A stretch of 64,000 nucleotides of DNA from positions 1 to 64,000 of the forward strand of contig NZ_AUPZ01000003.1 in the NCBI RefSeq assembly GCF_000445475.1, given 5' to 3'. This document shows positions 1 to 64,000 of this stretch, piece by piece. The stretch's first letter is position 1. Each line of letters starts with the position of its first letter. The notes under the pieces are model-generated. The model made no database searches. It was not told the DNA's origin and was given only the letters and a program-made list of their open reading frames with translations. Both the position numbers and the translations under genes were made by a program. Source of the DNA: Sulfurimonas hongkongensis. Lineage in GTDB: Bacteria > Campylobacterota > Campylobacteria > Campylobacterales > Sulfurimonadaceae.

Positions 1-164
1 GCTTCATTTTTGCACTGCGTTTTGGTACATTTTTGGATTGCGCTTGACAGTAGGCTATAGATAAATTCATGAGCCACCACAAACATTGCAAACCATATCA
101 AAAGTATAGAGAAGTTGATAACAGAACACCAGAGCAAGAATGATTGTAAAAGCAGTAAGTCCAT
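1..164 (-). CDS. DUF6868-like small membrane protein, partial
   Basis: The gene runs off the left edge, so its stop is not visible. The 54 visible residues begin MDLLLLQSFLLWCSVINF, continue through a hydrophobic stretch, and then have an AHEFIYSL segment. This pattern (aromatic-Cys-x-VINF, one long hydrophobic helix, then Ala-His-x-x-Ile-Tyr) is what I know from the DUF6868 family of small membrane proteins of unknown function. An AGAGGA Shine-Dalgarno lies upstream of the ATG at 164. The family call rests on memory of the motif. Confidence 0.7.
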   Translation of the reverse strand, partial: MDLLLLQSFLLWCSVINFSILLIWFAMFVVAHEFIYSLLSSAIQKCTKTQCKNE

Positions 165-201
165 TTTTTTTCCTCTTTTTAATCTTTGTATACTATAAAT
201 A

Positions 202-384
202 AATTGAACCATCTGATTAATTTATAAACTAGATTCCGTGTCAAGCACGGAATGACGGGACACGCGTCATCCTGAATAAACAAACCGTCATCCTGAACAA
301 ACAAAACCGTCATCTTGAACAAACAAACCGTCATCCTGAACTTGATTCAGGATCTATCTTAATAATTGTTCAGAGCACTCAATT
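202..384. repeat. Mosaic MITE-like repeat, copy 1
   Basis: The element is bounded by imperfect inverted ends: TTGAACC-x-TCTGATTAATTT on the left and AATAATTGTTCAGAGCAC on the right, both abutting AATT. Inside are a palindrome made of gattccgtg and cacggaat, four degenerate ~21-bp units with the core gtcatcctgaa, and a second palindrome, cctgaa-cttga-ttcagg. The same element lies at 18329-18488 and 58913-59087, and a variant with different interior lies at 62441-62593. It carries no open frame that looks like a transposase, so it would be non-autonomous. Confidence 0.8.
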
Positions 385-504
385 ATATAAACACTAAATT
401 ACGTCGATAGTAATACTTTAATATGCTTAGTTAATTACATTAGTCAATATAACAGTATACTCAAATCATCTATTTTTGACAAAAAACTTCAAAGGGGGTT
501 CCAA

Positions 505-960
505 TAATGGTAATAAATATTATGAATGAAACTGGCGGTTTTAAGTTTATTGGTTCAAGAGGTGCTGGAGAAATAATTACAAAATTACCCTTTGTCTCTT
601 TTAAAATTTCAAACATTGCATATAAGTCATAACCAGCATTTTTTCAGATCCGTACATCTTTTCTGGGGTAGCCGTAACTCCTTTTTCAAGAGCTTTAAAT
701 ATAGCTTCTTCTTCGGTATAAATATCATTGTATTTTAGTTGAAGATTACTTAAAAATCATACCCCTCTATCTGCTGGTTGCAAATATGTAAAGTTTTGTA
801 GCATTATGGTTGCTAGATGGTCAGAAATCTTTTCTAAACCCCTGCGAGTCTTGATAATCTCTATAGGGCTATATGTTTTATTGTCTCTATACTATAAATT
901 TATCATATTTAGAAGATAGCCATTATCAGTAGAAAGTTTAAATACTTTTCCATATTGGAC
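505..960 (-). pseudogene. Decayed GHKL-type ATPase-like gene
   Basis: One minus-strand frame reads as protein for about 110 codons but has two in-frame stops (TAG after NMINL, TGA after PADRGV). It then needs a one-base shift at an A-run near 640 to continue as NAGYDLYAMFEILKETKG. Recognisable pieces are PADRGV, EEEAIFKALEKGVTAT and AGYDLYAMF...GNFVIIS. They resemble the N2 (DxGxG) and G2 (GxGL) boxes and the closing Ile-x-Ser strand of HATPase_c domains in stand-alone ATP-binding proteins. No start codon or RBS is convincing. The family is inferred from these motifs only. Confidence 0.5.
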
Positions 961-1033
961 ATATTAAGTTGTTTCATATCAAGCCCTTCACTTATAATAG
1001 TATTAGGATTGTATCATAGAAGTAGCGTTGCGG

Positions 1034-1121
1034 TGGTGGACAGTGTGAGATTCGAACTCACGGTAGGTTACCCTACACTACCTTTCCAAGGTAGCGGATT
1101 CGGCCACTCTCCCAACTGTCC
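1034..1121 (-). tRNA. tRNA-Ser (GGA)
   Basis: The minus strand folds into a class II tRNA of 88 nt. The acceptor stem is GGACAGT paired with ACTGTCC, followed by discriminator A and an encoded CCA. The anticodon loop is CTTGGAAAG, giving anticodon GGA. The variable arm is long (tagtgtagggtaaccta region), and the T-loop is GTTCGAATC. The anticodon and the long variable arm identify tRNA-Ser reading UCC/UCU. Confidence 0.96.
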
Positions 1122-1265
1122 ATATTTTTAAAGAGTATGATTTTACCTTTATGTTACTAAATCTACTCTAAAGACTCATAAACTCATAACTATCTCTTAA
1201 TAAAAATAAGCTATAGTATGGTAATTGTAATGTAAAATAACAAAAAGTATATTTTTGGAGTACAG

Positions 1266-2372
1266 ATGCTAGACAATTTCTCAATTCTTGCTGTAGATGA
1301 TGAACCTTTTAATCTTGACCTGATAGAAGCTGCATTTATGGAGTATACAAATGTCGAAATTATAAATGCTATAAATGCAAAAGAAGCGTTAGAGCACTTA
1401 GAGCAAAAAAAGTTTGATGTGGTTCTTTTAGATATCAGTATGCCTATGATGGACGGCATAGAAGCCTTAAAAATTATCAAGCAAAATCCAAAACTAAAAC
1501 TACTTCCCATCTTAATGGTAACTGCAAACACAGAGAGAGAAAGCGAGGCACTAAAACTAGGTGCTAGTGACTTCATAACTAAGCCCTACGACATAGAAGT
1601 ACTTTGTGCTAGAACTCTAAATTATGCAAAACTAAACCGCTACCATGAGCAGATAATCAACCAAACTGAGATACTAGAGAGCCAAGTACAACTTAGAACC
1701 AAGGAGCTTCAAGAGGCACTAAAGCTCTCAAAAGAGGCTGAGTATGAGATCTCCATCAGACTCGGTCGTGCTAGTGAGTTTAGAGACTTAGAGACAGGCG
1801 GACATATAAAGCGGATGAGTCTTTACTCCGAGCTTTTAGCAAGACTTTACGGTTTAGATAAACAAGAGTGCGAACTTGTTCTCTATGCTGCGCCACTTCA
1901 TGATATTGGTAAGGTTGGGATTCCTGATAAGATCTTGCTAAAGCCCGGTAGATTTGAGCCTCATGAGTTTGAGATTATGAAGCAACACTCTGTTATTGGA
2001 GCTAAGATATTAGATGGTACACAGAGATTTCCTGTTTTAAATGCAGGTCGCATCATAGCCTTGCAGCACCATGAAAAATGGGATGGAACAGGTTACCCAA
2101 GTGGACTATCTGGCAAAAATATCCACTTATATGCTAGGATAATTACTGTTGCTGATGTCTTTGATGCACTAAGTTCAAAGAGATGTTATAAAGAGGCAAT
2201 GGAGCTTGATAAAGTTTTAAGCATTATGAAAAAGGATTCAGGCACTCACTTTGATCCACTACTTATAACACTTTTTTTAAACAATCTAGATGAGTTTTTA
2301 AAGATAAAAGAGAAATATAAAGATGAAGAGTTTACTGATTGTGATATAAAATCCCTAGAGGAGAGACAGTGA
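1266..2372 (+). CDS. Response regulator with HD-GYP phosphodiesterase domain
   Basis: The 368-residue protein has a receiver domain at about 1-120, with the phospho-acceptor Asp in VVLLDISMP and Lys in ITKPYD. A short coiled linker follows, then an HD-GYP domain at about 165-345. The HDIGK metal site and the HHEKWDGTGYP signature are both intact, so c-di-GMP hydrolysis is expected in the cytoplasm under control of a partner kinase. A GGAG Shine-Dalgarno lies 6 nt before the ATG. The stop overlaps the start of the next receiver gene, and two histidine kinases follow, so the partner is probably encoded in the same operon. Confidence 0.92.
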   Translation: MLDNFSILAVDDEPFNLDLIEAAFMEYTNVEIINAINAKEALEHLEQKKFDVVLLDISMPMMDGIEALKIIKQNPKLKLLPILMVTANTERESEALKLGASDFITKPYDIEVLCARTLNYAKLNRYHEQIINQTEILESQVQLRTKELQEALKLSKEAEYEISIRLGRASEFRDLETGGHIKRMSLYSELLARLYGLDKQECELVLYAAPLHDIGKVGIPDKILLKPGRFEPHEFEIMKQHSVIGAKILDGTQRFPVLNAGRIIALQHHEKWDGTGYPSGLSGKNIHLYARIITVADVFDALSSKRCYKEAMELDKVLSIMKKDSGTHFDPLLITLFLNNLDEFLKIKEKYKDEEFTDCDIKSLEERQ

Positions 2373-2725
2373 AGATACTTTTTGTAGATGACAATGAGCT
2401 AAATAGAGTGGTTTTAAATGATATGATAGAGATGCTCTTTGAAGATGTAAGCATAGAGACCTATGAGAGCGCAAATGATATTTTGGAGCTTGACATCTCT
2501 AGTTATGACTTGATTTTAAGTGATATTGATATGCCAGAGATAAATGGTTGTGAGCTTCACGATATCTTAAGAGAAAAGCACAACTTCACAAAACCCATCA
2601 TTGCTATAACCGCGCTTGCAATCTCTGGAGATAAAGAGAAGATGCTAATGCACGGCTTTGATGACTATATATCTAAGCCTATAGATATGAATGAACTTGA
2701 GAGAACTTTGCAAAAATATATTTAA
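2369..2725 (+). CDS. Single-domain CheY-like response regulator
   Basis: This 118-residue protein is a receiver domain only. It has the acidic pair (FVDDNE), the phospho-acceptor in LILSDIDMPE, a conserved Thr in AITALA and Lys in YISKPID. It has no output domain, so it would act by protein-protein contact or as a phosphate relay. Translation starts at GTG (2369), overlapping the stop of the HD-GYP gene by four bases, with GAGGAGAG just upstream. Tight coupling to its neighbours suggests it shuttles phosphate between the two downstream kinases and the HD-GYP regulator; that is inference. Confidence 0.9.
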   Translation: MKILFVDDNELNRVVLNDMIEMLFEDVSIETYESANDILELDISSYDLILSDIDMPEINGCELHDILREKHNFTKPIIAITALAISGDKEKMLMHGFDDYISKPIDMNELERTLQKYI

Positions 2726-2735
2726 GGCATACCAA

Positions 2736-5063
2736 ATGACACAGACACAAATAGATGAGCTGTTGGCTAATTTTCTAATCTCTAAAGAAGATCTTGAATC
2801 AAGAGTTGTTTTTTCTGAGTTTGCTCACTCCATCTCTACTATAGTTGTTGATGATTTTGTTAAAAACTATCTACTAAACAACTCTAAACTCTCCATCTAC
2901 TTAGCTCATGCGGATACAAATAGACTTGTAAAAAACATAAAAGAGTTTGTTGCTTTTGTGCTAACTGCTCCTATCGATGAGGCTTACATAGATAGAATCC
3001 ACTTTATAGGCTCCATCCATTTTTCTATAAAACTTGACCCTCCAAAAGTTACTCATGGATTTTTAGCCATAAATGAGGTTTTAAAAAAACTAGCCAAGGT
3101 AAACGAGTTCGTAGATCAGCATAAATGTCTCATCAAAAAAATACTTAGACTCGTAGAGCATGTAATGAATGATGGATACTATATACAAAAAACCAAACTC
3201 TACACCGACTCCATCCAAAACCTAAAGGGTTTTAATGCGCAAAATGAACTCTATGTAGGCTTTGAGTATCACAAACAAAACATGAAAAAAATAGATGATG
3301 CACAAGATGCCATAAGTGCCATAAAAAACACAAACAATATCCAAGAAGACCCAAATAAATGCGCCTTTGGAAAGATTTTAAATGTTCTAAAGAGTGATGA
3401 AAAATATGAATATATCTTAGGTGATGAACTACAAAGTGTTGCATCTTTGCATGACAAATGGCATCAAGAATTTGTAGCTTTTAAGCGAGTGGCAAAAGAG
3501 GAAAATAGAGAGATGATGCAAAGCTACAAAAAAAATATCTCTAACATCACAAAAGAGTTAAAAACAGTGCTAAACAGATCACTGCATGAGTCCATAGAGG
3601 ATGGTCATGTGGCTTTAAATGCTGGTATAAAATCTATGAAAAATATTACTGAGCTTTTTCATAAAAAAGAGTATTTTGATGATTTTGATGAGATGTTTAA
3701 AAGTATTTTAAAAAAGACTTTCAATGAGTTTCAATGGGCCATAGATGATATCTACGTAGACCATCACACACAAGCGGATGATAGTTACAATATACAAAAG
3801 ATGCTAAGACACTCTGCTAAAAACATCTACTTGGGGATAAGACTAAAGCTTGACTTCACAAATGACTATGTTTATGAGATGCTAAGCATCCTTATAGAGG
3901 TTTTAGACCTTAATATCTTAGCAAAGGAGAGGGAATCTTCACTTATAACTTTTGCCGATAAAGCTGAAAATGCCAACAAATCAAAAGATATATTTTTAGC
4001 AAATATGTCGCACGAGCTTAGGACTCCGCTAAATGCCATAACAGGTTTTTCTCAAATCATTATGATGAAAAAAGATACGCCTGAGACCATCAGGAACTAT
4101 GTAGGCAAGATAAATATAGCTGGTAAAAATTTGCTAGACCTTGTAAACACTATCTTAGACTTTGCAAAACTAGAAGCTGGAAAAATGCAGTTTAATCCTA
4201 AACTTAGCAATATCCCAAACATCATAAGCGAAGTATCGATTCTTGTACAGCCCCTAGCACAAGAGAAAAATATCACTCTTAAGATGCCAAGCATCGTTTC
4301 GCTAAACCTATATATAGATGCAAAGCTTTTCAAGCAAGTCCTTATAAACTTACTAACAAATGCTATAAAATTTACTAACAATAACGGAAATGTTAGTCTT
4401 AATATTACCTACGATGCAACTAAACAGATGTATGAGTTTGAAGTAAAAGACAACGGTATTGGCTTATCTAAAGAGTCCATATCTAAACTTTTTCAAGCTT
4501 TTTCTCAGATAGATAACGACTACCAAAAGCTCCAGCAAGGAACAGGACTTGGGCTTATGATAAGTAAAAAAATAATTGAAGAGTTACACAAGGGCACTCT
4601 AAGAGTCCAAAGCAAGCTAGGAGAGGGAAGCAGTTTCTTTATAAATATGCCAACATCGATGGTAGAGTCACACACATTTAGTATAAATGAAGCTCCAAAA
4701 GATGCAAGAAATGTACTTATAGTGGAGAACTCAGCAAGTTACCAAAAGATACTAGCAGAGCATCTTAGAAAAAATGTAAATCTCACCTTTACAGATAGCA
4801 TAAACAAAGCAAAAAACCTCCTTTTAAAGAACAAATATGACTATTTGATTTTAGACTTTTTTCTTACAGATGGCATTAGTGCAGAGATCTTAGAGTTTAT
4901 GGAAGAAGAGAGCATCAAGATACCAACCATAGTTATCTCAGCCGAAGAGGAGATAGCTATCTCATCATCTCTAACAGGCTCTACAAACCTAGAGGGCATC
5001 GTAAACAAACACAATATAGATCATATCTGTGCATCTATAAAAGGCGAGGTCTTTAGTGAATAG
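2736..5063 (+). CDS. Hybrid sensor histidine kinase with C-terminal receiver
   Basis: I choose ATG 2736 over the upstream ATG at 2691, because 2691 lies inside the preceding coding region and 2736 follows AAGG at a proper distance. The ~775-residue protein has a long N-terminal region without a domain I recognise. A HisKA domain follows (FLANMSHELRTPLNAI, phospho-His) and a HATPase_c domain (NLLTNAIKFT N box, DNGIGL, GTGLGLMISKK). The C-terminal receiver keeps the Asp in YLILDFF but its usual acidic pair reads VEN, so it may be weakly active. No clear membrane segment is seen, which suggests a cytoplasmic sensor. Confidence 0.88.
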   Translation: MTQTQIDELLANFLISKEDLESRVVFSEFAHSISTIVVDDFVKNYLLNNSKLSIYLAHADTNRLVKNIKEFVAFVLTAPIDEAYIDRIHFIGSIHFSIKLDPPKVTHGFLAINEVLKKLAKVNEFVDQHKCLIKKILRLVEHVMNDGYYIQKTKLYTDSIQNLKGFNAQNELYVGFEYHKQNMKKIDDAQDAISAIKNTNNIQEDPNKCAFGKILNVLKSDEKYEYILGDELQSVASLHDKWHQEFVAFKRVAKEENREMMQSYKKNISNITKELKTVLNRSLHESIEDGHVALNAGIKSMKNITELFHKKEYFDDFDEMFKSILKKTFNEFQWAIDDIYVDHHTQADDSYNIQKMLRHSAKNIYLGIRLKLDFTNDYVYEMLSILIEVLDLNILAKERESSLITFADKAENANKSKDIFLANMSHELRTPLNAITGFSQIIMMKKDTPETIRNYVGKINIAGKNLLDLVNTILDFAKLEAGKMQFNPKLSNIPNIISEVSILVQPLAQEKNITLKMPSIVSLNLYIDAKLFKQVLINLLTNAIKFTNNNGNVSLNITYDATKQMYEFEVKDNGIGLSKESISKLFQAFSQIDNDYQKLQQGTGLGLMISKKIIEELHKGTLRVQSKLGEGSSFFINMPTSMVESHTFSINEAPKDARNVLIVENSASYQKILAEHLRKNVNLTFTDSINKAKNLLLKNKYDYLILDFFLTDGISAEILEFMEEESIKIPTIVISAEEEIAISSSLTGSTNLEGIVNKHNIDHICASIKGEVFSE

Positions 5064-6381
5064 TTTTTTAAAAAAAATATTTAAAAATATCATAATAATT
5101 CCCATAAGTATTATAACTATCGTAATGATTTTAGAGCTTTTATATCTAGCTTCAGATATATCAAAAGAACAAAGCAGTCCAGATATTTCTACTTTAAATA
5201 TCATCTTATTTATCTTGCTAAACTTTATACTCTTAACCATCTACTACTTTTTAGTTAGCTTCTTTAAAAACAAAAAACTCCAAAACACACACACAAGCTT
5301 ACAAGAGAAGTACACCTACAAAAACAAGCTACTCTCAGAGTATAAAAGAGCTGTTGATTTGGGTGCTATTGTTAGCAAGGCAGATAAAAAAGGAATGATT
5401 ACTTATGTTAATGATGCCTTTATCAAGATATCTGGCTATAGTGAGGGTGAGTTGCTTGGAAAGTCACACTCTATTGTAAAACATGAAGATACTCCAAAAG
5501 AGACTTTTAAAGACTTGTGGAAAACTATCCTTAGCAAAAAAGTTTGGCAAGGAGATATAAAAAATAGAGCAAAGGATGGAAGTGTTTACTATGTTTTTGC
5601 GACTATTGTACCTATACTAAATGACAAAGAAGAGATAGAGGAGTTTTTGTCTATACGCTATGACACTACAAACCTACACAAAGCACTAGATGAAGCCAAC
5701 AAAGCAGAAAGATCAAAGAGTCGCTTTTTAGCAAACATGTCGCATGAACTTAGAACCCCACTAAATGCCATCATAGGTTTTTCTCAAATACTTCTAAGAC
5801 GAGATAAGTTAGATGCCAAAGATAAAGAGTATATAAAAAAGATAAATCTATCTGGAGATAACCTTTTACGCCTTGTAAATTCCATACTAGATTTTTCAAA
5901 GATGGATGAGAATGAGATGCTAGCTCATCCTAATGATATAGCGATAAAAGAGCTCTTTGATGAAGCTATTGTGATGTGTGAAGCGCAGATGCTAGAGAAG
6001 TCTATAACTCTAAATATGTTTGAAATAGATGAAGATATAACTATCTATGCAGACAAACAACTACTAAAACAGGCACTCATAAATATCATCTCAAACGCTG
6101 TAAAGTTTTCTAAAGAGAGTAGTGCTATAGATATATCTCACAAGAGGCAAGGGACTAAACATATTTTTGGTATTTGCGATTATGGAGATGGCATGGACAC
6201 AGAAGATGTAGATGCACTATTTACACCCTTTAAACAGGGCAAAAATGCTCATACAAATGTTATAAAAGGAACAGGATTAGGACTTGCCATCACGCACAAA
6301 ATCATAACAGAACTGCACAGAGGTGAGATTTGGGTTGAGAGCGAACTTGGAGTTGGAACCTGCTTTTATATTTCACTTTAA
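5056..6381 (+). CDS. Membrane PAS-domain sensor histidine kinase
   Basis: The 441-residue protein starts at GTG 5056, overlapping the previous gene by eight bases. Two membrane helices (about 10-30 and 50-70) frame a very short external loop. They are followed by a PAS domain (about 105-205, ISGYSEGELLGKSHS with a PAC end), then HisKA (FLANMSHELRTPLNAI) and HATPase_c (NIISNAVKFS, DYGDGM, GTGLGLAI). With so small an outer loop, the signal is probably sensed by the PAS domain or in the membrane. It is the last gene of the four-gene signalling operon. Confidence 0.9.
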   Translation: MNSFLKKIFKNIIIIPISIITIVMILELLYLASDISKEQSSPDISTLNIILFILLNFILLTIYYFLVSFFKNKKLQNTHTSLQEKYTYKNKLLSEYKRAVDLGAIVSKADKKGMITYVNDAFIKISGYSEGELLGKSHSIVKHEDTPKETFKDLWKTILSKKVWQGDIKNRAKDGSVYYVFATIVPILNDKEEIEEFLSIRYDTTNLHKALDEANKAERSKSRFLANMSHELRTPLNAIIGFSQILLRRDKLDAKDKEYIKKINLSGDNLLRLVNSILDFSKMDENEMLAHPNDIAIKELFDEAIVMCEAQMLEKSITLNMFEIDEDITIYADKQLLKQALINIISNAVKFSKESSAIDISHKRQGTKHIFGICDYGDGMDTEDVDALFTPFKQGKNAHTNVIKGTGLGLAITHKIITELHRGEIWVESELGVGTCFYISL

Positions 6382-6450
6382 CTTTAATATTTTTGAACCA
6401 AACTTCGTCATCTTTCGTGCGTAACAACCCCACAAAGTAAGAGTAGGGAT

Positions 6451-7098
6451 CTAACTAAAAAGGTCACTATAGTCATATTTTGAAGTGTCTAGGTAGTGTT
6501 TTTTGCCAATCTTTTGGAATCTCTCATCATCTTCTTTAGCTGCTTTTTTAAACTTTTCTTTTAATTTTTTGAGTTTTTTAGCACTATATGAGCTCTGTTT
6601 AAAGTACTTTTTTAAAGAGATAAGAGTTGATTTTTCTTCATCAACTTCTATCTCTGCTTCTACAAGATCTTGGCTATCTATGATTAGTTCCTCTTTTAGA
6701 GTGTGTTGTAAAAACTTAGATGATATTGCGTTTAACATATTTTTTAACTGCTCATCTTTGTCTTTGTAGATCTTCTCTATCCTGATCCTCTCTTCTATGA
6801 GCATCTGTTCTTTTTGCTCTCTTAGAGATTTAGTCTCACCTTCGAGTCTATCTACTTTTTGTCTAAGTCTTTCATTTTGATCCTCTAAAAGTTTGTAGTA
6901 TTTATCATCATTTTGTTGCGTTGCTCTTTTGTTAGTTTGTTTTATAGTTTGTTTGTTAGTCACATCAGAGTCTAGCAGGACAAGTTTTACGCCATCTTCT
7001 ACTACACTCTCTAGCGAGCCTCTTCTTATGCGGTTATGTATCGCCTCTTTTGAGACCCCTAGTTTAGTGGCGGCATCTGCTATGCTCATCTTTGACAT
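6451..7098 (-). CDS. Predicted DNA-binding protein, HTH plus coiled coil
   Basis: The 215-residue protein begins with a short helix-turn-helix (SIADAATKLGVSKEAIHNRI, about 4-24) like MerR/excisionase-type readers. A Thr/Gln-rich linker (TNKQTIKQTNKRATQQN) follows, then a long charged coiled coil at about 70-130 and a Lys-rich C-terminus. No ligand or enzyme domain is visible. It lies 10 bp downstream of the YajQ gene on the same strand, so the two are probably co-transcribed. Function is unknown; the layout resembles small partition or nucleoid-binding adaptors, but that is only a structural analogy. Confidence 0.75.
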   Translation of the reverse strand: MSKMSIADAATKLGVSKEAIHNRIRRGSLESVVEDGVKLVLLDSDVTNKQTIKQTNKRATQQNDDKYYKLLEDQNERLRQKVDRLEGETKSLREQKEQMLIEERIRIEKIYKDKDEQLKNMLNAISSKFLQHTLKEELIIDSQDLVEAEIEVDEEKSTLISLKKYFKQSSYSAKKLKKLKEKFKKAAKEDDERFQKIGKKHYLDTSKYDYSDLFS

Positions 7099-7108
7099 AA
7101 ACTCTTCC

Positions 7109-7606
7109 TTATCTCATATTTTCAAACACTAGCGGAGCTTCCCACTCCTGTGATCGAATCTCGCTTATAACCTTTTGCAAATCATCAAGACTTTTACCTT
7201 TAACCCTGATGGCATCGCCCTCTATCTGAGCATTTACTTTGAGTTTTAATTTTTTTATCTCAGCAGTTATTTTTTTTGCTTCTTTAGACTCTATATAGTC
7301 AACTACTTTAAAGGTTACTTTCTTGTTCCCACCTGAAGAGTCTTCGACCCTTAACTCTTCTAAAACCTTAGAAGAGAGATCTTGTCTTAAAAGTTTAGCT
7401 ATAACTATGTCTTTTAGAGCGTCGAGTTTGTTATCACTAGATGCTATTAAAACAAGTAGTTTATCTCCCTCTTTGTAGTTAACTTCGTAAGCTGTACCTT
7501 TGAAGTCATAACGGTTAGCGACCTCTTTTTCTGCCATATTTATAGCATTTTTAAAGTTTTGCATATCTATCTTTGCACTAATATCAAATGAGTGTTCTTT
7601 TGCCAT
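7109..7606 (-). CDS. yajQ: YajQ family nucleotide-binding protein
   Basis: The 165-residue protein matches the full length of the YajQ (DUF520) family. The N-terminus SFDISAKIDMQNFKNAINMA and the internal NRYDFKGT motif are diagnostic. Family members bind nucleotides or RNA, and some are c-di-GMP effectors controlling transcription; binding here is not shown by sequence. The protein would be cytoplasmic. It lies between several c-di-GMP enzymes in this window and is followed on the same strand by the HTH protein, which makes an effector role plausible but unproven. Confidence 0.92.
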   Translation of the reverse strand: MAKEHSFDISAKIDMQNFKNAINMAEKEVANRYDFKGTAYEVNYKEGDKLLVLIASSDNKLDALKDIVIAKLLRQDLSSKVLEELRVEDSSGGNKKVTFKVVDYIESKEAKKITAEIKKLKLKVNAQIEGDAIRVKGKSLDDLQKVISEIRSQEWEAPLVFENMR

Positions 7607-7703
7607 CTTTTGCCCTTTTAAAATAATAACATTTATTATAACATAACAAAACTATGTTATAAAGATTTTTCTTTGCTTATAAGAAAAAACTATGTCTATG
7701 TGG

Positions 7704-7709
7704 TATAAT
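7704..7709 (+). promoter_or_regulatory. -10 box very close to start codon
   Basis: A perfect TATAAT lies only 6 nt before the ATG at 7716. If used, transcription would begin at or next to the start codon, giving a leaderless mRNA. No Shine-Dalgarno is visible before this ATG. A convincing -35 is absent, as is common in Campylobacterota. Confidence 0.5.
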
Positions 7710-7715
7710 TAAGAC

Positions 7716-9188
7716 ATGTATTTAAACTACTCAAACAAGCTAAAAAATAGATATCTGTTAGTTGTTGGGTTTATCTTTTTTTTAGCACTCATCTTTAGAG
7801 GTTATTATGATGTGAAGCATCAACGTTCAATGATTGAGCTGCAGATGCAAGAACTTCACAAAAATGCTGTCTTACAATACCGCAATCTTATTTCAAACCT
7901 AGAAGAAAAGTATACCTCTATAGGCTTTGTATTTACAAATATGCAAGATATTTATGAACCTATAAAGCATAGATATAGAGAACTCATCTATTACAAACTT
8001 GAAAAAAACTACTTAAGATTACAAGAGTTCAATCCTGATCTTTATGTCATGCATCTACATGACACTTCAAACACTACCATACTTAGAATGCACAAACCTA
8101 CAAGTTATGATGATGACTTAACAGATATTCGCCCCATAATTAAACAAACAAATATAGACAAAAAAGTTCATTTTGGATTTGAGACTGGTAAAAATGGTAT
8201 AAACTATCGCATCTCTATCCCTTTTATAACTAGAGATGATGAGCATTTAGGAGTTTTAGAGTTTGGTATAAAACCTCAGTATTTTGCATCTCATATGAGC
8301 TCTTTACTTGGTGCCCAGTCGCAAGTTTTAGTAAAAACCTCTAGCCTAAAGCATCTTCAAAAACAGATAGATTCTGAGGACTTGGGAGAATTCTCCATAC
8401 TCTTTAAAAACTACTTTTTTAACAAGATAAAAGAAAAGGTTGATTTTGATAAAAAAACACAAATAGTGGAGATAGGAGAGAGAACTTATCTCCTCTTTAA
8501 TGACCTGTCACTTGATGATTATGAAGGCAATATGGTAGCCAAAATCTTAATTGCAAAAGACATTACAAAAAAAGTACTGGAAAATAAAAACTCCATCATT
8601 CTAACAAATTTTTTAAACTTTCTTATACTTTTAGTCTGTTTTATTTTAATATATATCATCTTTACAAAATACTCAAACAGTCTCGAAAATGCCTACAAAA
8701 ACATTGGTAAACTAGAAGTAGAAGTAGAGACAGATACACTAACAGGCATAAACAACAGAGCCTCACTAAATAATTTCTTGCAAAAAAAAGTCAAAGTTCC
8801 AAATGAATATGCCATCATCTTTTTTGATATAGATCACTTCAAAGAGATAAATGACACTCACGGTCACGACGCTGGAGATGTTATACTAAAAGAGTTAACA
8901 AGTATTGTAAAGCAAAGCATAAGAGTTGATGACTTTTTTGCAAGATGGGGAGGAGAAGAGTTTGCTATAGTCTTAAGAGCAAACTCCCTTGAAGATGTAG
9001 TCTCACTAACACAAAAGATAAAAGAGAACACTTGTTCACATCTCTTTTATAACGACATTGTGCTAACATGTAGTTTTGGTGTAACTATGATAGATAGGCC
9101 TCACAGAATGGACGAAGTCTTTAAACGAGCAGATGAGCTTCTTTATGAGGCTAAAAATGCAGGAAGAAACTGCATAAAGTACCGCTAA
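7716..9188 (+). CDS. Membrane diguanylate cyclase with periplasmic sensor
   Basis: The 490-residue protein has an N-terminal membrane helix (about 13-28), an extracytoplasmic region of about 255 residues resembling a double-Cache-type sensor, and a second helix at about 295-318. A GGDEF domain follows at about 340-490. The active site is intact (FFDIDHFKEINDTHGHDAGD, RWGGEEFAIV). An RxxD inhibitory site (RVDD) lies five residues before GGEEF, so product feedback is expected. The gene converges on the FrdB-like gene with a 4-bp overlap. The ligand is not predictable from sequence. Confidence 0.9.
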   Translation: MYLNYSNKLKNRYLLVVGFIFFLALIFRGYYDVKHQRSMIELQMQELHKNAVLQYRNLISNLEEKYTSIGFVFTNMQDIYEPIKHRYRELIYYKLEKNYLRLQEFNPDLYVMHLHDTSNTTILRMHKPTSYDDDLTDIRPIIKQTNIDKKVHFGFETGKNGINYRISIPFITRDDEHLGVLEFGIKPQYFASHMSSLLGAQSQVLVKTSSLKHLQKQIDSEDLGEFSILFKNYFFNKIKEKVDFDKKTQIVEIGERTYLLFNDLSLDDYEGNMVAKILIAKDITKKVLENKNSIILTNFLNFLILLVCFILIYIIFTKYSNSLENAYKNIGKLEVEVETDTLTGINNRASLNNFLQKKVKVPNEYAIIFFDIDHFKEINDTHGHDAGDVILKELTSIVKQSIRVDDFFARWGGEEFAIVLRANSLEDVVSLTQKIKENTCSHLFYNDIVLTCSFGVTMIDRPHRMDEVFKRADELLYEAKNAGRNCIKYR

Positions 9189-9904
9189 AAACTAGGGCTT
9201 CCATCAAACGAAGCTCCTTGAAAAGATGTTGCAAAACTAGGATCGCTATGTCCTGATGCCATACTTCTCATGCGGAGTTTTTCTATATCTGCTTTACTTG
9301 ATATCCCTTGTGGACAAACAAGCGTACACTCATTACAAAGTGTACAGTCCCAAACACCGTTAGTTTGAATAGTATCAATCTTACTTTGTGGCTCATTCTC
9401 TCTTTTATCACTAACATATCTCCAAACACGAGTTAGTGCAAAAGGTCCTAAAAACTCATCATTTACAGCATAAACTGGACAAACACTATAGCAGGAACCA
9501 CATAGGATGCAGTCACTTTGAAGCTCGTTTATTGTCTGGTTTTCTTCGCTTAAATTTAGTCCTTTTTTTATAGAATTTTGCCACGCTTTTGCTTTTGCGT
9601 TAAACTCATAAGCTCTGTCCATATCTACAACTAAGTCACGAATAACAGCAGAATTTTTCATAGGCTCAATGAAGTCGCCATCTTGTACTTTGTACGCACA
9701 AGCCAAAACTTCTCTATCATTTACTCTCATAGAGCAACTCCCGCAGATGCTACTTCTACAGCCACTTGAGTATGAAAGCGTTGCATCTTGCTTTGTTTTT
9801 ATCTCATTTAAAACCTCTAAGAGCGTAACATCACTCAAATCCACTTCATACTCCAAGGCAGTTTCTTTTGTTTTGCTCATATATCTTGCTATTTTAATCT
9901 TCAT
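9185..9904 (-). CDS. Fumarate reductase/succinate dehydrogenase-type iron-sulfur subunit
   Basis: The 239-residue protein has an N-terminal [2Fe-2S] ferredoxin fold (CRSSICGSC plus a fourth Cys in LACAYK) and two further Cys clusters, CILCGSCYSVCP and CTLCNECTLVCP. Classical SdhB/FrdB carry a three-Cys [3Fe-4S] site in the last position; here four Cys are present, as in variants predicted to hold two [4Fe-4S] clusters. It transfers electrons between the flavin subunit and a third partner, but no membrane anchor or Cys-rich heterodisulfide-type subunit is encoded nearby. The gene starts 3 bp after the flavin subunit stop. Confidence 0.88.
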   Translation of the reverse strand: MKIKIARYMSKTKETALEYEVDLSDVTLLEVLNEIKTKQDATLSYSSGCRSSICGSCSMRVNDREVLACAYKVQDGDFIEPMKNSAVIRDLVVDMDRAYEFNAKAKAWQNSIKKGLNLSEENQTINELQSDCILCGSCYSVCPVYAVNDEFLGPFALTRVWRYVSDKRENEPQSKIDTIQTNGVWDCTLCNECTLVCPQGISSKADIEKLRMRSMASGHSDPSFATSFQGASFDGSPSF

Positions 9905-9907
9905 CTC

Positions 9908-11527
9908 TTACTCCACAAAGTTTACACAAAGCACACCATCTTCTCTATATGTGATGGTGTGAGCCTTGTAGGCAATGTCATTTTGTTTTGGTATATCACT
10001 TCTGTAGTGTGCACCCCTACTTTCACATCTACTGATGGCACAGACTAAAACATTTTCGCAAAGTTCAAGCATATTTACAAACTCTATAAACTCCACTAAG
10101 TTAGTGTTATATGTTTTAGACCTGTCTTTTACTCCCATAAATGGTAGCTCTTTTTGGATTTTGTAAATTGCATCAAGAGCCTCTTTTAAACCCATCTCAT
10201 CTCTTGAAATCCCAACATTATTATAAAAAATATTTCCAATTAATGTCCGTTTTTCGTAAAAGTCTATCTGGTTTGTAGACTCTTTTACTTCCGCTACAAA
10301 GTTTTTATCTCTTTGTGTTTGCTCACTTGCATCTATGACTTTGTCAAATGTTTTTGCGTACTTTGCAGCATTTATACCAACCTGCCCTCCAAAGACAACA
10401 AGCTCTAAAAGAGAGTTTCCGCCTAGTCTGTTTGCACCGTGTATTTTGTGATTTGCACACTCTCCAACGGCAAATAGTCCTTTTATCTTAGTACTTGAGT
10501 TTTCATCTACCTCTATACCGCCCATAGTGTAGTGTGCCACTGGTTTTATAGGAACAAGTTCATAAACTGGGTCTACATTTTCATAAAGTTTTGCTAGTTT
10601 TCTCTCTTGTGGGAGCTCTCTATCTATAAACTCCTCGCCTAGGTGGCGAATATCTAAAAAAACGTCCTCACCCTTTTGAATCTCTTCATTTATCGCACGA
10701 GCCACTTCATCACGAGGTGCTAGCTCGTTAGTAAATCTCTCGCCCTTAGAGTTTAAAAGATAGCCTCCAGCTCCCCTTGCACTCTCTGAGATAAGGATAG
10801 ATGAGTTTTTTAGTGCAGTTGGATGAAACTGGATAAACTCCATATCACTTAGTCTCGCTCCAGCTCTTATGGCTGTGGCTAAACCATCTCCTGTTGAACT
10901 TGTAGAGTTTGTAGAGTGGCTATCATAGACACGAGAATATCCACCTGTTGCGACTATCACAGATGCGGCTTCGTAAGTCTCCACTTCCCCACTTCTTATG
11001 TTTAAAAAAGTAGCACCTCCGATATATACATCTGAGCTTATCGATTTTTGAGTCACAAGATTTAGAAGATATCTCTCGCTTAGTATCTCGATGCCAAGGG
11101 CGTTACATCTATCATAAAGAGTATGCAAAATCTTTAAGCCTGTATAGTCTTTGGCATAACAAGCTCTTGGTGCTGATGCACCGCCTAGAGTTCTTTGAGC
11201 TATCTTCGCATCTTTAGTTCTTGAAAAACAGACTCCTATGCTATCTAGCCACTCAACTGCCTCGGGTGCTCTCTGGCACAAAAGCCTAACTGCTTCTTCA
11301 TTTGCAATGCCGTGAGCTGACTTTAAAGTATTTTGAATATGTGCCTCCACGCTATCTTCGCTTGCATTGCCCAGAGCCGCATTTATGCCGCCTTGAGCCA
11401 TACAAGTTTGACTCCTTGTTGGATACTCTTTTGTTATAACTCTTACTTTAGCACCCTGACTGTGGGCATTTATAGCAGCTACTAAACCTGCTCCACCTGC
11501 TCCTATTATCAACACATCACTTCGCAT
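9908..11527 (-). CDS. Fumarate reductase/succinate dehydrogenase-type flavoprotein subunit
   Basis: The 539-residue protein has an N-terminal FAD-binding motif ([14 protein letters not shown]), a substrate-domain motif ([11 protein letters not shown]), and the conserved [13 protein letters not shown] segment. It interconverts fumarate and succinate, or acts in a close relative of that reaction. The position that normally holds the covalent flavin His (RSHT) reads RSQT, so FAD is probably non-covalent. There is no Tat signal, which argues for cytoplasmic location, unlike periplasmic methylmenaquinol fumarate reductases. L-aspartate oxidase is a related alternative, but the iron-sulfur partner directly downstream argues against it. 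Confidence 0.85.
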
Positions 11528-14117
11528 CGTTATCCTCTATTTCTAACTTTATTGTAAATATAGCGCCATCTCTGCCATTTTTCACGCTAATACTACCATC
11601 ATGATACTCTTCTATGATTTGCTTTGACATATAAAGCCCCAAGCCTGTACCATTTTTTTCTAACTTTGTAGAGAAATATGGATCAAAAACATTGTCTATA
11701 ATGCTCTTATCAATTCCCAAAGCATTATCGCTAATCTCTAAAATAACATCTCCCTTCTCATCATAGCTTTTTATCTTAATCTGCGCATCTTTAATAGCTT
11801 TTTCTATTAGTTGATCTTTTGCATTGTTTAAGAGATTTAGTATAACTTGCATAAACTCATTTTCATGAAGCTTTACTACTGAATCTGAGTGCAGACTCAT
11901 ACTTATACTTATATTGCTTGCGTCCATGTTGTCTTCTATAAGACTACAGGCTTTCATAACCACTTTATCAAGTTTTCGTATCTCTGCTTTTTTGTTTGGT
12001 TTGTAAAAATCGCTAAAGTTTGAGATAGTTTGACTTAGATTTTGAGTGTTTGCTGCTATTTTGTCTAGCTTCTGATGTACAAATTCTAAAAATTCTTCTC
12101 TTTGTTTTTCATCACTAAGATCAAATCTCTCAAGCTCTATAGCCATCCGAATAGCTATCTGCATCGAAGAGATGGAGCTAAGAGGTTGTTTCCACTGATG
12201 GGCTATCATGCTTAGCATCTCTCCCATCTGAGCCAAACGAGACTGATGGAGAAGATAGGCATCTTTTTTGAGCACATCATTAACCGCATCAGCTACTTTT
12301 GTCTCTAATGATTTGTTGAGCCTAACAAGTTGATTTTGAAGTATTTGGAGTTGTTTGTTTTTCTTCTTGAGTATATAGTGCCTATATCCAAATATCAAAG
12401 TTAAACCAAAAACAATAAGCAAGACATTTTTGAGATAACCATAGTCTGAACTTGTTGTGTAGTTTATGGATACCCACTCATTTAAAACCCTTTGTATATC
12501 TTTTGGTTCTAGTTCATTTGCTATCTTTTGAAATATACTAAGGAGTATCTCATCATCCTTTTTGACTCCAAAACTAATCTTTATATCATCTTCAAGTTGT
12601 CCAGATATTTTAAGGTTTAACTTTGAGTTATTTTGCATGTAGTAAGCTGCTGCCATCATAGCATCTATATGACCATAATATTTCCCTTTTTGCACACCCA
12701 TAAAACCCTCTTTTCTTGTAGAAACTATGTGAAGTTTTAACTCTGGATATTTTTCTCTTATGGTCTCTACAAAAGAGTAGCCCTCCGTTACACTAAACTC
12801 TTTATCGGAGACACTTCTAATATCTAAGATATAATTTTTTTTATCATTTGTTACAATTGCTATGGAGTCTTTAAAGTAGGAAGTTGTAAAATCAAGATAC
12901 TCTCTTCTTGACTTTGTATCTTCTGCTATTGGCAAAAAGTCACACTTGCCCTCTCTTGCCAAAGAGAGTGTCTCTTGCCATGAGTTAGTCTTTATAAGTC
13001 TAAAGTTTATCGGCACACTTTGAGAGATAATGTCAAGAATCCCAGCTCCAATGCCCTCTATTTCACCATCTTTTATAGTGCTGTATGGCAAAAAAGAGGG
13101 TATCATGCAGAGTCTTATCTCTTTTTTATCTCTTAAATATGCATACTCTTTTGCACTTAAGACATTTGAGCTCTTACTAAAAATAAACTCATCCATATCT
13201 ATCTTATCTTTAGCAAATCCTAGGATTTTATATATATCAAGTATCCTATGAACTCTCTCCTCTTTTATCTCGCCAAACTTCGTATTATCCTCAAAGGCTA
13301 GTTTTTTCAGCTCCTTTGCTTCATATCTTAGAGCTTCTAAGCTTTTGTTTGCAGGGTTATACTTCTCATGAATTAACTCTATGCTCTCTTCTATGTTTTC
13401 AAATGCATATCTCCATCCTCGTAGAGAAGCATCTCTAAATCTTTCCACTCTTTGTGGATGTTTCTCTAACTCTTTTTGAGATGTAAATAGTATGTCACTA
13501 TAAAAATCAAAACCCTCATCTTTTGGAGAAAAAACTCTATAAGGGATGTTTTTTTCTTGCAAAATAAATGTCTCATTTGTTGTATATCCAGCGTACAAAT
13601 CGACCTTACCATCTAAAAGATCGTCAAAATTAAAACTATGGCTTAGTATCTCTAGCTCCGACTCTTTAACTCCGCTTGACATTATCATAGCTCTAATAGA
13701 TGCAGCATCAGATGCATCTTTAGTTAGCATAATTTTTTTACCTCTAAAGTCTTTGATGCTTTTTATCTTTGTTATATCTTTAGTTATTAAAACAAAAGGA
13801 GAAGATTGAAAAATAGCTGAGAGCAAAACTACCTTCTCTCCCTCAGAACGAGTCCTTATCAAACTTGAGCGGCCGACACCATAAGTCGCCCTAGAGCTCA
13901 TCACTTCCTCTACAGTGTTTGTCTCTTTTGCAAACTTTTTTATCTCAACTTCAAGTCCAGCTTCCTCATAAAAACCCTTCTCTTTTGCCATATAATAACC
14001 CGCAAACTGAAACTGATCAACCCACATAAGTTGAAGTGATACTTTCTCTTTTGCAGAGGCAAATAAAAAGGTGCTAAAAAATACTAGAAGAATTAGTGGA
14101 ATTTTCATAGTTTTCAT
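11517..14117 (-). CDS. Sensor histidine kinase with two solute-binding domains
   Basis: I place the start at ATG 14117, which overlaps the upstream TAA by one base and is directly followed by a signal peptide ([19 protein letters not shown]); the longer open frame lies inside the neighbour. Domains in order are an NMT1/THI5-like binding domain (about 28-330, starting [17 protein letters not shown]), an SBP_bac_3 domain (about 345-590), one membrane helix, and a coiled coil. HisKA ([15 protein letters not shown]) and HATPase_c ([16 protein letters not shown]) complete it. It senses small periplasmic solutes. It overlaps the flavoprotein gene by 11 bp, so the two are translationally linked. Confidence 0.88.
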
Positions 14118-14521
14118 TATACCACAAGAGTTAAGAGGTAGTATCTTAAAACCCTCAAACCTCCAGCGACTATAACAAACCAAACAAATCTAAGCCTTAA
14201 AACACCAGCTACAAGTGTTAGCGGATCACCGATGATGGGAAGCCATGAAAAGAGGAGTATAAAGTAACCATATTTATGTCCATACTCTAGACTTTTAGTT
14301 CCTGTTTTTGAGGAGTTTAGCTTTGTTTTTGTTTTATCATATAACCAGTAACCAAACCAGTAGTTCAAAGTGATAGCTAGTACATTTCCACAAGACGCAA
14401 AAAAAATTGCACTTAGTGGATTCATCTCAGATGTAAGGGCTGCAACAAATGTAACTTCTGATGAAAAGGGAAGAATGGTAGCTGCTAGAAAGGCAGATAA
14501 AAAGAGCGCTAACTCATTCAT
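14117..14521 (-). CDS. YqaA/DedA-like membrane protein
   Basis: The 134-residue protein has several hydrophobic helices and the DedA/SNARE-associated signature region (LPFSSEVTFVAAL, GNVLAITLNYWFGYWL, WLPIIGDPLTLVAGVLRL). Its length fits the small YqaA branch. Members sit in the inner membrane and are implicated in lipid transport or envelope maintenance, but this one's substrate is unknown. It is the first gene of the likely operon leading to the kinase and the FrdA/FrdB-like pair. Confidence 0.85.
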   Translation of the reverse strand: MNELALFLSAFLAATILPFSSEVTFVAALTSEMNPLSAIFFASCGNVLAITLNYWFGYWLYDKTKTKLNSSKTGTKSLEYGHKYGYFILLFSWLPIIGDPLTLVAGVLRLRFVWFVIVAGGLRVLRYYLLTLVV

Positions 14522-14544
14522 AAAAAATCACTAACACCTCTGCA

Positions 14545-15471
14545 CTAAAGAGTAGAGTCTGTTATATTTTTAACTACTAACTCTATAAGCTTTTCTCTTG
14601 CCTCACTAGACGCCCAAGCGATATGCGGAGTTATATAGAGTCTATCCCTGTTTTTCACACTTAAAAATGGATGATTTTGCTTCATCGGTTCTTGCTCTAA
14701 AACATCAAGTCCAAAGTATAGTTCTCTCTCATCAACTACTCTAGCGACAGCATCTTCATCTATAATACCACCTCTTCCAAGGTTTAAAATTACTGCCTTG
14801 TCTTTACATAGACTAAGCTCATTATATGAAAGTAAGTTTTTAGTCTGCTCATTTAACGGTGCATGTATAGATATAACATCGCAAGTCTCAAGAAGTGTTT
14901 TTAGCTCTACATGCAAGTAGTCTCTTGTGATATTCTTGCCACTTGTTGAGTGATAACACATCTTCGCACCAAAGGCAGATGCAATATTTGCAACGCCGCG
15001 ACCAATTGTTCCAAGGCCTATAATGCCCCACTTCTTACCCTTTAACTCAAAAAATGGTTTAGGTAGATGCGTAAAGATAGCAGATTTTGTGTATGAGCCA
15101 TCTTTTACATACTCATCATAATATCTTGAGTGTCCTAAGAGATAAAAAAGCATAGAAAAGGTGTGTTGCACCACTGAGTCAGTTGAGTATCCAGCCACAT
15201 TTTTAACCTCTATGTTTCTTGAAGCCGCAGCTTCTAGGTCTATGTTGTTCATCCCAGTAGCTGCGATGCAGATAAGTTTTAAGTCTGTTGCTTTGCTCAT
15301 AAGCTCATCATCTATAACAACTTTGTTAGTAACTATAACAGTAGCGTTTGTTATGCGTGAGTTAGTTTGCTCACGATTTGTTGTTTCATAAACTTCAACT
15401 TCGCCTAAGCTCTTAAATTTGCTCAAATCGGAATCACCAAAAGTCAGTGCATCTAAGATAACTATCTTCAT
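14545..15471 (-). CDS. D-isomer specific 2-hydroxyacid dehydrogenase
   Basis: The 308-residue protein has the catalytic domain split around an NAD-binding Rossmann domain (IIGLGTIGRGVANIASAFGA, about 150-170). The catalytic triad is visible: Arg in LNLGRGGIID, Glu in LDVLEQEP, and His in YITPHIAWAS. It reduces a 2-keto acid, probably hydroxypyruvate or glyoxylate as in HprA-like enzymes, using NAD(P)H in the cytoplasm. The exact substrate cannot be read from sequence. Its ATG directly abuts the purT stop codon, so it is translated from the same message. Confidence 0.88.
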   Translation of the reverse strand: MKIVILDALTFGDSDLSKFKSLGEVEVYETTNREQTNSRITNATVIVTNKVVIDDELMSKATDLKLICIAATGMNNIDLEAAASRNIEVKNVAGYSTDSVVQHTFSMLFYLLGHSRYYDEYVKDGSYTKSAIFTHLPKPFFELKGKKWGIIGLGTIGRGVANIASAFGAKMCYHSTSGKNITRDYLHVELKTLLETCDVISIHAPLNEQTKNLLSYNELSLCKDKAVILNLGRGGIIDEDAVARVVDERELYFGLDVLEQEPMKQNHPFLSVKNRDRLYITPHIAWASSEAREKLIELVVKNITDSTL

Positions 15472-16635
15472 CTAAACATCCTTTATTAGCTCTATAAGCT
15501 CTCTTGATTTTTTAAGAGCTACTTCTGCCTTGTCGTAAACTAGGGCGACTGCAAGTCTTCGACCTTTATGTGTATCTGGTTTTGAAAATATTCTTATAAA
15601 TGAGTTATCGCTAAAGAGCCTATCATCTATCTCTAAGGTTGGCTTGAAGTTTTCTGCTTTTGATTTATAAGCTGCTGATGCACCCTCCCCATAAAAAGTA
15701 AACCCAAGAGGAAGTCCAAGAACAGCTCTTAGATGCAAAGCAAACTCACTTTGGCTCTGTGTGATGAGCGTGACCATTCCAGTATCGTGTGGGCGAGGGC
15801 TAACTTCACTAAAGTAAACTTCATCACCTTTTATAAAAAGCTCAACACCAAAAAGTCCACGACCACCAAGCCCATCTGTTATAGCCTTAGCCATCTCTTG
15901 TGACCTCTTTTTTGCAATTTCACTCATCTGCATCGGCTGCCATGAAAAGACATAGTCTCCATCTCTTTGCTCATGACCTATTGGCTCACAAAAAAGAGTC
16001 TCTTTGCCATTTCTTGCAGTTAACATCGTAATCTCATAGTCAAAATCAACAAAAGCCTCAACTATAAGTTCGCTTGCATCTCCACGTGCCTCTTTTGCAA
16101 TCTCCCACGATTTTGAAACATCTTCTTTGCACTTAAGTACGCTTTGACCATGCCCTGAGGAGCTCATAACAGGCTTTACTACACAAGGGTAACCCATACG
16201 TTCAGAGGCATCTCTTAGTCCTGCTTCTGTTGTTACAAACTCATAAGCTCCAGTGTTTAAACCTAAAGTCTCTGCTGCGAATGTACGAATATTTTTACGG
16301 TTCATAGTCTTTTGTACAGCTGATGCGTTTGGGATAACATTGTAGCCCTTCGCCTCTGCCCCAATAAGTGCATCTATAGAGAGAGCTTCTATTTCAGGCA
16401 GTATGAAGTCTGGTTTTTCACGCTCTATAATCTCTAAAAGAGCATCTCTATTTTGCATATTTACAACATATGAGCGGTGTGCTACTTGATGGGCTGGTGC
16501 GTTTGGATATCTATCTACTGCGATAACTTCAAGACCTAGCCTCTGAGCTTCAATAGCCACTTCACGACCAAGTTCGCCAGAACCTAACAACATTACTTTT
16601 TTTGAGTTTGATTTTAGAGGAGATGAGAATTGCAT
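15472..16635 (-). CDS. purT: Formate-dependent phosphoribosylglycinamide formyltransferase
   Basis: The 387-residue length and sequence fit PurT, an ATP-grasp enzyme that makes formyl-GAR from GAR, formate and ATP in purine synthesis. Visible features are the N-terminal [20 protein letters not shown], the ATP-grasp core with [15 protein letters not shown], and the metal/active site region [15 protein letters not shown]. The gene follows a leader with a strong hairpin and its own -10 box, and is followed without a gap by the 2-hydroxyacid dehydrogenase. Confidence 0.95.
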
Positions 16636-16658
16636 CTGACATAGTTCCTTGTTTTTTT

Positions 16659-16716
16659 AGTTCAGTCACTTTAGTTCCCACACTCTCGGAGTGTGTGAGT
16701 CAGAGAGAACTGAACT
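16659..16716 (-). promoter_or_regulatory. Structured leader upstream of purT
   Basis: Perfect 8-bp inverted arms AGTTCAGT (16659-16666) and ACTGAACT (16709-16716) enclose an inner 7-bp hairpin CACACTC/GAGTGTG. A second pairing AGTTC/GAACT overlaps the outer arm. The element lies between a -10 box and the purT start. In purT sense the hairpin is followed by A residues, so it is not an intrinsic terminator for the upstream katA transcript. It matches no riboswitch consensus that I recognise. Confidence 0.5.
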
Positions 16717-16728
16717 TTTATAAACGAA

Positions 16729-16734
16729 ATTATA
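16729..16734 (-). promoter_or_regulatory. -10 box for purT
   Basis: TATAAT on the minus strand lies about 95 nt before the purT ATG and just upstream of the hairpin leader. It would start a transcript containing the entire inverted repeat. No clear -35 box is seen. Confidence 0.5.
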
Positions 16735-16759
16735 TCAAAAGAGAATTAAAACTTATTGT

Positions 16760-18196
16760 TTATGATTTTACACTCAAACCTAATGCTTTTGCCACACCTG
16801 CTCCATAAGCAGGATCTGCCTTTGAACAGTTATCTATATGTCTTAGCTTAATATTCTGTGGAGCATCACCCATAGCTCTTGCTGTATTTTCAAAAAGAAC
16901 TTGCTGCTCTTCTTTACTCATAAGCTGAAATAGCATTCTAGGCTGTGTAAAGTTATCATCATCATGCTCATATCTGTTAGCTCCACCATCTAAATCTAGC
17001 TCTGGCTCAGCATACTCTTTTTGCTCTTGCCACTCCTCATAAGAGTTTGGCTCATAGCCTATCGTAGCTCCCGCATTTCCATCAACTCTCATAGCACCAT
17101 CTCTATGATAGCTGTGAACTTCACATTTTGGGGCATTAACCGGGATTAAGTTATGGTTAACTCCTAGTCTGTATCTTTGGGCATCTCCGTATGAAAAGAG
17201 TCTTCCTTGAAGCATCTTATCAGGTGAAAAACCAATGCCTGGCACTACGCTTGCAGGGTTAAATGCAGCTTGTTCTACATCTGCAAAATAGTTCTCTGGA
17301 TTGCGGTTTAACTCAAACTCTCCAACTTCTATGAGTGGATAATCTTTTTTTAGCCAAACTCTTGTTAAATCAAAAGGGTTAAACTTATAGTGCTTCGCAT
17401 CTTCTTCGCTCATTATCTGTACAAACATTTTCCACTTTGGAAAATTACCTTTTTCGATGTTCTCAAACAAATCCCGCTGATGGCTTTCTCTATTTTGACC
17501 CACCAATATTTGAGCCTCTTCATCTGTTAGGTTTTTGATGCCTTGTTGGGTGACAAAATGAAATTTGACCCAGTTTCTCTCATTTTTATCATTTATAAAG
17601 CTAAAAGTGTGGCTACCAAAACCATGCATATGACGGTACGAATATGGAATACCTCTATCGCTCATCGTGATGGTGACTTGATGCAGAGCTTCTGGCAAGC
17701 TAGACCAAAAATCCCAGTTATTTTTGGCACTTCGCATATTTGTTTTTGGGTCTCGTTTGATGGCATGGTTTAAGTCTGGAAACTTGAGTGGATCTCTTAG
17801 AAAAAACACAGGTGTATTGTTACCCACTAGATCCCAGTTTCCTTCCTCTGTGTAAAATTTTAGTGCAAAACCACGAATATCCCTCTCAGCATCTGCCGCA
17901 CCTCTCTCACCTGCAACAGTGGAAAACCGAGCAATTATCTCTGTTTTTTTTCCAACTTTAGAGAAGATTTTTGCTTTGGTGTATTTTGTTATATCGTTTG
18001 TGACTGTAAACGTTCCAAACGCACCAGAACCTTTTGCATGCATGCGTCTCTCAGGAATGACTTCTCTATCAAAATGTGCCATTTTTTCCAAATACCATAC
18101 ATCTTGAAGTAGCATAGGACCTCTTGGTCCCGCAGTAAGTGAATTGTTATTGTCAGCGACAGGTGCACCCACAACAGTTGTAAATTTTTTCTTCAT
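16760..18196 (-). CDS. katA: Catalase (monofunctional heme type)
   Basis: I start at ATG 18196, which follows AGGAG at good spacing; the longer open frame adds 18 residues without a ribosome site. The ~478-residue protein is a small-subunit heme catalase that splits hydrogen peroxide. The catalytic His is in [14 protein letters not shown], the Asn is in [18 protein letters not shown] and following residues, and the proximal heme Tyr is in [13 protein letters not shown]. There is no export signal, so it should be cytoplasmic. The gene is flanked by the purT leader downstream and a mosaic repeat upstream. Confidence 0.96.
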
Positions 18197-18328
18197 TTTA
18201 CTCTCCTTGCTCGTTTTTTTATGAGTAATACGTAACTTTTTAAAGAACACAACTTACTCTTTGATACTATGTTAACTTAACTATACTTAGCGAAGTGTTA
18301 TTATTGTTTTTTAGATTGTAATATTTAA

Positions 18329-18488
18329 TTGGGTGCTCTGAACAATTATTAAGGTAGATCCTGAATCAAGTTCAGGATGACGGTTTGTTTGTTCAGGGTG
18401 ACGGTTTGTTTGTTCAGGGTGACGCGTGTCCCGTCATTCCGTGCTTGACACGGAATCTAGTTTATAAATTAATCAGAGGGTTCAATTT
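18329..18488. repeat. Mosaic MITE-like repeat, copy 2
   Basis: This copy is in inverse orientation to copy 1. The end TTGGGTGCTCTGAACAATTATT is followed by the palindrome cctgaa-tcaag-ttcagg, then three ~21-bp units (core ttcagggtgacgg), the palindrome gattccgtg/cacggaat, and the end ATAAATTAATCAGAGGGTTCAA. AATT occurs at both borders. It occupies most of the katA-flgE intergenic region. Confidence 0.82.
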
Positions 18489-18529
18489 ATTAAAGACGAG
18501 GTAGCAAAGAATTGAAGCAGGATTAAAAC

Positions 18530-20644
18530 TTATTGTTTTAATCCTATAAGAGTTTGTAGAAGTTGGTCAGAGGTTGTGATGGTTTTACCATTTGCTTGGA
18601 ACCCTCTTTGTATGATAATAAGCTGGGTTAGGGCACGTGAGAGGTCAACATTTGACGCTTCAAGTGCGGCTGCTTGGATAAACCCACGCCCAGCAGTTGC
18701 GGCAGTTCCGATAATAGGATCACCAGAGTTTGCAGTTTGAATGAAAATATTTCCACCCTCAGTTGACAAACCCTCGTTGTTTGTAAACTTCGCCATACCA
18801 ATTTGAGCAAGACCAAAAGAACGACCATTTGAAAATGATCCAACTAAAGTACCACTCTGATCGATTCTGATACCGACTAAATCTCCACCCGTATAACCAT
18901 CTTGACTTATCCCTGATGTAGCAGATCTACTATCAAAACTCGTCATTCCATCAAAAGCATTTGCAGTACCAAAACTAAGGTTTATCTGCTGATCTGGAGC
19001 TGAACCATTGTTACCACTAAAAGAGATATTTGGTGGATTGTAAGTAGCCAATGAACCATCATTGTTAAAACGGACAGAGCCCCTTTTTTCATCAAGAGGT
19101 GCTGTTGTATCTATAGTCGCTGGAGGCGGAACAGTTACAAGCATATCCCAGGTACTTCCTGTTGATGTATCAAGCTCTGTTTTTCTAAACTCCATTCTAA
19201 GAGTATGTTTAGAGCCTAATGAGTCAAAAACATCTATGGAGCTTGAGTGTGTAGCTACATTAAAACTTTGTGAGTATGCTGTTCCACCACTCGCTTGTGG
19301 TAGTACTGAGTTTAGTGCTTCCATATTTCTAGTAAATCGAGTGTTTTCAGTAACTACAGTACCCGTTCTTTTATCTGTATATGCTGTAATTTTAAGATTC
19401 ATATCATAATCATCTACACCACTATTTGGATTTTGGATTTCAAACTTTCCTTGCTCATTTACTGCAACAGTTATGCCATTTGTTGCACCACCTTGATTTC
19501 TAGCTTCATCTTCAAGCCATTTTCTCAAATCTGCCGTAGTAGTAAAGGTTTTATCCCCACCAAGTGTGTTAGCTGCAGAGGTTTTATTGTACTGATATCT
19601 ATGTGCTGTTACACTAGAAGCAGTTGCTATTCCAGAACCGGTATTTACTACAAAGTCAATATTGTGAGATGCTGAGGCATCAGCATTTGTATTTGTTAAA
19701 GTAATAACTTGAGCTGCATCAACAGAAGCTGTTACACCAGTGGTAGAACTCTTAGCATTGATAGCAGCTACATAGTTGTTAGCTGTCTCAGCTGGCGTTG
19801 CTCCAGCAGCTGCTGTTACATTTACAGTATTACCTGCAATGCCAAGCTCTGGATCAACATTAAAATCCATATCTAAAGCGGTATTTGCAACAACTGCACC
19901 CGCAACTACTTCTGAGTTTCTAAATGATGCCCATACTCCTTGATTTTCTTGAATAGAAAAAGCTTCGCCAACTTCATTAAACATTACACCTATATTACCA
20001 GCCTCTATTGCATTTCCATTTGCATCAACTGCTGCTGGTTGAATATTTGTACTACCTGACTTTACCTCATAAGCTGGAGACATACTCTCAACTATAGGTC
20101 CTGAGTTAAGATTTGCTTTTACTACCACTTCTTGTGAAGCAAAGGCTGGAGTTGTAAGTCCTGGTGGTATATTTATATCTGTAATAGGTGCAGTTGAGTC
20201 AACTTTACCAGTTACAGGATCTCTAAGCCATCCTTGAGTTATAAAACCGTTGTTATCAACAAAGTTTCCAGCAGCATCAAACTTAAAGTCACCTGCACGA
20301 GTATACTTATAAGTGTTACCACCATCTGGAGAAACTATATAAAAACCATCCCCTTGAATAGCGACATCGGTGTTTTTATCAGAGTTTTGAACTGAACCTT
20401 GTGAGAAGATTCGTGTCATAGAGCTTACAGTAGAACCAAGTCCAACTTGAACAGGATTTTTACCACCGAGTTGTCCTTGAGGTGCTGTAGCTATAGCTTT
20501 TGTTTGAGCCAACAGATCTGAAAAGTTTGCACGAGAATATTTAAAACCTACTGTGTTTACATTTGCGATATTGTTTGACTCAACATCCATTGCAACTTGG
20601 TGTGATTGTAGTCCTGATACACCTGAAAATAGTGATTTTAACAT
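18530..20644 (-). CDS. flgE: Flagellar hook protein, large form
   Basis: The 704-residue protein begins with the hook/rod signature (LKSLFSGVSGLQSHQVAMDVESNNIANVNTVGFKYSR, shown in part) and ends with the conserved C-terminal helix (SNVDLSRALTQLIIIQRGFQANGKTITT). The middle is expanded and rich in Ala, Thr and Asn, typical of the large surface-exposed hook proteins of Campylobacterota. It polymerises into the external hook and is exported by the flagellar type III system, so it lacks a signal peptide. The gene lies downstream of a smaller flgE paralogue and a 126-bp tandem repeat array. A hairpin (18519-18545) overlaps its stop codon. Confidence 0.93.
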   Translation of the reverse strand: MLKSLFSGVSGLQSHQVAMDVESNNIANVNTVGFKYSRANFSDLLAQTKAIATAPQGQLGGKNPVQVGLGSTVSSMTRIFSQGSVQNSDKNTDVAIQGDGFYIVSPDGGNTYKYTRAGDFKFDAAGNFVDNNGFITQGWLRDPVTGKVDSTAPITDINIPPGLTTPAFASQEVVVKANLNSGPIVESMSPAYEVKSGSTNIQPAAVDANGNAIEAGNIGVMFNEVGEAFSIQENQGVWASFRNSEVVAGAVVANTALDMDFNVDPELGIAGNTVNVTAAAGATPAETANNYVAAINAKSSTTGVTASVDAAQVITLTNTNADASASHNIDFVVNTGSGIATASSVTAHRYQYNKTSAANTLGGDKTFTTTADLRKWLEDEARNQGGATNGITVAVNEQGKFEIQNPNSGVDDYDMNLKITAYTDKRTGTVVTENTRFTRNMEALNSVLPQASGGTAYSQSFNVATHSSSIDVFDSLGSKHTLRMEFRKTELDTSTGSTWDMLVTVPPPATIDTTAPLDEKRGSVRFNNDGSLATYNPPNISFSGNNGSAPDQQINLSFGTANAFDGMTSFDSRSATSGISQDGYTGGDLVGIRIDQSGTLVGSFSNGRSFGLAQIGMAKFTNNEGLSTEGGNIFIQTANSGDPIIGTAATAGRGFIQAAALEASNVDLSRALTQLIIIQRGFQANGKTITTSDQLLQTLIGLKQ

Positions 20645-20683
20645 CTTATGTCCTTTAATTTATTTCATAAATTTAAGGGAACC

Positions 20684-20979
20684 TAATCCCATTTTATTTG
20701 TCACGCCAAAGGGAGTAATCCCTTTGGCTACGCTAACGCTGAGTTTCCTTCGGCAGGAGGCCCTCGGCACTTGTGCCTCTTTGTTGCATTTCATAAATTT
20801 AAGGGAGGTTAATCCCATTTTATTTATTATGCCAAAGGGAGTAATCCCTTTGGCTACGCTAACGCTGAGTTTCCTTCGGCAGGAGGCCCTCGGCACTTGT
20901 GCCTCTTTGTTGCATTTCATAAATTTAAGGGAGGTTAATCCCATTTTATTTATTATGCCAAAGGGAGTAATCCCTTTAG
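20684..20979 (-). repeat. 126-bp tandem repeat array before flgE
   Basis: There are two full units (starts 20684, 20810) and a partial third (20936). Full units differ mainly at gtcacg versus attatg. Each contains the palindrome ccaaaggga-gtaa-tccctttgg and a smaller ggcac-ttgt-gcc hairpin. One minus frame stays open through the array with a 42-residue period (segment LSVSVAKGITPFG), but no gene signature supports translation. The array fills the gap between the two hook genes, with its last unit ending about 40 bp before the flgE start. Confidence 0.9.
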
Positions 20980-21039
20980 ATATTTTGTTTTTTGCACTTA
21001 AAAATAAGTAGCATTTAGTGTTCCAACTCTTTAGATATT

Positions 21040-22299
21040 TTATGCATCCATTTGCAGAGCTTTTTGCATCATCTGATCTGCTGTAGTTATAGACTTAGAG
21101 TTTGCGTCGTATGATCTTTGAAGTATAATAAGATCTGTAAGCGCTGCATCCATCCTAACATTTGAATTCTCTAAGTTAAAGTTTACAACATCTGTACCTA
21201 TAATATTTTCTCCATCTGCATCTGTATAAAAAAGTGCCTCTCCGCTATTGTCGCTCTTTGTAAAGTTTGCCCCACCAGCTCTTTGAAGTCCTTGTTCATT
21301 CGCAAAGTGATAGACTGCGATTTTGCCTACACTACTTTGCATACCATTTGTAAAAGTAGCAATAACTTCAGCATTTTTATTGATACTATAACCTTTTAGA
21401 TCTCCGCCTATTGTTCCATCAGAGACACTAGATGCGCTTGGTGGAATATTGCTAATAGCTACAACACCATCAAAACCACTTCCCATATCTATGGCTACTT
21501 CTGCACCGTTGTTGTCTATAGTAGTTAAGGTAGTTGAGATAAGTCCGCCACTCGCATCAAATTCAGCACTTCCTGTTTGCGTATCATAAATAGTTTCGCC
21601 ATCAAGTGATTGCGTAGTAGCTACTACTTCCCACTGACTGCCAGGTAAAACTTGTGGTTCTATTTTTGAAAAAGATAGTTGTAGGTGGTTTTTATTGTTT
21701 TGTGGATCAACTACACCTGCACCTATGGTTTGAACTGCATCATCAGTTCCTATGTTTCCGATAAATTTTGCCTCAGTGGTCGGCTCTGGCGGATATGTAA
21801 GGGTTTTTGGAAAACGCAACTTCTCTTGAGAACCAATATCTCCTAGTTTTACTTCCCCTAAAATATCTGTTAGTTCATTGTTAGCACCTATGTTTTTTCC
21901 CATAGTTCCTAAAACATAGTGCCCATCTTTTGTAACAAGGTCATTGTCTACATCAAAAGTAAAATCTCCAGCTCTTGTATACATAGTCTCATCACTTCCA
22001 GATATACCAAACCATCCATTTCCAACTATGGCTAAGTCTGTAGATCTATCTGAGAGCAAGATGCTCCCTTGTGTCTTATCCATGGCAGATGTACCTAAAG
22101 TTACACCATAGCCTGTAGTGTCATTAGTCGGTTTCGCAGATGTAGAGTTCAGTGTCTCTTCAAAGATAGAAGAGAACTCTGGTCTATAGCCACGAAAACC
22201 TATAGTTGAGATATTTGCAATATTGTCAGATACTATATCTATGGCAGTTTGGTTAGTTTTTAAACCAGATATACCTGTATAAAAAGCTTGAGTCATCAT
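21040..22299 (-). CDS. Flagellar hook protein paralogue, short form
   Basis: The 419-residue protein has the N-terminal rod/hook motif (MTQAFYTGISGLKTNQTAID, SDNIANISTIGFRGYR) and the C-terminal motif (RMDAALTDLIILQRSYDANSKSI). It belongs to the FlgE/FlgF/FlgG superfamily; direct linkage to flgD and fliK points to FlgE. Campylobacter also has two flgE-type genes, one beside fliK-flgD. Its division of labour with the 704-residue form is unknown; a proximal hook role is possible. It starts 5 bp after flgD. Confidence 0.9.
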   Translation of the reverse strand: MMTQAFYTGISGLKTNQTAIDIVSDNIANISTIGFRGYRPEFSSIFEETLNSTSAKPTNDTTGYGVTLGTSAMDKTQGSILLSDRSTDLAIVGNGWFGISGSDETMYTRAGDFTFDVDNDLVTKDGHYVLGTMGKNIGANNELTDILGEVKLGDIGSQEKLRFPKTLTYPPEPTTEAKFIGNIGTDDAVQTIGAGVVDPQNNKNHLQLSFSKIEPQVLPGSQWEVVATTQSLDGETIYDTQTGSAEFDASGGLISTTLTTIDNNGAEVAIDMGSGFDGVVAISNIPPSASSVSDGTIGGDLKGYSINKNAEVIATFTNGMQSSVGKIAVYHFANEQGLQRAGGANFTKSDNSGEALFYTDADGENIIGTDVVNFNLENSNVRMDAALTDLIILQRSYDANSKSITTADQMMQKALQMDA

Positions 22300-22304
22300 G
22301 ATAT

Positions 22305-23000
22305 TTAATAAACCTCTTTAATGCTGTCAAGTGAGACATAGTTTGAACCTACTTTTACAAGTGCTTTTCCTTCCTCAAATCTAACTGCTTCTATAGGATA
22401 AGTCCCAAGTCTTGTAGCTTGTGTCTCTCCTGCTTCATTTTTATAGCTAGCAGTTACATAGTAGATACCACTATCTGCACTACTGCCATCACTAAGTACT
22501 CCATCCCAGTCAAATTGATATACACCTGCTTCTTTTTTATCTAAAGTGTTTCCATTTTCATCTTCCATATCAATACCTATTGTACTAACAACGTTACCTT
22601 CGCTATCTAAGATCTCTAAGGTTCCATCTTTTATATCTTGTGGAAAATAGACTTCAAAAGAGCTCTCTGAGCCTTTATCGTGTTGTATAGCATTGCTTCC
22701 TAAGTCAGCTGTTTTACCAATAGCTGCAATCGTTGAGAAATCTTGTGATGCAGCCATAGAAAGAGCTAGGTCTGAGAGTGCTTTATTAGTGTTCTCAGAT
22801 GCCTCAAGAGTAGCTAGTTGAGAAGTTTGAGATAAAATCTTCTCACTATCCATAGGCTCTGTTGGATCTTGATGTTGAAGCTCCACCAAGAGAAGCTTCA
22901 TAAAGTCATCTTTGCCTAAGACAGTTTTATCTTTTACTGCCTCTGTTGTATCTACTCTGCCATGAGTTGCCAGGTTTTCACCTACTGAATTGATAGCCAT
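22305..23000 (-). CDS. flgD: Flagellar hook capping protein
   Basis: The 231-residue protein has the FlgD N-terminal motif (LGKDDFMKLLLVELQHQDPTEPMDSE), followed by the FlgD Ig-like and tudor-like region (FDWDGVLSDGSSADSGIYYV). It caps the growing hook and helps FlgE subunits assemble, then is discarded. A GGAG ribosome site lies before the ATG at 23000. The upstream intergenic space to fliK is filled by an 87-bp tandem repeat array. Confidence 0.95.
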   Translation of the reverse strand: MAINSVGENLATHGRVDTTEAVKDKTVLGKDDFMKLLLVELQHQDPTEPMDSEKILSQTSQLATLEASENTNKALSDLALSMAASQDFSTIAAIGKTADLGSNAIQHDKGSESSFEVYFPQDIKDGTLEILDSEGNVVSTIGIDMEDENGNTLDKKEAGVYQFDWDGVLSDGSSADSGIYYVTASYKNEAGETQATRLGTYPIEAVRFEEGKALVKVGSNYVSLDSIKEVY

Positions 23001-23050
23001 AATATACTCCTTAATTTTATTTCATAAAATGAAGGGGGGCCTTCATCTTA

Positions 23051-23425
23051 TTTGTCCGTAAAAGGAACAAGTCCCTTTTACTTCGCTTAGGCCGCTGTGG
23101 CCACTGAAGCTAGCCTTTTTACAAAAGGCAGAGTTTATTTGTCCGTAAAAGGAACAAGTCCCTTTTACTTCGCTTAGGCCGCTGTGGCCACTGAAGCTAG
23201 CCTTTTTACAAAAGGCAGAGTTTATTTGTCCGTAAAAGGAACAAGTCCCTTTTACTTCGCTTAGGCCGCTGTGGCCACTGAAGCTAGCCTTTTTACAAAA
23301 GGCAGAGTTTATTTGTCCGTAAAAGGAACAAGTCCCTTTTACTTCGCTTAGGCCGCTGTGGCCACTGAAGCTAGCCTTTTTACAAAAGGCAGAGTTTATT
23401 TGTCCATAAAAGGAACAAGTCCCTT
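23051..23425 (-). repeat. 87-bp tandem repeat array before flgD
   Basis: Units begin at 23051, 23138, 23225, 23312 and 23399, an exact 87-bp period. The first four appear identical; the fifth is truncated and diverged. Each unit contains the hairpin gtaaaagg-aacaagt-ccttttac, a ggcc-gctgt-ggcc hairpin and gcctttt-taca-aaaggc. On the minus strand one frame stays open with a 29-residue period (LSEVKGTCSFYG), but no start codon is apparent. The array separates fliK from flgD. Confidence 0.93.
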
Positions 23426-23427
23426 AC

Positions 23428-24849
23428 TTATGCGTAGTTTGGAACTATAATCTCTAAAGAGCTTAAAATCTCTTCATTCTTATCTTCGTTTTCAAAATAA
23501 GCATACTCTTCATTAGCTCTTTTTTCATTTTGGCGATTTTGTTGCTGGTTTGCAGCTTGTTGTTCGCCTCCAGAAGAGTTATTAAAGTTTAATGAAGCAT
23601 TATTTATTCCATTATTGTTTAACTGTGCTCTTAACTCATTTGCATTCATTGAGAGTGTGTTGATTGCAGTATTGTTTGAGCTGATATTTACATGTAGATT
23701 TTTACCTCTTTGGATTATCGTCAAGTCAACTTCTCCAAGTTTTTGCGGATTTAGTTGAAGCTTTACTCTTGTAAATGGAGACTTATAGTCCTCTATAGCC
23801 GTCTTTACATCTTGAGATAGGTACTTTATCATCTGCTTTGCTTCGTTTAGTTTTACTTCTAAACTATCAGACTTTAGCGATAATCCATCTAGTTTTGAGT
23901 TAGTTTGTCCATCGTTAGCTGATGATTCGCCATGCAAAAGCTTCTCTAAGTTTTTAGTTACATCTGTCGTTGCTGTTGGAGCAAGAACTCTAGCCGTAGC
24001 TACAGAAAAATCTGCTGTTAATTTTGCAGAGTCTTTAGATTTTTCACCTCGTAATAATAACTTTAGTGTCTCATCTGCTTTTTCTTTTGGTGTTTTTTGC
24101 TCTATTTTAAATTGTTTAGCCACTACTATTTGCTCCGTAGTAAGCTCCTTTGCTTCAAGAGATTTAAACAGGGGTGTTTTTTTTGCTATGTCGTTAGTAG
24201 GCTTTATATTTAGTTTTTTATCTTCTACTGCATTTTGCTCTTGGACCTTTTGCTCACCGCTCGAAGCAGAAGTGTTTTGTGCTGTTGCCTTGTTTAGCGG
24301 AGTCTTTGTTTTAAGTAAGCCATCACTCTTAGCATCTTTTGCAATTGGTTTAGCTCTTACTTCTTCTAAACTTAACTTAGAGACATCAATACCAAAGTTT
24401 TTTGCCATAGTGGCTAAACCCCTTAGTGTCTTTGGTAACTCTTTTGTTTGTGACTTTTTATATTCATCACTTTGTAAGATTTTAGACTTTAAGTACTCTT
24501 TCGCATCCGAGATTAAGCTTTTTAACTCTTTAGCACTCATGCCTTGAGTGAGTTTTGGATTTAACTCTAGGGCATCTTTTTGCTCACCTGCAAGCTTTAT
24601 CGGCTTTTCATTATCTTTAGCTTTTTCACCTTTTAAAAGCGAGAGAAGTGACTCTTTTTTAGAGCTTGTTTTTGAAATAGTATTTGATGCTTTTTCGTCT
24701 TCTAGCGAGAGAACAATTGCACCATTTGCTGGTTTATCTTTTGTTACAACACCTTTTAAGAGCTGTGAAAAAGATAGATTAGACTCTTTATCTGGAGCTC
24801 CAAGAGGAGATGACGCCTTAGCATCACTTTTTGCACTTACAACAATCAT
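23428..24849 (-). CDS. fliK: Flagellar hook-length control protein
   Basis: The 473-residue protein is Lys-, Ser- and Ala-rich and low in complexity over its first ~330 residues. It then has the conserved Flg_hook C-terminal domain (VKLQLNPQKLGEVDLTIIQR, followed by LRAQLNNNGI). This matches FliK, the secreted ruler that ends hook growth and switches export specificity. The C-terminal tail is Gln/Asn-rich. A good Shine-Dalgarno (AAGGAG) lies before the ATG, and a sigma-54-like promoter lies just upstream. It is the first gene of the fliK-flgD-flgE run. Confidence 0.9.
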   Translation of the reverse strand: MIVVSAKSDAKASSPLGAPDKESNLSFSQLLKGVVTKDKPANGAIVLSLEDEKASNTISKTSSKKESLLSLLKGEKAKDNEKPIKLAGEQKDALELNPKLTQGMSAKELKSLISDAKEYLKSKILQSDEYKKSQTKELPKTLRGLATMAKNFGIDVSKLSLEEVRAKPIAKDAKSDGLLKTKTPLNKATAQNTSASSGEQKVQEQNAVEDKKLNIKPTNDIAKKTPLFKSLEAKELTTEQIVVAKQFKIEQKTPKEKADETLKLLLRGEKSKDSAKLTADFSVATARVLAPTATTDVTKNLEKLLHGESSANDGQTNSKLDGLSLKSDSLEVKLNEAKQMIKYLSQDVKTAIEDYKSPFTRVKLQLNPQKLGEVDLTIIQRGKNLHVNISSNNTAINTLSMNANELRAQLNNNGINNASLNFNNSSGGEQQAANQQQNRQNEKRANEEYAYFENEDKNEEILSSLEIIVPNYA

Positions 24850-24879
24850 CTTTTACTCCTTGGCAATTTTTAGTTATCT

Positions 24880-24896
24880 AGCATTAATTATTCCAA
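24880..24896 (-). promoter_or_regulatory. Candidate sigma-54 promoter for fliK
   Basis: The minus strand reads TTGGAATAATTAATGCT. The invariant GG and GC are exactly ten bases apart, as in -24/-12 promoters (TGG-x-TGC). It would start transcription about 20 nt before the fliK ATG. Sigma-54 control of hook genes is the rule in Campylobacterota. The inner bases match consensus only partly. Confidence 0.55.
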
Positions 24897-24944
24897 ATAG
24901 ATATATTGATTTAAAAGATATATGGTTTTGTCGATGTTAGGTTT

Positions 24945-25208
24945 ATGAAAAATATACTTTTTTTAATCATGCCAGCTCTTCTTTTCTCACAAAGCCCATT
25001 TGATACTCCTAAAAATAGGCAATTTAATTTTTTGGCTTTTGAGAAGAAGCAGAGTATAGAGACGCAGGAAGCTGCAAAAAACCCTAAGATAAAGTGTAGA
25101 TTGGTTTGTGATAAGAAGATTTATAAAGAGCAAAAAATATCAGAGGCTATAGAATTTTACAAAAACTCCAAGATCTATAAGTTTGATTACTCAAGTATGT
25201 CTAAGTAG
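24945..25208 (+). CDS. Small exported protein, unknown function
   Basis: The 87-residue protein starts with a signal-peptide-like segment (MKNILFLIMPALLFSQS) and then has a charged mature part with two Cys (CRLVCDKK). It is transcribed divergently from fliK from a 95-bp shared intergenic region, suggesting joint control with hook genes, which is inference. An AGG ribosome site is weak but positioned. The last 22 bp overlap the end of the convergent GGDEF-like gene. I recognise no family. Confidence 0.65.
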   Translation: MKNILFLIMPALLFSQSPFDTPKNRQFNFLAFEKKQSIETQEAAKNPKIKCRLVCDKKIYKEQKISEAIEFYKNSKIYKFDYSSMSK

Positions 25209-25597
25209 TCTATATTTTTTTTACAAAAGTGTTTAACACTATTTTGCAAAACCGCCACAAGTTCATCAGCATTTTCTCCATCAACAGGATAGCTAATCAA
25301 AAAAGAGTTTAAAAAAACTCCATATTTTTCATCTAGTTGTTTTTTCACTATCTCTGCACCATATTTATCTGTATATGGAAGAACAAAAAAGTAGTCTTTT
25401 TTATAGTTTGCTATAGTATCAGATGTTCTAAGTGTATTTGATAGTGTGTCTGAAATATTAACTTTTTGAACTTTAGAAAAGTCACAATAGAGTATAGTAA
25501 AACTCTCTGCCCTGTTTTCATCTAACCTGTCGGCTATACCGATATTTAAGCGAAGCAGTTGTTTAAAGTCTGCAAATTGAAAGTGAATACCAGCCAT
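25187..25597 (-). CDS. Small degenerate GGDEF-like protein
   Basis: The 136-residue protein has the order of secondary structure and some landmarks of a GGDEF core: FTILYCDFSKV in place of the metal-site strand, TLRTSDTIANY, and YFFVLPYTD after the position of the GGDEF loop. That loop reads KKDYF, so cyclase activity is not expected. It could bind c-di-GMP or act as a scaffold. It has a good TAGGAG ribosome site. Its 3' end overlaps the convergent exported protein gene by 22 bp. Confidence 0.6.
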   Translation of the reverse strand: MAGIHFQFADFKQLLRLNIGIADRLDENRAESFTILYCDFSKVQKVNISDTLSNTLRTSDTIANYKKDYFFVLPYTDKYGAEIVKKQLDEKYGVFLNSFLISYPVDGENADELVAVLQNSVKHFCKKNIDYLDILE

Positions 25598-25661
25598 AAT
25601 AAACTCCTAAATAGACTCAAAACTTCTTATATATTTTAATTTCTTTATAGTATAGCCAAAT

Positions 25662-26639
25662 CTACAAAATTGTAAAAGCTTCTATATCTTGTCTTGAGCT
25701 GTATGGCGAGCTTTTCAACTCTTCTTTATCAAAAAGGAGTCTATAAGTAGCCCCTTCATCCGCCTTAGTATATGTCAAGATTACTTTTGCAGCTAACTCC
25801 TTATCACTATCACTTGCATTTTTACTCAGTAGTGAGTGAGGTCCGGGAATCCCAAGAGTTCTTATGTGATAAAATTTATCGTTATCTATCTCTTGTAAGT
25901 AAGCATTTTCTTCTTTGTTTCTTCCCACAACAAGCTTCGCACCATCTGGTAAGCGAAGGTGTCTTCCAAACTTCATTACTGGGATATCTTTTACCTCAAA
26001 CTTATCATACTTTATAAAGTCTCGCATCTTCTTTCCAAAGTTCTCATCTGTAAGTAAACAACCTCCACCCGGGCTTTCAAAGTCAGCAAGCCCTATCTCA
26101 CTTGCAAGTTGGAGTTGTCTATCACGACTTCTCCCACTGATGGACTCAAGCCTTTCTCTATCTACCCAACCACTCTTCTCAGCAATAGTTGGTTCTAATA
26201 ATTTTGCAGACATTGGACGCAAAAGAAGTCCATCACAGTTACTCTCATTTAAAACAGTTTGAAGAGCATCTCTGTTTTGGCTCATTGGACGTTGACCTAA
26301 AACTTCTCCGCTTATCAAAAAGCTAGCACCCTCAACTTCCATGATTCTTTTTGCAACTGCAAACATCTTTGCATGGCAGTCGATGCAAGGGTTGAAGTTT
26401 TTTCCATAACCATGTTTTGGATCAAAGAGCACATCTTGCAAAAATTCACTCTGTATATCTATAACCATAAGTTCAGCACCAACTTGATCACACATACTTT
26501 GCATATGCTCTTGTCTATCTTTTGTACTTCCAAAACCTGTAGAGATATTTAGAGCTAAAACTTCTATCCCTTGGTCTAAGATAAGTTTCATCGCTAGTGT
26601 TGAGTCAAGTCCACCGCTAAAGAGTGCTATTGCTTTCAT
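25662..26639 (-). CDS. PP-loop ATPase, tRNA thiolation-like, with NFACT-R-like C-terminus
   Basis: The 325-residue protein starts with a PP-loop motif (ALFSGGLDSTLAMKL) that activates substrates by adenylation. NPCIDCHAKMF and a later Cys (GGGCLLTDENF) resemble MnmA/ThiI-type tRNA thiolation enzymes. The C-terminal part (FGRHLRLPDGAKLVVGRNKEENAYL) resembles the NFACT-R/DUF814 RNA-binding domain. The combination suggests an RNA sulfur-transfer or related modification enzyme; the target base is unknown. It lies just downstream of dnaG on the same strand. Confidence 0.75.
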   Translation of the reverse strand: MKAIALFSGGLDSTLAMKLILDQGIEVLALNISTGFGSTKDRQEHMQSMCDQVGAELMVIDIQSEFLQDVLFDPKHGYGKNFNPCIDCHAKMFAVAKRIMEVEGASFLISGEVLGQRPMSQNRDALQTVLNESNCDGLLLRPMSAKLLEPTIAEKSGWVDRERLESISGRSRDRQLQLASEIGLADFESPGGGCLLTDENFGKKMRDFIKYDKFEVKDIPVMKFGRHLRLPDGAKLVVGRNKEENAYLQEIDNDKFYHIRTLGIPGPHSLLSKNASDSDKELAAKVILTYTKADEGATYRLLFDKEELKSSPYSSRQDIEAFTIL

Positions 26640-26683
26640 TTGCTACCTTTTGCTTTTTATAATTTTACCATTATAATAACTTT

Positions 26684-28342
26684 TTATGATTTAAAAGCGA
26701 CTAATTCGCCTTTTTTGAGCTTTGCAATTTTATCACGGATTTTGCGAATATTAAAAGCTTTTTTCTCAAAAGGTATTGAGCTTTGATTGTTTATAGTTCT
26801 TAATTCTCTTTCATAATACTTACTTAAGAAAGCTATAAGTTCATTTTTTAGGGCATCTTCATCTTTTAGAGCTTGTATCTTGTCATCAACTATTATCGCC
26901 ATCAAAGCTGGTTCATCAACTCTTCCTTGAAGTGCTAAGACAAACTCTCTTGAGTGAAACTGCAAAAGTGAAGCATCAAGCACATCTAGGATTTGATCTA
27001 TAAACTCTGGATGCTCTAAAATGGTTTTGATAAGTGTTAGTTCCCACATATCTTTATGAGTGTTTTTTTGCATAAGGGGGGAGTTGTTTTGATTCGTATC
27101 TTGTGAGAACTTAAGCAGAGATGGGCTAACACCCAAACCGCCTAGTCTTGATGCAAGAAAAGTTTTATACTCCTCTTGGAGGATTGGTGAGAGTGTTTTT
27201 AAGTAAGCCACTCCCTCTTGCATACACTCCTCCTTAGCTTTTGGATCTCTTAAATCATAAAGCGATAACAACTCTTCTAGAACAAACTCTATAAAAGGCT
27301 TTGGCTTTCTTATCATAGTAGCTAACTCATCTATGGCACCTTTTTGCACCATATCCGCAGGGTCCTCTCCATCACTAAAAATAATAACTCCGCCTCTAAA
27401 ACCACCAACACTAAGAAGCTTTGATGCCTTTAGTGCAGCGGCTCGACCTGCACTGTCTCCATCGTAAGCCATCACAACTCTTGGTTCACCCTTTCTTAAA
27501 AGTGGTAGATGTTGTGGAGTTAGTGCAGTTCCAAGAGTTGCAACTGCATTTGTAAATCCAGCTTGATGGAGCATTATAACATCTAGGTAACCCTCTGTTA
27601 TAATTATCTCTTTTGTTTTATATAGTGTTTGTTTGGCGTGATGATAAGCATAGAGCAGACGAGACTTGTTGTAGTAGGCTGTCTCTGGAGAGTTTACATA
27701 CTTTGCTTGATGCCCAGTTATGGTTCTTCCACCAAAACCTACGATAGAGCCATTTGCAGAGTGGATTGGAAAGGTTATTCTCTCTATAAACCTAGCAAAA
27801 CTTCTACCACCATCATAACCCACAACCCCCATATCTATAGCCTCACTAAGTAAAAATCCTTGTGAGTTTATGTAGTTTAGTGTAGAGTTAGAATCAGGTG
27901 CATAGCCTATGCCAAACTTCTCGATACTACTCTCATAGATGCCTCGCTCTTTTATATACTCTAGTGCTTCTTGCTTTGTAGTTAGAAGATTTTGGTACCA
28001 CTCATTTAGTTTATCCATAACTTGTGAGCGAGGTTTGTTATGTTTGTTATCTGTGTGTGTTAGTGTGAAGTTATAACTATCTGCTAGTTTTTCTAATGCT
28101 TCTGGGTAGTTTAGTTTTTCATACTCCATAACAAACTTGATGCTATCGCCACCAGCTCCACATCCAAAACAGTGATATATCCCCTTTGCTGGGCTTACAA
28201 CAAAAGAGGGAGAATTTTCATCATGAAAAGGGCAAGGTGCTTTGAAATTTGCACCTGCTTTTTTTAGCTCAATATATGAACCAACCACATCAACAATATC
28301 AAGTCTGGATTTTAGTGTATCTATGGAGTCTTGTGTAATCAT
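26684..28342 (-). CDS. dnaG: DNA primase
   Basis: The 552-residue protein has the N-terminal CHC2 zinc finger (CPFHDENSPSF, YHCFGCGAGGD), the RNA polymerase core and a TOPRIM domain with catalytic acids (IIITEGYLDVIML, VMAYDGDSAG). The C-terminal ~120 residues form the helicase-interaction region. It synthesises RNA primers at the replication fork in the cytoplasm. The length is typical for Campylobacterota. It is followed 44 bp later by the PP-loop gene. Confidence 0.96.
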   Translation of the reverse strand: MITQDSIDTLKSRLDIVDVVGSYIELKKAGANFKAPCPFHDENSPSFVVSPAKGIYHCFGCGAGGDSIKFVMEYEKLNYPEALEKLADSYNFTLTHTDNKHNKPRSQVMDKLNEWYQNLLTTKQEALEYIKERGIYESSIEKFGIGYAPDSNSTLNYINSQGFLLSEAIDMGVVGYDGGRSFARFIERITFPIHSANGSIVGFGGRTITGHQAKYVNSPETAYYNKSRLLYAYHHAKQTLYKTKEIIITEGYLDVIMLHQAGFTNAVATLGTALTPQHLPLLRKGEPRVVMAYDGDSAGRAAALKASKLLSVGGFRGGVIIFSDGEDPADMVQKGAIDELATMIRKPKPFIEFVLEELLSLYDLRDPKAKEECMQEGVAYLKTLSPILQEEYKTFLASRLGGLGVSPSLLKFSQDTNQNNSPLMQKNTHKDMWELTLIKTILEHPEFIDQILDVLDASLLQFHSREFVLALQGRVDEPALMAIIVDDKIQALKDEDALKNELIAFLSKYYERELRTINNQSSIPFEKKAFNIRKIRDKIAKLKKGELVAFKS

Positions 28343-28366
28343 AAAGAGATTATATCAAGTATAAGT

Positions 28367-28513
28367 TTACTTTTTTGGTATAAATTTTCCACAGCCTTTT
28401 TTTTCTGTACCTTTAAAGGTTTTAAAATTTTTAGAACCCTTTAACCACGCCTCATGACGAGCACATTTTGAACTATCTATACATTTTTTGTTATCACAAG
28501 CTTTATCGCTCAT
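28367..28513 (-). CDS. Small Cys-rich protein, 48 aa
   Basis: A 48-codon frame has a good ribosome site (AGGAAATCAAA before the ATG at 28513). The product starts MSDKACDNKKCIDSSKCARH and has four Cys in all (the fourth in KKGCGKF) plus His, so metal binding is possible. It is highly basic. It lies 24 bp upstream of dnaG on the same strand, so it may be the first gene of the dnaG transcript. No family is recognised. Confidence 0.65.
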   Translation of the reverse strand: MSDKACDNKKCIDSSKCARHEAWLKGSKNFKTFKGTEKKGCGKFIPKK

Positions 28514-28624
28514 TTTGATTTCCTGTAGTTTATTATACGATTTATATGCAAAATTTTATCATATTATTTATTTATATATTTTATACTTTGAAGTTATTTT
28601 TATTGTTTGAGAAGAGTTTTATAT

Positions 28625-28650
28625 TAAACAGATTCAAAAGAATCTGTTTA
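28625..28650 (-). terminator. Hairpin after small exported gene
   Basis: A perfect 11-bp stem TAAACAGATTC / GAATCTGTTTA has a four-base loop. It lies 24 bp after the stop of the 28674-28805 gene. The following sequence is AT-rich but lacks a long T-run, so termination may be weak. Confidence 0.55.
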
Positions 28651-28673
28651 ACTGGAGGAAGAATAAGATCAGA

Positions 28674-28805
28674 TTAGTAAATATCTGTACTTGGGTGGTT
28701 AGGTTTACTTATTGGCTCTTTAGTATCTACTGTATCGTAGTGTACTATGTTGTCTGCTTGAAGAGCACCTAATGTTAACGCTATAAGTAAAATGAACTTT
28801 TTCAT
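28674..28805 (-). CDS. Small exported protein, 43 aa
   Basis: The 43-residue product MKKFILLIALTLGALQADN... has a classical signal peptide with a cleavage site after LQA. It leaves a mature peptide of about 26 residues ending in KPNHPSTDIY. It has an AAGGAT-type ribosome site and a hairpin after the stop. Neighbours (rpsU, the Cys-rich protein) do not suggest a role. Function is unknown. Confidence 0.6.
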   Translation of the reverse strand: MKKFILLIALTLGALQADNIVHYDTVDTKEPISKPNHPSTDIY

Positions 28806-28989
28806 TTTGTATCCTTTGTTAAGAGCGCATTACGCTCTAGTATTTTTAAATCAGACAAAGTTTATCCTATTTAGAGATAACAGGCATTGACTTATATCAA
28901 GAAAGGGCTAAAAAGTTCAATAAATTACTCAAAATACAGTTTTTAGTGATTTTTATGTCTTAAAAATCTAGTTTAGATAAAGATTATGG

Positions 28990-28995
28990 TATACT
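28990..28995 (+). promoter_or_regulatory. -10 box for rpsU
   Basis: TATACT lies 40 nt upstream of the rpsU start in an AT-rich region lacking a clear -35. A TAGGTGAT ribosome site follows before the ATG at 29035. Confidence 0.6.
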
Positions 28996-29034
28996 CCAAA
29001 TCTCGAAAATTTAAAAGAAAGTAGGTGATGTGAT

Positions 29035-29247
29035 ATGCCAGGTATCGTACTACGCAGTGATGATAACTTTGATGCAGCTTACCGCCGTTTCAAGAAGCAG
29101 ACTGACCGTAACTTAATCGTTACAGAAGCTCGTGCTCGCCGTTTCCATGAAACTGAAACAGAAAAGCGTAAGAAGTTCAAAATTGCATCTCGTAAGAAAA
29201 TGCTTAAGCGTCTTTATATGATGAGACGCTACGAATCACGCCTCTAG
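29035..29247 (+). CDS. rpsU: 30S ribosomal protein S21
   Basis: The 70-residue, very basic protein begins [20 protein letters not shown], the expected S21 N-terminus, and has the Lys/Arg-rich helical C-terminus ([18 protein letters not shown]). S21 binds near the 3' end of 16S rRNA and aids initiation. It is a single-gene unit with its own -10 box and a strong terminator. Confidence 0.97.
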
Positions 29248-29253
29248 CAAGCT

Positions 29254-29271
29254 AAAGCCCTTCGGGGCTTT
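29254..29271 (+). terminator. Terminator of rpsU
   Basis: A perfect stem AAAGCCC / GGGCTTT with a very stable TTCG tetraloop lies 7 bp after the rpsU stop and is followed by T-containing sequence. Confidence 0.85.
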
Positions 29272-29391
29272 ACTTATCTTCTTCAAGCACTCCAAAATTC
29301 TGCTTCTATCCCATCTATAACCACTCATCAAAAAATTTGCTAAATAACTTCATATGCCTATCTTTATACTATTTATCTAAATAAATGTATC

Positions 29392-29430
29392 TTTGATTAA
29401 ACATTTATGATACAACATTGCTTAATCAAA
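29392..29430. repeat. Inverted repeat, possible operator
   Basis: TTTGATTAA (29392-29400) and TTAATCAAA (29422-29430) are perfect inverted arms. They overlap another pair, ATAAATGT/ACATTTAT. A short start-like frame (MLEKLFKKSYQIF...) follows from about 29449 but soon loses any protein-like character against the end of the dgt gene. It may be the control region of a lost gene. Otherwise nothing coding is seen between rpsU and dgt. Confidence 0.35.
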
Positions 29431-29503
29431 TATACAAAAGAGATAGTATGCTAGAAAAATTATTTAAAAAATCCTATCAAATATTTATTTTTTACGCTTC
29501 TAC

Positions 29504-30601
29504 TTATAGTTTTCCATACATCTCATTATATAGACTAAGAGCGCGTCTGTCACTCATATGTGCGATATAATCAGCCACAACCCTATGTTTTTGTTTTTTA
29601 TCTAGTAACTCATAAAAAAACTTTGGTAACATCTTCTCTTCTTGCATTAGAGCCCCATAGAGTCCCCTGATGGCTTGTTTGCCTGCAAACATCTTTATAA
29701 CAATATCTTGATGTTGATAGAGTTTGTTAAAGAGAAGTTTTTTGAGTTTTTTTATCTTTGTCTCTAACTCTGGAGCAAAACCTACTGGAATCTCATCTTT
29801 TGAGCTAATAGTTGCACTCATTACTTCACTACTCTTTATCTTACCTTTTGAATACTCTAATAAAGAGTAGATCAGATGGTTTATAAGATGCGAGCTAAAA
29901 CGATAACGAAACATCTCATCCTCATCTTCTAAGATTCCCTCAGATTTCACTTTTTGAAGTATCTCTACTATAAGCTTACTCTCTCTTAAGTCATCAAAAT
30001 CTATAAGCCCGGAGTTAATCCCATCATCTATATCATGGCTCATATAGGCAATCTCATCGGCACGGTCAACTATCATAGCCTCTATAGAGGGATGAGTTTC
30101 TAGGTTAAACTTCTCATCAATCCACTCTGGCAAAAAGTTTTTTTTATAAGGATATGAGTGTTTTAAGATTCCCTCTAAGGTTGCAAAAGTAAGATTTAAC
30201 CCATCAAAGCCTTTATAGCGTTTCTCTAAAGATGAGACTACTCTAAAACTTTGAAAGTTATGTTCAAACCCATTTTTAAAGCCATCTTTTCTCAAACACT
30301 CATCCAAAGTATCACCCCCGATGTGTCCAAAAGGAGTATGCCCTAAGTCATGAGCTAGAGCAATGGCTTCTGCTAAAGACTCGTTTAGCCCAAAATGTGA
30401 AGTAATAGAGCGAGCGATTTGCGAGACTTCTATGGAGTGAGTTAGGCGTGTGCGAAAAAAATCTCCCTCTTGGTTTAAAAAGACTTGAGTCTTATACTCT
30501 AACTTTCTAAAACTCCCAGAGTGGATGATTCTATCTCTATCTCTTGCGTAAGGATTTCTAAAATCCTTATCTATCTTATAAAATCGCTCGTTGGCTTGCA
30601 T
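29504..30601 (-). CDS. dgt: dGTPase-like HD-domain triphosphohydrolase
   Basis: The 365-residue protein has the HD metal-site motifs (RLTHSIEVSQIARSI, ALAHDLGHTPFGHIGGD, DRADEIAYMSHDIDDG) of the deoxyguanosine triphosphate triphosphohydrolase-like family. It hydrolyses dNTPs to nucleoside plus triphosphate. Its length fits the shorter type found widely outside E. coli. It starts on the last base of the yjdM gene, so the two are co-translated. Nucleotide preference cannot be read from sequence. Confidence 0.92.
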   Translation of the reverse strand: MQANERFYKIDKDFRNPYARDRDRIIHSGSFRKLEYKTQVFLNQEGDFFRTRLTHSIEVSQIARSITSHFGLNESLAEAIALAHDLGHTPFGHIGGDTLDECLRKDGFKNGFEHNFQSFRVVSSLEKRYKGFDGLNLTFATLEGILKHSYPYKKNFLPEWIDEKFNLETHPSIEAMIVDRADEIAYMSHDIDDGINSGLIDFDDLRESKLIVEILQKVKSEGILEDEDEMFRYRFSSHLINHLIYSLLEYSKGKIKSSEVMSATISSKDEIPVGFAPELETKIKKLKKLLFNKLYQHQDIVIKMFAGKQAIRGLYGALMQEEKMLPKFFYELLDKKQKHRVVADYIAHMSDRRALSLYNEMYGKL

Positions 30602-31167
30602 TAAGATTTTTTCAAAAATTTTGTTAGTATTTGAATCTTTACACCATTTACACGACCCTCTATAAGCTCGCTATTGTTGTGAACAAGTGCTATGTTTCTA
30701 ACTGCTGTTCCTCTTTTTGCAGTAAAAGTAGTACCTTTTACATCTAAATCTTTTGTGATTACAACAGTATCTCCAGTTTGTAAAACTACACCATTTGCAT
30801 CTTTATGCACAGGTACATCATCCGCCAAACTAACATCTGTCAAACCTGCATCAGCATAAGCTTTTAACGCATCGTCCATATAGATCATATCTATTAAGTC
30901 TTGGCGACCTAGTGCAGTTAGGAGTCTATAAGAGACCGCTTGAACTACTGGTATCTCACTCCACATGCTATCGTTTAAACAGTTTAAGTGTGTCTCATCT
31001 AAAAGATTTGTATCTTGGATTTGTGGTGCACATTTGCTACAAACATAGATAGCTGTGTTTGCACTGGCATCTGATGGTGCGATTTCTAAAACGCTCAAGC
31101 CCTCGCTACTTCCACACAACTCACAAACTCCGCCGCTTCTTTTTTGTAACTCTTCTTCTATACTCAT
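30601..31167 (-). CDS. yjdM: PhnA/YjdM family zinc-ribbon protein
   Basis: The 188-residue protein has an N-terminal zinc ribbon (CELCGSS...CSKCAPQI) and the C-terminal PhnA domain (GDTVVITKDLDVKGT...FTAKRGTAVRNI). Despite the historic phn name, these proteins are not proven phosphonate enzymes. The form here carries an extra central helical segment (about 55-110). It is followed by dgt with a one-base overlap. Confidence 0.88.
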   Translation of the reverse strand: MSIEEELQKRSGGVCELCGSSEGLSVLEIAPSDASANTAIYVCSKCAPQIQDTNLLDETHLNCLNDSMWSEIPVVQAVSYRLLTALGRQDLIDMIYMDDALKAYADAGLTDVSLADDVPVHKDANGVVLQTGDTVVITKDLDVKGTTFTAKRGTAVRNIALVHNNSELIEGRVNGVKIQILTKFLKKS

Positions 31168-31214
31168 TTTCTTGCCTTTTTAAATTAATATTGCAATTAT
31201 AGCCCAAATATCTT

Positions 31215-32378
31215 TTAACCTTTAATAACTTGGTTTCTTCCCGCTTTTTTAGCCTTATAGAGCGCATTATCTGCTCTTTTCATAACCGCAAAAGGGTCTT
31301 TGTCTTTTTGTGAGTTTTGAGTAACTCCAGCTGAAATATTTATATATATCTTTTTGACACTCTTTCTATTTCTCACACTAAAAGGAGTAGTTGCTATCTG
31401 CTGTCTTAAATTATCCACATGAACAAGAGACTCACTTGTCTCCTTTGATGGAAAAAGTATCACAAACTCTTCTCCACCATATCTGTAAGCTTTTCCTCCG
31501 CCACTAACCTCTCTAAACTTAGATGCGACCATCTTTAAAACTTCATCACCAGTGTCGTGTCCATAAGTATCGTTAAACTTTTTGAAAAAATCTATATCGC
31601 ACATCGCCAAAGAGTACTTTCTTCCAAGCTTTGCCATATCTTCAATCATAGCCCTACGACCTGGTAAAGATGTAAGCTCATCATAAAAAGCAAGTCTATA
31701 AGACTCGCGAATCAAAAGCACAAAAATTATAGTAGTAAATGCTAAAAAAGCCACCTCAGTTGCATTTGGAGTCTTTAAAAAATAAAGTCCCCCATAAAAA
31801 GTCAAAAGAAGAATAAAAAAAGAAGTAGCGTACATCAGATATCTGCCAAACAAGACCAAAGCGAGCATTACAAACAAAACAAAGATGCCAATGGCAATAC
31901 TAAGGTCTTTTAGTGGGTAAAAGTTTGCAGTAAAGAGTTTTATACTTAAGTAGGTCTCTATGCTCTCTTTTGGATAGTAGAGCAGATAAAACACTAGAGA
32001 TATCTCTAGCAAAACAAAAACAATTTTTAAGATACCCCAAAAAGAGAATAGTCCCCTCTCTTTAAAAATCAAAAAAAACATTAGATGCAGAGGGTAAAGC
32101 ATAGATGCATACATAAACAGAAGTGTTGCTTTTTTGGCATCAAAGTATTCAAATCCTAGATAAATCAAGATAAGGGGAATGATTACAAATATAAATCTGT
32201 TACGATTAAAGTGCCACGAAACCCAGATAACTAGGAGACTAAACCCATAAAAAAGATAAACAACTATATCAAAAAGAATCTCAGGCATCTTTTGTGCATT
32301 GTAGAGAATAACTGCAAAAACAGAGGCTATAAAGAGCGGTATTAGTAAGTTTAAAGAGATAGCTTTGATCTGGTTCAC
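31215..32378 (-). CDS. Multi-pass membrane diguanylate cyclase
   Basis: The 387-residue protein has about seven hydrophobic helices in its first 215 residues, then a GGDEF domain. Active-site residues are intact (CDIDFFKKFNDTYGHDTGD, YRYGGEEFVIL). The RxxD inhibitory site is absent (GGGK before the loop), so product feedback is not expected. The membrane region is of a 7TM-sensor-like type with unknown signal. It ends the thyX-lipoprotein-cyclase unit, with 2 bp to the lipoprotein gene. Confidence 0.88.
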   Translation of the reverse strand: MNQIKAISLNLLIPLFIASVFAVILYNAQKMPEILFDIVVYLFYGFSLLVIWVSWHFNRNRFIFVIIPLILIYLGFEYFDAKKATLLFMYASMLYPLHLMFFLIFKERGLFSFWGILKIVFVLLEISLVFYLLYYPKESIETYLSIKLFTANFYPLKDLSIAIGIFVLFVMLALVLFGRYLMYATSFFILLLTFYGGLYFLKTPNATEVAFLAFTTIIFVLLIRESYRLAFYDELTSLPGRRAMIEDMAKLGRKYSLAMCDIDFFKKFNDTYGHDTGDEVLKMVASKFREVSGGGKAYRYGGEEFVILFPSKETSESLVHVDNLRQQIATTPFSVRNRKSVKKIYINISAGVTQNSQKDKDPFAVMKRADNALYKAKKAGRNQVIKG

Positions 32379-32380
32379 GG

Positions 32381-32599
32381 CTACTCTTTGTTAAACTCTA
32401 CTATATCTTCTTTACTTTGCACTTTATTGCGTTTTGTGTTATCAAAGGCTTTTTGTGCCTCTTGTTCATCGTAGTTTCTACACTCTTGGGGCATAATGCT
32501 GTTTGGGTCTTTTGCTATTTGATCACACATGCTTGCATTAAACTTCATGTTTGAGCATCCACTAAAAATAAGTGCCATTAAAATTAAATATTTATGCAT
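32381..32599 (-). CDS. Small predicted lipoprotein
   Basis: I use ATG 32599 because MHKYLILMALIFSGCSN is a lipoprotein signal with lipobox FSGC; the longer frame runs back into thyX. The mature part (~57 residues) has two more Cys (SMCDQIAKD, PQECRNY) and is strongly charged. It would sit in the inner or outer membrane. It starts 2 bp after thyX. No family is recognised. Confidence 0.7.
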   Translation of the reverse strand: MHKYLILMALIFSGCSNMKFNASMCDQIAKDPNSIMPQECRNYDEQEAQKAFDNTKRNKVQSKEDIVEFNKE

Positions 32600-32601
32600 T
32601 T

Positions 32602-33429
32602 TTACTTCTTTTTTACTATAAGATTTAGATATTTTGTAGGTGTTGCTCTCATCATCTCTTGTGCTAACCAACGAATCTGAAAAAAAGCTGCACCGCTATC
32701 TCTAAGAGTGAAGTAGTTTTTTAGACTTCTAAGATTAAAAGTCACTACCATATCTACTTTTACATTGTCAGTGATGATATGTTTAAAAGCATCACCAACA
32801 TTTCGCTTCTTTTTACCACTCTCTAACGCTTTAAACATAGCTTCTTGGTCATCTTTGAACTCTTCTAAAAACCCCAAAGAACTTTTTGCTATGGCTATCT
32901 CAAAAAAGTTTGACACTTTTGTTTGTTGATATGATAATTTATCAAACATAGCTGAGATTTCAAGTCTATTATAACTCTCATCACTAGTTACAAACATATC
33001 AAAAGTTAAAATCTTCGCTATAAAAAACTCTCTATCTCCGCTAGATGCCACAAAAGCGTTGATGATAGAGCTCATAGTATAGCGAGTGCTTCTAACACTT
33101 ATGGCTTGGATGCGATGACGAGCGTGTTCTTGCAAAACCCCTCTTGAGGTCCCACGAACTAAAAAACTAAGATTTGCATGCTCTAAAATGCTATGATGAA
33201 AATATGTCCAAGCTAAATCATCAAGAAGACTTGAGTCCTCTATATCATTTATCTCTTTGCACATAAGAGCATCTGGCATAGCATCTTCGATAAACTTTAC
33301 AGCCCCATTTTCACTATTTGAAAAAGAGTCATAACAAGTCCTTGCAGCAGTCTCAGCCACTCCAATGCCAGTCTCTTGAAGTAAAACAACCTCTGGTTTT
33401 GAGTATTTGATGCCGTACATATTTTCCAT
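32602..33429 (-). CDS. thyX: Flavin-dependent thymidylate synthase
   Basis: The 275-residue protein carries the ThyX signature RHR-x7-S (RHRIQAISVRS), plus EHANLSFLVRGTSRG upstream. It makes dTMP from dUMP using FAD and methylenetetrahydrofolate. No thyA is present in this window. It belongs with nrdA, nrdB and dgt to the local set of dNTP metabolism genes. It is transcribed in the same direction as the antiporter and lipoprotein genes around it. Confidence 0.95.
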   Translation of the reverse strand: MENMYGIKYSKPEVVLLQETGIGVAETAARTCYDSFSNSENGAVKFIEDAMPDALMCKEINDIEDSSLLDDLAWTYFHHSILEHANLSFLVRGTSRGVLQEHARHRIQAISVRSTRYTMSSIINAFVASSGDREFFIAKILTFDMFVTSDESYNRLEISAMFDKLSYQQTKVSNFFEIAIAKSSLGFLEEFKDDQEAMFKALESGKKKRNVGDAFKHIITDNVKVDMVVTFNLRSLKNYFTLRDSGAAFFQIRWLAQEMMRATPTKYLNLIVKKK

Positions 33430-33496
33430 AGTCTTTTACCCTAAGTTAAGTTGGTGTTATTTTACAATAATTAACTTTTAAATAGTTAAGAGCCTT

Positions 33497-35281
33497 TTAA
33501 ACCTCGATTTCTATTGCATGGATGCCGCTTTGTTCAGAGCGAGATAGCGCCTCATTAAGTTTTTCTATAATTGTTTCTGTAGTATCAGTCTCATCTGCTT
33601 GAGTTACACCAAAGTTATACTCTAGAGCTATGTGAATCATCTCTGTAGATGCAAACTCTTTAGAGATCTTTTCTGCAAGTGTTACAGCCTCTCCTAGGGA
33701 GGTATTTAAAGTGACTATAACGTACTCATCATCTGTTAACTTTCCAAAATAATCAGTTGTGCGTATCTGCTCTTTTATAACTCTTCCAACAGCACTAAGC
33801 ACTTCTTGATTTAAAGCTTTTTCTTTTGTTGAAAGCTTTAAAATCAAAAGAGATAAATCAAGATTATAACGACTAGCTCGTGCTAGTTCATCTGTTATAA
33901 TGTCTTCTATAAAAGCTCTACTGTAGGCTTGTGTACTTGCATCTTTTTTAAGTGCTTCTATAACATTTTTTGTATATTGCTTTATGTTGTTCTTAGAACT
34001 TTGCTTATCTACTTGCATATCTTGTGCATAAGCTTTTTTATTAAAATATATATGAAGCATCAACAAAAAAGTATATAAAAATGTGCTTATTAAGACATTA
34101 CCTATAACGATGGCTTCAAACATATCCTTGTATATAAAATTATCTGGGATAGAGTGTGCCATAATTATCGCCAAAGCACCTTTAGTTCCCGAGAGTGTTA
34201 ATGTTTTTGCCCACCTAAACGGAAGCCTCATTACCAAAACCAAAGATGAGACGCTTATAAACCGAATAACTGTAGTAAGTGCAAATACAATCAAAATCTC
34301 TTTATAATATTTAAATAAAATATCTAATTCAATAATATTAGCAATAATTACAAAGACAATAGCATTGGCAAATATACCTATAAATATTGCTTCTTTTTTA
34401 TACTCTCTAAACTCTCTTTTAGTTATTGCAGGCACGCTCTTTATAAGCTCCATAACTGACTCTTTATCTTTTACATCACCTATTTTGGTGCGACGAAATG
34501 TTTCACCTTTTATCTCTTTTTGTACAAGATACTTAAATGTTAAAGCAGATACTACTATAGAGAGTATCCCAGCTATGTGAAAATGTTCAGCTACTAAAAA
34601 AGAGATATTAACAACGAGATAAATTATAATAAACTGGTCAAAAGGATTTTTTAAAATCTTTATAGACAAAAAACCAATATACGCTACACCAAAGCCAATA
34701 ATGGTAGATAAGATTAAGACTTTAAATAAAGTAAGATTTATAGATAAAAGACTTAGCTCATCTCCTGATATAAGAGGTAGGGCAATAAAATAAAAAATGA
34801 TAAGTGCTGTAACATCATTAAAAAGTGATTCTGACTCTGCATATATTTTTAATCTCTCTGGCAGTCTAAACTTTGACATGATAGAGACTACTGTTATAGC
34901 ATCTGTAGCCATTAACATCGTAAAGAGTGCTATTAACATCCCTACTGTAAAGCTATATTGGGCGAGTATATAGGGAGTCACATATGTAGCAATAGCGATA
35001 GATACAACAACTGCAACAACAGCAAGATAAAATATCTCTTTGGCATGGTTTTTTAACTCTTTGATGGAGATATTTAAAATATCTGGGAGTAAAATCATGG
35101 GCAACATTAAGTATAAAATTTCATTAAACTCTTTAGAACTTATCTCAAAGAGTTCAGGAAAAAATATTGAAATTGCAAATGAGTACACTATGACTGATAG
35201 TGTTGATGGAACCTTGGTTATCTCTTGGGTTATGCGAGATAACAAGATTATCAATAGTAAAAATATAACAAGCATTAACAT
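33497..35281 (-). CDS. Cation/proton antiporter fused to degenerate GGDEF domain
   Basis: The 594-residue protein has about 11-12 membrane helices in the first ~405 residues with CPA1 features (LMATDAITVVSIMSK, FNDVTALIIFYF, SGTKGALAIIMAH). It then has a ~150-residue cytoplasmic domain with GGDEF topology (RAFIEDIITDELARASRYNL...). The catalytic loop reads TDDEY rather than GGDEF and the metal-site strand lacks its Asp, so the domain is probably regulatory. It would exchange Na+ or K+ for protons across the inner membrane, perhaps gated by a nucleotide signal. The gating idea is inference. Confidence 0.82.
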   Translation of the reverse strand: MLMLVIFLLLIILLSRITQEITKVPSTLSVIVYSFAISIFFPELFEISSKEFNEILYLMLPMILLPDILNISIKELKNHAKEIFYLAVVAVVVSIAIATYVTPYILAQYSFTVGMLIALFTMLMATDAITVVSIMSKFRLPERLKIYAESESLFNDVTALIIFYFIALPLISGDELSLLSINLTLFKVLILSTIIGFGVAYIGFLSIKILKNPFDQFIIIYLVVNISFLVAEHFHIAGILSIVVSALTFKYLVQKEIKGETFRRTKIGDVKDKESVMELIKSVPAITKREFREYKKEAIFIGIFANAIVFVIIANIIELDILFKYYKEILIVFALTTVIRFISVSSLVLVMRLPFRWAKTLTLSGTKGALAIIMAHSIPDNFIYKDMFEAIVIGNVLISTFLYTFLLMLHIYFNKKAYAQDMQVDKQSSKNNIKQYTKNVIEALKKDASTQAYSRAFIEDIITDELARASRYNLDLSLLILKLSTKEKALNQEVLSAVGRVIKEQIRTTDYFGKLTDDEYVIVTLNTSLGEAVTLAEKISKEFASTEMIHIALEYNFGVTQADETDTTETIIEKLNEALSRSEQSGIHAIEIEV

Positions 35282-35336
35282 AGAACTATTTTAGCACAAT
35301 AGAGATTAGAATTTTTGTTTTTAGTCATTTAAAGAC

Positions 35337-35975
35337 TTACTTTTGAACTCCATCAAGCACAGGTACAAAGTCACATATTTCGAGCTCTTTTGCTTGAATG
35401 GATGTGCCATTTTTTTTATAACTTGTTATGATTTGTTTGTTAGCTACTTCCATCGGAGCTATTAAAATTCCACCATCAGCTAACTGGTCAAAGAGTTTTT
35501 GAGGAATTTTTTTTGTAGATGCAGAAAAAAGAATCCTGTCAAATGGAGCGTATTGCGTCCAGCCGTTTTGTCCATCATCTAGTCTTGTATGAATATTGTT
35601 TATCTTTAGCTCTCTAAATCTTACTCTTGCTTCAAGCATCAAAGATTCTATGCGTTCTATCGTAAAGACACCTCGAAAGAGATGTGATAAAACTGCGGCT
35701 TGATAACCACTTCCACAGCCTATTTCTAAGACTCTATCTGCACCTTGTGGCTCTAAATATTGTGTCATTTTTGCAACTGTTAGCGGCGAGCTTATCCACT
35801 GAGCTGAACCCATTGGAAGTGCATCAAGTTTATAAGCGTTATGCTTAAAACCTACTGGAACAAACTTCTCTCTGTTAGTCTTTGCTATCGCTTCTTTTAC
35901 CCTCACATCTAGTGGAAACTTTTGATGGCACTCATCTGCTAGTCTTGCTGTTTTTGTTGCTGTTATTCTGTCCAA
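35337..35975 (-). CDS. pcm: Protein-L-isoaspartate O-methyltransferase
   Basis: The 212-residue protein has the SAM-binding motif VLEIGCGSGYQAAVLSHL and the Pcm-specific N-terminal pieces (REKFVPVGFKHNAYKLDALPMG, shown in part). It methylates isoaspartyl residues in damaged proteins to begin repair. Usual length. It starts directly after the nitrilase-family gene with a 1-bp gap, so the two are co-expressed. Confidence 0.93.
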   Translation of the reverse strand: MDRITATKTARLADECHQKFPLDVRVKEAIAKTNREKFVPVGFKHNAYKLDALPMGSAQWISSPLTVAKMTQYLEPQGADRVLEIGCGSGYQAAVLSHLFRGVFTIERIESLMLEARVRFRELKINNIHTRLDDGQNGWTQYAPFDRILFSASTKKIPQKLFDQLADGGILIAPMEVANKQIITSYKKNGTSIQAKELEICDFVPVLDGVQK

Positions 35976-35976
35976 G

Positions 35977-36723
35977 TTATTTTATTCCTACATCCATGTA
36001 TCTTCTCATAACACTTATCTCTTTTTTGTTATATGTTAGCTCTAAGCAAGGCTTATTCCCGTTTCTCTCTACTTTACCATGAGGCGTAATAATTCCGCTC
36101 ATTTTTGTACACTCTTCATTTAGAGAATCACTCGCCACTACAAAACACTGGTTTATAATAGCTAAAGCTTGTGTTAATACTTCAAAGTGTTCACTTCTTA
36201 AAACCCCCCACCAAGAAGGAACTACTATAACATCAGCGCCTTCGAGTTTTTGCCATAACTCTTTAAAGCGAAGTTCAAAACATATAAGAACACCTATCTT
36301 AATACCATCAACTTCTACTATCTCTATGGGTTTATCACTTCCCTCGCTCATATACTTATGCTCATCACCAAAACGAAATAGTCTCGCTTTTGCTCTCTCA
36401 TAGACTACTTCACCATTATGAAAAATCTTAGCAAAATTAAAAATCTCACCATTACGCCTTTGCATCATAGTAAGTATTATTATTTTTTTATGCGAGGCTT
36501 TTTTTAGTGTTTTAGTTGCTATCTCTGCAAAGTCTAGGGCAACATCAAAATTATCATAGTCATAGCTTGTCAGACAAACCTCGGGGGCAACTATAAGAGA
36601 GTTTTTTGATGTACTGCCTATAAGACTTAAAAGCGTTTGGAGATTAGTCTTGTAGTCAGTGGTAACTGTATCAAAAAGGAGTGAGCAGAGCTTATACTCA
36701 CTCTTGTTATTTGTGTGGTTCAA
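35977..36723 (-). CDS. Carbon-nitrogen hydrolase (nitrilase superfamily)
   Basis: The 248-residue protein has the Glu-Lys-Cys catalytic triad of the superfamily: Glu in IVAPEVCLTSYD, Lys in YERAKARLFRFGDEH, and Cys in IGVLICFELRF. It hydrolyses an amide or nitrile of unknown identity in the cytoplasm. It sits between the DsrE and pcm genes in a leftward run. A damage-repair amidase role (as for Nit-type enzymes) is possible but not shown. Confidence 0.88.
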   Translation of the reverse strand: MNHTNNKSEYKLCSLLFDTVTTDYKTNLQTLLSLIGSTSKNSLIVAPEVCLTSYDYDNFDVALDFAEIATKTLKKASHKKIIILTMMQRRNGEIFNFAKIFHNGEVVYERAKARLFRFGDEHKYMSEGSDKPIEIVEVDGIKIGVLICFELRFKELWQKLEGADVIVVPSWWGVLRSEHFEVLTQALAIINQCFVVASDSLNEECTKMSGIITPHGKVERNGNKPCLELTYNKKEISVMRRYMDVGIK

Positions 36724-36749
36724 AATAGCATTCTCAAAAAGTCTCCGCC

Positions 36750-37196
36750 TTACTTAAACGTCATAAGAGCATAGCCCTTATTTTGATAGCCTATCGTATC
36801 TATAAAGCTGTTAGGCGTGATGTGAACAAACTTAAGTACGTCTTGTTTGTCTATAGCATTTGAAGCCAGACTCATGGCACATGCAATAACCTTAACGCCT
36901 CTTTTTTGGGCTAACTCTCTAAGATAATCTTGTGCCTGTTTTGTGCTTGCTACATCACTCTCATCAACTATAAAGTCATAGTTTTTTGAAACCATAGGCA
37001 CACATGAGCCATGAAGAGTGATGACAAAGTTCGCTTTGTCTCCGCTCTCTTCTATCATGCTCATGGTCTTACCAATGAGCCACATACGAGTTTTTATGTA
37101 GTTAGCATCTCCTGAACTACAATCAAATACAGCTTTATACTCACCCGCATGAAGAGTGCCAAACAACATAAAAATTGCTAAAAATAAGTACTTCAT
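36750..37196 (-). CDS. Exported DsrE-family protein
   Basis: The 148-residue protein has a signal peptide (MKYLFLAIFMLFGTLHAG) followed by a DsrE-like fold (FDCSSGDANYIKTRMWLIGK, LRELAQKRGVKVIACAMSLA). Periplasmic DsrE proteins are frequent in sulfur-oxidising Campylobacterota. Cys residues are at FDCSS, HGSC and ACAMS, so sulfur-carrier chemistry is possible. The gene shares one base with the upstream CMD-family gene's stop. Confidence 0.78.
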   Translation of the reverse strand: MKYLFLAIFMLFGTLHAGEYKAVFDCSSGDANYIKTRMWLIGKTMSMIEESGDKANFVITLHGSCVPMVSKNYDFIVDESDVASTKQAQDYLRELAQKRGVKVIACAMSLASNAIDKQDVLKFVHITPNSFIDTIGYQNKGYALMTFK

Positions 37197-37726
37197 TATT
37201 GACCCAACCCAAAAACATTTGAAAGAGTGTTTATGTAGTTAAAGTAACCCGTAATTGCCACGGCTTCGATTATCTGTACATCACTATAACCCATGTCTTT
37301 TAACACATCTATCTCTTCTTTTAATACCTTATAACTGTCTTTTCTAGAAGCTCTAATACAAAAATTTAAAAGTTCTTTTTCGGCATCACTCGTATCAATT
37401 GCATCTACACCATTAAGAACCTCTTCTATTCTTTGTTCTGAGAGTCCTAGCATCCTAGCTATACCCTTATGTACATCAACACACATCTTACAGCCATTTT
37501 CTACCGAAATCAGAAGTGCTATGGACTCTTTTATATCATAAGATAAATGTGTCTCATCTAAAAGATACTTTTGAATCATTGTATCAGTTGCAAAATATAC
37601 TTTCTCATCAATCGCTAAAAGTTTAAATATCTCGCCAAGTTGTCCTGTTTTTTCAAGTATAGGCTTAGCTTTATCTTGAATTGCAGGAGTCATATCTTCA
37701 AACTCTGGTAAATTGATATGTGCCAT
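37196..37726 (-). CDS. Carboxymuconolactone decarboxylase family (AhpD-like) protein
   Basis: The 176-residue protein has the CMD/AhpD core with the redox CxxC and nearby His (ENGCKMCVDVHKGIARMLG). AhpD-like members reduce peroxiredoxins or remove peroxides. The neighbourhood (nrdB upstream, DsrE and pcm downstream) fits a general stress or repair role. The partner is unknown. Confidence 0.88.
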   Translation of the reverse strand: MAHINLPEFEDMTPAIQDKAKPILEKTGQLGEIFKLLAIDEKVYFATDTMIQKYLLDETHLSYDIKESIALLISVENGCKMCVDVHKGIARMLGLSEQRIEEVLNGVDAIDTSDAEKELLNFCIRASRKDSYKVLKEEIDVLKDMGYSDVQIIEAVAITGYFNYINTLSNVFGLGQ

Positions 37727-37764
37727 TTTTTTTCCTTTATATCTTTTTATGTACTATGAAGTAT

Positions 37765-38787
37765 TTAAAAATCGTCATCAAAATTAAGACTACCTTTTGA
37801 GTAGTTCGTTACAGTTCCCTCAAAAAAGTTAGTTTTTTGGTCATTAAACTTTGCAAAGTCATCTACCCATTTTATAGGGTTACTTACATTATAAAGTTTA
37901 TCAAAACCTACAGATGCAAGTCTATCATCTGCTAAGAACTGGATATACTGCTCAACTATGTCGTTTGTTAGTCCTAAAATCTGACCTTGAGTTATGTATT
38001 TTCCCCAGTCACTCTCTAGTTTAACTGCTTCTTTGAACATCTCTATAACTTCTGCTTTTAGCTGAGGAGTAAAGAGATCTGCTCTCTCTTTTCTAAGAGT
38101 ATTTATAAGGTTTTTAAAAAGAGCTAAGTGAGTCACTTCATCTCTTTGGATAAATCTTATCATCTGTGCACTTCCTAGCATCTTGCCTGAGCGCGCTAGT
38201 GTATAGATATATGTAAAACCACTATAAAAGTAGATGCCCTCTAAGATTTGGTTAGCAAAACACGCTTTTACAAAGTTGTGTTCAGTTGGATTTGCAGCGA
38301 GTTCAAGATAAACTTTTGCAATAGCGTCATTTTTACTCTTTAGCATCATATCACGACGCCATAGTTCATAAATCTCAGCAGAATTAGTTGAGATGCTATC
38401 AACCATAACCGCATAAGATTGTGAGTGAAGAGCCTCTTCAAAAGATTGGCGGACAAGTATAAGATTTATCTCTGGGGATGTAATATAAGGGTTAACATTG
38501 TCTATAAGATTGTTAGTTTGAAGTGAATCCATAAATATAAGTTGCGAGAGTGCTTTATCATAAGCTGTCTTTTCACTTTCTGTTAGATTTTTATAGTCAT
38601 TTACATCGCGAGTCATATCTACTTCTTTTGGAAACCAAGTGTTGTTTAACATCACTTCCCAAAGATTATATGCCCACTGATATTTAATGTTGTTTAGCTC
38701 AAAAATACCCGTTGGATCTCCACCAAATACTCTTCTATCGTTTACATTTTCGTTCGAATCTGGATTATAAATATTTTTTCTTTTCAT
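37765..38787 (-). CDS. nrdB: Ribonucleotide reductase class I beta subunit
   Basis: The 340-residue protein is the diiron/radical subunit that partners NrdA. Ligand motifs include [21 protein letters not shown] and [10 protein letters not shown]. It generates the radical needed to reduce NDPs to dNDPs and needs oxygen, fitting an aerobic or microaerobic life style. The alpha gene lies about 18 kb away at 56399-58765, so the two subunits are not co-transcribed. I saw no clear NrdR box upstream. Confidence 0.95.
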
Positions 38788-39008
38788 GTCATCCTACTTA
38801 TTTTGAATAAAGTTTATGATTATACCATTTCAAGATTTTGTTTTGATAAATTTCAAAATTAGAAACTAAATAGAATCTTCAAACATATACAATAGCTTTT
38901 TTTCATATCAGAGTTTAATGTTAAGTTTTTATAATGAGAGCTGAAAATAGTCTTTAGATAAAAACATTTAGGAATCTAGGCCTTAATGTCTCAAAAAAAT
39001 TCCAAGAG

Positions 39009-39113
39009 GTGCTAATGCTGAGGGCCTCCTATCACAAGGAAACCAAGCGCGCACAACGGAGTACCCTTGGGGTATTAGCGTAGTCAAAGGGACTTGTCCC
39101 TTTGGCGTGATAA
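39009..39113 (+). repeat. Palindromic element before msrBA
   Basis: This diverged single copy is related to the 126-bp units: gagggcctcct, aaggaaac, ttagcgtag and the core caaaggga-cttg-tccctttgg occur in the same order. It is oriented as those units are relative to flgE, and ends about 20 bp before the msrBA start. One frame reads ISVVKGTCPFGVINK then stop, paralleling the frames in both tandem arrays. Apart from this element nothing is recognised between nrdB and msrBA. Confidence 0.75.
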
Positions 39114-39134
39114 ATAAATAAAAAGGAGATGCGT

Positions 39135-40067
39135 ATGAAGTTTTTTATATATTTCATACTGCTAATGTTAACCATGAATGCAATGAATTTAGAACCCTAT
39201 CAAAAGAGAATAGAGCAACTTAGTGATGAAGAGAAAAGAGTGCTGATTCATAAAGGCACAGAAAGACCATTTAGCGGTAAATATACAAATGAAAAATCAA
39301 GTGGTACATACACTTGTAAGATTTGCGATACACCACTTTACAAATCAAATGATAAGTTTGACTCAAACTGTGGCTGGCCTAGTTTTGATGATGCCATAGA
39401 AGGTGCGGTAAAGAGAATTCCTGATGCTGATGGAAGGCGTGTTGAGATAGTTTGTGCAACTTGTGGTGCTCATCTTGGACATGTTTTTGAAGGCGAAGGT
39501 TTAACTCCTAAAAACACTAGACACTGTGTAAACTCAATCTCTATAAAACTAGATAAAACTCCTGATGCAAAAGATAGCAGTATGAGTTATGCTTACTTTG
39601 CAGGTGGATGTTTTTGGGGAGTAGAGTACTACTTAGAAAAACTCGATGGTGTAAAAGAGGTTCACTCTGGTTTTATGGGTGGACATGTTAAAAACCCTGG
39701 TTATTATGAAGTTGTAGCAGGAAATACAGGGCATCTAGAAGCTGTTGAAGTTGTTTATGATAAAAGTAAAATTTCATATGAACAAATTGCAAAAACCTTT
39801 TTTGAGATTCACGACCCAACTCAAGTAGATGGACAAGGTCCAGATATAGGTTCACAATATTTATCGGCTGTTTTTGTAAATAACGAAGATGAAAAAAACA
39901 CCATACGCAAACTTATAGCTCAGTTAAAAGCAAATGGTTTTGATGTAGCAACAAAGATATTAAACAAACAAGAGTTTTACAAAGCAGATGAGTCTCATCA
40001 AAACTACTACAAGAAAAAGGGTTCACTTCCATATTGTCATGGTTATAAAAAAAGATTTAAAATGTAG
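39135..40067 (+). CDS. msrBA: Exported bifunctional methionine sulfoxide reductase MsrB-MsrA
   Basis: I take ATG 39135: GGAG ends six bases before it, while the ATG at 39129 directly abuts that site. A signal peptide (MKFFIYFILLMLTMNAM) leads to an MsrB domain (zinc CxxC pairs CKIC and CATCG, catalytic Cys in RHCVNS). An MsrA domain follows (catalytic Cys in GGCFWGVEYY). It repairs both stereoisomers of oxidised methionine, here in the periplasm. Domain order is B then A. A palindromic repeat element lies just upstream. Confidence 0.93.
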   Translation: MKFFIYFILLMLTMNAMNLEPYQKRIEQLSDEEKRVLIHKGTERPFSGKYTNEKSSGTYTCKICDTPLYKSNDKFDSNCGWPSFDDAIEGAVKRIPDADGRRVEIVCATCGAHLGHVFEGEGLTPKNTRHCVNSISIKLDKTPDAKDSSMSYAYFAGGCFWGVEYYLEKLDGVKEVHSGFMGGHVKNPGYYEVVAGNTGHLEAVEVVYDKSKISYEQIAKTFFEIHDPTQVDGQGPDIGSQYLSAVFVNNEDEKNTIRKLIAQLKANGFDVATKILNKQEFYKADESHQNYYKKKGSLPYCHGYKKRFKM

Positions 40068-40089
40068 TTGTGTTTTATACGAAGTTGGT

Positions 40090-40119
40090 GCTAAAGGTGA
40101 CATTTGTGTCGCCTTTAGC
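40090..40119. terminator. Bidirectional terminator between msrBA and typA
   Basis: Arms GCTAAAGGTGACA and TGTCGCCTTTAGC form a 13-bp stem (one G-T pair) with a TTTG loop between the convergent genes. A second short hairpin CTAGAGG/CCTCTAG (40128-40151) overlaps the typA stop codon. Confidence 0.75.
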
Positions 40120-40134
40120 TTATAGTTCTAGAGG

Positions 40135-41946
40135 CTATTTGGAACCTCTAGAGTGTCTTTTTCTTTCACTCTCAGTTAAGTACTTTTTACGGATACGAAT
40201 GTTTTTAGGAGTTATCTCTAAAAGCTCATCATCTTCTATCCACTCTAGGGCACGCTCTAATGACATAATTCTAGGTGGAACAAGCTTAATAGCTTCATCT
40301 GCTCCAGAAGAACGGACATTTGACTGTGCCTTTCCTTTAATAGGATTTACTGATAAATCATTTGAACGAGAGTGTTCACCAATAATCATTCCCTCATAAA
40401 CCTTTGTTTGAGGTCCTATAAAAAGAACCCCACGGTCTTGAATATTAAAGAGTGAAAAAGATAGTGTTTCGCCATTTTCCATAGAGACTAAAGCACCATA
40501 ACTTCTTGATTCAACTCCTCCTGAAAATGGACGAAATTCTAAGAAAGAGTGGTTCATTACACCCTCGCCTTTTGTGTCTGTTAAAAACTGTCCACGAAAA
40601 CCAATAAGTGCACGAGCTGGAATTTCAAACTCGATTCTTTGAAAACCTTGTCCCATCGGTAGCATTGATTTCATCTCAGCTTTTCTCTTTCCAAGTCTCT
40701 CTATAACTGAACCACTTAAATCTTCAGGCACATCAATAACTAGATGCTCAAATGGTTCACACTTAACACCCTCTATCTCTTTTACGATAACCTCAGGACG
40801 ACTTACACCAAACTCATAATCTTCACGACGCATATTTTCAGCTAAAACTGTGATTTGTAATTCTCCACGACCTGAAACTTTAAACTTGCCCTCACCAACA
40901 ACCTCTAACTTCATCGCAACATTAGTTTGCATCTCAGCTTCTAGACGGTCCTTTAATTTGTTAGATGTTACATGTTTTCCCTCTTGTCCCGCAAGTGGCG
41001 AATCATTTACAGAAAATACAACTGTTAGAGTTGGCTCTTCGATATGCATTGGATCTAGTGGCACTGGATTTGTAGGATCACAAACAGTATCACCGACATC
41101 TACTGTCTCTAGTCCTGCAAATGCAACAATATCTCCTGCTTCAGCTTGTTCTATCTCCATACGATTTAGTCCATGAAAACCTATGAGCTTAGAAATTTTC
41201 CCTTTTACAAGTGAACCATCAGCTTTAGCAAGCATAACTTGATCACCTTTGTTTATAATACCGTTAAATATACGAGAAATTCCTATCTTACCAACATAGT
41301 TATCATAATCAAGCGTAAACACTTGTGCTTGTGTATGGTTTTCTCTATCACCTTCTGGTTCTGGAACATGTTCTAAAATAGTTTCAAATACACATTGAAA
41401 GTCTCCGCCTTCTTGTTCAAGATCTAGTTTTGCTACGCCATCTCGAGCTGCTGCATATATAACTGGAAAATCTTGCTGTTCATCTGTTGCACCCATATCT
41501 GCAAAAAGATCAAACATCTCATCAACAACACGGTCTGGATCAGCTGATGGCTTATCAATCTTGTTAATGACTACGATAGGTTTTTTACCTAACGATAACA
41601 TCTTTTTTACTACAAACTTTGTTTGTGGCATAACACCTTCGTAAGCATCAACTAAAACTAAAACACCATCAACCATCTTAAGAACACGTTCAACTTCTCC
41701 ACCAAAATCAGCATGCCCCGGAGTATCTATAATATTAATCTTATAATCTTTATAACGAATAGCTGTGTTTTTTGAGAGAATAGTGATTCCTCTCTCTTTT
41801 TCTATATCGTTTGAATCCATAGCTCTAACATCATGATGTTCATGAGTTCCAAATGTTCCTGACTGCTCTAATAATCCATCAACAAGTGTAGTTTTACCAT
41901 GGTCAACGTGTGCAATAACTGCAATATTTCTAATCTTTTGCATCAA
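40135..41946 (-). CDS. typA: Translational GTPase TypA/BipA
   Basis: The 603-residue protein begins [20 protein letters not shown] (P-loop), has [15 protein letters not shown] and NKID for GTP binding, and carries the elongation-factor-like domains and the BipA-specific C-terminus. It binds ribosomes and assists assembly or stress translation. Full length and single gene, convergent with msrBA. Confidence 0.97.
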
Positions 41947-42204
41947 TTTTTCTCCATTGATATTTCCAAATTTTAGTATTAAAGAAGCAGTAGAGAACTC
42001 CTCTATTTGAGATGGAAAAATTTTTCGCGATTATATCAAAATAAGCTTTAGTTCTTGCCAAATAATAATCCAAATTTTAGAATATTTAAAAATTATACTG
42101 ATTTTGTTGTTATAATATCTCAAAATATACTCTTAAAAAAAGATATTTACTATCATAATATTAGTTTTTGAGAAAATAGATAAAATCAAACTATAAGAGA
42201 AAAA

Positions 42205-43458
42205 ATGATTGATTATCCAAACTTTTTAGAAAAAATCTTTGATAAATTAAAAGAAAAAGATGCAAAAGCCATTATAGTTGGCGGATATATTAGAGATACT
42301 CTGCTCAATTTTAACTCAAACGATATAGATATTGAAGTTTATAATGTAGAAAGCTTTGAGAAGTTGCAAAATATCTTAAAAGAGTTTGGAAATTTAAACA
42401 TAGTTGGAAAGAGTTTTGGAGTTTGTAAGTTAAAGATGCAAAGCTATGATTTAGACTTTACTCTTCCAAGACTTGACTCTAAAGTAGCCTCTGGACACTT
42501 GGGCTTTGATATAAAGATAGATAAAAATCTCGACTTTAGTGAAGCTGCAAGAAGAAGAGACTTTAGTATTAACGCTATTGGATTTGATGTTCATACCAAA
42601 ACTCTACTTGATCCCTATAATGGTCTTGAAGATTTAAAAAACAGAACTCTTAAGATGGTTGATGCGAAAACTTTTATAGATGATCCTCTAAGAGTTTTAA
42701 GGGCTGTGGGCTTTTGTTCAAGATATAATTTTGTGATGCACAAAGAGCTATTTAACTTATGTTTTAAGATGATTAAAGAAGATGCACTACAAGAGCTTCC
42801 TAAAGAGAGAATTTATGAAGAGATTAAGAAGACTTTACTCAGATCTACTAAACCATCTATTGGCTTTTGGCTCTTAAGAGAGTTAGATGCATTAAAATAT
42901 TTTAAAAACCTAGATTTGCTAAATAAAAAAGACTGGCAACTTATTATGGATGCACTAGATAGATTTGGATCCAATAAAACAACTAACACTAAAACTAACG
43001 AAATTTTAATGTTAGCTATACTTTGTTATAGATTTGATGAAGTTAAAGCTAAAGAGTTTATCACATTTATGACTGATGATAAATTTCTCCTAAAAGAAGT
43101 TTTAACTCTTCTTTATTCTCTGTCTAAATTTTTAGAACTATCTTTTGCAAAAAAAATAAGCAACTACGATATTTATAAGCTTGCCACTTTAGTAAATATT
43201 AAAAATCTTTGCATTTTAGGTGAAGTTTTATTTGGTGTTGATAAAACTATAGCAGCAAAAGCAAAAGAGTTGGGTGTATTAGAGAAAAAATTAAAAGCTA
43301 TTTTAATGGGAAGAGATTTAGTCTTACTAGGACTAAAACCATCAGCTGACTTTTCTAAAATATTAGATGCAAGCTATGAAGCTCAAATGAGAGAAGAATT
43401 TTATAGTAAAGATGAAGCACTTAAATGGCTAAAAGGATATTTATTTAACTACCAATAA
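42205..43458 (+). CDS. tRNA nucleotidyltransferase / poly(A) polymerase family protein
   Basis: The 417-residue protein has the class II nucleotidyltransferase head (IIVGGYIRDTLL, NDIDIEVYNV with the metal Asp pair) and the RRRDFSINAIGFDV and DDPLRVLRAVGF motifs of CCA-adding enzymes. The C-terminal ~200 residues are helical without a recognisable HD domain. It probably completes or repairs tRNA CCA ends, even though the tRNA-Ser here encodes CCA. Whether it adds CCA, CC or A alone cannot be decided from sequence. It overlaps the convergent downstream gene by 14 bp. Confidence 0.88.
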   Translation: MIDYPNFLEKIFDKLKEKDAKAIIVGGYIRDTLLNFNSNDIDIEVYNVESFEKLQNILKEFGNLNIVGKSFGVCKLKMQSYDLDFTLPRLDSKVASGHLGFDIKIDKNLDFSEAARRRDFSINAIGFDVHTKTLLDPYNGLEDLKNRTLKMVDAKTFIDDPLRVLRAVGFCSRYNFVMHKELFNLCFKMIKEDALQELPKERIYEEIKKTLLRSTKPSIGFWLLRELDALKYFKNLDLLNKKDWQLIMDALDRFGSNKTTNTKTNEILMLAILCYRFDEVKAKEFITFMTDDKFLLKEVLTLLYSLSKFLELSFAKKISNYDIYKLATLVNIKNLCILGEVLFGVDKTIAAKAKELGVLEKKLKAILMGRDLVLLGLKPSADFSKILDASYEAQMREEFYSKDEALKWLKGYLFNYQ

Positions 43459-43918
43459 CACTCATTTTTCTTTGGATTTCACTCTTTTTGTTCATATCTT
43501 CAATGGCTTTATTTAGAGATTCTCTTATTTTAGAGTAGTATATCTGTTTGTTATCTATATCATACTTTATTATCATCTCTTTTGAAACTTCAAACAGTTC
43601 TATTGCAACTTCTATAGCTTCTATAGAGAGTTTTTTATTTGCTAATATACTCAATATTAGATCAAGTCCTTTTCGTATCTTACTATCCATATCTTCTATA
43701 TCTATATATCTTTTTTGACTCTTTTCATCTACCTCAAGAAGCCTTTTTAAAACCTCTTGTAAACCATCTGCACTTACAGGTAAATCAGGGATTCTATTGT
43801 TAATATATGATCTCATATCTGTTAAATTCATCCTTGAGATTCTCTCAACTAATTCATTGTGCATTTTTTCTTTATCATTTGTAGAGATTCCCATTTTACC
43901 TAGCATATTTGAAAACAT
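43445..43918 (-). CDS. Conserved-looking helical protein, unknown function
   Basis: The 157-residue protein is predicted to be almost wholly helical and charged, beginning MFSNMLGKMGISTNDKEKMH and with a helix-rich centre (LQEVLKRLLEVDEKSQKRY). It has no signal, membrane helix, or catalytic motif that I can name. It lies 13 bp downstream of queF on the same strand, hence the same transcript as gyrB's downstream genes is likely. Its 3' end overlaps the CCA-enzyme gene. Confidence 0.7.
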   Translation of the reverse strand: MFSNMLGKMGISTNDKEKMHNELVERISRMNLTDMRSYINNRIPDLPVSADGLQEVLKRLLEVDEKSQKRYIDIEDMDSKIRKGLDLILSILANKKLSIEAIEVAIELFEVSKEMIIKYDIDNKQIYYSKIRESLNKAIEDMNKKSEIQRKMSVIGS

Positions 43919-43931
43919 ATCTACCTTCTGT

Positions 43932-44312
43932 TTATTTAATTTTTGAACTATCTATTTCTATAACTGTATGAACATTCCCACGAGGGTTATAATCAGCTAC
44001 GATCTTCATATATTTTGGTTTTATTTTATTTTCTAGTGCTTCATATATCTCATTTGCACTATTTTCATGTGAAATATGTCTATCTCTAAAAGAGTTTATA
44101 TAGAGCTTCATAGCTTTTAATTCTATTACAAACTCATCTGGAGTGTATTCTAAATATATAGTCGCATAGTCTGGATATCCACTTCTAGGACACAAACAAG
44201 AAAATTCTGGAAGTGTCATTTTTATAAGATAATCTCTTTTATATTGATTTGGCCATATTTCTAAATCTTTTTCTATATCAAACTCATTTACAATTTTTTC
44301 ACCATACTTCAT
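43932..44312 (-). CDS. queF: NADPH-dependent preQ0 reductase
   Basis: The 126-residue protein has the short-form QueF motif (PEFSCLCPRSGYPDYATIYL with the catalytic Cys) and the NADPH-binding-type segment (LKLYINSFRDRHISHEN region). It reduces 7-cyano-7-deazaguanine to preQ1 for queuosine in tRNA. Its start overlaps the end of the degenerate GGDEF-EAL gene by four bases. Confidence 0.94.
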   Translation of the reverse strand: MKYGEKIVNEFDIEKDLEIWPNQYKRDYLIKMTLPEFSCLCPRSGYPDYATIYLEYTPDEFVIELKAMKLYINSFRDRHISHENSANEIYEALENKIKPKYMKIVADYNPRGNVHTVIEIDSSKIK

Positions 44313-45688
44313 ATATCTTTTTCCTCATTTTTTATCTCAGAGAGATATTTTCCCTGAATAAAGTCTATCTCCAACTCTTTTAACTCTTCTAAAATCTCAT
44401 TAGATTCTACCATTTTTATCCAAGTTTTTAAACCCTTTTTTTGTGCCATAAGGTTAAAACCTCTTATAATGTCTATATATTTTCTATCTTTTTTATAAAA
44501 GGAGTCATATCTTATTATATCAATATCCAAATCTCTTAAATATAAAAAACTAGTATGAATAGCTCCAAGTCTATCTATGGCAATAAGTACGCCCATTTCT
44601 CTTAAGAGTTGTAGAGTATCATTATACTTATTTATTTGAGAATAATAATCTAGTTCATTAAGTATAAAAATTATTTTTTTGTTTTTATTTAAAAATTTTT
44701 TAGCATTATATATAAAACTAGGGTTTCTTATGGATGTAGGCGATATATTTATAGCATATATACTATTTTCTTTTTTACTACATCTAAGTACAATCTCTTC
44801 TAAAATTTTTAGATCAAATTCAAGTCTCAATCCAAGTTTATCCAATATCTTTATATATGTTTTTTGATGAATAATTTTTCCATCTGATGTTTTTAACTTT
44901 ACAAAACACTCTTTTATAACAGGTTTTTGTTTTTCATAAACATCTTGAATCATAATATCAAAAAGTCTATTTTTTACAGCATTTAGTACAAAATACTCTT
45001 GTATTTGTGGGTTTATTTCTTTATTATTTTTAGATATATTTTTTCTATCTTTGATTTCAAAAAGATTATCTACAAGATATTCTACCTCGTTTGAAAAATT
45101 TATATCTGTTATAGCACCACTTAATTTTACTTCTATATTATCTACCATCAGATCATCACTCTTTAAAAAAAGCATATCTACTAGAGATATATGATCTTTT
45201 TTTAAACCTCTTAAACCTATAACAAAATCGCCGGCTTTTATATGTCCCATAGGAAAATTGACTATATCATTACATTTTAGATACTCTTCTACCCATGAGA
45301 TTACTTCTCTTATTACTTTATCTCCATTTTTAATACTATATCGATTATTTATATTGTCTAAATTATCTATACTAATTAAAATAAGAGTGTAATTTTTATA
45401 TGTATTGATATCTTTTTGTAAATATTTAAAAAGATATTCTCTTGTAAAAGTTTTTGATATAGGATCTGTTATCTTTATATCAAAACTTTTATATATAATA
45501 TAAAAAATAAAATATATACTAAATAGAAAAAGTAAAAGTATCTCTACATAAAATGTAGTATCTACTGTTTCATAATTAATTATAAGTCTATGAGAAATAA
45601 ATAAAAGTATAAGAGAAAAGATAGGAAATCCCATTCTAAGTGCTAACTTAAAACGATATTCTCTCTCTTTTATCTCTGGAAGTAACAT
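44309..45688 (-). CDS. Membrane protein with degenerate GGDEF and EAL domains
   Basis: The 459-residue protein has two membrane helices (about 18-33 and 45-68), a GGDEF-like domain (about 80-195) and an EAL-like domain (about 235-455). The GGDEF loop reads IKAGDF and the EAL motif itself is missing, while IDRLG stands where active enzymes have DDFG. Both activities are therefore unlikely, and a c-di-GMP receptor or scaffold role is more plausible. It lies between gyrB and queF on the same strand. Confidence 0.82.
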   Translation of the reverse strand: MLLPEIKEREYRFKLALRMGFPIFSLILLFISHRLIINYETVDTTFYVEILLLFLFSIYFIFYIIYKSFDIKITDPISKTFTREYLFKYLQKDINTYKNYTLILISIDNLDNINNRYSIKNGDKVIREVISWVEEYLKCNDIVNFPMGHIKAGDFVIGLRGLKKDHISLVDMLFLKSDDLMVDNIEVKLSGAITDINFSNEVEYLVDNLFEIKDRKNISKNNKEINPQIQEYFVLNAVKNRLFDIMIQDVYEKQKPVIKECFVKLKTSDGKIIHQKTYIKILDKLGLRLEFDLKILEEIVLRCSKKENSIYAINISPTSIRNPSFIYNAKKFLNKNKKIIFILNELDYYSQINKYNDTLQLLREMGVLIAIDRLGAIHTSFLYLRDLDIDIIRYDSFYKKDRKYIDIIRGFNLMAQKKGLKTWIKMVESNEILEELKELEIDFIQGKYLSEIKNEEKDI

Positions 45689-45697
45689 CTATAATTT

Positions 45698-48010
<2,313 letters not shown>

Positions 48011-48153
48011 TTATACTTCCTACTATAAAAATCTAATATATAGTCACAAGAAAATTATCTTTAATGAAAAAGTAATCATGACATAATTAGAGACATTTTA
48101 TCCAATCTTTATTAAAATAAAGTTTTATGGTGTGTTTTTATGAGTATGAAGAG

Positions 48154-48182
48154 TTTTTACTTCACTTTTTGTGAAGTAAAAA
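48154..48182 (-). terminator. Terminator of dnaN
   Basis: A 12-bp perfect stem TTTTTACTTCAC / GTGAAGTAAAAA with a five-base loop lies 10 bp after the dnaN stop. Read leftward it ends in a run of A and mixed bases, so its efficiency is uncertain. It separates dnaN from gyrB, which then needs its own promoter in 48011-48150. Confidence 0.65.
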
Positions 48183-48191
48183 GATAGAAGT

Positions 48192-49259
48192 TTATATAAC
48201 TATTGGCATTACAACTGTTTTAAAGTTAGCATCTATTAAAACAAAAGGTAGATTTCCTTCATTTAGTCCTATAGTAAATTCTGATGAGTTTATACTATTT
48301 AAAAAATCTAATAAATATTTTGAATTTATAGCTATAACAAAATCTTCACTAAAGTTTGTAATAAAGTTTATCTCTGTTTTTGCTTCTATATTATCATCAC
48401 TTAATGACTCAAATACAATCAAATCACTTAAAAAACTAATCTTTACATCTGATGATATAGTAGTTATTTGTTTGATGGACTCTATCATTTTAGCTTTTGG
48501 TAGAATTAAAGAGTTTTTTATCTCTTTTGGGATGATTCTTGTATATTCTGGAAATTTACCATTTATGAGTTTTGTAAAAAAAGTATATTGTTTTGAGTGA
48601 ATTATAAGATTTGTATCATCATAATACATCTCTATATCATCAAAGAAGAGTTTTTGAATCTCTACTATGGCTTTTTTTGGGATAATAATAGAGAGTTCAT
48701 TATCACTAGTATTTGTGATGGTTACAATGGCTAGTCTTCTTGTATCAGTAGAAGCAAAGTTTATACTATCTTTTTTTATATCTATAAGTGCACCATTTAA
48801 CTCAAATTTAGGATTGTTAGTATCAATCGCTGGAGTTATTTTTTTGAGTGACTCTATAAGAGAGTGAGAGTTTATAGAGATGCGAGGTTTTCCTTCATAA
48901 GTTGGAAATGATGGAAAGTCATTATATGAAAAAGTTGGTAGTTTAAACTTTGAGTGTGATTGTGAGATAAATAGTATCTCATTTTTTACTTCTAGGTTTA
49001 TCTCTGTATCTTTAAGTATTCTTATAATATCTAAGAGTTTTTTACCATTAGCAGTAATGCTTCCAGTTGATATGATATTTAGTAAGTCTGTAGAGACTTC
49101 AAATCCTATCTCTTGATCAGTAGCTCTTAGAGTTAATTTTTCTTCATTAACATTTATAAAAACGTGAGAAGTTATTTGAGAAGTATCTTTTTTTTCTAAA
49201 AATGGTTGAGCATTTATTAGTATGTTTTCTATGATTGATTTAGAGATTGTTATCTTCAT
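48192..49259 (-). CDS. dnaN: DNA polymerase III beta sliding clamp
   Basis: The 355-residue protein has the three-fold beta clamp repeat. Recognisable pieces are LRATDQEIGFEV, FASTDTRRLAIV and the C-terminal VLIDANFKTVVMPIVI, which replaces the common MPMR-L ending. It tethers the polymerase to DNA. Its length and position after dnaA and the second origin half are as expected. Confidence 0.96.
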   Translation of the reverse strand: MKITISKSIIENILINAQPFLEKKDTSQITSHVFINVNEEKLTLRATDQEIGFEVSTDLLNIISTGSITANGKKLLDIIRILKDTEINLEVKNEILFISQSHSKFKLPTFSYNDFPSFPTYEGKPRISINSHSLIESLKKITPAIDTNNPKFELNGALIDIKKDSINFASTDTRRLAIVTITNTSDNELSIIIPKKAIVEIQKLFFDDIEMYYDDTNLIIHSKQYTFFTKLINGKFPEYTRIIPKEIKNSLILPKAKMIESIKQITTISSDVKISFLSDLIVFESLSDDNIEAKTEINFITNFSEDFVIAINSKYLLDFLNSINSSEFTIGLNEGNLPFVLIDANFKTVVMPIVI

Positions 49260-49434
49260 ATGAATTCCTATTATTATATAATATTTAGTAAGTAGTAGTA
49301 GGAGATGGTGATTATGTGAATATCACTTTTTGCTTCCCACTAACAGAGCTTTTTGGATGTGATGAACCAAAGTAACTCTACTCACATCTATTCACTTTTA
49401 TGATTATATCTTTTTTTAAACAAAAATATAACAT
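49260..49434. other. oriC half-site between dnaA and dnaN (oriC2-like)
   Basis: The gap contains DnaA-box cores GTGAA at 49316-49320 (within gtgaatatcac) and TTCAC at 49391-49395 (within tctattcactt). An AT-rich stretch at 49396-49434 is suited to strand opening. Campylobacterota origins are known to be bipartite at ruvC-dnaA-dnaN with TTCAC-core boxes, which fits this layout. Which half unwinds is inferred from AT content only. Confidence 0.75.
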
Positions 49435-50742
49435 TTAAGATACAGAAGTTATTTTATTGGTCAATTCTTCTATTTTAACTCTAAAATCTTCATCATTTTT
49501 CATAAGTTCATTTATTTTTTTTATAGTATGGCTGATGGCAGTATGGTCTTTCATTCCAAAATATTGAGCGAGTTGAGGCATAGTATTGTGAGTTAATTCA
49601 CGACATAGATATATACTAACTCTTCTAGCATATACTAAGTTTCTACTTCTACCTTTTGAACGAATTTCAGTTGGTTTTATGTTTAAATCTTTTGCAACAC
49701 TATTTGTAATAGTGTCTAGTGTTAGGTTAGCTCTATTTTCTTGGAGTTGATCTCTAAGTACATTTTTTGTAAAGGCCAAATCTATCTCTATGTGCATAAG
49801 CTGTGAGTAAGCATGAAGTTTAGATAAGATTCCCTCAATTTCACGAACATTACTCTCTATAACAGTAGCTATATAGTTTATGATATCGTTAGATAGTTTA
49901 ACTTTGTTAATTTCACACTTTTTTTTGATGATGGCGATTTTTGTCTCAAGCTCTGGTGGCTGGATATCTGCAACTAAGCCCCACTCAAATCTACTTTGAA
50001 GTCTTTTTTCTAGTCCACCTATTTTTTTAGGATGTTTATCTGCTGTTAGTATTATCTGTTTGCCCGCACCTTTTAGTGCTTCAAAAGTGTGAAAAAATTC
50101 TTCTTGGATTCCTTCTTTATTACTTAAAAATTGAACATCATCTATAAGAAGAACATCACATTTTCTATATTTTTCTTGAAATGATGGCATCGTTTTGTTT
50201 CTAACATGCCTTATAAAGTCATTTAAAAACTGCTCAACTGAGGTATAAATAACACTTTTACCGTGGTTTAAAAAAACATTTCCAGCTGATTGCATAAGGT
50301 GAGTCTTTCCTAAACCAACTCCACCATAGATAAAAAGAGGGTTATAAACCTCTCCAGCTGCTTCACTTACACTCTTTACTGCAGCATAAGCAAACTGATT
50401 TGAGCCACCAACCATAAAGTTATCAAAAGTATGGGAGGGATTTAGCAGAGAGTGTTGTGGTTTTTGATCACTCTTTTGTTTTTTACCCTTTTGAGCTACT
50501 AGATTTTTTAGAGTAATCTTTACATTAACTTTATTTCCACTTTTTATTTCAAAGAGGTGAGTTATCTTTTCGGTATATTTATTTTTTATCCAGTTAAGTA
50601 CAAGAGCATTTGGGGCATAAAAAATTGCCATATCGCTTGTAGATTTTTTAACATCATAGACGAGTTGCTTTATATATCTGTTATATTGTAACTCTGTTAT
50701 CTCTTCTCTTAATAGTTCTAAAACTTCTTGACCTATATTCAC
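49435..50742 (-). CDS. dnaA: Chromosomal replication initiator protein
   Basis: The 435-residue protein has the N-terminal helicase-interaction domain, AAA+ core (GGVGLGKTHLMQ Walker A, LLIDDVQF Walker B) and C-terminal DNA-binding domain (KDHTAISHTIKKI signature). The start codon is GTG, since the overlapping ATG at 50744 is followed at once by TGA. An AAGG ribosome site precedes it. The start itself overlaps a TATTCAC box, suggesting autoregulation. Confidence 0.98.
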   Translation of the reverse strand: MNIGQEVLELLREEITELQYNRYIKQLVYDVKKSTSDMAIFYAPNALVLNWIKNKYTEKITHLFEIKSGNKVNVKITLKNLVAQKGKKQKSDQKPQHSLLNPSHTFDNFMVGGSNQFAYAAVKSVSEAAGEVYNPLFIYGGVGLGKTHLMQSAGNVFLNHGKSVIYTSVEQFLNDFIRHVRNKTMPSFQEKYRKCDVLLIDDVQFLSNKEGIQEEFFHTFEALKGAGKQIILTADKHPKKIGGLEKRLQSRFEWGLVADIQPPELETKIAIIKKKCEINKVKLSNDIINYIATVIESNVREIEGILSKLHAYSQLMHIEIDLAFTKNVLRDQLQENRANLTLDTITNSVAKDLNIKPTEIRSKGRSRNLVYARRVSIYLCRELTHNTMPQLAQYFGMKDHTAISHTIKKINELMKNDEDFRVKIEELTNKITSVS

Positions 50743-50900
50743 ATAAAGCCTTATTTAAATTATTTAGATGTGAATAGTAACTCTTTAATCCATAAATATC
50801 CATTAAAAACAAGTGAATAACTAAAATTTAACAACGTGAATAACTATAAGTTTTAAACTCTTTTGTATATAATGACTTAAAAATTAAAAGATTAATAAAC
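50743..50900. other. oriC half-site between dnaA and ruvC (oriC1-like)
   Basis: GTGAATA-type DnaA boxes start at 50770, 50813 and 50836 in one orientation, and a TTCAC box at 50738-50742 covers the dnaA start codon in the other. The remainder is AT-rich and must also hold the divergent promoters of dnaA and ruvC. Position and box core match the bipartite origins of Campylobacterota. Confidence 0.78.
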
Positions 50901-51377
50901 ATGATAATACTAGGACTAGACCCAGGAACTAGAAATATGGGTTATGCACTTATAAGGTTAGAAAATTTTAAAATCTCTTTGCTTGAGGCTGGACTTATAA
51001 AGATGAAAGCTGAGAATTTACAATTTCAAATACCTCAGATGGTAGAGGCTCTTGATAATATCTTTAAAAATCACACTATAGATGAAGTAGCTCTAGAAGA
51101 TATTTTTTATGCTCACAACCCTGCAACAACTATAAAATTAGCACAATTTCGCGGAGCAATTATGTTAAAGATTTTACAAGTTCATGGCACATTTAGCGAA
51201 TATACTGCACTTCAAGTAAAAAAAGCACTAACGGGAAAAGCAAAAGCTTCAAAAGAGCAAGTCTCTTTCATGGTTAAAAGACTGTTAAATATAAAAAAAG
51301 AGATAAAACCACTAGATATATCAGATGCAATGGCTGTAGCAATAACACATTCGCAAAGAGTTAAATTAAGAAAATAA
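50901..51377 (+). CDS. ruvC: Holliday junction resolvase
   Basis: The 158-residue protein has the RuvC fold with catalytic acids visible: Asp in [15 protein letters not shown], Glu in EVALEDIFY, and the C-terminal Asp pair in [14 protein letters not shown]. It cuts four-way junctions during recombination repair. It is divergent from dnaA across the origin. The ribosome site is weak (AAAGATTAATAAAC). Confidence 0.96.
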
Positions 51378-51469
51378 TTTAAAAAGAAACTCTTGCTATA
51401 TATCAAAAAATAAAAGATATAAAGAGGATACAATCAAAAATAAAAGTGTAGTTAAAGGAAATAATAAAA

Positions 51470-52435
51470 ATGAATCAATTTACAAACCTCCCAGAGGGAC
51501 ATCCAGTTAGAGTTTATTTAGAAGAAAATCAACTCATTCGTGGTCTGATGGCAAGTATCAATAGCATAGATATAGATAAAAACCCAGATGAGTTTAAAGA
51601 GAAGTTTAAAAGACTTTGTTTAGTTGAAAAACACTTTGCAAGAAAAGAGAATCAACTCTTCCCGTATTTAGAACAGTATGGATGGACATCTCCATCTCAA
51701 AATATGTGGGCTTTTCATGATGATATTAGAGCCATCGTAAAGCAGGCTAGAAATCTCGTAGAGAGTGATGAAAAAGAGTCACTTATGATGGTTTTACAAA
51801 ATCTTTTTCGCAATCTAGAACATATTATGCAAGTTGAAGAGGGTAGACTTCTCCCACGTGCATTAGAGATGCTACAAGTTGATGATTGGAAAGAGATGAG
51901 AGATGGAGATGAAGAGATAGGTTGGATGTTTGATGAAGCTCCAACTGCATATCCAGCACATGTAAAAGATGAATATATTCATCCATCACAAGATACTAAA
52001 AAGAGAAAACTCCCTTTTTCACTTGATGGTAGAATAGATTTAGAACAGGGTCATATGTTACCAGAGCAGATAAATTGGCTCTTAAAATTTATGCCTGTTG
52101 ATATTACTTATGTTGATGAGAATGATGTTGTTATTTTTTATAATCGCGGAGAAGATAGAGTTTTTCCAAGAAGTGCGGGAATTATTGGTCGTGAAGTAAA
52201 GTTTTGTCACCCTCCAAAGTCAGTTGATCAAGTTTTGATGATACTAAGAGAGTTTAAAGCTGGACGAAGAGATGAAGCTGAGTTTTGGATAACATTTAAA
52301 GGCAAGTTTATACACATTCGTTACTTTGCTATTCGTGATGATGAGGGTAACTACAAAGGTGTTATAGAAGTTAGTCAAGATGTTACTCACATCAGAGAGC
52401 TTGAGGGTCAACAAAGACTACTTGATTGGGAATAA
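51470..52435 (+). CDS. Hemerythrin-like domain protein with PAS-like C-terminus (DUF438 type)
   Basis: The 321-residue protein has a helical N-terminal half with spaced His/Glu ligands (HPVRVYLEENQ, EKHFARKENQLFPYLE, FHDDIRAI, LEHIMQVEEGRLLP), as in HHE hemerythrin domains. The C-terminal half is PAS-like (VDITYVDENDVVIFYN, IGREVKFCHPPKSVDQV, SQDVTHIRELEG). Such proteins are thought to sense oxygen, NO or redox state. There is no output domain, so it may act alone or through a partner. Confidence 0.85.
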   Translation: MNQFTNLPEGHPVRVYLEENQLIRGLMASINSIDIDKNPDEFKEKFKRLCLVEKHFARKENQLFPYLEQYGWTSPSQNMWAFHDDIRAIVKQARNLVESDEKESLMMVLQNLFRNLEHIMQVEEGRLLPRALEMLQVDDWKEMRDGDEEIGWMFDEAPTAYPAHVKDEYIHPSQDTKKRKLPFSLDGRIDLEQGHMLPEQINWLLKFMPVDITYVDENDVVIFYNRGEDRVFPRSAGIIGREVKFCHPPKSVDQVLMILREFKAGRRDEAEFWITFKGKFIHIRYFAIRDDEGNYKGVIEVSQDVTHIRELEGQQRLLDWE

Positions 52436-52488
52436 AGTTTAGCTAATCTTGCTATAATTAAAGTTCAAATAAAATTAAGGAACAAATT

Positions 52489-52800
52489 ATGAGCAAATTT
52501 ACAAACGCAACAATTACAAAAGAGGCAAATATTTATTATGACGGAAGTGTAACTAGTCGTAGTGTTGAGTTAGAAGATGGCTCACAGATATCACTAGGCG
52601 TTATGCTACCGGGTGAATACACTTTTAATACAAACAAAGCTGAAATAATGGAGATACTAAGTGGTAATTTAGAAGTTAAGTTACCAGATGAAGAGTGGAA
52701 AACTCTAAGTACACCAGAATCTTTTAATGTAGCAGCAAACTCATCTTTTGATGTTAGAGTTAAAACAGTTACAGACTATTGTTGTAGATATATTGATTAG
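52489..52800 (+). CDS. ppnP: Pyrimidine/purine nucleoside phosphorylase
   Basis: The 103-residue protein has the PpnP (DUF1255) cupin pattern (SVELEDGSQISLGVMLPGEYTF, SFDVRVKTVTDYCCRY). The family splits several nucleosides with phosphate. AAGGA precedes the ATG. It is 53 bp after the hemerythrin gene in the same direction. Confidence 0.9.
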   Translation: MSKFTNATITKEANIYYDGSVTSRSVELEDGSQISLGVMLPGEYTFNTNKAEIMEILSGNLEVKLPDEEWKTLSTPESFNVAANSSFDVRVKTVTDYCCRYID

Positions 52801-52850
52801 TCTTTTAAAGAGTTCTTTTATAATAATCTAAATCAAGTTTAGGATGATGA

Positions 52851-54131
52851 TTAGTGTATAGGAGTTCTATCATCTGGTCCTAAGTAGAGTTGGCGTGGGC
52901 GGGCTATTTTTATGGTCTCTTGTTCTTTTAGCTCTATCCACTGAGATATCCAACCTGGCGTTCTTCCTATTACAAAAATAACAGCAAACATATCTTTTGG
53001 AATTTTTAGAGCTTGGAGTATAAGACCTGAGTAGAAGTCTATGTTTGGATATAAATTTCTACTAATAAAGTACTCATCATTTAAAGCGATATTTTCTATC
53101 TTGTTAGCCACAGCCACAAGTTCACTATCTATCCCTAACTCTTCTATAAGTTCATCTCTGATTTTTTTGAGAATCTTTGCACGAGGATCAAAGTTTTTAT
53201 ATACACGATGTCCAAATCCCATCAGCCTAAAAGGATCATCTTTATCTTTTGCACGAGCTATAAACTCATCAACTCTATCAACTGTACCAATCATCTCTAA
53301 CTGACGAATAACTGACTCATTTGCTCCACCATGAGCACGACCCCATAAAGCACCTATGCCAGCACTAATAGCTGCATATGGATGTGCATGAGTTGAGCCG
53401 AGATTACGCACAGCAGTTGTAGACGCATTTTGCTCATGGTCAGCATGAAGAGTAAAGATAGTATCTAGTGCTTTTATCTCAATAGCAGTTAGATCTACAT
53501 GTTTGTGAGGATAAGCTCTCATCATATAGAGAAAATTTTCTGTAAAACCTTTTTGTAGATCTGGATAGATGATAGGAAGACCATTTGAGTATCTATATGA
53601 AAAAGCAGCTATAGTAGGGATTTTGGCGATAATCCTGTTTGCCATCTCCATATACTCTTCTGGCGAGTCTATATCTAAGTGATCAAAGTAAAAAGTAGAG
53701 AGTGCTGAGACGCCAGCAGATAAAATGGCCATAGGATGAGCTTGATCTACAAATGAGTCAAAGAGCTTTTTCATTCCCTCATGAATAAACGAGCGTTTTG
53801 CCATCTCTTCTTTAAAACTATCAAGTTCTTCTTTAGTCGGAAGTTCTTTGTTTAAAAGCAAATATGCAGTATCAAGGAATGTTTTTTTAGTTGCAAGATA
53901 TGAGATATCATATCCTCTATACATCAACTTACCCTTATCTCCATCTATGTAAGTTATCTTAGAGCGACAAGATGCAGTAGATGTATAACCTCTATCAAAG
54001 GTAAACATTCCCGTCTCTTTATAAAAGGTTGAAATATCGACAACAGAAGGACCAACTGTTGCTTCTAAGATAGGAAGCTCATATGACTTCCCATCTCTGT
54101 TGTCTATCAGTGTTACTGTATTGTTACTCAT
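52851..54131 (-). CDS. gltA: Citrate synthase
   Basis: The 426-residue protein has catalytic and signature motifs TLHADHEQNASTTAVRN, GALWGRAHGGANE, and GFGHRVYKNFDPRA. It condenses acetyl-CoA with oxaloacetate. In organisms with a reductive TCA cycle it may serve biosynthesis under some conditions. Convergent with ppnP; single gene. Confidence 0.97.
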   Translation of the reverse strand: MSNNTVTLIDNRDGKSYELPILEATVGPSVVDISTFYKETGMFTFDRGYTSTASCRSKITYIDGDKGKLMYRGYDISYLATKKTFLDTAYLLLNKELPTKEELDSFKEEMAKRSFIHEGMKKLFDSFVDQAHPMAILSAGVSALSTFYFDHLDIDSPEEYMEMANRIIAKIPTIAAFSYRYSNGLPIIYPDLQKGFTENFLYMMRAYPHKHVDLTAIEIKALDTIFTLHADHEQNASTTAVRNLGSTHAHPYAAISAGIGALWGRAHGGANESVIRQLEMIGTVDRVDEFIARAKDKDDPFRLMGFGHRVYKNFDPRAKILKKIRDELIEELGIDSELVAVANKIENIALNDEYFISRNLYPNIDFYSGLILQALKIPKDMFAVIFVIGRTPGWISQWIELKEQETIKIARPRQLYLGPDDRTPIH

Positions 54132-54190
54132 TTGTCTAGCCTTTACATTGATAATTACGAATTATTATATCATATAAATTTTATATGAGT

Positions 54191-55546
54191 TTATAAAACA
54201 GTTGCAAAAACATTTCCTCTTCTAAAGATATAAAATCTTTTCTTCTCTTGACTTTTAGTAGCAGATTTAAAGTCAGCTATATCTTTTATCTCCATTTGCT
54301 CTATTTGAATTATAATATCACCTTTTGCTATACCAATACTAAAAGCTTCACTGTTTGCATCTACACTTTCAACTAAAACTCCACCTGAGATATAAGTGTT
54401 GTTTTGTAAAACTCTTTGTGCCTCTTTTGGAAGTTCTACTACATTTAGACCTTTATAGTTTATATTTGCATTAGATAATTTTTTGTTTAGTGAGCCTAGC
54501 TCTACATTTACTATATCTATCTTTTTGTCTCGTAGAAACTTCATATTTACAACTTTTGATGGTTGATATGAACCTACTATATTTTTTAACATACTAGCAT
54601 TTTGTATCTTTTTACCATCTATTGAGATGATAAGGTCTCCTCTTTTTAGTCCAGCCTTATGTGCGGGAGAATCTTCTTCAACGCTGATGATTAGGGCTCC
54701 ATACTCATTGTCATAAAAACTACTCATATCTTCATTAATATCAGCAATGCCAACACCTAGATATGCTCGTGTGTATTTACCACTGTCAATGAGTTGTGAG
54801 GCTATTGAGGTAACCATATTTGATGGTATTGCTAGTCCTATGCCATCATTACCGCCACTTCTTGAGATGATAGCAGAGTTGATGCCTATGAGATGTCCAG
54901 CAGAGTTTACAAGTGCACCGCCAGAGTTACCAGGATTTATAGAGGCATCAGTCTGTATAAAGTCTTCATACTCAACTATTCCGATGCCATTTCTTCCAGT
55001 AGCTGAGACTATTCCTTGCGTTATAGTCTCACCAACTCCAAAAGGATTTCCAAGAGCAAAGACTACATCTCCAACCCTAACATTATCAGAGTTATAAAAA
55101 GTAACTGCATTTAAGCCATCTGCATCTATCTTTATAATGGCTATATCACTCTTTGCATCACTGCCAATTAGTTTTGCTTTATAACTTTTTTTCTTATCAA
55201 CTAGACTCACTTTTATCTCATCAGCACCATCAACTACATGGTTGTTAGTAACAATATAACCATCCTTTGAGATGATAACACCACTTCCTGATGTTCCTTG
55301 TGGAATCCTTGGTCGTTCAAAAAAGAATGGATTTTGATATCCTCTTTGAGCAGTTATAGTCTTTTTAGTAGATATATTTACAACACTTGTTCTAATACCT
55401 TTTAAAACATTGTTATAAGAGAGGATAAAATTTTGGCTTGTGGGATTTTTTCGCTGAGTGTTTTCATCAGCATATTTGAAGTTCACCCCATCTTTAGCAT
55501 TTAGTAAAGATAGAGAGACTAAACATATTAGAAGTATCTTTTTCAT
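54191..55546 (-). CDS. htrA: Periplasmic serine protease, HtrA/DegP type
   Basis: The 451-residue protein has a signal peptide (MKKILLICLVSLSLLNAK) and a trypsin-like protease with triad His (TNNHVVDGA), Asp (DAKSDIAIIKI) and Ser (SINPGNSGGALVN). Two PDZ domains follow (about 260-350, 360-445). It degrades or refolds damaged envelope proteins. In Campylobacter HtrA can also be secreted; that cannot be judged here. Confidence 0.96.
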   Translation of the reverse strand: MKKILLICLVSLSLLNAKDGVNFKYADENTQRKNPTSQNFILSYNNVLKGIRTSVVNISTKKTITAQRGYQNPFFFERPRIPQGTSGSGVIISKDGYIVTNNHVVDGADEIKVSLVDKKKSYKAKLIGSDAKSDIAIIKIDADGLNAVTFYNSDNVRVGDVVFALGNPFGVGETITQGIVSATGRNGIGIVEYEDFIQTDASINPGNSGGALVNSAGHLIGINSAIISRSGGNDGIGLAIPSNMVTSIASQLIDSGKYTRAYLGVGIADINEDMSSFYDNEYGALIISVEEDSPAHKAGLKRGDLIISIDGKKIQNASMLKNIVGSYQPSKVVNMKFLRDKKIDIVNVELGSLNKKLSNANINYKGLNVVELPKEAQRVLQNNTYISGGVLVESVDANSEAFSIGIAKGDIIIQIEQMEIKDIADFKSATKSQEKKRFYIFRRGNVFATVL

Positions 55547-55637
55547 CTGTTTTTCCTTAATAATGAAATAACAAAGTTTATAAGTATTAAGTTTACAAAG
55601 TACTAACGAATATATAACGATTGGTTAACAAGCTATT

Positions 55638-56021
55638 TTACATAAAAGTTTTTATGCTCTCAGCCATTCCAAAATCTGGATGTTTTTTTGGGTCAAGGAC
55701 TGCTTGGGCTATAGTCATATTATCGTTGTTTATAACTATAGGTGCTAGAAAGTTTACAGTAGAGTTTTCAAGAGGTTTTTGAATAACTACAATGTTGTAA
55801 GCACTAAGACTAGAATCCTCTTTTATATCTAAGAGAATTTTTATATCTGATTTTATATCAAAAGAGTACTCTCTTAATTCATAAGGGTTTACCACAGTAA
55901 AAGAGATATTTTTATTATCTATATCCCTTATCGTTGAAAATAGGTTATCAATCTGAACTATTTCTACATTCATTGTCTCTTCAAAACCTAATATACTACC
56001 CTTTACTTTATACTTTTGCAT
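55638..56021 (-). CDS. fliW: Flagellar assembly factor
   Basis: The 127-residue protein has FliW features (GSILGFEETMNVEIVQID, NPYELREYSFDI, TVNFLAPIVINNDNMTIAQAVL). FliW controls CsrA and flagellin in a three-part switch. It lies far from the hook cluster here, beside an unknown gene and nrdA on the same strand. Confidence 0.92.
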   Translation of the reverse strand: MQKYKVKGSILGFEETMNVEIVQIDNLFSTIRDIDNKNISFTVVNPYELREYSFDIKSDIKILLDIKEDSSLSAYNIVVIQKPLENSTVNFLAPIVINNDNMTIAQAVLDPKKHPDFGMAESIKTFM

Positions 56022-56031
56022 CAGCTTCTCC

Positions 56032-56397
56032 TTAAAATTGCCCCTCTTTGTACTTGATACTAGAAGATATTATGTAGCATAAAGCATTTTTTATGCCAAA
56101 TTCATCATCATAATTTCCAACACCAAATACAAATATGCCATCACTGCTTAAAAGAGTAAGCCCATTACTCATGTCTACAAAAGATAGTTTATCATTTTTA
56201 ATAAGTCCTGCATCGCTAACATCATTAAACTCTAAAGTTATAGTTACCCAGTCAAAGTCCCTAGAACTATCTTGAGTAGTTATAACAACTCTTATAACAC
56301 TTTTTGATAGAATTTCAATAGAACGAAACTCTGCATCTATAAAATTATCAAATCTTGAGCAAAAATTTTCAAGATTTTTTGCAAGTAGAGGTTTCAT
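56032..56397 (-). CDS. Small protein of unknown function, between nrdA and fliW
   Basis: The 121-residue protein appears beta-rich in its centre (VIRVVITTQD, DWVTITLEFNDV, KLSFVDMSNGLTLL) with a C-terminal helix. It has no signal or membrane segment. It starts 1 bp after nrdA and ends 10 bp before fliW, so all three are co-transcribed. No family is recognised. Confidence 0.72.
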   Translation of the reverse strand: MKPLLAKNLENFCSRFDNFIDAEFRSIEILSKSVIRVVITTQDSSRDFDWVTITLEFNDVSDAGLIKNDKLSFVDMSNGLTLLSSDGIFVFGVGNYDDEFGIKNALCYIISSSIKYKEGQF

Positions 56398-56398
56398 C

Positions 56399-58765
56399 TT
56401 ATTGACAACCTACACACTCCATACTTCTATCTTCAACATCATTTGATACCTCAGGAGATTGTGAGCGAAGATAGTAAGTTGATTTTAAACCCAGCTTCCA
56501 AGCTAACATATAGATCTCATTTAAGTATCGTCCACTCGCTTTATCAAGCGTTATAAAAATATTTAGACTCTGACCTTGGTCTAGCCACTTTTGTCTGATG
56601 GCTGCTGCTTTTATAAGTGCAGTTTGGTTCAAATCATATGCAGGTGTATAGTAAGCCCAAGTCTCTGGTGAGAGGTTTGGAACGACTACTGGGATAAGTC
56701 CGCTAAGATTCTCTTCAAACCACTTTCTCTTAAAAACAGGCTCTATGGCTTGAGTGGTTCCAGTAAGGATGGAGATAGAACTCGTTGGTGCTATTGCCAT
56801 CAGATAACCATTTCTCATACCTTGCTTTTTAACTCTCTCTCTTAGTTCGTCCCACTCATAAGTAGATGCAAACAAGCCTCCACGATCAACTAGGTTTCTA
56901 ACTTCTGCATTTGCATGATCCATCGGCATAATTCCCCTGCTCCATTGTGAACCCTCAAAGTCAGCATAACTTCCTTTTTCTAAAGCTAAATTAGATGATG
57001 CAGAGATAGCATTATAACTAATAGCTTCCATAACTTCATCTATCTTGTCAAAGTGTTCTTGCGTTCCCCATGATATACCTTGTTCAGCTAACATTTGAGC
57101 CTCACCCATAACACCTAAACCAATAGAACGACTCTTCATGTTAGTTCGTTTTACTTTTTCTATAGGATAGAAGTTAAGGTCTATAACATTATCCAAACAA
57201 CGAATAGCAATAGGCACAACTCTATCTATATCCTCTTTAGTGTTTACGCGAGAGAGATTAACAGATGCTAAGTTACAAACAGCAGTATCGCCGTTTATTT
57301 TCTCTTTTTCAACTACATAAACTGGCAGTCCGCCAAGTGAATCAAGTGCAGTTATCTTCTTAGCAGGCTTACGAGCGCCACTATCAACAGTTACTATTTC
57401 ATCTTCTTCATAAGAAACAAAGTCTCCATTTTCAAAGATAAGCTTTATCTTATAGTGGTTTGGTTTGGTGTTTTGAAATATCTCTGTGCAAAGGTTTGAA
57501 CTTCTTATAACACCAACATGGTTGTTAGGGTTAGCTCTATTTGCATTATCTTTAAAACATAAAAAAGGTGAACCAGTTTCAAAGTAAGATGTTAGTATCT
57601 TTTTCCAAAGATTTTTAGCCTTTATCTTCTCTTTTATAATGCTCTCATCTTCTTCAAGTTCCATATAACGTTTGTCAAACTCATCTCCATAAAGTGTTGC
57701 CAGCTCTCTCACGTCGTAAGGGTCAAAAAGTGTCCAGATGCCATCTTCTTGAACCCTTCTTAAAAAGAGATCATTTAACCACATAGATGGAAAAAGGTCA
57801 TGTGCGCGGCGACGCTCTTCTCCAGAGTTTTTCTTTAAATCTAAAAAGTCATTTATATCTATATGCCAAGGTTCCATATAAACTGCAATAGCACCCTTTC
57901 TAGTTCCTAACTGATCTACCGCAATAGCGATATCGTTTGTTATCTTTAAAAACGGAACAGTTCCACCAGCTGCATTTTTATGTCCATCTATGTATGAACC
58001 CATAGAACGAATACCAGTCCAATCCCAACCGATGCCTCCACCAAACTTAGAGAGCATTGCCATCTCAGCATAAGAGTCAAAGATTCCCTCAATATTATCA
58101 GGAGTAGAACCAATATAGCAAGATGAGAGTTGATGCCTAGTTGTTCTTGCATTTGAGAGAGTTGGAGTTGCAAGCATAACTTGAAACTGAGATACCATAT
58201 CGTAGAACTTAATAGCCCACTCATGCTTATCCTCTTCTCTTTGAGCTAGAAACATTGCTATAGCCATAAACATATGCTGAGGAAGTTCTATGGGATTTGA
58301 ATTTCTATCTTTTATAAGATATCTATCATAAAGGGTCTTTACACCAAGATAGTTAAAGAGCATGTCTCTCTCTGGTTTTATGTGTTTATTTAATTTTTCA
58401 AGGTCATACATCTGGGCTAAACCTTGAAGAAGTCTGCCCTCTTTTTCGCCTCTTTTGAAGTACTTCTCAAGCGTATCATAGCCTGTAAAACCATTTACTT
58501 GATGGTAGAGGTTAAACATAAAGAGTCTAGATGCAACAAAGGTCCAGTTTGGTGCATCTATATCTATCTTATCAACTGCGGTTTTTATAAGAGTTTGTTG
58601 AATCTCTTTAGAAGTAATACCATCACGAAACTGTATTTGAGCATCAACTTCTAGTTCACTCTGAGATACATTTTCAAGTCCTTCAATAGCTGCTGAAGTA
58701 TATTTTTGTATCTTTGTAATGTCAAGAGGCTCTGTTCTGCCATTTCTTTTTATAACTGTAATCAT
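56399..58765 (-). CDS. nrdA: Ribonucleotide reductase class I alpha subunit
   Basis: I use ATG 58765: it follows GGAG nine bases upstream and overlaps the stop of a 30-codon leader ORF (ATGA). The longer frame to 58780 lacks a site. The ~788-residue protein has an N-terminal ATP cone (VIKRNGRTEPLDITKI), catalytic Cys residues (HQLSSCYIGST, SNLCTEIFQNT) and the C-terminal redox pair CVGCQ. It converts NDPs to dNDPs with NrdB, encoded about 18 kb away. Confidence 0.95.
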   Translation of the reverse strand: MITVIKRNGRTEPLDITKIQKYTSAAIEGLENVSQSELEVDAQIQFRDGITSKEIQQTLIKTAVDKIDIDAPNWTFVASRLFMFNLYHQVNGFTGYDTLEKYFKRGEKEGRLLQGLAQMYDLEKLNKHIKPERDMLFNYLGVKTLYDRYLIKDRNSNPIELPQHMFMAIAMFLAQREEDKHEWAIKFYDMVSQFQVMLATPTLSNARTTRHQLSSCYIGSTPDNIEGIFDSYAEMAMLSKFGGGIGWDWTGIRSMGSYIDGHKNAAGGTVPFLKITNDIAIAVDQLGTRKGAIAVYMEPWHIDINDFLDLKKNSGEERRRAHDLFPSMWLNDLFLRRVQEDGIWTLFDPYDVRELATLYGDEFDKRYMELEEDESIIKEKIKAKNLWKKILTSYFETGSPFLCFKDNANRANPNNHVGVIRSSNLCTEIFQNTKPNHYKIKLIFENGDFVSYEEDEIVTVDSGARKPAKKITALDSLGGLPVYVVEKEKINGDTAVCNLASVNLSRVNTKEDIDRVVPIAIRCLDNVIDLNFYPIEKVKRTNMKSRSIGLGVMGEAQMLAEQGISWGTQEHFDKIDEVMEAISYNAISASSNLALEKGSYADFEGSQWSRGIMPMDHANAEVRNLVDRGGLFASTYEWDELRERVKKQGMRNGYLMAIAPTSSISILTGTTQAIEPVFKRKWFEENLSGLIPVVVPNLSPETWAYYTPAYDLNQTALIKAAAIRQKWLDQGQSLNIFITLDKASGRYLNEIYMLAWKLGLKSTYYLRSQSPEVSNDVEDRSMECVGCQ

Positions 58766-58854
58766 TTTGATAGGCTCCATCCCAATAGTGTTATTACTGA
58801 CAATATTGCTTTCATAACTTCTTTATCAATTTTTAATGAGAAATTAAATTTCAT
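58762..58854 (-). CDS. 30-aa ORF coupled to nrdA
   Basis: A 30-codon frame starts at ATG 58854 with AAGGA six bases upstream and reads MKFNFSLKIDKEVMKAIL and onward to WSLSK. Its TGA overlaps the chosen nrdA ATG as ATGA, a classic translational coupling layout. The second half is hydrophobic. It could be a leader peptide or a very small membrane-associated protein. No codon-level or homology evidence is available. Confidence 0.45.
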   Translation of the reverse strand: MKFNFSLKIDKEVMKAILSVITLLGWSLSK

Positions 58855-58912
58855 TTTAATCCTTCTATTTGAGTGTTGTAAGTATACATATAAAACATTT
58901 TATTTTATCGAA

Positions 58913-59087
58913 TGCTCTGAACAATTATTAAGTTGCATCCTGAATCAAGTTCAGGATGACAGTTTGTTTGTTCAGAATGACGGTTTGTCTATTCTAAATA
59001 ACAGTTTGTCTATTCTAAATAACGCGTGTTTCGTCATTACGTGCTTGAGGCGGAATCTAGTTTATAGATTAATCAGAGGGTTCAATT
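58913..59087. repeat. Mosaic MITE-like repeat, copy 3
   Basis: In the same orientation as copy 2: end TGCTCTGAACAATTATTAAG, palindrome cctgaa-tcaag-ttcagg, four degenerate ~21-bp units, a diverged palindrome, and end ATTAATCAGAGGGTTCAATT. It is older-looking than copies 1 and 2. Its border supplies the purB stop codon (59082-59084). Confidence 0.8.
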
Positions 59088-60410
59088 AAACACCCTATTA
59101 AAAATCGCATCTACATTTTTAGTGTAGTAGTCATAATTAAAACATTCACGGATTTGTTCTTCGTTAAGTGAACTCCTTAGCTCCTCATCTGCTAGTAAGT
59201 GGTTAAGATATAAGCTCTCACCTTTTTCATTTGTAGTAGCTTTGCCTTGTTGTATCTCTTCCCAAACCTTCATAGCATTTCTTTGAACAATACGATAAGC
59301 ATCTTCACGAGATACACCTTGAAGCGGCAATTCTAAAAGAACTCTTTGAGAAAAAACAAGTCCACCAGTTAGGTTTAGATTTCTCATCATATTTTCAGGG
59401 TAAACTGTTAGGTTTGCTATAACGTTATTCATACGGTGTAACATAAAGTCAGAAGTGATAAATGCATCTGGTAGCCAAAATCTCTCAGTTGAAGAGTGAG
59501 AGATATCACGCTCATGCCAAAGAGCAACATTTTCCATCGCAGGCATCGCATAAGCTCGTATCATTCTCGCTAGTCCTGTGATGTTTTCTGTAAGAATAGG
59601 GTTACGCTTATGTGGCATAGCAGATGAGCCTTTTTGACCCTTTGCAAAATACTCTTCACACTCATAAACTTCTGTTCTTTGCCAGTGACGAACTTGAACA
59701 GCAAACTTCTCTATCGTAGATGCCATTAAGGCTAAAGTTGTTGCTAGTCTTGCGTATCTATCTCTTTGAATAACTTGGTTGGATGCTGGTGCTGGTTTTA
59801 GTCCTAGCTCTTGGCATGTGTACTCTTCAAGCTCTAGAGGTGCGTGAGCAAAGTTACCCATAGCTCCACTAACTTGGCCTACAGAGATAACTACCATAGT
59901 CTGCTCTAAATTCTCTAGATGTCTAGCCATCTCATCATACCAAACAGCTAAAACAAGGCCAAAAGTTATAGGCTCGCCATGTATCCCATGACTTCGTCCA
60001 ACCATAAGAGTCATCTTATGCTCTTGTGCGCGCTTCTTTATAGACTCCATAAGCATCTTTACATCTTTAATGATCAACTCTAGTGAGTCTTTCATTTGAA
60101 GTGCTACAGCGGTATCTATTGTATCAGATGATGTCATACCATAGTGAAACCATCTTGACTCATCCCCAAGTGTTTCAGATACACTTGTTGTAAAAGCTAT
60201 AAGGTCGTGACGAGTTACAGCTTCTATCTCATCTATGCGCTTAATATCAAAGCTGGCATTTTTTACAATCTTGTCAGCATCATCTTGTGGAATCTTTCCA
60301 AGCCTAGCCCATGCTTTTACAACGGCTTTTTCTACATCTAGCCATGCTTGATATTTTGCTTGATAAGTCCACTTTGAACTCATCTCTTCTCGTGAGTATC
60401 TATCTATCAT
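59082..60410 (-). CDS. purB: Adenylosuccinate lyase
   Basis: The 442-residue protein has the fumarase/aspartase superfamily signature (KGQKGSSAMPHKRNPILTEN, shown in part) and family motifs (TSSDTIDTAVALQ, MTLMVGRSHGIHGEPI). It acts twice in purine synthesis. The C-terminus (VDAIFNRVFN) reads normally, but the TGA lies in the end of a mosaic repeat. Confidence 0.97.
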   Translation of the reverse strand: MIDRYSREEMSSKWTYQAKYQAWLDVEKAVVKAWARLGKIPQDDADKIVKNASFDIKRIDEIEAVTRHDLIAFTTSVSETLGDESRWFHYGMTSSDTIDTAVALQMKDSLELIIKDVKMLMESIKKRAQEHKMTLMVGRSHGIHGEPITFGLVLAVWYDEMARHLENLEQTMVVISVGQVSGAMGNFAHAPLELEEYTCQELGLKPAPASNQVIQRDRYARLATTLALMASTIEKFAVQVRHWQRTEVYECEEYFAKGQKGSSAMPHKRNPILTENITGLARMIRAYAMPAMENVALWHERDISHSSTERFWLPDAFITSDFMLHRMNNVIANLTVYPENMMRNLNLTGGLVFSQRVLLELPLQGVSREDAYRIVQRNAMKVWEEIQQGKATTNEKGESLYLNHLLADEELRSSLNEEQIRECFNYDYYTKNVDAIFNRVFN

Positions 60411-60513
60411 TATATAAATCCCTTGTGATTTTTATGTTAAGATTTGCACATAAATTAAGTCATTGATTCTACATAAATAATTGTAAAGCCTTGATTAAAA
60501 AAGGAAGATAATT

Positions 60514-61431
60514 TTGCCATTTATTATAAAAAAAATGTTTGCACCACAGAGGCAAAAAGCATTTTTATTTCTTATAAAAGAGTTAGAATATACACAAAAA
60601 GAAGCACAAAGACTCATTGCAAAAGGAAGGCTATTTGTAGATGGTAAGCCAATGACAAGAACGGCTGGAGAAGTTGAGGGAGAGTTTGAGTTTATATACT
60701 TTGAACCCATCACAAGAGGGTTAGAACCAACAGCAGTTTATGATGAGTTTGTTCTCTTTGATAAGCCAAGCGGTGTGCTTATTCATCCGCAAAATAGAAA
60801 AACTCCCTATTCTCTTATAGATGAACTAAAGTATCAGTTTGGCAGAGATGCAAACATCGCTCATAGAATAGACCAAGAGACAAGTGGACTTGTTTTGTGT
60901 GCTAGAAACAAAGAGAGTGAGAGAGATATTAAAATGATGTTTGAACAAAGAGATATGAAAAAGAAGTATCTCGCACTTGTTCATGGCGAGCTAAAAGATG
61001 AGATGTGTATCGAAGCTCCACTTTTGAGACGTGAAGATGAGAGTGCTATTGTTAGAATGGTTGTAAAAGTTCATCAAGATGGAAAGCCATCTAAGACAGA
61101 GATAAAACCTCTAAAGTATTTTAAAGATAAAGATATGACTCTTGTTGAGTGTTCTCCTCATACTGGAAGACAGCACCAGATAAGAGTGCATTTGTTTCAT
61201 GTGAAACATTCCATAGTTGGAGATCCTATTTATGGACAGAGCCAAAAAGATATAGTTAGATTTTTGGATAAAGAGTTAAGTGATAAAGAGAGAGTAAAAC
61301 TAAGCGGAGCTACAAGACTTTTACTTCATGCAAATGAGTTGGAGTTTGATCTATATGGAAATACTTATAAGATTGAAAGTAGAGTTGATTTTGCTAAAGA
61401 GTGTCTTTTATATGTGAATAGCCAATCGTAA
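60514..61431 (+). CDS. RluA-family pseudouridine synthase
   Basis: The 305-residue protein has an S4-like N-terminus (EYTQKEAQRLIAKGRLFVDGK) and the RluA catalytic motif with Asp (NIAHRIDQETSGLVLCARN) plus TGRQHQIRVHLFHVKH. It isomerises uridine in rRNA or tRNA; the target is not predictable. The most likely start is TTG 60514, which has AAGGAAG eight bases upstream; the ATG at 60535 has none. Confidence 0.9.
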   Translation: MPFIIKKMFAPQRQKAFLFLIKELEYTQKEAQRLIAKGRLFVDGKPMTRTAGEVEGEFEFIYFEPITRGLEPTAVYDEFVLFDKPSGVLIHPQNRKTPYSLIDELKYQFGRDANIAHRIDQETSGLVLCARNKESERDIKMMFEQRDMKKKYLALVHGELKDEMCIEAPLLRREDESAIVRMVVKVHQDGKPSKTEIKPLKYFKDKDMTLVECSPHTGRQHQIRVHLFHVKHSIVGDPIYGQSQKDIVRFLDKELSDKERVKLSGATRLLLHANELEFDLYGNTYKIESRVDFAKECLLYVNSQS

Positions 61432-61497
61432 TGTGAATAGAAATAACAAGATATTTAAAAGACATTTATTCTATAAAATGTTTTTTTTCTTTAATGG

Positions 61498-61529
61498 GCT
61501 TAAAAGCCCTATATTTAGGGATTTTAAGC
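61498..61529. repeat. Stem-loop after pseudouridine synthase
   Basis: Arms gcttaaaagccct and agggattttaagc pair over 14 positions with one mismatch around a TATT loop. It lies about 65 bp after the gene and has no T-run, so terminator function is uncertain. Confidence 0.5.
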
Positions 61530-61611
61530 TAAACAAAAGCATTGTTTTCTCAGCATAATTTTATATAAAATATTTCTTAAAAAAAGGCTAAATTTTCAAA
61601 TTTGTATGAGA

Positions 61612-61687
61612 GAAAGCAAAAGATATTCACAGCTTACAACACAGTGTGAATACTCCGCTATTTAGGCGATTTGTGAAGTTTGCTTTC
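61612..61687. other. Structured 76-bp element with TTCAC boxes
   Basis: Outer arms GAAAGCAAA (61612-61620) and TTTGCTTTC (61679-61687) enclose the inverted pair TATTCACA/TGTGAATA (61624-61631, 61645-61652) and a small CGC/GCG hairpin. The size is tRNA-like but it lacks a T-loop and anticodon arm, so it is not a tRNA. It could be a small RNA or a DnaA-binding cluster. Confidence 0.4.
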
Positions 61688-61780
61688 ACTATTTAGTTTA
61701 AAGTGGATTAGATTTTACTTTTTATTGTAGACATATAAGATTATATTCTTATAAGAAAAGTAGGGTATTATTATATTCAT

Positions 61781-61810
61781 AAACGACCTCCCTGGTGTGT
61801 TGGTCGTTTT
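61781..61810 (+). terminator. Hairpin with T-run in large gap
   Basis: AAACGACC (61781-61788) pairs with GGTCGTTT (61802-61809) around a 13-base loop and is followed by TTTT including the stem end. It may end a small RNA that starts upstream in the gap, or late read-through of the pseudouridine synthase gene. Confidence 0.5.
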
Positions 61811-61868
61811 AGGATAACGATCTTCTAGTTATTAACTAAACAATCATTATATTTTATAGTCTATCCCA

Positions 61869-61990
61869 GATCAAAGTAAGAGAACCGCTTTTTACTATGC
61901 AAAAGTATCTCTTTAGAGCTTAGTATGACAATAATTTTTATTGTGGGATTGATCCATTCCGTCATTGTGGGCTTGACTCGCAATCTCATA
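61869..61990. repeat. Partial, diverged mosaic repeat
   Basis: The segment 61869-61930 matches the interior of the 62441-62593 repeat (shared block ctatgcaaaagtatctcttt). A following block, ccgtcatt...cttgac...aatct, resembles the conserved palindrome of copies 1-3. The characteristic ends are missing. Confidence 0.55.
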
Positions 61991-62045
61991 AGGTCTTAGA
62001 AACTTAGAATTTGTTAGCATCTGAGTTGTTTTAAAGTCTAAGGAG

Positions 62046-62139
62046 ATCCTGAATCAAGTTCAGGATGACAGCAAGTTCAGGATGACAGCAAGTTTAGGAT
62101 GACAGCAACTTTAGGATGACAGCAACTTTAGGATGGCAG
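62046..62139. repeat. Short 17-bp tandem array with palindrome
   Basis: A palindrome atcctgaa-tcaag-ttcaggat opens five 17-bp units (caagttcaggatgacag and variants, 62055-62139). The core is the same as in the mosaic repeat interior, but the element ends are absent. The large gap 61432-62169 holds no gene that I can support. Confidence 0.75.
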
Positions 62140-62169
62140 TAGATTTGCTTGTCAAAGAGATTTGTACTA

Positions 62170-62412
62170 TTATACTGCGTTGTATCTTTTTATGATTTTT
62201 TTCACACGATTTTTTAGGTTGCGAAGTGCTTCAACACTTGTTGCACCATCAGCAGTTAAATTTTCAAAATCACCATCAAACTGAGCTTTTGCTATCCAAC
62301 CTATTTTTTTATGGTATTTAATACCAACAAAACGTATATCACCAAAATGTACTTTACATAAATCATATATTCTTTTTATTCGATCTGTATTTGTTTTCTT
62401 TCTTTCACTCAT
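62170..62412 (-). CDS. Small basic protein, unknown function
   Basis: I start at ATG 62412, with AAGGAG upstream; the longer frame reads through a mosaic repeat. The 80-residue protein is basic (MSERKKTNTDRIKRIYDLCK at the N-terminus, KNRVKKIIKRYNAV at the end), with a beta-like centre (FVGIKYHKKIGWIAKAQFDG). It may bind nucleic acid. No family is recognised. A mosaic repeat starts 29 bp upstream. Confidence 0.65.
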   Translation of the reverse strand: MSERKKTNTDRIKRIYDLCKVHFGDIRFVGIKYHKKIGWIAKAQFDGDFENLTADGATSVEALRNLKNRVKKIIKRYNAV

Positions 62413-62440
62413 AAAAATCTCCTTTATTTTGTTTAGAGTA

Positions 62441-62593
62441 TTGAACTCTCTGATTAATTTATATACTAGATTCCGTGTTAAGAACGGGATGACAAAACAA
62501 ATGCCATTCTGAACTCTAAAGAGATACTTTTGCATAGCAAAAAACGATTTTCTTATTTTGATCCAAATCCAATATGATAATTGTTCAGAGCAC
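62441..62593. repeat. Mosaic MITE-like repeat, copy 4 (module-swapped)
   Basis: It has the same left end (TTGAAC-x-CTCTGATTAATTTATA) and right end (AATTGTTCAGAGCAC) as the other copies, and the gattccgtg palindrome is partly kept. The 21-bp tandem units are replaced by another block that also occurs at 61869-61930. Confidence 0.75.
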
Positions 62594-62628
62594 CTTACCA
62601 TTTTATCATAAGCTATATTACAAAAAGA

Positions 62629-62733
62629 TTACTCTTTATCATCACTGCTTGTTGCAGCTCTTAAGAAGCCTATAACACCAACAGCAAAAACTACTACTAA
62701 AAAAATTATTTGAAATATCTCTATATAACTCAC
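62629..62733 (-). CDS. Small single-span membrane protein, 34 aa
   Basis: GTG 62733 is preceded by a strong GGAGGG site. The product reads MSYIEIFQIIFLVVVFAVGV and ends ATSSDDKE, that is, one membrane helix and a short charged tail. It lies 26 bp after the rlmN stop on the same strand, so it is likely on the same transcript. Function is unknown. Its small size and lack of homology information limit confidence. Confidence 0.6.
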   Translation of the reverse strand: MSYIEIFQIIFLVVVFAVGVIGFLRAATSSDDKE

Positions 62734-62759
62734 TTTACCCTCCTTCGCTTTTGTGCAGT

Positions 62760-63824
62760 TTAAAGTTTATTCTTCTCTTTTAGTTGCCCACAAGCTGCGC
62801 TAATATCAATACCTTTAGAGTCTCTGATGGTGCAAAGAAGTCCATGTTTGATGAGATAGTCGGCAAAGTCAACCATGCTCTCTTTAGAAGGTCTCTCATA
62901 AGGTGTACCGGGATATGGATTGAAGTAGATTAGGTTTACTTTGGCTTTGATACCACTTAGAAGCTTTACAAGTTTTTTTGCAGATGTTAAGTCATCATTC
63001 TTATCTTTGATAACAAGATACTCAAACATAACTCTTTTTCTTGTATCGATAGGAAATCTTTTTACTGCCTCTATGATAGATGCTATGTTGTGAGCTTTGT
63101 TCATAGGAATAAGCTCAGTTCTAAGCTCATCATCAACAGCATGAAGAGATATAGCGATATGAACGCCTAAGTCCATTTCTCCTAGCTTGTCTATCTTGTT
63201 GCTAAGCCCACTTGTTGATACTGTCTGTCTTTTTCCAGATATACAGAGTCCATCTTCTTCTTTAAATATCTCTATAGCTTTTGCAAGATTGTCAAGATTA
63301 TCAAGAGGTTCGCCCATTCCCATATAGACTATGTTTATCATTCTGTTATGTTTATGTTCATTATCTCGCTTTAATGCTACTACTTGAGCTACTATTTCGC
63401 CTGTAGTTAAATCTCTAGTAAAGCCACCCTTAGCAGTTAGACAAAAAGAACAGCCTACTTTACACCCAACTTGTGTTGAGACACAGATAGTGTATCTTGC
63501 CTCTTGAGCGAGGTCACCATCTTCAGTGTAGATGGCATCTTTCATCTTTAACCAGACAGCTTCCATAGTTTTTCCATCTTGGAGTTCTAAGAGATACTTT
63601 ATAGTTCCATCAGTTGAAACTTCTTTGTTTATAATCTTTAGGGGGTTTACTATATATTTCTCAGCTAACTCTTCTCTTAGAGCTTTTGGGATGTTTTTCA
63701 TATCATCATAACTCTCGGCGTATTGATGATAGAGCCAACCAAAGATTTGATTTACTCTAAAACTGGGTTTGATAAGTGTTAGTAACTCTTTTTTTGTAAA
63801 GTCAAGAAGTGATGGTTTACTCAT
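62760..63824 (-). CDS. rlmN: 23S rRNA/tRNA adenine C2-methyltransferase (radical SAM)
   Basis: The 354-residue protein has the radical-SAM cluster motif (GCKVGCSFCLTAKGG), the VYMGMGEPLDNLDNL motif and the C-terminal Cys (DISAACGQL) used in methyl transfer. It methylates A2503 of 23S rRNA and A37 of some tRNAs. Its ATG overlaps the stop of the upstream phosphorylase gene (ATGA). Confidence 0.97.
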   Translation of the reverse strand: MSKPSLLDFTKKELLTLIKPSFRVNQIFGWLYHQYAESYDDMKNIPKALREELAEKYIVNPLKIINKEVSTDGTIKYLLELQDGKTMEAVWLKMKDAIYTEDGDLAQEARYTICVSTQVGCKVGCSFCLTAKGGFTRDLTTGEIVAQVVALKRDNEHKHNRMINIVYMGMGEPLDNLDNLAKAIEIFKEEDGLCISGKRQTVSTSGLSNKIDKLGEMDLGVHIAISLHAVDDELRTELIPMNKAHNIASIIEAVKRFPIDTRKRVMFEYLVIKDKNDDLTSAKKLVKLLSGIKAKVNLIYFNPYPGTPYERPSKESMVDFADYLIKHGLLCTIRDSKGIDISAACGQLKEKNKL

Positions 63825-64000
63825 TTTTTTGTTAGTTCCTTAATTCTTTTTTTTACATGCTCATTTAAAAGCCCTTTGGCCCTTGCATGATTTTTCAAGA
63901 AGTCTTCGTGAGCATTTTTGTTAGTGTAGTTAGTTATACAAAAGACGCCACCAGCTGGGATATCAAACTCCTGGGCAACCCTTAAAACACTAAAAAATTC
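63821..64000 (-). CDS. Phosphorylase-family protein (PNP/UDP type), partial
   Basis: Only the last 59 codons are inside the window. The sequence (EFFSVLRVAQEFDIPAGGVF, CITNYTNKNAHEDF) resembles the C-terminal part of nucleoside phosphorylases of the PNP/UDP family, with the N-x-x-N-x-x-A-H-E-D pattern. A closing Lys-rich helix follows. The stop overlaps the rlmN start by four bases, so the two genes are co-translated. Substrate is unknown. Confidence 0.6.
   Translation of the reverse strand, partial: EFFSVLRVAQEFDIPAGGVFCITNYTNKNAHEDFLKNHARAKGLLNEHVKKRIKELTKK

Follow-up and report, generated by a model that had tools for sequence, protein, structure and literature searches.

Palindromic elements before msrBA, flgE and flgD of Sulfurimonas hongkongensis belong to a family of short, probably mobile DNA repeats that may tune translation

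The ends of REP and IS200/IS605 elements form hairpins that are recognized as single strands. In attenuators that sequester the Shine-Dalgarno (SD) sequence and in riboswitch expression platforms, an anti-SD segment has two competing partners. Tagged REP repeats include the GTAG and CGTC superfamilies, and GTAG REPs are reported to lie at varying distances from downstream genes (PMC3733652). Pneumococcal BOX elements can affect neighboring genes (PMC3049150), and a translational role has been proposed for the TAACTGA repeats of Beggiatoaceae (PMC4679880). REPs of Sulfurimonas gotlandica have been counted in bulk by RepRanger (PMC12306157), so counts of palindromic repeats exist for the genus; in the literature we found no description of the SD-flush Sulfurimonas family presented here.

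We analyzed a 64,000-nucleotide stretch of the S. hongkongensis genome (the window), in which msrBA, flgE and flgD are preceded by related elements. A preliminary description of this DNA had reported a palindromic core common to the three loci, in the same orientation relative to the downstream start codon. Both features were seen at all three; AAATAA follows each core, and the sharing is far beyond chance. The features are as follows.

39000-39128, + strand: whole msrBA element, consisting of P1, P2 region, tag TTAGCGTAG, H4, CGTGATAAAT, A-rich tract and SD AAGGAG
39000-39079, + strand: 5' part of the msrBA element, a degenerate P1 hairpin (GAGGTGCTAATGCTGAGGG) and then the P2 region with optional CGCGCACAACGGAGTACCCTTGGGGTATTA insert
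39075-39083, + strand: 5' tag TTAGCGTAG of the msrBA H4
39083-39106, + strand: msrBA core hairpin H4, 10 bp with loop CTTG, 3' CGTGATAAAT
39107-39128, + strand: msrBA tail GTGATAAATAAATAAA, which abuts the SD AAGGAG (39123-39128)
39129-40067, + strand: msrBA, fused methionine sulfoxide reductase B/A gene downstream of the element
20693-20982, - strand: 126-bp tandem array before flgE, with cores at 20693-20744 and 20819-20870 and a 5'-truncated core at 20945-20982
20651-20692, - strand: flgE H5/H6 module, whose last arm holds the flgE SD (AAGGA, complement of 20651-20655)
23046-23431, - strand: 87-bp tandem array before flgD, with four full cores at 23046, 23134, 23221 and 23308
23395-23431, - strand: truncated first copy of the flgD array, directly after the fliK stop
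23008-23049, - strand: flgD H5/H6 module, GATGAAGG / CCTTCATTTTAT / ATAAAATTAAGGAG

The core reads AAAGGGA-CTTG-TCCCTTT at msrBA, AAAGGGA-TTAC-TCCCTTT at flgE and, with one G.T pair, AAAGGGA-CTTG-TTCCTTTT at flgD, and both arrays are built of the same kinds of modules as the msrBA element. The latter is a short form without H5/H6, in which the SD starts 4 nt past the end of the covariance model; the SD spacing is better for the ATG at 39135 than for that at 39129. The optional insert of its P2 region is 24–30 nt long, and modules of its 5' part were found again behind purA and at dnaK, rpmA, secG and others. In the flgD module, segment 2 has two possible partners, segment 1 and segment 3, the latter containing the SD. 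Also, the first (5') copy was cut at the start of H4 in three arrays (window 23395-23431 and 20945-20982; locus L030, 1499-1534), so that the arrays read H4-(tail-P1-P2-H4)n.

The genome searched was a Sulfurimonas draft of 2,302,023 bases in 28 contigs. The exact core pattern occurred at 5 places, versus 0 for the reversed control pattern. A 122-bp query matched 38 places at E≤10, with dispersed homologues down to E=1.7e-27; its best non-self match (94% identity over 77 nt) was located before an unrelated gene. The genome-wide covariance-model search proposed in the preliminary description was carried out with a model of H4 and its flanks (R1), which found 57 core copies at E≤0.001. With R1, copies were also found in 30 of the 36 congeners and, outside the genus, in 2 of 23 genomes from the same order. 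A full copy consists of a 5' hairpin, P1, and the 3' hairpin H4 behind the TTAGCGTAG tag, and two subtypes were distinguished, type 1 (GAGGCAC..GTGCC) and type 2 (CTTTAGTGcc..AGCGGCTAGCG). Among 116 distinct copies, GTAG was the tag in 68, followed by GAAG (21) and GTAA (10); the first pair of the H4 stem uses the last G of GTAG. At the gathering threshold, Rfam detected only a tRNA in the window, and at relaxed stringency (E≤1) there was no credible match over the elements and one weak hit outside them (24 bits, cut-off 58.6). A search of a plasmid collection gave no match. The msrBA, flgE and flgD elements are members of a Sulfurimonas family of short, probably mobile DNA repeats.

Like GTAG REPs (PMC3733652), these repeats are short intergenic palindromes with GTAG at the 5' foot, many copies and tandem clusters, and they share with them covarying stems, G.T pairs and a location near the 3' ends of genes. 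Unlike GTAG REPs, the Sulfurimonas unit has two hairpins and a longer shared body, GTAG is replaced in approximately 40% of copies, and no RAYT was found beside the copies, whereas GTAG REPs are associated with RAYT/TnpA-REP transposases. Hairpins near both ends recall the non-autonomous derivatives of IS200/IS605, and strand-specific (G.T) recognition would fit, but the Sulfurimonas repeats differ in that neither a transposase nor a common target or cleavage site was apparent. Pneumococcal BOX elements are likewise modular and intergenic, variable in the number of internal units and structured if transcribed; they have inverted repeats and target duplications, neither of which was obvious in the Sulfurimonas repeats, and favor convergent gene pairs, and neither SD-flush placement nor an SD hairpin is described for them (PMC3049150). 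The TAACTGA repeats are similarly dispersed, mostly in one orientation and a few nt from start codons, but they are simple heptamers, and about 90% of their intergenic regions lack an SD (PMC4679880). As in SD-sequestering attenuators, the anti-SD segment of the Sulfurimonas module has two predicted competing partners; in contrast to them, the platform rides on a dispersed repeat and has no known ligand or protein.

With regard to a mobilizing enzyme, the only Y1 transposase-like gene of S. hongkongensis was located away from any copy (L039, 1462-2847; G000:C21), where it adjoins outer-membrane efflux and ABC secretion-type genes. Its Y1 domain is N-terminal and joined to a region that, from reading the sequence, we take to be SapC-like, and the fusion is probably domesticated. 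No Y1 gene was hit in several congeners with 17–31 copies, and the co-occurrence of copies with PF01797 across the genus gave no support for a RAYT partner. Since REP families without a current RAYT exist, the missing RAYT lowers the case for REP membership and does not exclude it. We place the family among REP-like repeats, as a variant in which this feature is missing.

Several other repeats were noticed. Another dispersed palindromic family (CGTCATTCCGTGCTTGACACGGAATCTAGT / GTCATCCTGAACTTGATTCAGGATCT; window 198-391, 18322-18491, 58899-59087 and 61869-62563) resembles CGTC-tagged repeats (PMC3733652). A third repeat, GGAAGTGAGGCTTTAGCCTCGCC..GGAGAACGCCATTGG..GTCCCACTTCCG, was often situated just 5' of SD-flush elements (L022, L029, L030 and L037, approximately 1240-1450), and a fourth, CCCCGAACAAGTTCGGGGTTCC, occurred in L014-L016. 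The nusG-rplK spacer of many Sulfurimonas (L257-L336) can form a long hairpin, CTACGCTAA..TTAGCGTAG, in which the TTAGCGTAG tag that precedes H4 is present as inverted copies.

Orthologous sites were then compared. At flgD, the site is empty in most congeners (..TACGCATAAAGGATATATT-ATG, with the SD overlapped by the fliK stop). S. hongkongensis has its array between the fliK stop and the SD. A single truncated copy is present in the closest relative, G060, and other copies were seen in G005, G004 and G021. At msrBA, elements were found in G060 and G025 and in none of about a dozen others. The grpE-dnaK spacer of S. hongkongensis (G000) carries two copies, one antisense and following the grpE stop, the other sense and abutting the SD of dnaK. 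In G060 only the antisense one is present, immediately behind the grpE stop; type-2 sense copies are present in G032, G078, G079, G008 and G063, and many genomes have neither. Before rpmA, the spacer was long in 19 genomes (with a core in 18) and empty, with 9–39 nt, in 32. The rplK and rplL slots were a mixture of filled and empty among named Sulfurimonas, and the same slot, for example that of dnaK or of an S4-domain gene, holds different subtypes in different congeners. Because orthologous sites are filled or empty depending on the species, copies appear to come and go, and these alignments give good support to insertion, or gain and loss, of copies. The preliminary description had preferred a function over random insertion. 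Insertion itself is borne out by the many empty sites and randomness is not, the positions being very precise; the comparison supports apparent insertion at such positions.

The same precision was seen in how copies face genes. In S. hongkongensis we counted by hand, with each array as one site, 30 sense and 12 antisense sites (two-sided binomial p 0.008). The fixed orientation noted at three loci is therefore only a bias genome-wide; random orientation and a lack of covariation, which would have spoken against a function, were looked for, and this bias and covariation in H4 were found. A wider sample of 130 copies came from four genomes plus individual loci in 14 more and was sorted by an automatic ORF-based rule. 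Of these copies, 65 were sense, 28 lay antisense to protein genes and 4 to tRNAs, 1 was sense and preceded a tRNA, and the other 32, mostly inner array units, stayed unassigned; these orientation counts are descriptive, as sites common to species are not independent. In 60 of the 65 sense copies the SD started either 2–6 nt (14) or 29–42 nt (46) past the end of the core model. For 22 of the 28 copies antisense to a protein gene, the stop codon of that gene fell between -9 and +6 nt, and tRNA 3' ends were at -1, -1, 0 and +4 nt. Type 2 was overrepresented among antisense copies (Fisher p 0.001). The 3' end of the element thus sits exactly against the SD in sense copies and against a stop codon or tRNA 3' end in antisense copies, so that it touches a gene both ways, and the 5' side is loose (20–600 nt). 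No one target sequence seems to account for this: at junctions of filled and empty sites we saw stop codons, tRNA CCA or, ahead of AAGGA, an A-rich tract, with no single tetranucleotide, and inspection of copies and empty sites revealed no obvious terminal inverted repeats or target-site duplication. Antisense copies were also observed within tRNA clusters (L104 1982-2416, L100 2104-2156 and L109 1953-2007), and two of these copies abut the CCA ends of tRNA-Lys and tRNA-Arg. Besides, a sense copy is located just upstream of an apparent 23S rRNA gene (L110 322-373, G000:C24), and between nadC and flhB, where the start of flhB and its leader are directly duplicated, the duplication encloses an antisense copy (L036 1400-1640, G000:C13).

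Both hairpins of the element covary. For H4, 95.2% of cells were paired and 8 of 10 pairs had double changes, with a covariation of 0.52 versus 0.19 in shuffles (0 of 500 shuffles). Covariation was stronger in P1 of intact type-1 copies (98% paired; 0.89 versus 0.20 shuffled). Non-Watson-Crick cells of H4, read on the + strand of the element, were G.T rather than A.C by 75:6 overall, with 43:3 for sense copies and 32:3 for antisense ones. Most of this excess came from one pair (25-33), without which the ratios were 14:3 and 11:3; shared ancestry of copies weakens these counts, and their direction agrees in both classes. Because the asymmetry was not reversed in antisense copies, H4 looks to be maintained for the element itself, in which it would be a strand-specific hairpin as in REP/IS200-type elements, and not for the mRNA. 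No clear replication-strand bias of hits was visible by eye in the single-contig relative G032. The mRNA function suggested earlier for the core hence finds no backing in H4, with its G.T excess in both orientations; such a function is supported for another part, H5/H6, which the preliminary description did not mention.

Most sense copies carry this extra module of 35–45 nt between core and SD, and its spacing was found in 46 of 65. Its segment 2 (CCTTCATTTTAT), which contains CCTT, can pair with either of two others, the upstream segment 1 (GATGAAGG..) and segment 3 (ATAAAATTAAGG; ATAAA(A)TNAAGG), in which the SD lies. In the pairing of segments 2 and 3, 91% of cells were paired and 7 of 12 pairs showed double changes. 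A model of this pairing (R2) gave approximately 24 strong matches in S. hongkongensis, almost all of which immediately follow a core and precede protein genes, and no match in this genome was behind an antisense copy. R2 matches lacking a recognizable core precede luxS and a dUTPase-like gene, and cores at rplS and trxB are degenerate. At rpmA, the SD is part of an 11–12-bp palindrome in 17 of the 18 sites with a core and of one of ≤6 bp in the 32 empty sites; among rpmA orthologues the SD stem had 10 double-change cells (0 of 500 shuffles). This covariation supports the putative anti-SD stem, as is required of an SD-sequestering attenuator, and the module is likely to be a translational regulator. 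Competing folds were predicted for the module. The alternative GGTTCC-GGAACC pairing at rpmA showed no covariation, and the predicted SD pairing probability ranged from 0.03 to 1.00 (median 0.35, 45 leaders), indicating that some leaders are predicted to be open and others closed. Neither observation supports a uniform SD switch across copies. Many of the repeats are predicted to fold the SD into a hairpin and may in this way tune translation, for example at rpmA, dnaK and flagellar genes.

The copies are scattered over the genome, conserve their structure and differ between species in whether they occupy an orthologous site. The account that we favor, giving it somewhat better than an even chance as a whole, is that of a mobile REP-like family whose SD module turned into a 5'-UTR control element. 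The elements would be non-autonomous, two-hairpin repeats that start with P1 and finish with the GTAG-tagged H4, may have inserts in the middle and form tandem arrays. They would be spread, in the style of REP and IS200/IS605, by an activity that recognizes the hairpin in single-stranded form, on the + strand of the element itself. The module of sense copies would open or hide the SD and so act on translation initiation of the downstream gene, and the mobile repeat would have become a control element at recurrent genes such as rpmA, rplL, dnaK, flgD and fliE. An unlikely reading, though one of real weight, is that the repeats are purely selfish or passive, without effect on genes, and that both their SD-flush placement and the SD hairpin arise incidentally, from insertion into the A-rich tract upstream of SDs and from the sequence of the element. 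Core conservation independent of gene orientation, 12 of 42 sites being antisense, patchy presence among species and weak SD pairing in many copies are all consistent with passive repeats. Such repeats do not explain the longer H5/H6 spacing in 46 of the 65 sense copies and the lack of R2 matches behind antisense copies, H5/H6 before luxS and the dUTPase-like gene with no recognizable core, or the compensatory changes in H6 between orthologous rpmA sites.

A conserved cis-regulatory RNA, riboswitch-like or a ribosomal-protein leader, that is vertically inherited and not mobile would have covarying hairpins and a location before SDs of ribosomal-protein and chaperone genes, as observed. It is very improbable because the downstream genes are unrelated, copies at different genes share 94% identity, most relatives have empty sites with precise junctions, the same slot holds different subtypes, some copies are antisense or flank tRNAs, and Rfam contains no match; empty sites and subtype replacement led us to reject vertical inheritance alone. 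Peptide-level constraint, the other function considered earlier, is scarcely credible, whether in the form of in-frame palindromic peptide elements (as Rickettsia RPE) or of translated leader peptides. The similar frame described at the three loci does exist, but it follows from the palindrome. Units of 126, 87 and 111 bp maintain the frame, one array has a 94-aa ORF, and the frame was open in 64 of 116 copies versus 33 expected by base shuffling. However, this excess arises because fixed motifs close the other two frames, and copies are located between genes and are not in-frame insertions within them. A peptide role was rejected as the frame is closed by stops in nearly half of copies (open in only 36 of 60 sense and 13 of 32 antisense) and tandem units of 82, 88, 91 and 130 nt are not multiples of three.

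A further, rather improbable reading is that the SD itself is the target of a mobile element, with insertion exactly 5' of AAGGA completing an inverted repeat with the SD. If so, each insertion would install an SD hairpin, a ready-made translational control over the downstream gene, and Sulfurimonas species would have exploited such control repeatedly at the same genes. The family is REP-like and lies on the translation-start side, flush with the SD, with compensatory changes in the SD-pairing stem. Two things that are often merged for REPs, conservation for the element and use as an mRNA structure, are here kept apart. Species pairs with filled and empty sites are natural material for testing. 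If the module regulates translation, the family would illustrate clearly how mobile repeats can spread translational control among ribosomal, chaperone and flagellar genes.
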